Below, piece by piece: positions 1 through 36,146 of a stretch of 36,146 bases of DNA (position 1 is its first letter; each line of letters opens with the position of its first letter). A program made the position numbers and the translations under genes. The notes under the pieces are model-generated. The model worked only from the letters and a program-made list of their open reading frames with translations. It was not told the DNA's origin and made no database searches. This DNA comes from an uncultured Ruminococcus sp. (GTDB taxonomy: Bacteria > Bacillota > Clostridia > Oscillospirales > Ruminococcaceae), in NCBI GenBank assembly GCA_947169885.1, contig CAMVRM010000034.1, positions 1 to 36,146 on the forward strand, written 5' to 3'.

Positions 1-367
1 GCTTTTCTCATATCTTTATTATATCATATTCTGCGCTATTTGTCCACACCTATGTCATAAATAACACGATAAATATTACTCAGCATAGTAACTATAAATG
101 AGCGATTTTGTTAAAATATACAAATGAAGCGGTATATCAAAAGCAGTCCAAAGGTTCACTTTTGTGCAAATTGTCAAATCTGCTCATTTATAGTAAGAAA
201 TAAAAGATAAGAAAGAATAGATGAGAAATAAGAAATTACAGCCTGCGTGACCGGAAGTTTATGTTAATGTATGAAATAAACCAGCCTGCGCTGATAAACT
301 CAACAAACAGCAATATGCACAAAACAAATATTTCCGTTTTATTTACATCTACAAGAATTATAAACAA
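1..367. other. AT-rich non-coding stretch
   Basis: I see no supportable gene here. The stretch holds the short palindromic element at 91-194. After it comes a purine-rich tract (about 196-238) of AAGAAATAA, AGATAAG and ATGAGAAATAAG words, resembling tracts found beside other elements in the window. The first 90 bases show nothing recognisable. Confidence 0.6.
91..194. mobile_element. Palindromic MITE-like element, short copy (family I, copy A)
   Basis: The element has 13-bp perfect terminal inverted repeats, ACTATAAATGAGC at 91-103 and its complement at 182-194. The interior matches both ends of the longer copies at 16355-16743 and 35831 onward. It looks like an internal deletion derivative: the left end runs into the motif ATGAAGCGG, which the long copies repeat every 53 bp, and continues directly with the last such unit. 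No transposase is encoded, so any mobility would need an enzyme supplied in trans. Mobility itself is inferred, not shown. Confidence 0.75.
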
Positions 368-386
368 ATTGTTAATCCTTAACAAT
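368..386. promoter_or_regulatory. Palindromic operator candidate upstream of the peptide genes
   Basis: ATTGTTAA (368-375) and TTAACAAT (379-386) form a perfect 8-bp inverted repeat with a 3-base spacer, ending five bases before the -35 box at 392. The position, about -41 to -59 from the predicted start of transcription, suits binding by a dimeric regulator. The regulator is unknown. Confidence 0.45.
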
Positions 387-391
387 AATAA

Positions 392-420
392 TTGACTTTT
401 TTCACATAAATATGTATAAT
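392..420 (+). promoter_or_regulatory. Strong sigma-A promoter for the peptide genes
   Basis: TTGACT (392-397), a 17-base spacer and TATAAT (415-420) give a near-consensus vegetative promoter. Transcription should start near 427, leaving a leader of about 49 bases before the ATG at 476. Confidence 0.8.
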
Positions 421-475
421 AAATACATAAAGTAACACATAACACAACTCAACAAACTAAAAGGAGGTCACTATT

Positions 476-778
476 ATGACTGATGAAATGAACAAAAACC
501 TTAAAAACAAAGAACTCGACCTGGAACAGCTCGAAGGTGTAAGCGGCGGTCTTATAGTTGACTGTGGTAAATATCGTAACTATCGAATTGTTAGTGATAA
601 AACGGGTGCGATATTAGATACAGAGTGGTTTGTTTCAGATAATGCCAAAATAACTGCCGAGGCTCTTAAAGTAAGCACAGAGATCATCAGCATGGCTGAG
701 TATAAGAGACGTTTTGGAAAAGACATTGATCTGTCCATCGAGATCGATTCAAAAGCAGGAGATCCGTGGCTTAGATAA
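476..778 (+). CDS. Double-glycine-leader secreted peptide, copy 1
   Basis: This 100-residue protein has a bacteriocin-type leader, residues 1-25, ending ELDLEQLEGVSGG. The spaced Leu/Glu residues and the Gly24-Gly25 cleavage site are what C39-peptidase ABC exporters recognise. The predicted mature part is 75 residues, hydrophilic, with one Cys (Cys30), and contains the word EYKRRFGK. That is long for a classical class II bacteriocin, so it may be a small folded exported protein. The start is fixed by AAAGGAGG seven bases upstream. The second copy follows 46 bases downstream, probably on the same transcript. No exporter, modification enzyme or immunity gene is recognisable nearby, so secretion would rely on a transporter elsewhere. 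Its function as toxin, signal or effector is unknown. Confidence 0.8.
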   Translation: MTDEMNKNLKNKELDLEQLEGVSGGLIVDCGKYRNYRIVSDKTGAILDTEWFVSDNAKITAEALKVSTEIISMAEYKRRFGKDIDLSIEIDSKAGDPWLR

Positions 779-824
779 TAAGATAGAGCAACACAACTCA
801 ACAAACTAAAAGGAGGTCACTATT

Positions 825-1127
825 ATGACTGATGAAATGAACAAAAACCTTAAAAACAAAGAACTCGACCTGGAACAGCTCGAAGGTGTAAGCGGCGGTC
901 TCATAGTTGACTGTGGTGGTCCTTATAACTATCGAGTTGTTGATGATAAAACGGGTGAGATATTAGATTCAAACTGCTGGTATAAAAGCCACGCCCAAGA
1001 AGCTGCCGAAAATCTTAATGTAAGCTGCGATATCATCAGCAAGGCTGAGTATAAGAGACGTTTTGGAAAAGACCTTGATATGTCCATCGGGATCGATTCA
1101 AAAACAGGAGAGAAGTGGACTCGATAA
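825..1127 (+). CDS. Double-glycine-leader secreted peptide, copy 2
   Basis: This paralogue of the preceding gene has a leader (residues 1-25) identical to copy 1, while 29 of 75 core residues differ. The changes cluster in the middle of the core. The end of the core (AEYKRRFGKD and following) is again similar. It has three Cys (30, 51, 68) against one in copy 1, so a disulfide or thioether is possible here but not in copy 1. The same AGGAGG ribosome binding site is present, and the terminator at 1182-1220 closes the unit. Identical leaders with divergent cores suggest one shared exporter handling different cargo. No modification enzyme is encoded nearby, so a lanthipeptide call is not supported. 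Confidence 0.8.
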   Translation: MTDEMNKNLKNKELDLEQLEGVSGGLIVDCGGPYNYRVVDDKTGEILDSNCWYKSHAQEAAENLNVSCDIISKAEYKRRFGKDLDMSIGIDSKTGEKWTR

Positions 1128-1181
1128 TAAGATAGAGCAACACAACTCAACAAACTAATAGGAATATTAACAAATAAGCAC

Positions 1182-1220
1182 GAAAGGCATTGCAGGTACC
1201 AAACTGCAATGCCTTTCTTT
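1182..1220 (+). terminator. Intrinsic terminator after the peptide genes
   Basis: GAAAGGCATTGCAG (1182-1195) pairs perfectly with CTGCAATGCCTTTC (1204-1217) around an 8-base loop and runs into TTTCTTTTA. The 14-bp stem and U-rich tail make a strong Rho-independent terminator. Confidence 0.9.
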
Positions 1221-1312
1221 TACTTCTGATCGACCTTTTTTCCGCAGTATGGTATAATTATCCTAAGAATTACCGTTTCTATTATCTATTATCTTTCATC
1301 TATTATCTGAAT

Positions 1313-1341
1313 TTGACATGGTGTGGGTTTTGTGGTATTAT
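1313..1341 (+). promoter_or_regulatory. Promoter of the decarboxylase gene
   Basis: TTGACA (1313-1318), a 17-base spacer and TATTAT (1336-1341). Transcription would start near 1348. This excludes the longer in-frame reading from 1190 and supports the ATG at 1373. Confidence 0.7.
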
Positions 1342-1372
1342 GGTTATAGTTATGATGCGGAGGGGAAACGGT

Positions 1373-2701
1373 ATGGATAAGTTAAGTGAGTTTGCAAAAA
1401 GGTATGCGGAGTCGGGGGTGTCACGGTTTCATATGCCCGGACATAAGGGCGTGACACTGCACGGGCTTGAAGCTGTTGACCTTACCGAGATAAAGGGTGC
1501 GGACTTTCTGTTCGAGCCTGACGGCGTTATCGCTGACGGCGAACGGCTGACTGCTGACGCTTACGGCTCGGCGGCGACCTGCTGGTCGGCTGAGGGGACG
1601 AGCCTTTCGATAAAGGCGGCAGTCTGCATGGTAAGGCAGTATCTCGGACGTGATATAACTGTCGCTTCGCCGAGGAACTGTCACAGGGCGTTTCTGAACG
1701 CCTGCACACTGCTGGGTATCGACCCTGTGTGGATATACCCTGCTGACAAGCGCTCTCTGCTCTGTGAGTGCGCCGTTACGCCCGATGATGTGCGCAAAAC
1801 GCTCCTGAACGGCGGCGTTGATGCGATCTATATAACTTCGCCCGATTATCTTGGCGGCATGGCGGATATTCGTGGGATAGCTAAGGTCTGCCGTGAGTTC
1901 GGCGCTCTGCTCATCGTTGACAACGCACACGGAGCGTATCTTAAATTTGTCGGAAACGAACACCCTCTCGGCTGCGGAGCGGACATAGTTTGCGATTCTG
2001 CACACAAGACCCTGCCCGTCTACACAGGGGGCGGCTATCTGCACATCTCAAAGTCAGCGCCGAAAGAACTTGTACAGCTTGCCAAACCTGCAATGGCGAT
2101 GTTCGGCTCTACAAGCCCCTCTTATCTCATTATGCAGTCGCTGGGAATGTGCGCCGAAATGCTCACGGGTGAACTTCCGCAAAAGCTTCGTGACTGCTGT
2201 GAGCGGACGGCGAAAGTCAAGGCGCTCATGAAAAGCCTCGGTATCCCCGACTTGTCCGCAGAACCGATGAAGATAACTGTCGGCGCTTCAAAGGCAGGCT
2301 ATGACGGCGGCGAACTTGCGGAACTTATGCGTGAGAACAAAATGGAGTGTGAGTACTCCGACCCCGATGCAGTGGTGCTTATGCTGTCGCCATACAACAC
2401 AAAGACCGACTTTGAACGTCTGGAACGGTTTTTCATGAAACTTGAAAAGCGCATACCTTTGCACAATGCCGACTGCACGGAACTTTTCGGGGTGCGTCCC
2501 GAGAAAGTGATGAGCCTCAGAAGTGCGATGCTCTCCCCTTGCGTGAATATCCCCGTTGACGAAAGCGAAGGCAGGATATGCGCCAGAACTGCAATGTCCT
2601 GTCAGCCGTCAGTTGCCGCTGTCATGGCAGGCGAAAGAATTTCCGCCGAAATATTAAAAATTTTGAAAAGGTATAGCATTTTTTCGATAGATGTGATATA
2701 A
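1373..2701 (+). CDS. Orn/Lys/Arg decarboxylase family protein (YaaO-like)
   Basis: This 442-residue pyridoxal-phosphate enzyme is of the fold-I Orn/Lys/Arg decarboxylase family. Visible motifs are FHMPGHKG near the N-terminus (residues 19-26), the cofactor-contacting VDNAH (Asp183, His186) and SAHKT with Lys212 as the expected Schiff-base lysine. It probably decarboxylates a basic amino acid to a diamine or agmatine in the cytoplasm; the substrate cannot be read from sequence. It is slightly shorter than B. subtilis YaaO. The ATG at 1373 is chosen because GGAGGGG lies seven bases before it and a promoter ends at 1341. As in B. subtilis, it stands upstream of holB and yaaT/ricT, but the tmk gene usual there is missing. 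Confidence 0.85.
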   Translation: MDKLSEFAKRYAESGVSRFHMPGHKGVTLHGLEAVDLTEIKGADFLFEPDGVIADGERLTADAYGSAATCWSAEGTSLSIKAAVCMVRQYLGRDITVASPRNCHRAFLNACTLLGIDPVWIYPADKRSLLCECAVTPDDVRKTLLNGGVDAIYITSPDYLGGMADIRGIAKVCREFGALLIVDNAHGAYLKFVGNEHPLGCGADIVCDSAHKTLPVYTGGGYLHISKSAPKELVQLAKPAMAMFGSTSPSYLIMQSLGMCAEMLTGELPQKLRDCCERTAKVKALMKSLGIPDLSAEPMKITVGASKAGYDGGELAELMRENKMECEYSDPDAVVLMLSPYNTKTDFERLERFFMKLEKRIPLHNADCTELFGVRPEKVMSLRSAMLSPCVNIPVDESEGRICARTAMSCQPSVAAVMAGERISAEILKILKRYSIFSIDVI

Positions 2702-2702
2702 T
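2694..2702 (+). promoter_or_regulatory. Possible extended -10 promoter for holB
   Basis: TGATATAAT is an extended -10 element (TGnTATAAT) overlapping the stop codon of the decarboxylase gene. No good -35 lies 17 bases upstream. It could start a transcript near 2709 for holB, ricT and the phospholipase-like gene; read-through from upstream is the alternative. Confidence 0.35.
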
Positions 2703-2800
2703 TAAGATATGAGTTAAAGGATAAAAGATATTTGATGATGATGTAAAAAAAGGTATCTTCTTTCTTATTTCATTTTTTTAGATCAGTGTAGGTGTGTAGA

Positions 2801-3775
2801 ATGATAGAGTTTATCGGCAACGAAACGCAGACGGCGCTGACTGCACAGCTTATCGCAAGACAGCGTGAGCCGCACTCGGTATTGATATGCGGCGAGCATG
2901 GGCTTGGAAAGCGCACTCTTGCCAAGGTCTTTGCTTCACAGTTGCTCTGTGAACGTGGTGACGGGAGCTTCTGCGGAAAGTGCCGCAGCTGCCGCCTTAT
3001 CGAAAACGGTCAGCACCCAGATGTTATGACCATACAAAGTTCCGAGACAGGCAACTACAAAGTTGATGATATACGTGCGATAGTTTCTGATTCGGTCGTA
3101 ACGCCGAATGAAGCACGGCTGAAAATATACATTATACCCGATCTTGACCGCTCACGTCAGACGCTTATACAGTCGCAGAATATCCTGCTCAAACTTATCG
3201 AAGAACCGCCCGATCACACGGTAATGATACTTACCGCACGTTCAAAAGAGACTTTTCTCGAAACGATAATCTCACGAACACTTCACCTGACAGTCGAGGA
3301 GATAGAACCTGCGCAGGCGGCGGCTTTCCTCACCGAAAAGGGCTGTGACAGTCTGCTTTCGGAAGAAGCGGTGCGAAGATGCGGCGGAAATATCGGCGCT
3401 TGCCTTGAATACATCGCTGACGAAAAGATACGTGATCTTGCGGACACGGCGGCGGCGGCAGTCAAGGCGGTCGCTGACGGAAACGAATATCAGCTCCTGC
3501 GCCTGCTCACTATGGCTGACACAAAGCGTGAGACTTTCATGCGGCTCATGGCGTTCATGCAGCGTGCTGTCAGAGATTCCCTGCGCATACACACGGGCAA
3601 TCAGACCCCTTATGTTTTCTCGCAGGAAGCCTGCAAAGCACTTGCGGCAAAACGTTCGGTAAAGCGGCTCATGGCGGCTTATGACGTGCTGGGCGACTAT
3701 TCGGGCAGGGCTTCGGCTAACTGCCTTATAAGTATTCTTGTCAACTCACTTTCAGCGGCGCTTATCACCAGCTGA
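2801..3775 (+). CDS. holB: DNA polymerase III delta' subunit
   Basis: This 324-residue clamp-loader subunit belongs to the AAA+ family and works in the complex that loads the sliding clamp at the replication fork. It shows a P-loop-like GEHGLGKRT (residues 31-39), a zinc-finger Cys set (Cys50, 58, 61, 64) and a conserved LIEEPP segment followed by the sensor-region SRT. The residue after the P-loop lysine is Arg, consistent with delta' proteins that do not hydrolyse ATP. The ATG at 2801 is preferred over the in-frame GTG at 2792 because AGGTG sits just upstream. Gene order (decarboxylase, holB, ricT) supports the call over a gamma/tau paralogue. Confidence 0.9.
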   Translation: MIEFIGNETQTALTAQLIARQREPHSVLICGEHGLGKRTLAKVFASQLLCERGDGSFCGKCRSCRLIENGQHPDVMTIQSSETGNYKVDDIRAIVSDSVVTPNEARLKIYIIPDLDRSRQTLIQSQNILLKLIEEPPDHTVMILTARSKETFLETIISRTLHLTVEEIEPAQAAAFLTEKGCDSLLSEEAVRRCGGNIGACLEYIADEKIRDLADTAAAAVKAVADGNEYQLLRLLTMADTKRETFMRLMAFMQRAVRDSLRIHTGNQTPYVFSQEACKALAAKRSVKRLMAAYDVLGDYSGRASANCLISILVNSLSAALITS

Positions 3776-3809
3776 GAGGTTATATATATTATTTTTCAGG
3801 AGGTTCTTA

Positions 3810-4676
3810 ATGGACGTAAAATACATCGGTGTCCGCTTTAAAAAGGCGGGCAAGATATATTACTTTGCGCCCGGTGACTTAAACGTCATCAAGGGCGACA
3901 AGGTGATAGTCGAAACTGTAAGGGGCGTTGAATGCGGAGATGTTGTCATCGAGATCCGTGAAATGCCCGAAGAAAAGCTGAGTTCGCCGCTCAAACCCAT
4001 AATCCGCATCGCTAACAAGCGTGATTTTGAAACGATCGAGCGCAACAAGAAAAAAGAAAAGGAAGCTTTCACTATCTGCGAGGAAAAGATCAAAAAGCAT
4101 GGTCTGAAAATGGATCTTGTGGACGTTGAATGCACCTTTGACAACAACAAACTGCTGTTTTATTTCACGGCGAAAAACCGTGTGGATTTCCGTGAACTGG
4201 TAAAAGACTTAGCAGGCGTTTTCCACACACGCATAGAACTGAGACAGATAGGCGTTCGTGACGAAGCTAAAATGCTGGGCGGTCTGGGAATATGCGGTCA
4301 GCCGTTTTGCTGTTCACGCTTTCTCGGAGACTTCCACCCTGTTTCCGTCAAAATGGCTAAGGAACAGTCGCTTTCGCTCAACCCGACTAAGCTTTCGGGA
4401 AGCTGCGGCAGGCTTATGTGCTGTCTGAAATATGAAAGTGAAGCTTATCAGGATCTTCTGCGCACCACGCCGAAAGTCGGGGCTATCGTCAAGACTTCCG
4501 AGGGCAAGGGCACTGTTATCGACGTTAACCTTCTTACAGGCGTGCTGAAAGTCAAGCCCGAAAAAGGCGACAACGTGCTGACCGTCAAGAAAGACGAAGT
4601 TGACGTTATAAAAGACGGCGTTGTAAAGCTTGACAAAAACGAACTCAGAGCGCTCAAACAGCTGGAGGGCAAATAA
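3810..4676 (+). CDS. ricT: RicT/YaaT-type PSP1 domain protein
   Basis: This 288-residue cytoplasmic protein has a PSP1 domain across most of its length. It carries the conserved cysteines Cys162, Cys167-168, Cys199 and Cys204-205, in GICGQPFCC and SCGRLMCC. In B. subtilis RicT these belong to the iron-sulfur-binding Y-complex with RicA and RicF, which affects RNase Y mRNA processing, sporulation, competence and biofilm formation. The partners are not in this window. The start follows AGGAGG by seven bases; the reading frame extends upstream into holB without a better ribosome binding site. The stop lies two bases before the next gene, suggesting translational coupling. Confidence 0.9.
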   Translation: MDVKYIGVRFKKAGKIYYFAPGDLNVIKGDKVIVETVRGVECGDVVIEIREMPEEKLSSPLKPIIRIANKRDFETIERNKKKEKEAFTICEEKIKKHGLKMDLVDVECTFDNNKLLFYFTAKNRVDFRELVKDLAGVFHTRIELRQIGVRDEAKMLGGLGICGQPFCCSRFLGDFHPVSVKMAKEQSLSLNPTKLSGSCGRLMCCLKYESEAYQDLLRTTPKVGAIVKTSEGKGTVIDVNLLTGVLKVKPEKGDNVLTVKKDEVDVIKDGVVKLDKNELRALKQLEGK

Positions 4677-4678
4677 CC

Positions 4679-5308
4679 ATGCCGTCAGGACTTATTCATC
4701 TTACGATCGCAGAACTTTACGCCGAAAATCAGCACAGCGGAGCGCTGTCTGTCAAAAGTCTGCCCGATCTTATGCTGGGGAGCATCTCGCCCGATGCTGT
4801 GAACCTTGGAGATATGGCATCGCAGGAAATTCGTTATGAAGCGCACCTGCGTTCGAGAAATATTCCTCAGTGGATAAAGAATATCCACGAATACCGCACA
4901 GCACATGAACAGGACTTTTCAGAGCGTCCCGATGTGCTGAAAGGGCTTCTTCTTCACCTTTTTACTGATATTGCATGGGACGAGCGTGTTCAGCCTGAGC
5001 TGTTCACAAGAATGTACAGGTCGGGGATAAGGTACGAGGACAGGAGCAGAGCAAAGTGGAAAGAACTTTACATACTTGAATCCAAAATACGTGAGTGGGA
5101 CTGCACCCAGCACGCACTTGATGAACTGAAAAAAGCCCAGCCGTTCGCCGTTACTTCCGTTTCAGCGGAGCAGGTGGGAGCGTGGCAGATCGAAACTCTG
5201 CGCCGTTACGACACACTTGAACGGCAGGAGGGCGGCGTGCTTGACACAAGCTTTATCTTCTCGGCGCTTCAAGGGGTCGAGGAGCTTATGTTTCGGGAAT
5301 ACAGATAA
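4679..5308 (+). CDS. Zinc-dependent phospholipase C-like protein
   Basis: This 209-residue protein resembles the zinc-dependent phospholipase C/S1-P1 nuclease fold family. Candidate metal ligands are His7 (GLIHL), Asp39 (GSISPDA), His56 and the His93/Asp97 pair (LLLHLFTD). It has no signal peptide, so unlike secreted clostridial phospholipases it probably stays in the cytoplasm. Its substrate is unknown and phosphoesterase activity is an inference from the fold. It begins two bases after the ricT stop and is probably coupled to it; a terminator follows its stop codon. Confidence 0.7.
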   Translation: MPSGLIHLTIAELYAENQHSGALSVKSLPDLMLGSISPDAVNLGDMASQEIRYEAHLRSRNIPQWIKNIHEYRTAHEQDFSERPDVLKGLLLHLFTDIAWDERVQPELFTRMYRSGIRYEDRSRAKWKELYILESKIREWDCTQHALDELKKAQPFAVTSVSAEQVGAWQIETLRRYDTLERQEGGVLDTSFIFSALQGVEELMFREYR

Positions 5309-5319
5309 ACAGCTATCAA

Positions 5320-5354
5320 CAGTCGGTATCGTGATGCGGTATCGGCTGTTTTTT
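5320..5354 (+). terminator. Intrinsic terminator of the holB-ricT operon
   Basis: CAGTCGGTATCG (5320-5331) pairs with CGGTATCGGCTG (5337-5348) through a 12-bp stem with three G-U pairs and a 5-base loop, followed by TTTTTT. It separates this operon from the convergent yunB. Confidence 0.8.
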
Positions 5355-5362
5355 CTAACGCT

Positions 5363-5974
5363 TCACTGTCCGAAAAGCGGATTGCCGACTATGACCGTAT
5401 CGGAAACAACATACTCATCGGTCACTTCGACTGTCTGCGGCTGTCTGCCGACAACTGCGAGTATCTCGGCGTTTATATCCAGCCGCAGGGAGAAGTGTGT
5501 CTGATTTACGCCTGCTGTTGTGAAGTTCCCCGAGAGTTTAACATCGGCAGTACCGTACTGTTCCAGACCGACACGAACATCAAAGCCCTTACCGACAAGG
5601 GGCGCAAAGCCTGTGAGCGTGCCGACGGGAACAGTTATCTCGCTGTCGGACAGTTTTGAGAGAGCGTCATTTATCTCGGTTTTAAGGCGGTTTTCGAGGG
5701 CGTTGAGCTGAGCGGTATCGGTTTCGGCGAAAGTGACCGAACCGTCTGCCGCACGCTGAACGGACAGGCAGTCTTGGTGTTCATCTTTGAGTGCCCTGTC
5801 GACAGCCTGAGATATAAGATGATCGGCGGAATGACGGACTTCAAATCGCAGGACTTCACGGCTGTGAGCGATGACTTTTGAATATAAAAGCACAGTGCAG
5901 ACAGCCAAAGAAATAATGAAAAGAAGCAGAAGATAAGAAAACCGCCAGGAGCGTGAAGTTTTTCCGGTACGCAA
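5363..5974 (-). CDS. yunB: Sporulation protein YunB
   Basis: This 203-residue membrane-anchored protein has one N-terminal transmembrane segment (about residues 12-30). The soluble domain carries family hallmarks: TVPVGTLTG, FTTAGVNQT and the terminal VSDTVIVGNPLFG. YunB is a sporulation protein in B. subtilis whose biochemical role is poorly defined. The start is a TTG at 5974, supported by AGGTGG about eight bases upstream; no ATG fits. It stands alone between a convergent operon and a long non-coding stretch. Its presence implies the lineage keeps at least part of a sporulation gene set. Confidence 0.85.
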   Translation of the reverse strand: MRTGKTSRSWRFSYLLLLFIISLAVCTVLLYSKVIAHSREVLRFEVRHSADHLISQAVDRALKDEHQDCLSVQRAADGSVTFAETDTAQLNALENRLKTEINDALSKLSDSEITVPVGTLTGFAPLVGKGFDVRVGLEQYGTADVKLSGNFTTAGVNQTHFSLRLDINAEILAVVGRQPQTVEVTDEYVVSDTVIVGNPLFGQ

Positions 5975-6050
5975 GAAAACACCACCTAATAAAAAATCAA
6001 AGCAAATAAACCGTGAGCGCTAGAGATTCAAAAGTCTTTGGAAAGGGAGT

Positions 6051-6133
6051 CCAGAGGGAAGAACCTTTCTTCAGAAAGGTTTTCCCTTTGGTGGGAGTTT
6101 GAGGGCAAAGTCCTCATTCGCACCAAGGGTGCG
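6051..6133. repeat. Cluster of three hairpins (REP-like intergenic element)
   Basis: A long imperfect hairpin spans 6051-6091: CCAGAGGGAAGAACCTTTCT pairs with AGAAAGGTTTTCCCTTTGG around a 2-base loop. A small hairpin TGAGG/CCTCA follows at about 6109-6116, and a perfect CGCACC-AAG-GGTGCG hairpin lies at 6119-6133. No T-run follows, so these are not simple terminators. The pattern suggests an interspersed palindromic repeat. Confidence 0.6.
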
Positions 6134-6430
6134 ATAGAAAGAAGGGCGCAAAACAAAATAAAGAATAAGCGTACAAACGTACCCTACAAGCCATAAAATC
6201 GGCATTCCAAAACCCACTTTCAAAAGTACACAAAATGAAAGAATATACCTATAAAGGGGAGAAGCACCAAAATGCCGATTTTTATTTTTCGGAACAGCGT
6301 AAGCGTCTTCCGAAAAAGCCCCCAAATGTCCGAACAGGACATTCTTCCACACACACCGCACAACACACAACAAACAACACAATAAAGCCTATTACATAAT
6401 AAGCCGAATAAACGAAAAATGTTCAAAACA
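6134..6430. other. Non-coding stretch with inverted repeats
   Basis: No convincing gene is seen. It contains a perfect 12-bp inverted repeat, AAAATCGGCATT (6195-6206) and AATGCCGATTTT (6271-6282), and a small hairpin AATGTCC-GAAC-AGGACATT (about 6326-6343). A 103-codon open frame on the minus strand (6071-6382) overlaps the hairpins and has no ribosome binding site. With the cluster at 6051-6133 this may form one composite repeat element. Confidence 0.45.
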
Positions 6431-6435
6431 AAAAA

Positions 6436-6470
6436 GAGCATCTCTTTTTTTACGAGAGATGCTCCGAAAA
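6436..6470 (-). terminator. Bidirectional-looking terminator after the carboxypeptidase gene
   Basis: GAGCATCTC (6436-6444) and GAGATGCTC (6456-6464) form a 9-bp stem. On the minus strand it is followed by a T-rich run, terminating the gene at 6482-8983. On the plus strand a weaker T-run is absent. Confidence 0.8.
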
Positions 6471-6481
6471 AAGTTTGTTTA

Positions 6482-8983
6482 TCAGTAGTTGTAAACAGAG
6501 GTTATGCCGAGGTATTCTTCAAGGGTCTTGCCGCTTGCAGTTACCTTTTTGGCAAGGTCAACGCCTAAATAGCGTATGTGCCACGATTCGTACATAAAGC
6601 CTGTTGAGTATTCCTTGCCCTGCGGATAGCGGAGAATGAAACCGTATTCCGCACAGTGGGCTGCGAGCCACTTTGCTTCGGCTGTGTTGTTGAAATCGGA
6701 CGAGGGATTGTTCACGTCAAGCGCAAGACCTGTCTGATGCTCGCTGTGTCCCGGACGTGCGGAATATCTGTCGGCTGCGGCTTTTCCGTCACGGGCTACG
6801 TAGTTGTTATAGAGCGACTGCTGATAACCATAGCTGCGAAAACCCGATGCACACCACAGATATATGCCGTCCTGTTTTGCCGCCTGCTGGAGCTTTGCAA
6901 ATGCCGCCGCTGTCTCGGAAGTAAGTCCGCCGGGGTTGTAGTTGGAAGGCAGTGCGTAGGTCTTGTTTGCGATAAGTATGCCGTTAACGTATGTCACGCC
7001 GTTTTTTACCTCGATCTTAGGACCAGCATTCGGGTCTGCAAGCGTGGTCGCTTTGTAGTTTTTGCCGAACTCGCCGAATACCTTGCTGCCGTCAGCTTTG
7101 AGCCTGAATGCACGTATCCTGAAATAATATGCAGTGTTCGGGTTCAGACCCTCAAAACGGTAGTTGTCAGCGTCCTTGCCGACTGTTGCCGCAAGAACAT
7201 AGTTTCCGCTCACTTTGCGGTAAACTTCGTAACCGTCACAGTCGAGCTTGTCCCAGCGCAGACGAACAGCCGTCTTGCCCTTGCTTATCTTCGTGACATT
7301 AACAACGGGCGGAGCAGTGACAACAACGTCGTTCTGTTTTAGAGTAGTTACTTTCTTGTTCGCAGAAAATTCACCGAACACCTTGTCAGTGCCGTTTGTG
7401 TTGAATGCTCTGACTGTTACGTAATAAACAGTGTTTGGAGAAAGCCCCGTGATGCGGTAGTTGGTATCGTCAGCGCCTGCGTTGCCCACGAACAGCCACT
7501 TGTTGTCCTTGTAAATGTATATCTCGTAACCCGAACACTTCTGAGCATTCCAGTATACCCTGATCGCATTGGTTGACTTGCCGATGCCCTTTAATGTGAC
7601 CTGATCGGGCTTTGCGGGAAGTGCAGTTCCCTTTGTGGTGGAGGCGATTTTGCCTGTGTAGTCGCTGTAAACCTTGCTGCCGTCAGGCTTTAAGTTGAAG
7701 GCTCTCATTTTGAAGTAGTAGGTAGTTCCCTGCAAAAGACCCTCAACACGGTAGTTGTTCACGCCCTTTGCGGAAGTGCCTGCAAGCTGCCATGTTCCGT
7801 CCCTTGTGATATACACTTCAACGCCGTCACATTCCAGCGCTTCCCAGTAAAGTCTCAGTGCAGTCTTGCCAAGACCTGTTTTTACGTACTTCGGAACATT
7901 GGGAGCTTTAACTTCGGGAGCAGATGAACCTGTGGTAGCGGCTGCGATATGACCCGTATAATCGCTGTAAACCTTGCTGCCGTCAGATGCGGTATTGAAA
8001 GAACGCAGCTTGAAGTAATATGTCGTACCCGGTTTCAGACCTGCAACACGATAGTTTGTAACACCCTTTGCAGCTGTTCCCTGCAATACCCACATACCTT
8101 CGCCGTCATTCATGTAGACTTCAACGCCGTCGCATTCAAGAGCTTCCCAATAGAGCCTTAAAGCGTTCTTGCCTCTGCCTGTTTTGGTGTATTTGGGAAC
8201 ATCGGGAGTTTTGACAGTCACAGGTGCAGCTGCTGTTGCGGCTGCGATATGACCTGTATAGTCGCTGTAAACCTTGCTGCCGTCAGATGCGAGGTTGAAA
8301 GCTCTCATCTTGAAGTAATAGTTCGTCCCGGGAGTAAGTCCCTCGATGCGGAGATTGTTGTCGCCCTTAGAGGAAGTGCCTTTGAGCTGCCACATTCCTG
8401 CGCCGTCCGACATATAGACTTCAACGCCGTCACAGGGAGCAGGCTGCCAGTAAAGTCTCAGTGCTGTCTTGCCGATGCCTGTTCTTACGTGTATCGGAAC
8501 AGCAGGTGCTGAAACATCGCCGGTTTTGTCCGATGCGCCGCTTTCCTTGATGTCGCTTCCGTTTATCTCAGTGACAGGGCTTTTTATGGTGTCGCCGTCA
8601 ACGTTTATATATGTCAGAAGTCCGTATGTATAATCGGGGTCAAAATCCTCCCACACGTAAGAAGTTGTTTCCGCACGCAGGATATGGTGTTCATAGCCCT
8701 TTAAGCCGTTGCGGTAGAGAAGATAGCCGTCAATGCCGTCAACCTTTTCCCACTCAAAGCGAACGCTGCCGTCAGCCTGCTTTGAAGCGGTGAGTTTCGG
8801 AGCAGTCGAAACGCCCTCAGCCTCCATTTTAATTCTGCTGTCGGTTATCTCTGAGTAAGCTGTCATTGCTTCGATCTGATTTTTTGCTGTTTCCGTGTTG
8901 TCAGCAAATGCAGTTGTTGCAGCCCCTGCCGCAATTGTCAGGGCAAGCAGCCCTGCTGTGATCTTCTTCATCATCATTTTCAC
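6482..8983 (-). CDS. Exported FN3-repeat D-alanyl-D-alanine carboxypeptidase (VanY-type)
   Basis: This 833-residue protein has a signal peptide (about residues 1-27, ending TTAFA). About six fibronectin type III repeats follow (roughly 60-640), then a C-terminal VanY/peptidase M15 domain with zinc ligands His749 and Asp756 (SEHQTGLALD) and His802 (ESWHIRY). It probably trims peptidoglycan stem peptides outside the membrane, the FN3 array acting as spacer or wall or substrate contact. The middle FN3 modules are close copies with an exact 300-bp DNA period, so recombination could change the repeat number. The start is GTG at 8983 or ATG at 8977 behind AAAGG. It lies 14 bases after the metallophosphoesterase gene and is probably co-transcribed from the promoter at 9584-9612. 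Confidence 0.9.
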   Translation of the reverse strand: MKMMMKKITAGLLALTIAAGAATTAFADNTETAKNQIEAMTAYSEITDSRIKMEAEGVSTAPKLTASKQADGSVRFEWEKVDGIDGYLLYRNGLKGYEHHILRAETTSYVWEDFDPDYTYGLLTYINVDGDTIKSPVTEINGSDIKESGASDKTGDVSAPAVPIHVRTGIGKTALRLYWQPAPCDGVEVYMSDGAGMWQLKGTSSKGDNNLRIEGLTPGTNYYFKMRAFNLASDGSKVYSDYTGHIAAATAAAPVTVKTPDVPKYTKTGRGKNALRLYWEALECDGVEVYMNDGEGMWVLQGTAAKGVTNYRVAGLKPGTTYYFKLRSFNTASDGSKVYSDYTGHIAAATTGSSAPEVKAPNVPKYVKTGLGKTALRLYWEALECDGVEVYITRDGTWQLAGTSAKGVNNYRVEGLLQGTTYYFKMRAFNLKPDGSKVYSDYTGKIASTTKGTALPAKPDQVTLKGIGKSTNAIRVYWNAQKCSGYEIYIYKDNKWLFVGNAGADDTNYRITGLSPNTVYYVTVRAFNTNGTDKVFGEFSANKKVTTLKQNDVVVTAPPVVNVTKISKGKTAVRLRWDKLDCDGYEVYRKVSGNYVLAATVGKDADNYRFEGLNPNTAYYFRIRAFRLKADGSKVFGEFGKNYKATTLADPNAGPKIEVKNGVTYVNGILIANKTYALPSNYNPGGLTSETAAAFAKLQQAAKQDGIYLWCASGFRSYGYQQSLYNNYVARDGKAAADRYSARPGHSEHQTGLALDVNNPSSDFNNTAEAKWLAAHCAEYGFILRYPQGKEYSTGFMYESWHIRYLGVDLAKKVTASGKTLEEYLGITSVYNY

Positions 8984-8997
8984 ATCACGCCTTTCTT

Positions 8998-9552
8998 TTA
9001 TATCAGCCCGAATTTCGCAGCGCCCTCTCTTATTTCGGCGAGCGTTCTCGGTGTATAGTCCATATAAGGCATCATACAGCCCACGTTATAGCATTCGTGT
9101 CTTATGCCTGCCTCTTTCATTGTCCTGTGATTTTTCAGCACGAACTCAAAGTCTCTGCCGTTGTGTACGTGACCGTAGAGATGTACCGAGCCATAATCAG
9201 AGCGTTTCCAGCATATCATCGGATAGTGCGACAGCACCACATGGCATTTTCCGTCCACAACGTCTGCGTATTCCTTAGTCCACTCAAAGAGCGAATTAAG
9301 AGCCTTGTTCGGCTTGTCATGGTTGCCGAGTATCAGAAATTTCCTGCCTTTCAGCTGACTGAATACTTCGATACCTGTTTCGTTGTTCCATGTTATGTCG
9401 CCCAGAACATAGACAATATCGTCATCATCGACTCTGCTGTTCCAGCGGCGGATCATTTCTTCGTGCATCTGTGCGAGCGTTTCAAAGGGACGTTTATCAA
9501 ATTTCATAACATTTTCATGACCGAAATGAAGATCGGATATATAGAATCTCAT
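8998..9552 (-). CDS. Calcineurin-like metallophosphoesterase
   Basis: This 184-residue cytoplasmic phosphoesterase has all metal-binding motifs of the family: SDLH (Asp7, His9), GD (Asp52), GNHD (residues 76-79), SHYP (His109) and GHVH (His128, His130). It should bind a dinuclear metal centre; the physiological substrate is unknown. The ATG at 9552 follows GGAGGGG closely, so the GTG 15 bases upstream, which overlaps that site, is not used. It is the first gene of a two-gene unit with the exported carboxypeptidase. The pairing does not by itself imply a shared pathway. Confidence 0.85.
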   Translation of the reverse strand: MRFYISDLHFGHENVMKFDKRPFETLAQMHEEMIRRWNSRVDDDDIVYVLGDITWNNETGIEVFSQLKGRKFLILGNHDKPNKALNSLFEWTKEYADVVDGKCHVVLSHYPMICWKRSDYGSVHLYGHVHNGRDFEFVLKNHRTMKEAGIRHECYNVGCMMPYMDYTPRTLAEIREGAAKFGLI

Positions 9553-9583
9553 CTGCGCCCCTCCCACTCTGTATCATAAATAT

Positions 9584-9612
9584 ATTATAACATAAACGAA
9601 ATGTTATTTCAA
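9584..9612 (-). promoter_or_regulatory. Promoter of the metallophosphoesterase-carboxypeptidase unit
   Basis: On the minus strand TTGAAA (9612-9607), a 17-base spacer and TATAAT (9589-9584). Transcription would start near 9577, about 25 bases before the ATG. Confidence 0.8.
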
Positions 9613-9637
9613 GTAAAAAACAGTCGCATGAACAAAT

Positions 9638-9654
9638 TGCAACCAAATTGTAAC
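9638..9654 (+). promoter_or_regulatory. WalR-like direct repeat upstream of the cell wall hydrolase unit
   Basis: TGCAAC, five bases, TGTAAC: an 11-bp-period direct repeat differing by one base from the WalR box TGTWAH-N5-TGTWAH. It lies about 26 bp upstream of the -35 box of the unit encoding the VanY-type carboxypeptidase. WalR controls wall hydrolases in Bacillus. The match is short and the assignment tentative; another OmpR-family regulator is possible. Confidence 0.35.
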
Positions 9655-9663
9655 CAAATCAAA

Positions 9664-9700
9664 GGAGACACTTCCGTGTGATCTTTGCGAAAGTGTCTCC
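9664..9700 (-). terminator. Hairpin terminator after the Thr-rich lipoprotein gene
   Basis: GGAGACACTT (9664-9673) and AAGTGTCTCC (9691-9700) form a 10-bp stem. On the minus strand it is followed by TTTGATTTGG, a weak T-tail. Confidence 0.6.
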
Positions 9701-9715
9701 AAAAATACGATCTTA

Positions 9716-10666
9716 TTATTCCTTAGTGATCCAGATCCTGTTGACCATTCCGTCATCAAAGAAAGAAATCTGAAGTTTTGTGCCGTTTTCCTCATAGTAA
9801 TAGTTGTAATCATCAGAGGTCTTAGGCTCGCCGTAAGCAGCTATAACGCTGTCCTTATCAGATTCAAGGCTCACGTTCACAACTGTGTAAGCATAAATAT
9901 CATCAGCGTAGTACATATTGTCAACAATTTCAATAGAGCATACCTTACCGTCCTTGACCTGAACGTTCATGCCATAGAAATAGTATTCATAAGTAACATT
10001 GCTCTCGTCTGCCCAGCTTGTCACCTTTGCGGGAGCGTCTGCCTGTTCACCGAGGCTTGACTCTATCTCGTTCATATCATCACCAAGACCGAATTCAACG
10101 CCGTTATAGAACACTCTTACGTCATGCTCGAACTGAGTGATAACGGGGGGAAGCTCAGGTTCCTGATTTGAAGTATCGGTATCAGTGATATTGGGTTCGG
10201 TATCCTTTGTTGTGTCTTTGGTGGTGTCCTTAGTTGTGTCCTTAGTCGTCTCTTTGGTAGTTTCCTTAGTTGTCTGAGCGGTAGTAGCCTTAGTAGTCGC
10301 TCTTGTTGTTGCCTTAGTTGTTGCTCTGGTAGTCACTACCTTTCTGGTAGTAGTGGTAGGTATCTTAGTTGTCACTTTTTTTGTGGTGGTAGTATTAACT
10401 TTTTTTGTATATGTCTTATAAGTCACGCTATCCTTAGCGGAATCGGTATCGGTGACTGCATCGGGGATAACAGTTGTGACTTCGTTCGGGTCAGAACTGC
10501 TTATCTCGGAATCATCAACAGTCGGAACTTCCGCTTCTGAAATAGTCGGTGTTGTTCTGAGTGTTGCAAGGCTGCCGTTGCCTTCTTTCTGATCGTCCAC
10601 CTTACCGCATGACGCAAGACAGATAGCTGCCGCAGCAACAGTAAAAATGACCGCACATAACTTCAT
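9716..10666 (-). CDS. Lipoprotein with Thr-rich repeat linker
   Basis: This 316-residue predicted lipoprotein has a signal peptide ending in the lipobox LASC (lipidated Cys20). A long low-complexity linker, about residues 80-165, is rich in TTK, TTR and KDTT/KETT units encoded by 12-bp DNA repeats. The C-terminal domain (about 180-316) seems to hold two related halves (FGLGDDMNEIESSLG and KDSVIAAYGEP), each followed by aromatic strands. The domain is not one I can name. The Thr-rich linker probably spans the cell wall and may be glycosylated. The start follows AAGGAG. It has its own promoter and terminator, so it is probably monocistronic. Confidence 0.8.
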   Translation of the reverse strand: MKLCAVIFTVAAAAICLASCGKVDDQKEGNGSLATLRTTPTISEAEVPTVDDSEISSSDPNEVTTVIPDAVTDTDSAKDSVTYKTYTKKVNTTTTKKVTTKIPTTTTRKVVTTRATTKATTRATTKATTAQTTKETTKETTKDTTKDTTKDTTKDTEPNITDTDTSNQEPELPPVITQFEHDVRVFYNGVEFGLGDDMNEIESSLGEQADAPAKVTSWADESNVTYEYYFYGMNVQVKDGKVCSIEIVDNMYYADDIYAYTVVNVSLESDKDSVIAAYGEPKTSDDYNYYYEENGTKLQISFFDDGMVNRIWITKE

Positions 10667-10697
10667 AAATATGATCTCCTTTGTATGCCTCTTATCA

Positions 10698-10726
10698 GCC
10701 TGAATGAAAGCGCCTTTTCATCAGGC
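10698..10726 (-). promoter_or_regulatory. Leader hairpin of the Thr-rich lipoprotein mRNA
   Basis: GCCTGAATGAAA (10698-10709) pairs with TTTCATCAGGC (10716-10726), an 11-bp stem with one bulge and a 6-base loop. It lies in the predicted 74-base leader, about 30 bases upstream of the start codon. No T-run follows, so it may stabilise the mRNA or bind a factor rather than terminate. Confidence 0.45.
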
Positions 10727-10746
10727 ATTCTTTCTTCGTACATTCT

Positions 10747-10775
10747 ATTCTACAACATTTCACCCAAAAAGTCAA
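10747..10775 (-). promoter_or_regulatory. Promoter of the Thr-rich lipoprotein gene
   Basis: On the minus strand TTGACT (10775-10770), a 17-base spacer and TAGAAT (10752-10747). Transcription would start near 10740. Confidence 0.7.
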
Positions 10776-10843
10776 TCAGCAACCATAATGAAAAAAATAT
10801 GTATTTTGCTGTGATTTCAGTTCATTTTGCTTGTTTTTATGCC

Positions 10844-10883
10844 AAAAAAAGACACCTTTGCGAACAAATTCGTCAAAGGTGTC
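10844..10883 (-). terminator. Intrinsic terminator after the zinc-ribbon gene
   Basis: GACACCTTTGCGAA (10851-10864) pairs with TTCGTCAAAGGTGTC (10869-10883). On the minus strand the stem is followed by TTTTTTT (10850-10844). Confidence 0.85.
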
Positions 10884-10908
10884 GCTGTGAATTTAAGACT
10901 TTTATGTT

Positions 10909-11181
10909 TTAGCCCTTCATCTTAGCATAGCATTCGTTGCAGTAAACGGGTCTGTCTTCTCTGGGCTGGAAGCGCACCTTTGCCTCGCCGCCGCAAGCAG
11001 CGCAAACGGTTGTGAACATTGGTCTTTCGTCAGTTCTGCCTGCCTTGCGCTTGTCACGGCATTCCTTGCAGCGCTTAGGCTCGTTGGTCAAGCCCTTCTC
11101 TGCGAAATATTCCTGCTCGCCTGCGGTGAAGATGAACTCTTTTCCACAATCTTTACATACTAATGTCTTGTCCTCGTACAT
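10909..11181 (-). CDS. Small zinc-ribbon protein
   Basis: This 90-residue protein has four CxxC pairs: CKDC (residues 9-12) and CKEC form one ribbon, and CAAC and CNEC the second, the latter in RPVYCNEC. Each half can bind one zinc ion. Such small double-ribbon proteins are common in Clostridia and their role is undefined; nucleic-acid or protein binding is plausible. The ATG at 11181 is chosen over an in-frame TTG at 11190, which sits against the AAAGG ribosome binding site. It lies about 90 bases downstream of the sigma factor gene and may share its transcript, though a palindrome between them could be separate control. Confidence 0.75.
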   Translation of the reverse strand: MYEDKTLVCKDCGKEFIFTAGEQEYFAEKGLTNEPKRCKECRDKRKAGRTDERPMFTTVCAACGGEAKVRFQPREDRPVYCNECYAKMKG

Positions 11182-11199
11182 GATTACCAAACCTTTCTG

Positions 11200-11214
11200 A
11201 TCGGTCGAACCGAT
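11200..11214. promoter_or_regulatory. Palindrome upstream of the zinc-ribbon gene
   Basis: ATCGGT-CGA-ACCGAT is a perfect 6-bp inverted repeat with a 3-base centre, 19 bases upstream of the start codon at 11181. It could be an operator or a small hairpin near the ribosome binding site; nothing else identifies it. Confidence 0.35.
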
Positions 11215-11268
11215 ACACTTTGATTAAATTTCTCCCGATTCTCCCGTTAACCGCAGATCATCGAAGAA

Positions 11269-11808
11269 CTAATGCTTTTCGAGTTCTGTTCTAAGCTTTT
11301 TTCTGGCACGCTGCATAGCATTATCGACCGATTTCGGCTCTTTCCCGAGCCGCTGACCGATCTGCGAGTAGCTCAGACCAACGAGATAGAGGCTTATGAC
11401 CTCACGCTCGTAGTCAGTCAGGCAGGTTTTTATTGCCTGTCTGAGCGTTTCAAGCTCCTCGTTGCCGTTTGGTGTGTCATCTGCAAGCTTTGACAGTTCC
11501 TGTTCGGGGTCATCAACTCCGCTGATAATGCTGTTGCACTTTAATGCACTGAGCATCCTGTTTCTGGCAGCGGTCATAAGGAACGTTCTTGCTCTCCCTT
11601 TTTCGGGGTCAAAGCTTTTTGCCGCATTAACAGCACCAAGCAGCCCCTCCTGCAAAAGATCCTCACATATAAGCGGATTTATCCCCATAGCGATCGAATA
11701 GATCTCAGGGGTCAGTCTGACGATAAGTTCAGTTTCTGCCGAAGTCTCTCCGACTGCAAGAACTGTCAGTTCATCATCGCTCAGCTGTTTGTAATCCCTC
11801 TGTTCCAA
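11269..11808 (-). CDS. Sigma-70 family RNA polymerase sigma factor (SigH-like)
   Basis: This 179-residue sigma factor has region 2 (EDLLQEGLLGAVNAAKSFDP) and region 4 (LTDYEREVISLYL, then a helix-turn-helix with SYSQIGQRLGKEPKSVDNAMQR). Similarity to sporulation sigma H is strongest in region 4, so a SigH-like role is inferred, not proven. Start choice: an ATG at 11844 lies inside the predicted -10 box (TATGAT, 11845-11840), with transcription starting near 11833, so that ATG cannot be on the transcript. The TTG at 11808 follows GGGAGG by five bases and is the better start. An anti-sigma gene is not adjacent. Confidence 0.8.
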   Translation of the reverse strand: MEQRDYKQLSDDELTVLAVGETSAETELIVRLTPEIYSIAMGINPLICEDLLQEGLLGAVNAAKSFDPEKGRARTFLMTAARNRMLSALKCNSIISGVDDPEQELSKLADDTPNGNEELETLRQAIKTCLTDYEREVISLYLVGLSYSQIGQRLGKEPKSVDNAMQRARKKLRTELEKH

Positions 11809-11839
11809 AGTTTCCTCCCGAGCATCAGCCCTTATAGTA

Positions 11840-11868
11840 ATCATACCACATCATAACAAATAAGTCAA
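11840..11868 (-). promoter_or_regulatory. Promoter of the sigma factor gene
   Basis: On the minus strand TTGACT (11868-11863), a 17-base spacer and TATGAT (11845-11840). The -10 box overlaps the upstream in-frame ATG, which places the real start codon downstream at 11808. Confidence 0.75.
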
Positions 11869-11994
11869 GCACTATTAAAAAATTATCAAAAATATCGCAA
11901 AAGTTCGTTGGATTTGACAATTTTCACCAACATAATTTGTACATAAATACTACACAAGACGTTAATTTACTGTAAAGCGTAAAAGTGCCGTTTT

Positions 11995-12030
11995 ATAAAA
12001 AGAAAGCAGCCTGTGTCAAAGCTGCTTTCT
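11995..12030 (-). terminator. Intrinsic terminator at the end of the dcw cluster
   Basis: AGAAAGCAGC (12001-12010) and GCTGCTTTCT (12021-12030) form a perfect 10-bp stem. On the minus strand it is followed by TTTTATAAAA. It lies 11 bases beyond the stop of the fumarase-type gene. Confidence 0.85.
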
Positions 12031-12041
12031 ATGATTTTTTA

Positions 12042-12602
12042 TCAAAGTTCGGCGTATTCTGCCCTGCCCGACTTGAACACATTTCCGCCATGGCAGTCTA
12101 TCGCCGTTACAACAGGAAAATCCTCGATATAAAGTCTCTTGACCGATTCACAGCCCAGATCCTCGAATGCGATGACCTCGCACTCTTTTATCCTGCTTGC
12201 CGCAAGCGCTCCGCAGCCGCCGACAGCGCAGAAATAGACCGCACCGTTGCGCACTATCGCATCGCAGACAGCATCATTGCGTTCGCCCTTGCCGATCATC
12301 GCCGCAAGTCCCAAGTCGAGAAATCTCGGGGCATACTTATCCATTCTGCCGCTTGTGGTCGGACCGCACGAACCTATCGGCTTGCCCTCGGGTGAGGGGG
12401 TCGGACCTGCGTAATAGATAACAGCATCTCTGAGGTCATAAGGCAGTTCCCTGCCCTCGTCCAGCAGTGCGGTTATACGTTTGTGGGCAGCATCTCTGGA
12501 AGTATAGACTGTTCCCGTGAGCAGCACTTTGTCGCCTGCTTTGAGGGACGGTGCAGCTTCACGCAGCTGCGATATATCGAGCCTTATAGGATCACTGTTC
12601 GC
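12042..12602 (-). CDS. Fumarate hydratase/tartrate dehydratase class I, beta subunit
   Basis: This 186-residue protein matches the C-terminal (beta) domain of class I, iron-sulfur-dependent fumarases and L-tartrate dehydratases. Signatures are the substrate-binding YAGPTPSPEGKPIGSCGPTT and the GKGERN and GGCGAL segments. The iron-sulfur cluster and most of the active site lie in the alpha subunit, which is not in this window although it is usually next door. The start ATG at 12602 overlaps the 3' end of the DivIVA-like gene by 11 bases and has no clear ribosome binding site, suggesting termination-reinitiation. Fumarase versus tartrate dehydratase cannot be decided. Confidence 0.8.
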   Translation of the reverse strand, partial: ANSDPIRLDISQLREAAPSLKAGDKVLLTGTVYTSRDAAHKRITALLDEGRELPYDLRDAVIYYAGPTPSPEGKPIGSCGPTTSGRMDKYAPRFLDLGLAAMIGKGERNDAVCDAIVRNGAVYFCAVGGCGALAASRIKECEVIAFEDLGCESVKRLYIEDFPVVTAIDCHGGNVFKSGRAEYAEL

Positions 12603-13521
12603 CATCGTCAACAAGGTCAAGACCCTCATCAACAAGGTCTCTTGCAGCGTTTGCCATTCTCATGCTCTCGGTGGTGAGTTCGTTTATCTGACCCAGCAGG
12701 TTGCTCACAACAGTATTCAGGCTTTCAAACTGATCCCTGACCTCAGTTCTGAGATCAGCCGACTTTGACTTTATGTTGCCTGCCTGATTCTGAGCATCCT
12801 CGATAAGCTTTGCAGCCTGAGCCTCAGCCGTGGAAGTGATCTCCTCAGCCTCTGCTCTTGCGTCAGCCATAACAGTTTCAGCAACTTCGTTAGCGTGCGC
12901 CATAGTCTCAGCGGCATCGTTGTTAGCCTTAGTAACGGTGGCTTCTGCCTGAGCGTTAGCATCATCAATGACCTGATTAGCCTGAGCCTCAGCTTCATCG
13001 GTGGTGTTCTTAGCCTGTTCCTTAGCAGCGAGAACTATCTTGTTAGCGGTGTTCTGAGCCTCGATAAATACGTTTCCGAGGTCAAATGCCTGAGAAGTGC
13101 CTGCGGAAGCGGAAGCGCCCTCTTTCTTAGCGTTCTCAACGTCTTCTTTGAGCTGTTCGATCTCCTCAGCCTGCTGCTTGATGGTAGCATCTTTTTCAGC
13201 GATCTGCTGTTCGTAGTCAGCGATGCGCATATTCATCGAGTCAGTCGAAGCCATAAGTTCAGCTACCTTGTTCTTAGCTTCCTCGACCTTTTTCTTAGCG
13301 TCTTCTACCTGACCTTCGAGTTCAGCCTTGCCCTCGAAGCCGCCGCTGCCGCCTGCGCCGTTAGCGACCTGCATTTCAAGGCGTTCGTTAGTTTCTTCAA
13401 GATCTTTTACCTTATTTTCAAGGTTATAGATCTTTGAGTTAAGGTCATCGACGTAAGTAAGTACGTCCTGCTTATCAAATCCGCCCATACGGACAGTTCT
13501 TAAATAACCTGTGCTTGCCAT
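12592..13521 (-). CDS. DivIVA-like coiled-coil protein
   Basis: This 309-residue protein has a DivIVA-like N-terminus (GYLRTVRMGGFDKQDVLTYV), the membrane-curvature-binding region of that family. Two coiled-coil stretches follow (about residues 30-130 and 160-270), the second very rich in Ala, Glu and Asn. A Gly/Ala-rich break lies near residues 54-62. It probably marks the division septum or poles and recruits partners. GGGAGG precedes the ATG and a consensus promoter lies at 13560-13588, so it can be transcribed apart from ftsZ. Its place just after ftsZ fits a division role. Which DivIVA subfamily (DivIVA, GpsB, SepIVA) is not decided. Confidence 0.8.
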   Translation of the reverse strand: MASTGYLRTVRMGGFDKQDVLTYVDDLNSKIYNLENKVKDLEETNERLEMQVANGAGGSGGFEGKAELEGQVEDAKKKVEEAKNKVAELMASTDSMNMRIADYEQQIAEKDATIKQQAEEIEQLKEDVENAKKEGASASAGTSQAFDLGNVFIEAQNTANKIVLAAKEQAKNTTDEAEAQANQVIDDANAQAEATVTKANNDAAETMAHANEVAETVMADARAEAEEITSTAEAQAAKLIEDAQNQAGNIKSKSADLRTEVRDQFESLNTVVSNLLGQINELTTESMRMANAARDLVDEGLDLVDDGEQ

Positions 13522-13559
13522 TTTAGTTTCCTCCCAAAAGATGAAATTTACATATACTA

Positions 13560-13588
13560 ATTATACTATACTTTTATCTTTTTTTCAA
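13560..13588 (-). promoter_or_regulatory. Promoter of the DivIVA-like gene
   Basis: On the minus strand TTGAAA (13588-13583), a 17-base spacer and TATAAT (13565-13560). Transcription would start near 13553, about 32 bases before the ATG. Confidence 0.8.
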
Positions 13589-13757
13589 CTCAATTTATGA
13601 ATTTTTCTAAACTTCATCAGCTTGAACAAATTAAAAAGTATATTTTTGTTTATTTCAACTATTTGTTACAAAAATTAATTATTACTGCCCTTTGCACAAA
13701 GCCATATATCCTTACGCAAACGTTTTCGTAGATACTGACAATTTAAATGTTAGATTA

Positions 13758-13790
13758 AAGGCGAACAGCAGTCATCGACCCGTCCGCCTT
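13758..13790 (-). terminator. Possible terminator after ftsZ
   Basis: AAGGCGAAC (13758-13766) and GTCCGCCTT (13782-13790) form a 9-bp stem with one mismatch. The minus-strand tail TAATCTAAC is not U-rich, so termination may be partial. Confidence 0.4.
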
Positions 13791-13798
13791 GTTTGTTT

Positions 13799-14968
13799 TT
13801 ATTTCGACTTGAAGATATTGAAAATATCGTCGTAGTAAGTCGGGTTGTCAGCAGCCTTAACGCCTGCTCTGTGGTTAGCCTCAGCCTGTTCCTTAGCGTT
13901 TTCCTCAGCTCTGTTAGGTCTTGCAGGAGCAGCGTTGTTCATCGCAGCATTATTCAGAGCAGCAGGCTCAATGGGCTGAACTTTTTCCTGAATATCAGCC
14001 TTTCTTTCAGCAGCGCCGTCAAAGTCAGCAGCGATAACAGTTACGTAAACTTCATCACTCATGTTGCTGTCATAGCCGTTACCGAAGATGATCTCTGCGT
14101 CCTCGTCAACAGCCTCGGTGATAGCCTGTGTCAGCTCATCGATCTCGTCAACAACGATGTCCTCGCTCATGGTTATGTTAACAAGCAGTCTCTTTGCGCC
14201 TGCAACGGAAGTTTCCAGCAGATCGCTCTTGATGACCTGAGCCACAACATCGGGAACTTTGTCTTTGCCCTGACCGTGACCGATAGCCATGTGTGCAAAG
14301 CCTGCGTCCTTGATTATCGTGGTAATATCAGCAAAGTCAACGTTTATCTCATCGTGTCTTGTGATTATCTCGGCGATAGAGATAACATCAGTCTTTAATA
14401 CCTCATCAGAAAGAGCATAGCTCTGTTTCATGGTGAGTTTCTGACCTGTTGCGAGCAGGTTCTGGTTCGGGATAACGATAAGTGCGTCAACATTTTCGAG
14501 CAGTTTTGCGATGCCCTGTTCAGCCTTATCCATTTTCTTTGCGCCCTCGAATTTGAAAGGCTTGGAAACTACTGCAATGGTAAGCTTTTCCATATCGTGA
14601 GCGATCTTTGCAACAACAGGTGCAGCACCCGTTCCTGTTCCGCCGCCCATACCTGCGGTGATGAACACCATGTCAGCGTCCCTTATCACCTCGCTGATCT
14701 CGTCCTGGCTCTCGATAGCCGAAGCCTCGCCGACCTCGGGCTTTGCACCTGCGCCAAGTCCGTGAGTCTGCTTAGGTCCTATCTGTATCTTTTCCTGAGC
14801 CTTTGAGTTTTTGAGTGCCTGTATATCGGTGTTGATAGCAATATAATCAACATTTCCGATGATACCGGTATCGGCGATGCTGTTGAGCGCATTTCCGCCG
14901 CCGCCGCCAACTCCGATGACCTTGATCTTAGCTCCTTCTACCGGAGCTTCAACATACTCGTAAGCCAT
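13799..14968 (-). CDS. ftsZ: Cell division protein FtsZ
   Basis: This 389-residue tubulin-like GTPase polymerises at midcell into the Z-ring. The GTP-binding signature GGGTGTG is at residues 108-114, and the T7-loop motif INVDFADI completes the active site of the neighbouring subunit. The linker (about 320-370) is Ala/Asn/Glu-rich. The C-terminal peptide reads [12 protein letters not shown], which departs from the usual IPxFLR-type peptide that binds FtsA, ZipA or SepF; no ftsA is present in this cluster. The ATG at 14968 is preferred because AGGAGG lies nine bases before it; the in-frame ATG at 14977 abuts that site. Confidence 0.97.
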
Positions 14969-15032
14969 GTTCAACATCCTCCTGTTTTACCGCTTTATTA
15001 CTGTAAAATATTTTTTTGCTTTTACACAAGCC

Positions 15033-15071
15033 TTGCGCCGCTTTGCACGAACTGTCCAAATTTCGGCGCAA
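15033..15071 (-). promoter_or_regulatory. Leader hairpin upstream of ftsZ
   Basis: TTGCGCCG (15033-15040) and CGGCGCAA (15064-15071) form a perfect 8-bp GC-rich stem around a 23-base loop. It lies in the predicted ftsZ leader, about 65 bases upstream of the start codon. Confidence 0.45.
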
Positions 15072-15087
15072 TAGTCAATATACTATT

Positions 15088-15116
15088 ATAATAACACAAA
15101 AAAGCCGTATTGTAAA
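15088..15116 (-). promoter_or_regulatory. Possible ftsZ promoter
   Basis: On the minus strand TTTACA (15116-15111), a 17-base spacer and TATTAT (15093-15088); an overlapping TATAAT at 15090-15085 has no good -35. It would let ftsZ be transcribed independently of the upstream cluster. Confidence 0.5.
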
Positions 15117-15200
15117 GTGGTTGAAATGTCAATCGCCAAATTTTAGCTAAATGCACAATCTCTGCCACACATTTTCGCTTTATTTTTGTGCAATCAGTCA

Positions 15201-16271
15201 TTACCAGCCGCCGTAATCGGTATAATCATCGTAGTTGTAATCACCGTAACCGTAATCGGTATAACCGCCGTCATAGGTCTGTTCTCCCCAGCCGTAATCG
15301 GTATAACCGCCGTCATTATTATAATTATACTGATCCCACGTCTGAGTGCCGTCTGCCGCCTGATCGGGCGTGCTGCTGTCTGCCGCCGAGCTGTTGTCTG
15401 AGCGTGACTCGGTGCTTGCCGTCTGCGGAATATCCGTCTTTTTCGGCAAAGTCGACACACTTTTATCGCTGGGATTGAACCACACTGTTCCCTCGTAAGT
15501 CTGAGGGAGCTGTGTTTCGATGACCGCCTGAATATATCTGAGTTTTATGTCGAGGTCGACTGCGCTTCCCAGTTCTATCTGTATCCTGCCGTCATAGATA
15601 AGCTTGATATTCGTTCTGTCGGTGATGTCGATCTTTGCTATCTTCCTGAAATTCAGGCTGTCCAGCACATCGAACAGGTCTTTTATTATAACAGCTTTCT
15701 GTTCGTCAGACGAAACAGCCTCAGTTCCTGCGGTTATGGGAAGTTTTGGGTACTCGCCCGTGTCCTCGTCAGGTTCGGCATCGGTGTTATCAAGCCCCAC
15801 AAGTTCATAGCCAACGATGACGGGGAGCAGTTTATCACGCTCGTGATTTTGTATATCAAGCAGTCTTCCCGAGGAAGACACGGTGCAGTAACCGCCCTCA
15901 TATTCTATCTGAGCCTTGCGCTTTGCTTCTGCGATGTTAATAACAAGCCCATCGGGATAATCTTTTATGACCTCCACCGAGTCGATGTAAACAAGGTTAT
16001 CTTTAAGGCGCTTTTCAATGAAGTCGGTGTTGAGCCTTATAAGGTTCTGACCCGGGACAAGACCGCCCACCTGCAATATCTGTTCGGGGGCGTAAAGGCT
16101 TGAACCGTTTATCGACAGACCCGTTGGCGACAGGTTAAAAAAGACGTTCACGCTGAGCAGCGACCCGACAGCTGCGATAACGGCAGCGCCGAGTGTCAGA
16201 TATAGATTAACGGTACTTCGGCGGCGCACCTGTCTGACGACTGTCGAAGTATATTTTTTTTGTTCTTCCAT
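15201..16271 (-). CDS. ftsQ: Cell division protein FtsQ/DivIB with Tyr-rich tail
   Basis: This 356-residue bitopic divisome protein has a short basic cytoplasmic N-terminus, a transmembrane segment at about 22-46, a POTRA-like domain (about 48-118) and a beta domain with an acidic insertion. In known systems FtsQ/DivIB bridges FtsL and DivIC and activates septal synthesis. The last 45 residues are unusual: 12 Tyr, 3 Trp, 10 Gly and 9 Asp in GGYTDYGWG-like repeats, encoded by repeated GTAATCGGTATA words at about 15207-15306. This tail follows a Ser/Thr/Asp-rich spacer and lies outside the membrane. The start follows AGAAGG. Family I element B lies directly upstream, separating the gene from murA. 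Confidence 0.88.
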   Translation of the reverse strand: MEEQKKYTSTVVRQVRRRSTVNLYLTLGAAVIAAVGSLLSVNVFFNLSPTGLSINGSSLYAPEQILQVGGLVPGQNLIRLNTDFIEKRLKDNLVYIDSVEVIKDYPDGLVINIAEAKRKAQIEYEGGYCTVSSSGRLLDIQNHERDKLLPVIVGYELVGLDNTDAEPDEDTGEYPKLPITAGTEAVSSDEQKAVIIKDLFDVLDSLNFRKIAKIDITDRTNIKLIYDGRIQIELGSAVDLDIKLRYIQAVIETQLPQTYEGTVWFNPSDKSVSTLPKKTDIPQTASTESRSDNSSAADSSTPDQAADGTQTWDQYNYNNDGGYTDYGWGEQTYDGGYTDYGYGDYNYDDYTDYGGW

Positions 16272-16296
16272 TTCCTTCTATTTTCCTTACAATTCC

Positions 16297-16347
16297 GTAT
16301 TATATAATAAATACCGCCGCAGGCGCACCTTATTTCTTATCTCTTAT
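16297..16347. repeat. 51-bp direct repeat, left copy flanking element B
   Basis: This 51-bp sequence, starting GTATTATATAATAAATACC, recurs at 16742-16792 with one mismatch (GCCGCAGG versus GCCACAGG). It ends in TTATTTCTTATCTCTTAT, the same heptamer-type tract that follows the right copy. It is too long for an ordinary target-site duplication. Confidence 0.8.
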
Positions 16348-16354
16348 TTCTTAT

Positions 16355-16743
16355 ACTATAAATGAGCATATTTGACAATTTGCACAAAAGTGAACCTTTG
16401 GACTGCTTTTGATGTGTCGCTTCATTTGTTAGCTGTTCAAAAGTATTTCCTCGGACTATTTTTGATATGCCGCTTCATTTGTTAGCTGTTCATAAGTATT
16501 TCCTCGGACTATTTTGGATGTGCCGCTTCATTTGTCGCTCGTTCGCCGCTGGGCTCACATTGCACAAAGGTAAGCAAGCCGCTCGTAAGGGATAGCCGTG
16601 GTCGGTTTATTTGTTGCGAGCGGCTTGATTTTGAATGGAGCTCTGCTCCAAACCTCGCCGGTCTAGCGCGACCGGAGCGCGCTAAGTCGCTTACGCGCAA
16701 TTCCGCTTCATTTGTATATTTTAACAAAATCGCTCATTATAGT
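16355..16743. mobile_element. Palindromic MITE-like element, long copy (family I, copy B)
   Basis: This is a 389-bp element with ends ACTATAAATGAGC (16355-16367) and GCTCATTATAGT (16732-16743). Relative to the copies at 91 and 35831 it is inverted. It contains three CGCTTCATTTG motifs exactly 53 bp apart (16418, 16471, 16524), the start of a tandem array. A long-range hairpin CAAGCCGCTCG/CGAGCGGCTTG spans about 16575-16628, and GGAGCTCTGCTCC and GCGCG-rich inverted repeats lie further on. It has split the dcw cluster between murA and ftsQ. No transposase is present; the open frame inside is not protein-coding. Confidence 0.75.
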
Positions 16744-16792
16744 ATTATATAATAAATACCGCCACAGGCGCACCTTATTTCTTATCTCTTAT
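16742..16792. repeat. 51-bp direct repeat, right copy flanking element B
   Basis: This is the partner of 16297-16347, with 50 of 51 bases identical. It overlaps the last two bases of the element end. The pair may record a local duplication or a recombination event at the insertion site. Confidence 0.8.
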
Positions 16793-16842
16793 CTCTTATC
16801 TCTTATCTCTTATCTCTTATTTCTTATCTCTTATTTCTTATT
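16779..16842. repeat. Heptamer microsatellite beside the murA stop
   Basis: About nine units of CTTATCT/CTTATTT with a 7-bp period (ATAAGAG or AGATAAG on the minus strand) end just at the murA stop codon. About three units lie at 16331-16353. Such tracts can change length by slippage; here they are non-coding. Confidence 0.8.
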
Positions 16843-16844
16843 TT

Positions 16845-18098
16845 TTATAGTCTGCTTGCTTTTGCGCCAAGAGCCGAAAGAGCCGTTTCGATCGAATCGT
16901 AACCTCGGTCGATAAGTTCGGCGTTTGAGATGAGCGTTTCGCCCTCGGCTGCACACGCCGCCGCACAAAGCGCCGCCCCTCCACGCAGGTCGGGAGCAAC
17001 GACTGCCGCACCCGAAAGCGACTTCACACCTCTTACGACTGCCACACGTCCCTCGGTGCGTATGTCCGCACCCATTCGCATAAGTTCGTCAACGTGCCGA
17101 AAACGATTCTCGAAGATGTCCTCGACAAAAACGCTCGTACCCTGCGCCCGTGTCAGTGCCGCCATGACTATCGCCTGCGCATCGGTCGGAAAGCCCGGGT
17201 AAGGACTGGTGCGGATATTCCTCACTGCCCTCATTCTCTCGGGCGCTGCAAGAAACAGCCCGTCAGACGTTTCAGCCGTTTTACAGCCTGCCTGTTGCAT
17301 GACGCTTATCACTGCTTCAAGTTCAGCCGCCGAAGCGCCCCTTACAAGCACCTCTCCGCCCGTTGCCGCCGCCGCACACATATAGGTAGCAGCCGCTATC
17401 CTGTCGGGCATGACCGTGTATTCACAGCCGTGAAGTTCGTTCACTCCCCTGACTGTCACTGTCGGACTTCCTGCGCCGATTATCTTTGCACCGCACTTGT
17501 TGAGAAACGCCGCAAGATCGGCTATCTCAGGTTCACGGGCGGCGTTTGAAATGACCGTTTCGCCCTCAGCCCTGCAAGCAGCAAGCATGATATTCTCGGT
17601 CGCACCGACTGACGGGAATGACAGCGCAATGCGTTCGCCGTGAAGCCTGCCTTTGCATTTGCAGACAAGCCGTCCGTGGCTCTCGGTTATCGAAGTACCC
17701 ATAGCCCTGAGCGCCGAAAGGTGCAGGTCTATCGGTCTGGGTCCAAGTTCACAGCCGCCCGGAAAGCTGAGTTCGCATTCGCCCGTTCTGCCGAGCAGCG
17801 CCCCTAAAAATACTATGGACGAGCGCATCAGCCGCATGAGCATATCCGATATGCAGCAGCCGCACAAGTCCTCTGCATTGATGTGTATGTCGCCGTCTTT
17901 GAGCCTGCATTTGCAGCCCAGCGCCGACATTATCCTCAAAGCTGCGTAAACGTCCGAAAGCGCCGGGCAGCGGTGTAAAACAGTTTCGCCGCCGCACAGC
18001 ACAGCCGCACTGAGTATCGGCAGAATGCTGTTTTTTGCGCCTTGTATTTCAAGTTCGCCGCTGAGCCGTCTGCCGCCCTCTATTCTTATTGCCTGCAT
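16845..18098 (-). CDS. murA: UDP-N-acetylglucosamine 1-carboxyvinyltransferase
   Basis: This 417-residue enzyme makes the first committed step of peptidoglycan synthesis, transferring enolpyruvate from PEP to UDP-GlcNAc in the cytoplasm. It shows the substrate-binding GAKNS (Lys22, Asn23) and the catalytic-loop Cys116 in GGCELGPRP, equivalent to E. coli Cys115, the residue alkylated by fosfomycin. The ATG at 18098 follows AGGTGG by six bases; an in-frame ATG 24 bases upstream lacks a site. A 7-bp inverted repeat (ATGTACC/GGTACAT, 18100-18122) surrounds the ribosome binding site and might mask it. Low-GC Gram-positives often carry two MurA copies, so another may exist elsewhere. Confidence 0.95.
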   Translation of the reverse strand: MQAIRIEGGRRLSGELEIQGAKNSILPILSAAVLCGGETVLHRCPALSDVYAALRIMSALGCKCRLKDGDIHINAEDLCGCCISDMLMRLMRSSIVFLGALLGRTGECELSFPGGCELGPRPIDLHLSALRAMGTSITESHGRLVCKCKGRLHGERIALSFPSVGATENIMLAACRAEGETVISNAAREPEIADLAAFLNKCGAKIIGAGSPTVTVRGVNELHGCEYTVMPDRIAAATYMCAAAATGGEVLVRGASAAELEAVISVMQQAGCKTAETSDGLFLAAPERMRAVRNIRTSPYPGFPTDAQAIVMAALTRAQGTSVFVEDIFENRFRHVDELMRMGADIRTEGRVAVVRGVKSLSGAAVVAPDLRGGAALCAAACAAEGETLISNAELIDRGYDSIETALSALGAKASRL

Positions 18099-18164
18099 TA
18101 TGTACCACCTCACATGGTACATTTTATGCTTTTTTAGCAGAAATTGTTAAGACTGTTATGGCTG

Positions 18165-19025
18165 TTATGGCTGGAAAGTAACAACATCCGATACGAACAT
18201 GAGTGCAGGGATAGTCGGCAGTTCAACGCTCCCGAACAGCCTGCGCTTCATGCCTTTGGTCGAAAGCACCAGAGAAGTTACGGCTTTATCGAACTCCTCA
18301 TCGGTCAGTCCCTCTTTATTGACAAGAATATCCACTTTGACAGTTTTGCTGGAAAACGCCGAAACTTCGGTGTTTTTGTCAACAGATGCCGAGTAAACGA
18401 TGTTGTTCTTGTGGTCGCCGCCGTTTGCTACGGCATAATCGCCCAGCTTAACGGTAAAAGGTGTAAGGTTTCTCACATTGAACGAAACTGTGCATATGCG
18501 GTAACTCTTGCTGAGGTCGCTTGACATTGCGTTTATGTTGTATACGTTGTAATTTGAGAGTACCTCGGACTTATACTGAGTAACTCCCTTTCTTGCAAAA
18601 ATATCTTCATATCGGCAGCCGCCCTCGCTGTCGTTCGCCGAGAATATGGGCGGCGCAAAAAGCAGAGCGCCCACAAACAGCACACAAGCCGCAACAATAA
18701 GTGTTATGAGCCTGCGCCTTGCAACGTAAGTGCCTTTTATCTTAACGCCGCGATCAAGGCTGTTTTCGGCGATCGCCCTTTCACGCTTTGTTTTGGTGAA
18801 CTCTTCGTAAAGCTGTTCACCGTCGAGCGGCATATCTTTTTCGGGATCGTGAGCTGTGAAAACGATGTCCCTGTGCTGGGTCGCTTCGGCAAAATCCGTC
18901 TTAGGCTTGGTAACGATACCGTCCATAGCGTTCTTGCGGTCGAAAGCGTTAAGGTCTTTTGCCTGCTTGTCCGTAAGATTGTTAAGGTCGGGGGTCGAGA
19001 TCGAATTCATATTTCCGTGTGCCAT
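18165..19025 (-). CDS. Unknown single-pass membrane protein in the dcw cluster
   Basis: I do not recognise a family for this 286-residue protein. It has a hydrophilic cytoplasmic N-terminus (about 1-103), a positively charged stop (ARRRLITLI), one transmembrane segment (about 105-126) and an external domain of about 160 residues with beta-type periodicity (YRICTVSFNVRNLTPFTVKL), possibly an immunoglobulin-like fold. Between murG (36 bases upstream) and murA (66 bases downstream) it is probably in the same transcript. Topology like FtsQ, FtsL or DivIC suggests a divisome or wall-synthesis accessory role; this is inference from position and shape alone. AAGGAAGG precedes its ATG. Confidence 0.75.
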   Translation of the reverse strand: MAHGNMNSISTPDLNNLTDKQAKDLNAFDRKNAMDGIVTKPKTDFAEATQHRDIVFTAHDPEKDMPLDGEQLYEEFTKTKRERAIAENSLDRGVKIKGTYVARRRLITLIVAACVLFVGALLFAPPIFSANDSEGGCRYEDIFARKGVTQYKSEVLSNYNVYNINAMSSDLSKSYRICTVSFNVRNLTPFTVKLGDYAVANGGDHKNNIVYSASVDKNTEVSAFSSKTVKVDILVNKEGLTDEEFDKAVTSLVLSTKGMKRRLFGSVELPTIPALMFVSDVVTFQP

Positions 19026-19061
19026 CGGCAGTGTCCTTCCTTTAAACGTTCAAAAAGCGTT

Positions 19062-20195
19062 TTATTCCTTGATTATCGGTCTTAGTGCGTTATAGATCCT
19101 GTCATTGGTGTCGGATATATACAGTTTTGCGGCGTTTTCAGAGAGTGCCGCAAGCTTTGCCCTGTTATCAAGCAGGCTCTTGACCGTATTTATGAGCCAT
19201 TCGCCTGTCAGGTCTTTCTGCTCGATAACGATCGCCGCTCCTGCTTTTTGAAGCACCATTCCGTTGTGATACTGATGATTGCCTGCAACTATCGGCGAGG
19301 GAACGAGTATCGAACCTCTGCCCATTGCTTCAAGTTCGGTGAGCGCATTCGCACCGCATCGTGAGATAACAAGATCAGCCGCCGCCATGCAGGTAGGCAT
19401 ATTGTTTATGTATTCCTTAACTATCAGGTTGGGATTGCCTTCAAGCTGAACTCCCCTTTCGGCAAGGCATTTCTCGAACTGAGTTTCTCTGCCGTTTCCG
19501 CCGTAAGAGTGGATATGGTTCACTTTGATGCCTGTTTTTTTATACCATTCTATAAGGTCAAGGACAGTTGAATTTATCGCTCCTGCGCCCAGACTTCCGC
19601 CTGTCGAGAGGATACATACCGTATCATTGTCAAAGCCCAGTTCACGCCTTGCCTGCTCTTTGGTTATCTTTGAAAAGCCGGAGCGTACAGGCAGACCTGT
19701 GACTGTGAACTTTATCTTCGGGTCAAGATATTTTCTTGCTTCTTCCACCGTCAGCATACAAACATCGGCATACTTTGAAAGCAGTTTGTTCGTGACCCCG
19801 GGGTAAGCGTTCTGTTCGTGGATAGCGGTCTTTATGCCCATTTTAGCCGCCTGACGGACGATAGGTCCTGCAACATAGCCGCCCGTTCCGATAACGATAT
19901 TCGGCTTGAAATCGTTGATTATCTCCCTTGAACGTGAACCTGTCTTTATAAGGCAGGCAGCCGCATGGAGATTGCGCTTTATGTTCTCGCCGCTTATCCT
20001 GCGCTGAAAGCCCTCTACCTGAATGGGATAGAACTTGTAGCCTGCCTGCGGCACAAGCTTTGCCTCCAGCTTTTCGGGATTCCCTGCGAACGCAAATTCA
20101 GCGTCGGGGTGATGCGACTTTATTACCTCGGCGATAGCAAGTGCAGGATTGACGTGACCTGCTGTTCCGCCGCCTGCAAGCAATACTCTAAGCAT
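19062..20195 (-). CDS. murG: MurG N-acetylglucosaminyltransferase
   Basis: This 377-residue membrane-associated GT-B glycosyltransferase adds GlcNAc to lipid I, making lipid II on the inner face of the membrane. The N-terminal G-loop reads GGTAGHVNPALAIAE (residues 8-22), and the C-terminal donor site includes SRCGANALTELEAMGRGSILVPSP. Length is usual for the family. GGAGG precedes the ATG, and it starts 60 bases after ftsW, in the same direction. Confidence 0.96.
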   Translation of the reverse strand: MLRVLLAGGGTAGHVNPALAIAEVIKSHHPDAEFAFAGNPEKLEAKLVPQAGYKFYPIQVEGFQRRISGENIKRNLHAAACLIKTGSRSREIINDFKPNIVIGTGGYVAGPIVRQAAKMGIKTAIHEQNAYPGVTNKLLSKYADVCMLTVEEARKYLDPKIKFTVTGLPVRSGFSKITKEQARRELGFDNDTVCILSTGGSLGAGAINSTVLDLIEWYKKTGIKVNHIHSYGGNGRETQFEKCLAERGVQLEGNPNLIVKEYINNMPTCMAAADLVISRCGANALTELEAMGRGSILVPSPIVAGNHQYHNGMVLQKAGAAIVIEQKDLTGEWLINTVKSLLDNRAKLAALSENAAKLYISDTNDRIYNALRPIIKE

Positions 20196-20255
20196 TGTTA
20201 TTTTTCCTCCAATAGTTCAGAACTCGGTTTATTCGATTATTAAGTGCCGTAAGTT

Positions 20256-21527
20256 TTATGTCGATACTGTTGCACTCTCCGCAGGCTTTGTCTCGATCTT
20301 TTTCTTCTTGATGCGCTTTTTGAGCGTCTGACGTGAGATCGAAAGCATTATGCCCATTTCAAACATCTGCAAGATTATAGCCGTACCGCCTGCGCTGAAA
20401 AACGGGAGCGCAACGCCTGTGTTTGGGAAGCCGTTTGTGGCGACCATGATGTTGAGCAGTGCCTGAACGCCTATCTGTATGGTGATGCCAGTTCCGACAA
20501 GCATTCCGAAACGATCCCTTGCGCTTGTGGCTATCTGAAAGCCCTTGATTATGAACAGCACGAACAGAAGCACTACCACAAGTCCGCCCGCAAATCCGAG
20601 TTCCTCGCAGATAACGGCGAAAATGAAGTCGTTCTGAGATTCGGGAAGATAGAGATATTTCTGTCTTGATTCGCCGAAGCCAAGTCCGAACCAGCCGCCC
20701 GAACCGATAGCGAGCAGGCTCTCATAAGTCTGATGAGTGGTGTCTGCCGTGTCAGCCATGGGGTCTTTCCATGCGTGGTATCTTGTTAAGATGTAGCTGA
20801 ATTTTCCGCCGCCTTTTACTGCAAAAAGCACCACCAGTGCAATAAGTCCGAGAGTTCCCGAAACTGCCATGAACTGCCAGAAACGCTTTCTCGACATTCC
20901 GCTTGCGAACAGCATGGATATGCCGATTATCGTGAACAGCATGACCGCAGACATATGTCTTTGAAGCATCAGCACGCCGAAAACAAGTCCGAACGTGATA
21001 TAGAACGGGATATAGATATAGTACGGTCTTTTCTCGAATTTTTGGAAATTGACCGACAATATATAGGCGAAGATTATTATGAACGCTATTTTCAGCATTT
21101 CTGACGGCTGGAACGTAACACCCACTTTCGGAATGGTTATCCAGCGTTTTGCGCCTGCAACATCTATTCCCCGAAAAGCCGTGTAGATACACAGCACAAG
21201 CGACACTCCGAAGAATATATACGCTATTTTTGTGTTGAAAAAGAAATTGTAGTCAAGGAACGAGGCGACGAACATCGCCACCATACCTATACAGAAGCAC
21301 AGCGCCTGACGCTTTATGATATAAAAGCTGTCGCCGTTATGCTCCGAACGTGAAGATGCAAAGCTCGCCGAAAACATCATGAGCAGACCGAACGCACCCA
21401 GCAGTATAACAAGCCCGAAAAACGTAAGGTCTATCTCCGAGAGTATAAAGCGCAGATTGAGTTTGCTGCGCTTGCTTCCCGCCTGTTTAGGCGAGGGTGT
21501 TTTTTCTATTGTTGCTTTACTCGCCAT
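20256..21527 (-). CDS. ftsW: FtsW, SEDS peptidoglycan glycosyltransferase
   Basis: This 423-residue membrane protein has about ten transmembrane segments and belongs to the SEDS family that polymerises lipid II, here at the septum with the class B PBP encoded upstream. Family motifs include FQPSEMLKIAFIIIFAYIL, NDFIFAVICEELGF and FFSAGGTAIILQM. Both tails are basic (KKRIKKKK near the C-terminus). The start follows AAAGGAC. It lies 23 bases after the MraY-like gene; murD, often found between mraY and ftsW, is absent. Confidence 0.95.
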   Translation of the reverse strand: MASKATIEKTPSPKQAGSKRSKLNLRFILSEIDLTFFGLVILLGAFGLLMMFSASFASSRSEHNGDSFYIIKRQALCFCIGMVAMFVASFLDYNFFFNTKIAYIFFGVSLVLCIYTAFRGIDVAGAKRWITIPKVGVTFQPSEMLKIAFIIIFAYILSVNFQKFEKRPYYIYIPFYITFGLVFGVLMLQRHMSAVMLFTIIGISMLFASGMSRKRFWQFMAVSGTLGLIALVVLFAVKGGGKFSYILTRYHAWKDPMADTADTTHQTYESLLAIGSGGWFGLGFGESRQKYLYLPESQNDFIFAVICEELGFAGGLVVVLLFVLFIIKGFQIATSARDRFGMLVGTGITIQIGVQALLNIMVATNGFPNTGVALPFFSAGGTAIILQMFEMGIMLSISRQTLKKRIKKKKIETKPAESATVST

Positions 21528-21550
21528 TTTGCTGTCCTTTCATAAAGCCG

Positions 21551-22564
21551 TCAGAAGTATCTGTTCTGACCGTATGCCGCAAGTCCTGCCGCCGCAGCTG
21601 CGCCCATGAACGCCGCCGCCGAAAATATCATTATTACTTTGTGATCGTTTATTTTGAACATCGAGATGTGTTTGTGCAGCGCCGCTCCACGCATGAGAAG
21701 TTTCTTCTTTGAGCGGTAGACAAGAAAATTCGCCGCCGCCGCAATGCTGTCCGCAAACGCCGCCAAAGCCGTCAGCAGAACTGCCAACTGGTAAAAATCG
21801 GTAAGTGCGATAAGCCCTGCCGTCAGCGCTCCCGAGAAAAAACCTCCCGAAGAGCCGCTCCTCAGCTTTGAGGGTGAAAGTCCCCACAGAAGATAGCCCG
21901 CCTGAGCCGCCGCACCCACAAGTCCCAGCGCTGTGAACGTATCATTTTTCGTGATGCTACCCATGAGCGAAACGCCCAGCATCGAAACTGCGCTGACCGT
22001 CTGCACAAGACCGCCTATGCAAGTCTCCTCGTCCGTCCCGAAGCGGTTCAGCACACGAAAACTGTAAATAACAGCCGTCATGAACGCCGCTGTCACGGGG
22101 CAATAGGCTTTTCCCATTTCAAAAAAGCCCATTCCGAAAGGCAGAAGCACCGCCGAACCCGTCAGCCCTAGGAACTTGCCGAGCAGGACTGCCGTGAGCG
22201 ACACTGCATAAGTGTACCCAAGCTTTACCGACGTTTTCACGCCGTAAGCTTTGCCATGAACTTCCGTCATTATGTCGTCCGCAGTGCCTGCCGCCGTTAT
22301 CAGCGTGACAAACGCCGCAAATATAAGCAGACGTTTTCTGTCGGTGATATAAGCCGCCGCCACCGACACGCCGAAAAGCAGCACCACGAGCGTCACCGCT
22401 CCGCCGAAAGACGGCTCACTGCCGTCTGCCGCAAATCTGTCGCCGATGTATGGCTCATATCTGCCTGTTTTGTATTTCCTCAGCAGCGGTATCATCGCTA
22501 TCCCAAAGAAATAACTCAGGACAATGCACATCGCCGCCGTTACTGTCAGTTTAAGAAAGAGCAT
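21551..22564 (-). CDS. Degenerate MraY-like membrane protein
   Basis: This 337-residue polytopic protein sits where mraY normally does, between murF and ftsW, and aligns with MraY, which makes lipid I. Conserved traces are EPSFGG (50-55, for PTMGG), the Asp96-Asp97 pair, and HKH (297-299, for HHH). The core NLTDGLDGLA motif reads NRFGTDEETCIGG (173-185), and MGDTGS has become SGSSGG (236-241), losing an Asp needed for magnesium and catalysis in characterised MraY. It may be an inactive paralogue or an enzyme with altered chemistry. A canonical MraY elsewhere would be required in the first case. The start overlaps murF by 14 bases, so translation is coupled. Confidence 0.7.
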   Translation of the reverse strand: MLFLKLTVTAAMCIVLSYFFGIAMIPLLRKYKTGRYEPYIGDRFAADGSEPSFGGAVTLVVLLFGVSVAAAYITDRKRLLIFAAFVTLITAAGTADDIMTEVHGKAYGVKTSVKLGYTYAVSLTAVLLGKFLGLTGSAVLLPFGMGFFEMGKAYCPVTAAFMTAVIYSFRVLNRFGTDEETCIGGLVQTVSAVSMLGVSLMGSITKNDTFTALGLVGAAAQAGYLLWGLSPSKLRSGSSGGFFSGALTAGLIALTDFYQLAVLLTALAAFADSIAAAANFLVYRSKKKLLMRGAALHKHISMFKINDHKVIMIFSAAAFMGAAAAAGLAAYGQNRYF

Positions 22565-23915
22565 CTACCGCTTCTTCGAGTTTCATGCCACGGCTGCCCT
22601 TGAACAGCACCACATCGCCTGCATGAAGTTCGGCTTTAAGTGCTTCGATCATGTCCTGCTTGCTCTCGAAGAACTTGCAGCTTTCGGGGGTCATGCCTTT
22701 TTTCACTGCACCGTCAACGTAGTATTTTGAATCGTTTCCGCAGCAGAACAGCAGGTCAGCCTTTGAACTGCCCACATATTCGCCCGTTACTCTGTGAAGG
22801 CTTCTTGCGTGCTTGCCGAGTTCCAGCATATCCGAAAGCACCGCAACACGTCTGCCGCCCTCCGGCACGCCTATCTGATCGAGTGCCGAAAGTGCTGCTT
22901 TTACCGAGTCGGGAGCGGCGTTGTAGCAGTCGACTATGAAAGTCATGTCCTTTACCTGACGTATCGACTGTCTTATGCCCTGCGGCTCAAATTCGGCTAT
23001 CGCTTCGACCATAAGTTCAGGCTCGATACCCAGCGTCTGACCCACGCAGAAAGCCGCAAGAGCATTCTTGACGTTGTGTTCGCCCAGAGTGTTGAGCCTT
23101 GCGGCGATGTTTCCGCCCTTATAATTTATCTTGAACGAGATGCCCTTTTCATCGGGGACGATCTCAGATGCGTAAACGTTCGCAGTTTTTTTCTTTATCG
23201 AGAAGAAGATAAGTTCCCTGCCGTGTCTCGGCTGTATCTGCGAAAGAAGTTTATCGTCCATGGAGAGTATCAGAGGTGCCATGTATGCCGCACCGTCAAG
23301 TATCTCCATTTTTGCTTTGAGAATGCCCTCCTGCGAACCTAAGTTTTCGATGTGGGAATGTCCGATGTTCGTTATCACCGCACAGGTCGGCTCACAGCAC
23401 ATGGAAAGTCTTGACATCTCGCCGAAGTGGTTCATGCCCATTTCGATGACTGCCGCACCCGTTGTGCTGTCGATGTTGAACAGCGTTTTCGGCATACCTA
23501 TCTCGTTGTTGTGATTGCCCTCGGTCTTGACAGTCTTGAACTTTTTCGAGACAACAAGTGCTATCATATCCTTTGTGGTGGTCTTGCCGACACTGCCCGT
23601 TATGCCGATGAGGGGTATATCGAACTTCTTTCTGTAATAGTTGGCAAGGCGCAGCAAAGCCGTATGGGTCGAGTCGACAACAATGCACTTTGCGCCCTCG
23701 ATCTGACGTTCTGCGATGACCGCTTCCGCACCCAGTTCACAAGCCTTTGCGCCATAATCGTGACCGTCAAAATTCTCGCCCTTGATTGCGATAAAGACCG
23801 ACTTTGGCTCGATAGTTCTTGTGTCGGTAGAGACAGAGCTTATCTCGACATCGGCAGGATAACCGAAGCTGCCCCCGACAGCCTGCACGATCTCCGACAA
23901 TTTCATTTTTTCCAT
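22551..23915 (-). CDS. murF: UDP-MurNAc-tripeptide:D-Ala-D-Ala ligase
   Basis: This 454-residue cytoplasmic Mur ligase adds D-Ala-D-Ala to the UDP-MurNAc-tripeptide. The ATP-binding P-loop reads GITGSVGKTTTKD (about 105-117), followed by the conserved TEGNHNNEIGMP and ALAAFCVGQTLGI segments. The ATG at 23915 is preferred: AAAGGAG is eight bases upstream of it, while the in-frame GTG at 23924 touches that site. It is 37 bases after murE and overlaps the MraY-like gene by 14 bases. D-Ala-D-Ala ligase (ddl) is not in the window. Confidence 0.95.
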   Translation of the reverse strand: MEKMKLSEIVQAVGGSFGYPADVEISSVSTDTRTIEPKSVFIAIKGENFDGHDYGAKACELGAEAVIAERQIEGAKCIVVDSTHTALLRLANYYRKKFDIPLIGITGSVGKTTTKDMIALVVSKKFKTVKTEGNHNNEIGMPKTLFNIDSTTGAAVIEMGMNHFGEMSRLSMCCEPTCAVITNIGHSHIENLGSQEGILKAKMEILDGAAYMAPLILSMDDKLLSQIQPRHGRELIFFSIKKKTANVYASEIVPDEKGISFKINYKGGNIAARLNTLGEHNVKNALAAFCVGQTLGIEPELMVEAIAEFEPQGIRQSIRQVKDMTFIVDCYNAAPDSVKAALSALDQIGVPEGGRRVAVLSDMLELGKHARSLHRVTGEYVGSSKADLLFCCGNDSKYYVDGAVKKGMTPESCKFFESKQDMIEALKAELHAGDVVLFKGSRGMKLEEAVDALS

Positions 23916-23952
23916 ATCCGACACTCCTTTGATTTTTTACAATAATTTCTGC

Positions 23953-25401
23953 TTAGTTTTTATCCAGTTCTGCAAGCGCTTCTGCAACTATTTCACGCTC
24001 GTCAAAGTGGATATGCTTGCCGTCAGCAAGTATCTGATAATCCTCATGACCCTTGCCTGCAAGCACGATTATATCTTTTGGTTCGGCGTTCCTGACCGCC
24101 CAGAATATCGCTTCACGCCTGTCGGTGATGCGGATATAGGGGGTATTACAGCCGTCAAGCCCCTCGATTATCTGATCGATTATCAGGTCGGGGTCTTCGT
24201 TTCTCGGGTTATCGCTGGTGATTATCATGAAGTCCGAGTTCTCAGCCGCAGCCTTTGCCATGTGCGGACGCTTTGTTGCATCACGGTTTCCGCCGCAGCC
24301 GAAGAGACATTTCACCTTGCCCTCAGCGCCGTGACGTATCGCCTGCAAGACGTTCGAGACTGCATCGGGCGTGTGCGCATAGTCGCAGATGACTGTGAAA
24401 TCCCTGCCTGTCGGCACAACTTCCGCTCTTCCACGAACGCCCGTCATGGAATTGAGCTGTCTTACCGATTCGGCAGGCGTGTGACCCAGTTCATGCAGAC
24501 AGCCCAGCACCGCAAGCGCATTTGAAACGTTGAAAATGCCCGGCATCGCAAAGTTGACATTATGCTTTGCAGTGCCGCAGCAGTAAACGAACTTAACGCC
24601 GGCAGCCCCCAGCGTTACAGCCTCGGCATAATGATCCGCAGGCTCTGCCGCAGAGTAAGTCTTTGCAGGGATGTTTATCTCTTTAAGATACCTCTGCCCA
24701 TATTCATCATCAAGATTTATGAGCGCCGTATCGCATATCGAGAACAGCAGTTTTTTAGCCTGATAGTAGTTCTCCATTGTGCCGTGAACGTCAAGATGAT
24801 CCTGAGTGAGATTCGTGAACACTCCCAGCTTGAAGCGGCAGGGACCTGTTCTCTTTTGTTCAAGACCCTGTGAAGAAACTTCCATGATAACATACTCACA
24901 GTGCTTGTCAGCCATTTCACGCAGAAGTTCAAACAGGTCATAAGGCTCGGGAGTGGTGCGTGAAGTGGGATAAACTTCATCGCCTATCTCGTTCTGACAA
25001 GTTCCGATAAGCCCCGACTTGTGTCCCAGCGCCATGAGCGATTTTTTCAGGACGGTGGTGATAGTCGTCTTGCCGTTTGTGCCTGTCACGCCTATCATCG
25101 TCACTTCACGCTCGGGGTTGCCGAACCATGCCGCACACAGGTGAGGGAAAAAAGCTCTTGTGTCGGAAACGATCATCTGACATTCAAGCCCTAAGTCATG
25201 TTCGCAGAATATCACTGCCGCACCCTTGTCTATCATAGCCTGTGCGGCACTGTGACCGTCAAACGTGCCGCCCTTTATACATACGAAGGCAAAACCCTTC
25301 GGCATTTCTTTTCTTGTGTCGGAGGTCACGCCCGTGATCTCCATATCGGCAAGCGCTCCTGCATCGAGTCCCATGCCTTTTATCAGTTCAGACAGTTTCA
25401 T
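23953..25401 (-). CDS. murE: UDP-MurNAc-dipeptide:meso-diaminopimelate ligase
   Basis: This 482-residue Mur ligase adds the third stem-peptide residue. The P-loop reads GVTGTNGKTTITTV. The specificity motif DNPR is present (397-400, in TSDNPRNEDP), which in this family marks meso-diaminopimelate rather than lysine as substrate, so the wall is predicted to be of DAP type. KGHEDYQ near the C-terminus is another family block. A ribosome binding site (AAGGAAGG) precedes the ATG. It lies 18 bases after the PBP gene and belongs to the same operon. Confidence 0.95.
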   Translation of the reverse strand: MKLSELIKGMGLDAGALADMEITGVTSDTRKEMPKGFAFVCIKGGTFDGHSAAQAMIDKGAAVIFCEHDLGLECQMIVSDTRAFFPHLCAAWFGNPEREVTMIGVTGTNGKTTITTVLKKSLMALGHKSGLIGTCQNEIGDEVYPTSRTTPEPYDLFELLREMADKHCEYVIMEVSSQGLEQKRTGPCRFKLGVFTNLTQDHLDVHGTMENYYQAKKLLFSICDTALINLDDEYGQRYLKEINIPAKTYSAAEPADHYAEAVTLGAAGVKFVYCCGTAKHNVNFAMPGIFNVSNALAVLGCLHELGHTPAESVRQLNSMTGVRGRAEVVPTGRDFTVICDYAHTPDAVSNVLQAIRHGAEGKVKCLFGCGGNRDATKRPHMAKAAAENSDFMIITSDNPRNEDPDLIIDQIIEGLDGCNTPYIRITDRREAIFWAVRNAEPKDIIVLAGKGHEDYQILADGKHIHFDEREIVAEALAELDKN

Positions 25402-25419
25402 ATCTTTATAATCCCTTCC

Positions 25420-27750
25420 TTACTGAGAGTTAACAACATACTGCTGGAAGCTGACGGGAACAGCCGTTCCGATAGGCACTGACATACCCGTCATTTCGCT
25501 TGAAACAGCGCTCATGTTTTCTTCACTTATCGCCGAACCGTCAGTAGTCATGTTCAGCCCGACACTGTGCAGAAGTTCACGGGCATATTCCTTTGAAAGA
25601 CCGCCCACATCGGGAACGGTGACTACCTGTTCGGGCGAGTAATTATCGGTGTAAAGCACAACTGAACCGCCCCTCTGTACAGAAGCACCTGTCGGGCTTT
25701 GACGAACTACCGAGTCGCCATCGCCGATGACTGTTACTTCAAGTCCCAGCTGTTTTATCGTTTCAGTCGCTTCGGAAACGGTGCGGTATTCAACGTTCGG
25801 CACGCTCACATCAAGTTCCGCAAGTTCCTCATCGGTGTATTCGGGGATAAATCCGAGGTAAGGCAGAATGTCCGAAAGCACCTGAGTGCAGACAGGCGCT
25901 GCCACCTGACTTCCATAGAACTCATCGCCCTGCGGATCGTCCACCATGACGAGCATTATCACTTCGGGATCGTCAGCAGGTGCAAATGCGCAGTAGGAAG
26001 CAACATAGTCTTCCCTGCCCGTGGGGTCGATGTCAAGCTTCTGGGAGGTTCCCGACTTGCCGCCGATGCGGTAGCCCTGAATATAGCAGTTTGAACCCTG
26101 ATTCGTCACGCAGACGTTTTCGAGTATCTCTCTCATTGCGGCGCTTGTGTCCTCGGAAATGACCTGACGTTTGATGTCAGGCTCAAAGTCCTTGACAATG
26201 TTGCCGTTTGAGTCGATTATGCGGTCGATGACCTGCGGCGTTACGAGATAGCCGCCGTTTATCGCCGCCGAGTAAGCGGTTATCATCTGTATCGGGGTTA
26301 TCTTGTTTGTCTGTCCGAAAGATTCGGACGCAAGGTCAACGATCGTCATGTTGTCATAAAGCTTAGTCAGACCGTAAGCCTCGCCGGGGAGGTCTATGCC
26401 TGTTTTATCGGTAAAGCCGTATGCTTTCAGATACTTATAGAACTTGTCGATGCCCAGCCGCTGACCTATCTGTATAAAAGCAGGGTTGCAGGAGTTTGTC
26501 ATAGCGTCCTGCAAATTCTGCGCACCGTGGTCGCTGTCAGACCAGCAGTGATAGGTCGTGTCAAGCACTTTTATCTGAGTTCCGCAGGAAAACGTGTCCT
26601 CAAGCGTTATGGCGTTTTCTTCCAGAGCCGCCGAACCCGTAATGACCTTGAAGACTGAACCCGGGAAGTAAAGTTCCGAAATAGCCTTGTTGCTCCACTG
26701 GGTCGCCCATGCGTTCATTTGCAGGTCGGTGTATTCTTTGGAATCCTCGGGGAGCGAAGCAAGCTTTGCGGCTGTCTGTGCATCTGTTACCTCAGCAGGC
26801 TCATTCGGGTCGTAGCTGTAACAAGTCTCCATTGCAAGCACTTCGCCCGTTTTCGGGTTCATGATTATTCCGCAGGCACGATACTTCGGAGAGTGCTGTG
26901 CGCAAACGTCTTCCAGTGCCCTTTTTAAATAGTACTGGATATTGACATCAATGTTGGCATAAAGCGTGTCGCCGTCCTGAGCCTCGTAACTCTGCTTGTA
27001 TTTATAAGGTATCTCGTTTCCGTATTTATCAGCGGCGGTGACAACTCTGCCGTCAACGCCCGCAAGGTATTCTTCGTAATACGCTTCAAGACCGTAGATG
27101 CCCGTGCCGTTGTAATCGGTATAGCCGATAACGTTTGCGGCGAGGGAGTTCTGCGGATAAAAGCGCTTTGTATCGGGGTCGCATCTGATGCCGTCAAGTT
27201 CCTGTTCCGAGAGGAATTTTTCTATCTCGTCAGCATCTGTTTTCTCTATCTCTTTTTTAAGGATAACGTAGCGCATAGACTTGTCGGACAGCTTATCCGC
27301 AAGCGTTCCTCGTTCTATCCCCAGTTTTTCCGCAAAGAAATCCAGCACGGCATTATATGTATCGTTCGAGTTGAGAGTGTTTTTGAGTTTTTCGGTATAC
27401 TCCGAGATCGTTTCCTCATCGTTCTCCTCAGCTATTGCCGCTTTAAGTTCCTTGATGCGGTCATCTTTTTTGTCGATAAATTCCCACAGCATAAAGTTGT
27501 CGGAATAAATTGTATAAACGGTCGCACTCTGAGCGAGTACCTGACCGTTTGTGTCGTAGATCGTTCCCCTCGATGCAGAAACAGTCGTGCTGGTCAGCTG
27601 CTGAGAGTTAGCGAGCGACTGCCACTTTTTGCTTTCCTTTATCGAGATCTTGAATATGCACCATATCGTATACCCGACAACTATCGCAAGTATAAGCGTG
27701 AGCCACACAAGCACTCTGCGGCGCATACGTTCGGTAGGGCGGTCTATCAT
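25420..27750 (-). CDS. Class B penicillin-binding protein with two PASTA domains
   Basis: This 776-residue transpeptidase has an N-terminal membrane anchor (about 10-34), a dimerisation region and a transpeptidase domain with SVFK (Ser365, Lys368), SCN (420-422) and KSGTS (565-569). Two C-terminal PASTA domains follow (about 653-710 and 713-772). It crosslinks septal peptidoglycan together with the FtsW encoded nearby. The PASTA pair makes it similar to SpoVD or Pbp2B; vegetative FtsI/Pbp2B function is expected from its dcw location, but a sporulation role cannot be excluded. The ATG at 27750 follows GGAGATGG; 16 further in-frame codons upstream lack support. Confidence 0.93.
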   Translation of the reverse strand: MIDRPTERMRRRVLVWLTLILAIVVGYTIWCIFKISIKESKKWQSLANSQQLTSTTVSASRGTIYDTNGQVLAQSATVYTIYSDNFMLWEFIDKKDDRIKELKAAIAEENDEETISEYTEKLKNTLNSNDTYNAVLDFFAEKLGIERGTLADKLSDKSMRYVILKKEIEKTDADEIEKFLSEQELDGIRCDPDTKRFYPQNSLAANVIGYTDYNGTGIYGLEAYYEEYLAGVDGRVVTAADKYGNEIPYKYKQSYEAQDGDTLYANIDVNIQYYLKRALEDVCAQHSPKYRACGIIMNPKTGEVLAMETCYSYDPNEPAEVTDAQTAAKLASLPEDSKEYTDLQMNAWATQWSNKAISELYFPGSVFKVITGSAALEENAITLEDTFSCGTQIKVLDTTYHCWSDSDHGAQNLQDAMTNSCNPAFIQIGQRLGIDKFYKYLKAYGFTDKTGIDLPGEAYGLTKLYDNMTIVDLASESFGQTNKITPIQMITAYSAAINGGYLVTPQVIDRIIDSNGNIVKDFEPDIKRQVISEDTSAAMREILENVCVTNQGSNCYIQGYRIGGKSGTSQKLDIDPTGREDYVASYCAFAPADDPEVIMLVMVDDPQGDEFYGSQVAAPVCTQVLSDILPYLGFIPEYTDEELAELDVSVPNVEYRTVSEATETIKQLGLEVTVIGDGDSVVRQSPTGASVQRGGSVVLYTDNYSPEQVVTVPDVGGLSKEYARELLHSVGLNMTTDGSAISEENMSAVSSEMTGMSVPIGTAVPVSFQQYVVNSQ

Positions 27751-27862
27751 TTCGTTCCATCTCCATAATGATCCATGTACAACAAGAAAGCTAAGCACAT
27801 TTTTTATAATGTTCTTAACTTCCTTGTCAGAGGGGCTTATCCCTCTGTAATTATTCTATTCA

Positions 27863-28345
27863 TCAAAGTCCCAGATATTCCAGCGTTTCTTCCCACCATT
27901 CCGAAAGCCTGATAAAGACGTTCTGATCTTCGGGCTGTACTCTCTGTGCGGCGGTCTTTTCCTGTATCTCAACGTATTCTATCTGAGACTTGTCGAGCTT
28001 CTGCAAGCCCAGCTTTGTCTCTGCGTATTCCTCGACTTTTGTAAGACCTGTCTGCTGTGCAAGTTCGCTTTGCAGGCTCAGGTTCTCGTTATTCAGCACT
28101 GCCAGTTCATTTTCGAGGGCTGTATTTTCGGCGTAGAGCCTCGATTTCTCGGCTTTTCCGTACAGAACTCCCGAAAGCAGACCCAGAAAGACCAGCGCTG
28201 CCAATATTATCTTGACGTTTGCCGCATTTCTTCTGCGCTTATTGGCGCTGCGCTTGCTGCGTATCTTGGCGGCATACTCGTCCTCCTGCTCGCTGAACTG
28301 TTCATATTTTTCATAATCGTAAGCAAGATCAACATTAACTGCCAT
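27863..28345 (-). CDS. ftsL: FtsL/DivIC-type septum formation protein
   Basis: This 160-residue bitopic protein has a charged cytoplasmic N-terminus with a basic cluster (KRSANKRRRN, 31-40), one transmembrane segment (about 43-63) and an extracellular coiled coil (about 65-110, leucine heptads in ENTALENELAVLNNENLSLQ). This architecture and the slot between rsmH and the PBP gene identify it as FtsL-like. In known systems FtsL, DivIC and FtsQ/DivIB form a complex that activates FtsW and its PBP. FtsL and DivIC are hard to tell apart by sequence. The ATG at 28345 follows GGGGGGTGG; the upstream TTG is disregarded. Confidence 0.85.
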   Translation of the reverse strand: MAVNVDLAYDYEKYEQFSEQEDEYAAKIRSKRSANKRRRNAANVKIILAALVFLGLLSGVLYGKAEKSRLYAENTALENELAVLNNENLSLQSELAQQTGLTKVEEYAETKLGLQKLDKSQIEYVEIQEKTAAQRVQPEDQNVFIRLSEWWEETLEYLGL

Positions 28346-28402
28346 CAAAGCCCACCCCCTTTTTTCAAGATAATAGATAAGAGATATATCAGATGTCAGT
28401 TG

Positions 28403-29350
28403 TTACTCATCATACTGTGTTTCTCTTATGCGTTCGATAGTTCTCAGTTTTGCGCTGCGGCTGCGGCTGTTAGCTTCGAGTTCCTCCTGCGATGCCGTTA
28501 CGGGCTTGCGGAACACGTTCTGTCCCAGCGGCTTTTTTCCGCATACGCACTGCGGAAAATCGGGCGGACAGGTGCAGCCTGTGCAAAGTTCGGCAAAGCG
28601 GCGCTTCACCATTCTGTCCTCGAGCGAATGGAACGTTATGACTGCGAGCCTTCCGCCGACTTTCAGCAGTGAAAACGCCGTGTCGAGCGTTCTGTCCAGT
28701 TCGCCCAGTTCATCGTTTACGGCTATGCGTATAGCCTGAAAAGTCTTGCGGCAGGGGTTCTTTTCCCTGCGCACACGCTGCGGAACAGCCGAGCTGATTA
28801 TCTCCGCAAGCTGCATAGTCGTTTCTATCGGCGAAGTTTCTCTTGCCGTGACTATCGCTTTCGAGATAGACGGTGCGAATTTTTCCTCGCCGTAATCATA
28901 AAGTATCGTTCTCAGCTGTTCATAGCTCCAGCCGTTCACAACATCTCTTGCCGAAAGACCCTCGCCGCTCATTCTCATATCGAGCGGTGCGTCCTTGTGG
29001 AAAGAAAATCCTCTTTCGGCATCGTCCAGCTGGTGTGACGAAACACCTAAGTCGAGCATCACGCCGTCAACTCTGCCGACTCCCAGTTCTGCAAGCTTTT
29101 CTTTCATGCCCGAGAACTCGGAATGTATCACCTGTGCAGGCAGACCTGCAAGCCGTTTTGAAGCCGCCTCAACAGCTTCGGGGTCACGGTCAAAAGCGAA
29201 CAGCCGCCCTTTTTTCGGGTCAAGCTGTGACGCAAGTTCAAAGCTGTGACCGCCGCCGCCCGCCGTTCCGTCGACGTATATGCCGTCGGGTCTGACGTTC
29301 AGCGAACCTACTGTCTCGTGCAGCAGCACCGAAACATGACTAAACTCCAT
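28403..29350 (-). CDS. rsmH: 16S rRNA (cytosine1402-N4)-methyltransferase RsmH
   Basis: This 315-residue S-adenosylmethionine-dependent enzyme methylates N4 of C1402 in 16S rRNA. The SAM-binding motif YVDGTAGGGGHSFELA lies near residues 25-40, and family blocks include DLGVSSHQLDDAERGFSF, PLDMRM and AVITFHSLEDRMVKRRF. Length is typical. Its ATG overlaps the mraZ stop by one base (TGATG), so the two are translationally coupled, as in most dcw clusters. Confidence 0.96.
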   Translation of the reverse strand: MEFSHVSVLLHETVGSLNVRPDGIYVDGTAGGGGHSFELASQLDPKKGRLFAFDRDPEAVEAASKRLAGLPAQVIHSEFSGMKEKLAELGVGRVDGVMLDLGVSSHQLDDAERGFSFHKDAPLDMRMSGEGLSARDVVNGWSYEQLRTILYDYGEEKFAPSISKAIVTARETSPIETTMQLAEIISSAVPQRVRREKNPCRKTFQAIRIAVNDELGELDRTLDTAFSLLKVGGRLAVITFHSLEDRMVKRRFAELCTGCTCPPDFPQCVCGKKPLGQNVFRKPVTASQEELEANSRSRSAKLRTIERIRETQYDE

Positions 29351-29778
29351 CAGAATCCTGCCGCCTCCAATGCCTTCATGTATTCCTCATCGGAAAGGCT
29401 GTTTTTCTCGTTCCATTTATCGGCATTCCATATCTCGCAGTGGTCAAAAACGCCTGTCACGACAGCCTCACTGCCGATACCTGCCATTTCTCTGAGCCGC
29501 TGAGGGATAAGTATGCGCCCCTGCTTGTCCGCATCAACGTCCACGGCGTTTGCCATGAGTGTGCGCTGAACGGTTATGGTCGCCATCATCGGCTGTTCGC
29601 CCAGCTTTTCCGCCTTAGCGTCAAACAGTTCGGGAGTGAACACAAAAATGCAGCCGCCGACACCTCTTGTAAGCACAAAGCTTTCGCCCATGATCTCACG
29701 GAGTTTTGCCGGGAAAGCCATTCTGCCCTTGGCATCGACCGACTGGCTGTAAGTGCCTTTGAGCATTTTGCCTGCCAT
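29350..29778 (-). CDS. mraZ: Transcriptional regulator MraZ
   Basis: This 142-residue DNA-binding protein has two SpoVT/AbrB-type halves: YSQSVDAKGRMAFPAKLRE and VDADKQGRILIPQRLRE, each with the conserved DxxGR motif. MraZ assembles into rings and represses dcw clusters by binding short direct repeats upstream of its own gene; such repeats are seen at 29830-29859. The start may be 29778 (GGTGA nine bases upstream) or the ATG at 29766 (GGCAGG upstream), which aligns better with the usual MxxGxY beginning of MraZ proteins. Confidence 0.93.
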   Translation of the reverse strand: MAGKMLKGTYSQSVDAKGRMAFPAKLREIMGESFVLTRGVGGCIFVFTPELFDAKAEKLGEQPMMATITVQRTLMANAVDVDADKQGRILIPQRLREMAGIGSEAVVTGVFDHCEIWNADKWNEKNSLSDEEYMKALEAAGF

Positions 29779-29829
29779 TTTGCCCGTTCACCGCCTTTTT
29801 GGTCGGATAGTAGGAAAAACCGTGACAAA

Positions 29830-29859
29830 AAATCACCGCTTTTTAACACTTTTCCCCAC
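29830..29859 (-). promoter_or_regulatory. MraZ operator: three 10-bp direct repeats
   Basis: On the minus strand the segment reads GTGGGGAAAA, GTGTTAAAAA, GCGGTGATTT, repeats starting every 10 bp with GTG or GCG. MraZ boxes known from other bacteria are GTGG-type repeats at this period. They lie just downstream of the predicted transcription start (about 29862), where a bound repressor would block the promoter. Confidence 0.65.
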
Positions 29860-29868
29860 CTTGATATT

Positions 29869-29897
29869 ATTATACACCATTCTCCTGAAAAATGCAA
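29869..29897 (-). promoter_or_regulatory. Proximal promoter of the dcw cluster
   Basis: On the minus strand TTGCAT (29897-29892), a 17-base spacer and TATAAT (29874-29869). Transcription would start near 29862, about 85 bases before mraZ and directly ahead of the MraZ repeats. Confidence 0.75.
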
Positions 29898-29950
29898 GTG
29901 GAAAAACAGACAAATCCGAGGTCAAGTTGAGCCGATAAGCGTACAGGGAG

Positions 29951-29981
29951 AACAAAAAAGGCAAAATTTTCGGAGAAAATT
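29951..29981 (-). terminator. Weak terminator or attenuator-like hairpin in the dcw leader
   Basis: AATTTTC (29965-29971) and GAAAATT (29975-29981) form a 7-bp AT-rich stem with a 3-base loop. On the minus strand it is followed by TTGCCTTTTTTG. It lies between the distal promoter (30083-30111) and the proximal one, so it could limit read-through. The stem is weak. Confidence 0.35.
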
Positions 29982-30002
29982 ATTACAAATCAGGAAAATC
30001 TT

Positions 30003-30062
30003 TTAACCGAATTGTAATGTGAACAATACCGTTTTCGTCAAAGTCCGTGTCAAGGTGTCCAT
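30003..30062 (-). CDS. Possible 19-residue leader peptide upstream of mraZ
   Basis: On the transcript expected from the distal promoter, GAGGG lies four bases ahead of an ATG at 30062. The frame encodes MDTLTRTLTKTVLFTLQFG and a TAA stop. Six of 19 residues are Thr and four Leu, with Thr at alternate positions from 3 to 11. A hairpin with a T-run lies about 22 bases downstream of the stop. This arrangement resembles an attenuation leader peptide, but such a short frame can occur by chance and I have no homologue to cite. Confidence 0.25.
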   Translation of the reverse strand: MDTLTRTLTKTVLFTLQFG

Positions 30063-30082
30063 ACTTCCCTCAACCTACCTAT

Positions 30083-30111
30083 ATTATAGCACGTTTTCAG
30101 GCGTTCGTCAA
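30083..30111 (-). promoter_or_regulatory. Distal promoter of the dcw cluster
   Basis: On the minus strand TTGACG (30111-30106), a 17-base spacer and TATAAT (30088-30083). Transcription would start near 30076, giving a leader of about 300 bases before mraZ. Confidence 0.7.
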
Positions 30112-30437
30112 TAGGCTGCGGCAACATTTTTTCGACATTTTCGGTCATTTTTTTGTACTGTTCAATATTTTTCGGCTTAATAAATATGACAATATGGTTA
30201 CAAATCGGCATTCAAAATCAGCAGACTATTTTCAAAAATCAGAATATAAATTTTTTTTGAATTTTTCCGACATGAAACCGTTATTGTGACAGCTGATCTA
30301 CTCACAATATTTTCCGATCATATGCCAAATTTAAGCAAATATATCAAATCACGCCCTTTCAAAAACCTTTTCGACCGCCTTTTCTTTGTGCAACTTGACG
30401 ATTTAATTAAAAAATCTCCTTAAATTTTGACACCATA
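30112..30437. other. AT-rich divergent intergenic stretch
   Basis: This is non-coding sequence between the dcw cluster and the divergent EAL gene. An 80-codon open frame (30047-30289) overlaps the dcw promoter and lacks a ribosome binding site. Apart from T-rich runs I see nothing further. Confidence 0.6.
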
Positions 30438-30466
30438 TTGACAAATCCTTTCCAAAGTGATATAAT
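30438..30466 (+). promoter_or_regulatory. Consensus promoter of the EAL gene
   Basis: TTGACA (30438-30443), a 17-base spacer and TATAAT (30461-30466), a perfect consensus. Transcription would start near 30473, leaving a leader of about 70 bases. Confidence 0.85.
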
Positions 30467-30542
30467 GCAATTAACAAATTGTCTGAGATGATATACTATT
30501 TTGATATAAAATTTAACTTTTCATAGGAAAGGAAGTGAGACT

Positions 30543-32465
30543 ATGCTGTTCAGATCACACGCTTTGAACCCGACTGATTACACGCCCGTCGGCGACCTGA
30601 CAGTCGTAGCCCTCTGCCTTATAATCGCTGTTCTTCTTGCACAAACATATATCCGCAAGGACAAAAATTTCAAGCTTATGCTGGGTATGCTCACGGCGCT
30701 TGTCATAGGTTCGATCTCGAATGTTCTCTTCCAGATGCTGGTACATTCGGAAGAAACTCTCAAATACAGACTTGTGATATATGCTTCAAGATTTATCCAC
30801 AATATCGCAATAATCGGCTTTATCCACCTTTACGGAGTTTATCTGCATGACCCGTTGTGGATAAGCGAACGCTTTTCAAAGATATACCGCCGCATCGAAT
30901 GCGGGATAATCATTCCCGTCATTCTGTTCGATGCCTGTGCAACGGCTTTCGGATTCGGTTTCAGGATAAACAGCGAGGGCAGTCCGCAAACGGGCGTGAA
31001 CCTTTTCATTCCGCTCTACGGGATCTTCATGGCGAGCATTTTATACATGGTGATCCGTTACCGCTACCGCCTGATAAAGCAGGTTTACAGAGGGCTTCTC
31101 GGGGTGAACATCATCTCATGGTTCATTATGGCAAGTCAGGGTCCGCACAAACAGCAGTCATTCACAATGGCTTCGATCTTCTTCCTGCTCATGGGTATCT
31201 TCTTCATCTTTCACTCGAACCCATATGACGTTGATACGGGCGCAGTTTCGTCCAACTACTTCTTCAACGAACTGAACGACGCTTTCGACAAGGAGCGCAG
31301 GCTCGTCATAATGAGCTGTACCATGCTGGGCTTTGACAAGAACATAAAAGAGTCAAAAGACCTCAAACTGGAATTTTATGACTTCTTCCGCAAGAACGTG
31401 CGCCGCGGCGTGCTTTACCGATTCCCGAACGAACGCTTTGTGCTTACTCTGCCGCTCTCGGAACAGAAAGACACAAAGTTCATCATTGAAAAAATGCTCT
31501 CGGATTTCGGCAGAAAGCAGAAGAAATTCGGCTTGGAATACAAGATCGTAATATGTGAAACGGTAAGCGACATAACCGACTCCGCAGAATATGCAAAGCT
31601 CATTGATTTCGTTGAAGCGTCAATGGCTTACAACAATATCCACAGAGTTGACGAGAACGATATACAGCGTTTCTTCGATTCGAGATATATTCTCGACCAG
31701 CTCGATGACATCATGAACAGCCATGACCTTAACGATGGAAGAGTTCTGCTCTATTTACAGCCTGTGTTCAACATCACCACGGGCACTTATGACACCGCCG
31801 AAGCACTCATGCGTCTGCGGCTCGAAAAGACGGGGCTTGTGTTCCCCGACAAGTTCATTCCTCTTGCGGAACAGAACGGTCAGATACACGCTCTGAGTAT
31901 GATAATTTTAAACAAGACCTGCCGCATCATCAAGCACTTTACCGATAACGGTCTTGACATCAAGCGAATATCCGTAAACTTCTCGGCGATAGACCTGAAA
32001 TATGACAGCTTCTGCAAGGAAGTCCGTGAGATAATCACCATGAACGGCATTCCTTTCGAGAAGATCGCAGTCGAGATAACCGAGAGCCGCAGTGAACAGG
32101 ATTTCAAGCTTATGAAAAGCCGCATCATGGAACTGCAAAATCTCGGCATAAAGTTCTATCTTGACGATTTCGGGACGGGATATTCAAACTTCGAGAGGAT
32201 AATGGAACTGCCTTTCGACATCATCAAGTTCGACCGCTCGCTCCTTATCGAAATGGGCAAGAACTACTCCTCGGAATACATGGTCAGCACCTTTGCGGGA
32301 ATGTTCATAAAGCTGGGTTACTCCGTGCTGTTCGAGGGTGTTGAGAACGAAAAGGACGAGAAAAACTGCGTCCGCATGAATGCAGGCTATTTGCAGGGCT
32401 ACAAGTACTCAAAGCCTATCCCTGCCGCCGACATCAAGGGCTTTTTACAGCCTATCGCCCGATAA
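30543..32465 (+). CDS. Membrane-bound cyclic-di-GMP phosphodiesterase (EAL) with degenerate GGDEF
   Basis: This 640-residue protein has about seven transmembrane segments (residues 18-225), a degenerate GGDEF-like domain (about 240-370) and an EAL domain (about 385-640). The GGDEF signature is replaced by RFPNERF (293-299), so no cyclase activity is expected. The EAL domain keeps its key residues: Gln406, EAL at 420-422, Asn479, Glu511, Asp541-Asp542, Lys562, Glu598 and Gln619. It should therefore hydrolyse c-di-GMP in response to a signal sensed in or at the membrane; the ligand is unknown. GGAAGTGA precedes the ATG. Its TAA stop is formed by the first bases of the palindromic element at 32463-32629. 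Confidence 0.88.
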   Translation: MLFRSHALNPTDYTPVGDLTVVALCLIIAVLLAQTYIRKDKNFKLMLGMLTALVIGSISNVLFQMLVHSEETLKYRLVIYASRFIHNIAIIGFIHLYGVYLHDPLWISERFSKIYRRIECGIIIPVILFDACATAFGFGFRINSEGSPQTGVNLFIPLYGIFMASILYMVIRYRYRLIKQVYRGLLGVNIISWFIMASQGPHKQQSFTMASIFFLLMGIFFIFHSNPYDVDTGAVSSNYFFNELNDAFDKERRLVIMSCTMLGFDKNIKESKDLKLEFYDFFRKNVRRGVLYRFPNERFVLTLPLSEQKDTKFIIEKMLSDFGRKQKKFGLEYKIVICETVSDITDSAEYAKLIDFVEASMAYNNIHRVDENDIQRFFDSRYILDQLDDIMNSHDLNDGRVLLYLQPVFNITTGTYDTAEALMRLRLEKTGLVFPDKFIPLAEQNGQIHALSMIILNKTCRIIKHFTDNGLDIKRISVNFSAIDLKYDSFCKEVREIITMNGIPFEKIAVEITESRSEQDFKLMKSRIMELQNLGIKFYLDDFGTGYSNFERIMELPFDIIKFDRSLLIEMGKNYSSEYMVSTFAGMFIKLGYSVLFEGVENEKDEKNCVRMNAGYLQGYKYSKPIPAADIKGFLQPIAR

Positions 32466-32629
32466 GAACCTGTCTTCACAAGGCTCTGTACGTGTCTTTT
32501 CAACGATATTCAGTCGCTTTCTGCGTTGAAAAACCTTGCAGTGCGACAGCACAACTGCGGTTTTTCGCCTTGAAATCGACTAAATCTCGCTGAAAATCCA
32601 CGCACATTTCTTGTGAAGACAGGTTCTTA
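32463..32629. mobile_element. 167-bp palindromic element (20-bp perfect ends)
   Basis: The ends TAAGAACCTGTCTTCACAAG (32463-32482) and its exact complement (32610-32629) are perfect 20-bp inverted repeats. The interior is also imperfectly self-complementary: TTTTCAACGATATTCAGTCG on the left matches the complement of the CGACTAAATCTCGCTGAAAA side. Transcribed, it would fold into one long hairpin. No protein is encoded. It abuts the EAL gene and supplies its stop codon, which suggests insertion at the 3' end of that gene. Confidence 0.8.
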
Positions 32630-32635
32630 ATTTTC

Positions 32636-32670
32636 CCGAGCCGATGCTGAAAATGTGTCGGCTCTTTTTT
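32636..32670 (+). terminator. Intrinsic terminator after the EAL gene and element
   Basis: GAGCCGA (32638-32644) and TCGGCTC (32658-32664) form a 7-bp stem around a 13-base loop, followed by TTTTTT (32665-32670). This is probably the original terminator of the EAL gene, now displaced by the element. Confidence 0.8.
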
Positions 32671-32705
32671 AGGGTGAAATTATTACGAAATTTCGTTAAA
32701 AATAC

Positions 32706-32734
32706 TTGCAATTTTGCGAATATTATGATATAAT
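32706..32734 (+). promoter_or_regulatory. Promoter of the Ser/Ala/Glu-rich lipoprotein gene
   Basis: TTGCAA (32706-32711), a 17-base spacer and TATAAT (32729-32734). Transcription would start near 32741, about 50 bases before the ATG. Confidence 0.75.
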
Positions 32735-32790
32735 CAACTTAATAAGAAACGTCCGAAAGGATCGGGCAATTTTAATCGGAGGTATTTATT

Positions 32791-33630
32791 ATGAAGATCA
32801 AGAGATTTTTAGCAGGACTGCTCGCAGTTTCGGCAGCTGCTGCAATGCTCGGCGGCTGCGGCAACAGCGATGACAGTTCGTCCGAGGGCGGCTCTGCAAG
32901 CAAGGCTGACACCTCTTCTGCGGCTGAAAGTGCGGCTGAAGAAAGCACCGCTGAGGAAAGTGCGGCTGACAGCACCGCAGAGGAAAGCACCGCTGACGAG
33001 AGCGCTGCCGATGCAGATGACCCCAACGCAGGCGACCCCAACGACTATCACTTTGAGCCTGTTGAGGACGGCGTGGACAAATACGGCAGAGCAGGTATCG
33101 TGTGGATGAACATGGATCAGTGGGATCACAGAAAGGATCTCGACCTGTGCGCTACCGATGAAGCCGAGACTTCGATCGTCCCCTCGACTAACGTTGACGT
33201 TTACATCACGGGCAACGGCACTTACACCGTTGAGATGAGCGGCTATCACGCTCCGCAGGAGTGGCTCGATGCAGGACTTATGTGCGGCTATTTCGGCGTT
33301 GAACTTATGACCGAGTTCGCACAGTATCCCGACCTGACTTTCTGGATAGACGAGTGCGTTATCGACGGTCAGACCTATACATTCGAGCATGACACCGACC
33401 CCGAGAGCGAGAAATATCAGGTCATAGAGGACACCGAAGCTTACGAAGAAAACAAGCAGATGATAAAGATCAAGAACGGCTACGGCGACGGTCTTATGGA
33501 AGATGCGACCTGCTGGAAAACAACCGACCCGATCACCGTTACATTCACGATCGGCGGACTTCCCACTGACAAGATCGAGGACTATGACGAAAAGATAAAC
33601 GTTGTCTACGGCAGCGGAAGCATCGAATAA
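32791..33630 (+). CDS. Lipoprotein with Ser/Ala/Glu-rich linker
   Basis: This 279-residue predicted lipoprotein has a signal peptide ending in the lipobox LGGC (lipidated Cys23). A low-complexity linker (about 26-78) is built of AEEST, AEESA and ADESA units encoded by repeated DNA words. The C-terminal domain (about 84-279) contains many aromatic residues and beta-type strands with acidic loops. I do not recognise its family; a carbohydrate- or metal-binding surface domain is possible. GGAGG precedes the ATG, and it has its own promoter. After the stop, a GATAAAAG/CTTTTATC inverted repeat (33647-33679) without a T-run may act as a weak terminator. Confidence 0.8.
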   Translation: MKIKRFLAGLLAVSAAAAMLGGCGNSDDSSSEGGSASKADTSSAAESAAEESTAEESAADSTAEESTADESAADADDPNAGDPNDYHFEPVEDGVDKYGRAGIVWMNMDQWDHRKDLDLCATDEAETSIVPSTNVDVYITGNGTYTVEMSGYHAPQEWLDAGLMCGYFGVELMTEFAQYPDLTFWIDECVIDGQTYTFEHDTDPESEKYQVIEDTEAYEENKQMIKIKNGYGDGLMEDATCWKTTDPITVTFTIGGLPTDKIEDYDEKINVVYGSGSIE

Positions 33631-33679
33631 AAAGATAACAAATGATAGATAAAAGATAACAGATATGGTGCTTTTATCT

Positions 33680-33840
33680 TATAGCAATACAAGGAAATAT
33701 CGGCATAAAGATTTCGAGAGAAAATTTCACAGTACAAGGAAAACGACCGCAGTTGGGCTGTCGCCCTGCAAGGGAGTTTGACGCAGTAATGTGGAATTTT
33801 ATCCGAAAGATTTGTGTTGATATTTTCTTGGATTGCTATA
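33680..33840. mobile_element. 161-bp imperfect palindromic element
   Basis: The ends TATAGCAAT (33680-33688) and ATTGCTATA (33832-33840) are perfect inverted repeats. Beyond them about 55 bases on each side are largely self-complementary, for example AAATATCGGCATAAAG on the left against the complement of the right arm. The centre contains a GCA-GTT-GGGC-TGTC-GCCC-TGC hairpin (33748-33769, approximate). As RNA it would form one long rod. The open frame starting at 33753 lies across its right arm and is not credible as a gene. Confidence 0.7.
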
Positions 33841-33858
33841 GTCTGTTCTTGAAAATTT

Positions 33859-33913
33859 GCGATAAACTGCGAGGGCGTTCGGGGCGTTTTTTCCGATGTC
33901 CTCGCTTTATTGC
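33859..33913 (+). promoter_or_regulatory. Bulged hairpin in the uvrC leader region
   Basis: GCGATAAA-CT-GCGAGG (33859-33874) pairs with CCTCGC-TTTATTGC (33900-33913): 14 bp with one 2-base bulge and one G-U pair, around a 25-base loop containing CGG/CCG. It lies about 45 bases upstream of uvrC and is not followed by a T-run, so it may be a structured leader. No riboswitch class is recognised. Confidence 0.4.
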
Positions 33914-33957
33914 ATATGTCCGAACAACTTTCTTACTTATAAAAAAGGGGCTATAAA

Positions 33958-35802
33958 ATGTACGTTACCGAACAGCAAAATCCGAATCTCGCTTACCTGA
34001 GAGACAAGACTTCAAAACTGACGGGCAAGCCCGGGTGCTACCTCATGAAAGACAGCACGGGCAAGATAATCTATGTCGGAAAGGCGAAGAATCTTCACAA
34101 CCGTGTCAGCAGTTACTTCCGAAAAGGTCAGGATCATCTGCCGAAAGTGTGGAAAATGGTCACGCTTGTCAAGGACTATGACTTTATCGTGACAGACAGC
34201 GAGTTTGAAGCGCTGGTGCTGGAATGCTCGCTCATAAAGCAGTATACCCCGAAATACAACATCAAGCTCATGGACGACAAGGGTTACAGCTACATACGTG
34301 TTTCGGACGAACCGTTCCCCAGACTGACTGCCGTTTTGCAGAAAGAGGATGACGGTGCGCAGTACATCGGACCTTACATCAGTTCCTACTCGGTGCGTCA
34401 GGCGGTCAGCGAGGCGAACAAGGTGTTCATGCTCCCGACTTGCAGTAAAGTGTTCCCGAGGGACTTCGGCAAAGGGCGCACCTGCCTGAATTTCCACATC
34501 AGGCAGTGCATGGGCGTGTGTCAGGGGAAAATTTCTCAGGAGGAATACTGTGAGACTGTCCGTCAGGCGGTGGAGTACATCAAAAACGGCTCGCAGGCAA
34601 GCGTTGAACGGCTGACCGAGCAGATGTACAAAGCTTCGGAGGAGCTGGATTTTGAGCTTGCGGCAAAACTCCGTGACAGGATAACCGCCATAAAAAAAGC
34701 CGCAGAAGATCAGAAGATCGTGAGCGAAGACCTGAAAGATATGGACATCTTCGCAGTCAGCTGCAACAGCGGTCAGGCGTTCGGGAGCGTGCTGATGTAT
34801 CGTGAGGGGCGGCTTTTCGACAAGCATTCCGCACCGCTCGGCATGACTGACGAGGGTTCGAGCATGAGAGAGGGCTACATTCTGGAATTCTACCGGGACC
34901 GTGACGAGATACCCCGTGACATTCTGCTTGACGAACCTGTTGAAAACGCCGAACTTATAGGGCAGTATCTTTCGGAAAAGTGCGGACACAAAGTAAGGCT
35001 GAGTGTTCCGCAGAGGGGCGGTCTGCTGAAACTCACTTCCCTTGCGAAGTCCAACGCAAGTGAGCATCTGTCGCTGAAAGTCGGCAGGACGGGCAGGGAG
35101 ATCGGCGCACTTGAAGAACTGACGAAAGCGCTGGGGCTGGAAAAACCGCCGCAGTTCATCGAGTGCTATGACATCTCGAATTTCGGCTCGGAGGACATGA
35201 CCTGCGGAATGGTGGTGTTCGAGAACGGGCGACCCTGCAAGCGTTTTTACAGGCGATTTGCGATAAAGACGCTGACCGAGCAGAACGACTATGCGGCTAT
35301 GAGCGAGGCAATAGTGCGGCGTTTTGAGCGCTATTTCGAGCAGGAGGACGAGGGGTTCTCAACGCTCCCCGACCTTATCCTTCTTGACGGCGGCAAGGGT
35401 CACGTTGCAACGATAACGCCGCTTGTGCGGTCAATGGGCATAACCGTGCCGATCTACGGACTTGTGAAAGACTCAAAGCACCGAACGAGAGCGGCGACCG
35501 CCTCTGACCACGAGATAAGTCTGCACGCATACCGCAAGGCGTTCAACCTTGTCACGCAGATACAGGACGAGGTGCATCGCTGGGCGATAGGCTACACACG
35601 CTCAAAGCACTCAAAAGCGGCGATAAAGTCGGGGCTGACGGAAGTTAAAGGCATCGGCGAAAAGCGTGTGCAGAAACTCATGACCGAGTTCAAGACCAAA
35701 GAAGCACTCAGCCGTGCAAGCGTTGAGGAACTTGCGGCGGCGGCAGGCGTGAACCTCGAAACCGCCGAAAACCTCTACGAATACATACACAGACTTGATT
35801 AA
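33958..35802 (+). CDS. uvrC: Excinuclease ABC subunit C
   Basis: This 614-residue nuclease makes both incisions around DNA lesions in the UvrABC nucleotide excision repair complex. Domains in order are the GIY-YIG endonuclease (about 24-105, PGCYLMKD and IIYVGKAKNL), a Cys-bearing segment (CLNFHIRQCMGVC), the UVR helical motif that binds UvrB (about 200-235), the RNase H-like C-terminal nuclease (ECYDISNFGSEDMTCGMVVF and LILLDGGKGH) and tandem helix-hairpin-helix motifs at the end (GLTEVKGIGEKRVQKL). Length and motifs are complete. AAGGGG precedes the ATG. uvrA and uvrB are not in the window. Confidence 0.97.
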   Translation: MYVTEQQNPNLAYLRDKTSKLTGKPGCYLMKDSTGKIIYVGKAKNLHNRVSSYFRKGQDHLPKVWKMVTLVKDYDFIVTDSEFEALVLECSLIKQYTPKYNIKLMDDKGYSYIRVSDEPFPRLTAVLQKEDDGAQYIGPYISSYSVRQAVSEANKVFMLPTCSKVFPRDFGKGRTCLNFHIRQCMGVCQGKISQEEYCETVRQAVEYIKNGSQASVERLTEQMYKASEELDFELAAKLRDRITAIKKAAEDQKIVSEDLKDMDIFAVSCNSGQAFGSVLMYREGRLFDKHSAPLGMTDEGSSMREGYILEFYRDRDEIPRDILLDEPVENAELIGQYLSEKCGHKVRLSVPQRGGLLKLTSLAKSNASEHLSLKVGRTGREIGALEELTKALGLEKPPQFIECYDISNFGSEDMTCGMVVFENGRPCKRFYRRFAIKTLTEQNDYAAMSEAIVRRFERYFEQEDEGFSTLPDLILLDGGKGHVATITPLVRSMGITVPIYGLVKDSKHRTRAATASDHEISLHAYRKAFNLVTQIQDEVHRWAIGYTRSKHSKAAIKSGLTEVKGIGEKRVQKLMTEFKTKEALSRASVEELAAAAGVNLETAENLYEYIHRLD

Positions 35803-35830
35803 ATAAGAATTAAGAAAGAAGAATTATGAA

Positions 35831-36146
35831 ACTATAAATGAGCGGTTAAAATATACAAATGAAGTGGAATCGCGCGTAAGCGACTTAGCGCACTCCGGTT
35901 GCGCTAGACCGGCGAGGTTTGGAGCAGAGCTCCATTCAAGATCAAGCCGCTCGCAACAAATAAACCGACCACAGCTATCCCTTACGAGCGGCTTGCCTAC
36001 CTTTGTGCGATGTGAGCCCAGCGGCGAACGGGCGACACATGAAGCGGCATATCCAAAATAGTCCGAGAAAATACTTATGAACAGCTAACATATGAAGCGG
36101 CATATCAAAAGCAGTCCAAAGGTTCACTTTTGGGCGGCGTAGGCTT
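35831..36146. mobile_element. Palindromic MITE-like element, partial long copy (family I, copy C)
   Basis: It begins with ACTATAAATGAGC (35831-35843), 28 bases after the uvrC stop, and continues as the inverted counterpart of copy B at 16355-16743, including the CAAGCCGCTCG/CGAGCGGCTTG hairpin. Two ATGAAGCGG motifs lie 53 bp apart (about 36039 and 36092), one fewer than in copy B. After CACTTTTG near 36132 the sequence leaves the family pattern (GGCGGCGTAGGCTT), so the right end is either replaced or truncated before the window ends. Confidence 0.75.

Follow-up and report, generated by a model that had tools for sequence, protein, structure and literature searches.

Tandem GG-leader small-protein genes with divergent cores in an uncultured Ruminococcus, and a candidate NHLM-type exporter encoded elsewhere

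Layout of the locus

The DNA analysed here (the window, 36,146 nucleotides, contig C34) belongs to an uncultured Ruminococcus sp. whose assembly measures 3.1 Mb and is 98% complete. Near the beginning of the contig stand two genes for double-glycine (GG) leader precursors of 100 aa, their starts 349 bp apart (Table 1). The repeat finder reported two repeat families, both with this 349-bp spacing. An ungapped alignment revealed 112 identical nucleotides (441–552 = 790–901) that span the whole 25-codon leader and 35 nt of 5' UTR before it; a preliminary description of this DNA had already called the 5' leaders and the leader codons identical. The divergence of the cores was also correctly described there: 29 of the 75 residues differ, and the Cys count is one in gene 1 and three in gene 2. 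Of these differences, 14 fall in residues 45 to 65.

Table 1. Coordinates of the features in the window (positions counted from its first letter).
Feature	Position	Strand	Basis and remarks
Whole module (upstream region, promoter, two genes, terminator)	260..1230	+	Also in L005 and L006 with other flanking genes
Putative promoter, sigma-70-like, TTGACT-17-TATAAT	392..420	+	Consensus scan, 11/12 matches; consensus match only; lies in conserved upstream block
5' UTR, first copy, with Shine-Dalgarno AAGGAGG	441..475	+	Identical to 790–824
Gene 1, GG-leader precursor, 100 aa	476..778	+	ORF and relatives
Leader 1, 25 aa, Leu-12/Leu-7/Val-4/Gly-2/Gly-1	476..550	+	Alignment; recognition positions as in the available part of PMC6363468
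Core 1, 75 aa, hydrophilic, one Cys, predicted folded	551..775	+	AlphaFold2
5' UTR, second copy	790..824	+	Identical DNA
Gene 2, GG-leader precursor, 100 aa	825..1127	+	ORF
Leader 2, DNA identical to leader 1	825..899	+	Alignment
Core 2, 75 aa, three Cys	900..1124	+	AlphaFold2 of core alone
Third-unit remnant, 25 nt of 5' UTR	1139..1163	+	Repeat and comparison with L006
Bidirectional intrinsic terminator, strong	1182..1217		Conserved in L005 and L006

A third element matches the 5' UTR at 24 of 25 nt, exactly 349 bp onward. The preliminary description took it for a third, gene-less leader start; the spacing and the match stand, but the term overstates what is present, because the element is UTR only and carries no Shine-Dalgarno, ATG or leader codons. 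It is followed almost directly by ATTAACAAATAAGCACG, and the counterpart of this segment in the related locus of Ruminococcus MAG RGIG4311 (L006) is the 3' end of its copy plus the spacer before the terminator. In the most economical view a third copy has lost its middle, and on sequence comparison the element is best read as the deletion scar of a third unit. A remnant of this composition, with a 5' end as well as a 3' end, fits the expanding or contracting array proposed earlier.

Neither an exporter nor a modification enzyme was recognised among the window ORFs (called with a simple script and inspected by eye over their first 90 residues), which bears out the earlier remark that none is nearby; family-model scans within the window covered the two GG genes. 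By eye, nothing was seen in the 46 nt between the genes or ahead of the decarboxylase at 1373, no immunity gene was recognised, and the contig begins 475 nt upstream of gene 1. Rfam returned no match in the window at gathering scores.

The surroundings of the module contain several repeats. Positions 75–196 are a dispersed intergenic repeat with a 34-nt inverted repeat, and matches of 75–122 bp at 93–96% identity occur in four other stretches of the same genome (L015, L020, L021, L027). AT-rich, heptamer-like repeats in opposite orientation (194–236 and 1279–1310) flank the module on both sides, the first of them with >50 matches genome-wide.

The core, its relatives and its rate of change

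Both cores are slightly acidic and, as already noted in the preliminary description, hydrophilic (GRAVY -0.29 and -0.68), with a best 19-aa mean hydropathy of 0.49. AlphaFold2 modelled core 2 alone with a pLDDT of 90.1 and a pTM of 0.80 as three strands, a helix, a strand, a helix and two strands. In the model of precursor 1 the leader is of low confidence and the core is confident, with mean pLDDT values of 75–92 for the ten-residue blocks from residue 21 to 90 and of 54 for the last ten residues. The core is thus a confidently predicted folded domain. Helix 1 (precursor residues 54–63) holds seven of the 29 differences between the two cores, and helix 2 (73–80) holds one. A fold search disclosed no convincing known fold, which is no proof of novelty.

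Sequence searches likewise assigned the window proteins to no known family, so the non-exported family that would have spoken against an exported product was not encountered: Pfam and NCBIfam gave nothing above a curated cut-off, PADLOC nothing at E<=1, PHROGs at best E 0.059 and PDB sequences at best E 0.28. Among class II bacteriocin models the best was TIGR03949, at 12.5 bits against a cut-off of 21.5 and covering only the leader and the first residues after it; the CCRG-2 family RiPP model NF033456 scored 13.5 bits against a curated 24. Membership in the class II bacteriocins was considered and rejected, as no curated model matched and no adjacent immunity gene or exporter was recognised by eye.

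A scan of genome contigs located two close copies of the unit, one in R. flavefaciens YRD2003 (L005) and one in RGIG4311. The first, in a cultured strain whose genome also has the exporter described below, is a single intact copy 70% identical to gene 1; the second, at 67% identity to the same gene, is frameshifted, and its end is disrupted (84 aa). Given these highly similar occurrences in two further Ruminococcus genomes, chance can be excluded. Three of the four close copies are intact and align without gaps. The three loci have the upstream region and the terminator in common and differ in their neighbouring genes: the upstream block is 87.5% identical to L005 over 216 nt and 76% identical to L006 over 254 nt (gapped), and the downstream block is 91% identical over 58 nt and 97% identical over 100 nt, respectively. 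Both flanks are available for L005; they hold a STAS-phosphotransferase fusion just upstream and a large opposite-strand ORF. In L006 the copy is directly preceded by a further GG-leader gene, which has the same 5' UTR but another core.

More distant relatives are few. A full-length profile matched six of 396 family genomes at E<=0.01; we accepted the window genome (G000), G370 and G410 as real and set aside G107, G160 and G191 (E 0.002–0.01), of which G191, on inspection, showed no GG protein. A core profile matched five of 394 order genomes, four of them besides G000 partially and at E 0.002–0.008, and appears to add nothing convincing. Accepted sequences with this core number five, one of them frameshifted. 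The core in G370 is 31% identical to core 1 and sits behind a different, longer leader. In G410 and G425, one gene has leader DNA 84% identical over 92 nt, and its core is an unrelated GLASG repeat. A shared leader on unrelated cores in one case, and a related core behind a different leader in the other, suggest past recombination between leaders and cores. Some of the leader matches counted in the genome survey below may not be genes: around one on contig C13 of G410, a motif scan showed no GG gene. We also considered a virus or plasmid origin and rejected it, as no relative was present in viral contigs, plasmids or phages; one protein from another GG locus of this genome (C50) also had no relative in viral contigs.

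The exporter genes described below are synonymously saturated between the window genome and G425 or G426 (dS 1.9–2.9), and the decarboxylase adjoining the module has best matches of 43% and 51% identity, whereas dS of the module is 0.06–0.11. Such a low value in distant genomes, together with the different neighbours, points to recent transfer. A low dS (0.03–0.12; exporter there 0.74–0.78) is likewise seen in three GG genes that G410 and G425 have in common, but they adjoin the same ribosomal/nusG-type genes in both genomes, so low dS at GG loci may have another cause (exchange in place, constraint) and would not by itself prove transfer.

The preliminary description had asked for divergence beyond neutral drift, which the core shows, subject to the caveat below on multiply changed codons. 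For the four close sequences, each of the six pairwise comparisons gave a core dN/dS within 1.76–3.06, and a one-ratio codon model gave the core an omega of 4.67 (p=2.2e-4) for the four sequences and of 5.77 (p=6.5e-4) for the three intact genes, where none of 150 parametric bootstrap replicates simulated at omega 1 matched or exceeded the observed statistic. Once multiply changed codons (two or more changes) were removed, omega was 3.42 and not significant (p=0.126), and three single-pair Fisher tests were borderline (p=0.04–0.11). Residues 66–100 alone had an omega of 17.8 (p=0.014), which places the excess beyond the mid-core as well, and the leader displayed no significant selection signal. 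Between gene 1 and YRD2003, 21.5% of core nonsynonymous sites differ, compared with 8.0% of core synonymous sites and 9.1% (24/265) of flanking non-coding sites, a more than twofold excess over either; for that pair only, nonsynonymous change exceeds non-coding change at a Fisher p of 4.1e-4. In the alignment with L006, mismatches amount to 27 of 209 bases in the upstream block and one of 57 in the downstream block. By contrast with the core, omega was 0.09–0.54 for three other GG genes in a comparison of G410 with G425; two recent C50 pairs had 1.3–1.7, not significant. These values fit a recently transferred module of about 1 kb under diversifying selection, and the pattern of change suggests a mobile, rapidly diversifying secreted product.

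Leader class and the NHLM-type exporter

According to the available part of PMC6363468, the C39 protease LahT requires its substrates to carry Val-4, Leu-7 and Leu-12 as recognition positions. The window leader has exactly Leu-12, Leu-7, Val-4 and GG. Nine GG-leader proteins were found in the genome at three places (two in the window, six on C50 and one on C28), and all nine have Leu-12, Leu-7, Val/Ile-4 and GG. The six on C50 are encoded in tandem (L039:8706-10568) and have zinc-ribbon-like cores with the Cys pattern C..C(18-25)C....C, a pattern also found in GG proteins encoded next to the exporter in G410, G425 and G426; the three C50/exporter-side comparisons made gave alignments that take in the leaders, with E 4e-11, 2e-8 and 2e-7. 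The common Cys spacing and these alignments tie the leader class to the NHLM-type exporter.

The distant C39 transporter postulated earlier has a single candidate. Peptidase_C39 matched the genome once at E<=0.001 (C2:90868-91254, 115.3 bits), on another contig than the window and within a 725-aa ABC protein that scored 890.5 bits against TIGR03796 (NHLM ABC1; cut-off 853.3). For the next gene the best family is TIGR03797 at 696.5 bits, under its cut-off of 709.4. The preceding gene, for a 140-aa protein, matches the first 55 of the 421 positions of TIGR03794 (29.8 bits against 156.2). This HlyD-like partner (L007:11392-11814 and its relatives) is 137–140 aa long in the stretches read, compared with 421 positions in the family model. 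A motif scan of proteins <200 aa found no GG-leader gene in about 11 kb before and about 14 kb after the exporter of this genome (L007, L008), and by eye no modification enzyme was recognised beside it.

Seven of 14 stretches inspected have GG-leader candidates near the exporter, all seven from related genomes (G002, G426, G425, G410, G370, G001, G008); the remaining ones are the stretch from this genome, one from G007, two each from G009 and G010 and one from G011, several of them short contigs. Short leaders like those of the window were near the exporter only in G410, G425 and G426, together with a 35-aa ORF in G008; the other exporter-side GG leaders are longer and, by eye, Nif11-like.

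Of 17 genomes, 11 have an exporter that scores over the cut-off, and a twelfth (G011) has a truncated one. At E<=1, the leader profile matched ten of these 12 genomes (all except G002 and G007) and none of the other five (Fisher p=0.003), a threshold chosen after inspection of the list; at E<=10 the counts are 10/12 and 1/5, the one exporter-less genome being G006, with E 1.83 in a 343-aa frame. Four genomes had been chosen for carrying such genes, and excluding them leaves 6/8 against 0/5 (p=0.02). The window genome and G011 supplied leaders to the profile; among wholly unused genomes the counts are 4/6 and 0/5. We regard this co-occurrence as supportive, not as proof.

Further genes accompany these loci. 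A STAS-domain gene, which we take to be of the anti-sigma antagonist type, directly precedes the short HlyD gene in five (L066, L067, L068, L071, L073) of the ten stretches in which the latter was recognised by motif. What are presumably D-Ala-D-Ala dipeptidase-like genes lie near GG-leader/exporter loci at L040:5312-5977 (G370) and L073:4277-4933 (G008). In G011, positions 980–1469 of L004/L042 encode a GG-leader protein with a LysM domain as its core (Pfam, 39.3 bits), adjoined by a second GG-leader gene, this one with a CxxC core and a leader interrupted by a stop, with STAS and HATPase-like regulator genes nearby. A 761-aa ORF in G001 (L071:1297-3582) opens with an apparent Nif11-like GG leader and possibly uses the same export tag. 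G008 also contains two short, broken-looking copies of a sister GG family.

Proposed mechanism, other readings and known systems

The earlier idea of a family of small exported proteins is supported by these observations. On balance, we think it probable that the two genes encode small secreted proteins, directed by their leader to an exporter that processes them, that the genes travel as a module, and that their products diversify in response to a varying partner. With high confidence, we infer from the leader that its Leu-12/Leu-7/Val-4 face docks on the C39 peptidase of the NHLM-type ABC pair, which would cut after Gly25 and export the 75-aa core. Outside the cell the core would then, with nearly as much confidence, fold into the predicted compact beta3-alpha-beta-alpha-beta2 domain, presumably without lanthionine modification. 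From the sequences themselves, leader and UTR are held constant while the core outpaces synonymous and flanking non-coding sites; copies are gained and lost in tandem, and the module of about 1 kb appears to have moved between Ruminococcus species into different sites. The leader would serve as an exchangeable export tag, also on unrelated cores in this genome and its relatives. More tentatively, and with the balance slightly against it, the core may bind a varying extracellular partner, most likely in bacterial competition, as an unmodified bacteriocin-like or recognition protein; antagonism is the putative outcome.

A wider and more speculative proposal, which we hold rather doubtful as a whole, is that one unlinked NHLM-type exporter serves many mobile modules and that the constant GG leader is a universal tag for unrelated folded mini-proteins (beta-alpha, CxxC zinc-ribbon-like, LysM and repeat cores). 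The window family would then be an arms-race effector whose surface outpaces neutral DNA.

The cores could instead serve the producer itself in adhesion, signalling, the envelope or nutrient capture, their variation reflecting a changing host, protist or phage environment. In favour of this, the leader class is common to unrelated cores, including the LysM and CxxC types, and STAS regulator genes adjoin the exporter in half of the stretches with a recognised short HlyD gene. Rapid core change and transfer are, however, more typical of conflict, and own use therefore seems unlikely to us.

An improbable reading is that the cores give rise to a modified natural product (RiPP) and that the gene for its tailoring enzyme lies elsewhere, as in the NHLP and Nif11-type families. 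The exporter is of the NHLM type described with such precursors (PMC2887384, in its available part), the number of Cys varies, and conserved leaders with diverse cores are typical of these products. Yet the genome has no match to the LanC-like protein model PF05147 at E<=0.1, no modification enzyme was recognised by eye beside the exporter, and the 75-aa core predicts as a folded domain. Neither TIGR03793 nor TIGR03798 was listed for the window proteins at E<=10, with HMMER filters dropping most matches above about 0.1.

A family decaying under relaxed selection, with the nonsynonymous excess as noise or synonymous-site constraint, would account for the frameshift in RGIG4311 and the broken-looking sister copies in G008. 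The small number of synonymous changes, the loss of significance without multiply changed codons and the low dS at another GG locus are also in line with it. Relaxation predicts an omega near 1, though, rather than 4–6, the non-coding flanks diverge like synonymous sites, and most close copies are intact and gap-free, all of which makes decay an improbable explanation. A classical class IIb two-peptide bacteriocin, with both products acting jointly on target membranes, matches the two tandem GG-leader genes of equal length, the diversifying selection and the module-wise transfer, but is very improbable given the slightly acidic, hydrophilic cores, the single copy in R. flavefaciens YRD2003, the absence of any bacteriocin model above cut-off, and a locus in which no immunity gene was recognised and the exporter is not adjacent.

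C39 exporter cargoes are as a rule regarded as short bacteriocins, as pheromones or as modified peptides, adjoining their exporter. The cargo described here appears to be a small folded protein that is encoded far from its exporter, spreads between species and changes faster than neutral sites. It would escape searches that insist on exporter linkage or on membership in a known bacteriocin family. If the readings of export and selection are true, gut and rumen Ruminococcus would have a scarcely noticed layer of secreted mini-proteins, which could be catalogued by their leader.

Cargo with GG leaders for C39 transporters, NHLM exporters and diverse cores on shared leaders are already known from the available parts of PMC6959990, PMC2887384 and PMC6363468. 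In the literature as represented by titles and abstract openings, with partial coverage, no description of this core family was found. The GG leader and possible rumen antagonism recall the class II bacteriocins and GG-leader lanthipeptides from rumen species, for instance R. flavefaciens FD-1 (PMC13289728, in part), which differ from the present system in that here the core is long and hydrophilic, an immunity gene and an adjacent exporter were not seen, and no LanC-like match was obtained. The LahT/LahA system, as far as PMC6363468 is accessible, is similar in its Val-4, Leu-7 and Leu-12 positions and in its diverse cores behind related leaders; unlike the window genes, however, LahA leaders are of the Nif11 type, and its nine precursors are clustered with their transporter. 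With the NHLM system (TIGR03794/03796/03797; PMC2887384, in its available part), the window genome and its relatives share the kind of exporter, along with conserved GG leaders on diverse cores. In contrast to NHLP/Nif11 precursors, the leaders here are short, belong to neither TIGR03793 nor TIGR03798 and precede a core predicted to be a folded protein; further differences are that no LanC-like enzyme was found and that the HlyD partner has only 140 aa.

A further counterpart is PCAT1 with its substrate CtA from Clostridium thermocellum, a protein of 90 residues with a 24-aa leader and a 66-aa cargo (PMC6959990, in its available part). PDB chains compared with the leader and core profiles gave nothing better than E 0.28 and no kinship with CtA, although short profiles of this kind have little power. 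Both systems involve a small protein with a GG leader, and CtA is cut and exported by a C39 ABC transporter according to the same portion of that report. The present system differs in its candidate exporter, which is of the NHLM type with two parts, and in its genes, which lie in tandem, away from the exporter, and are diversifying.
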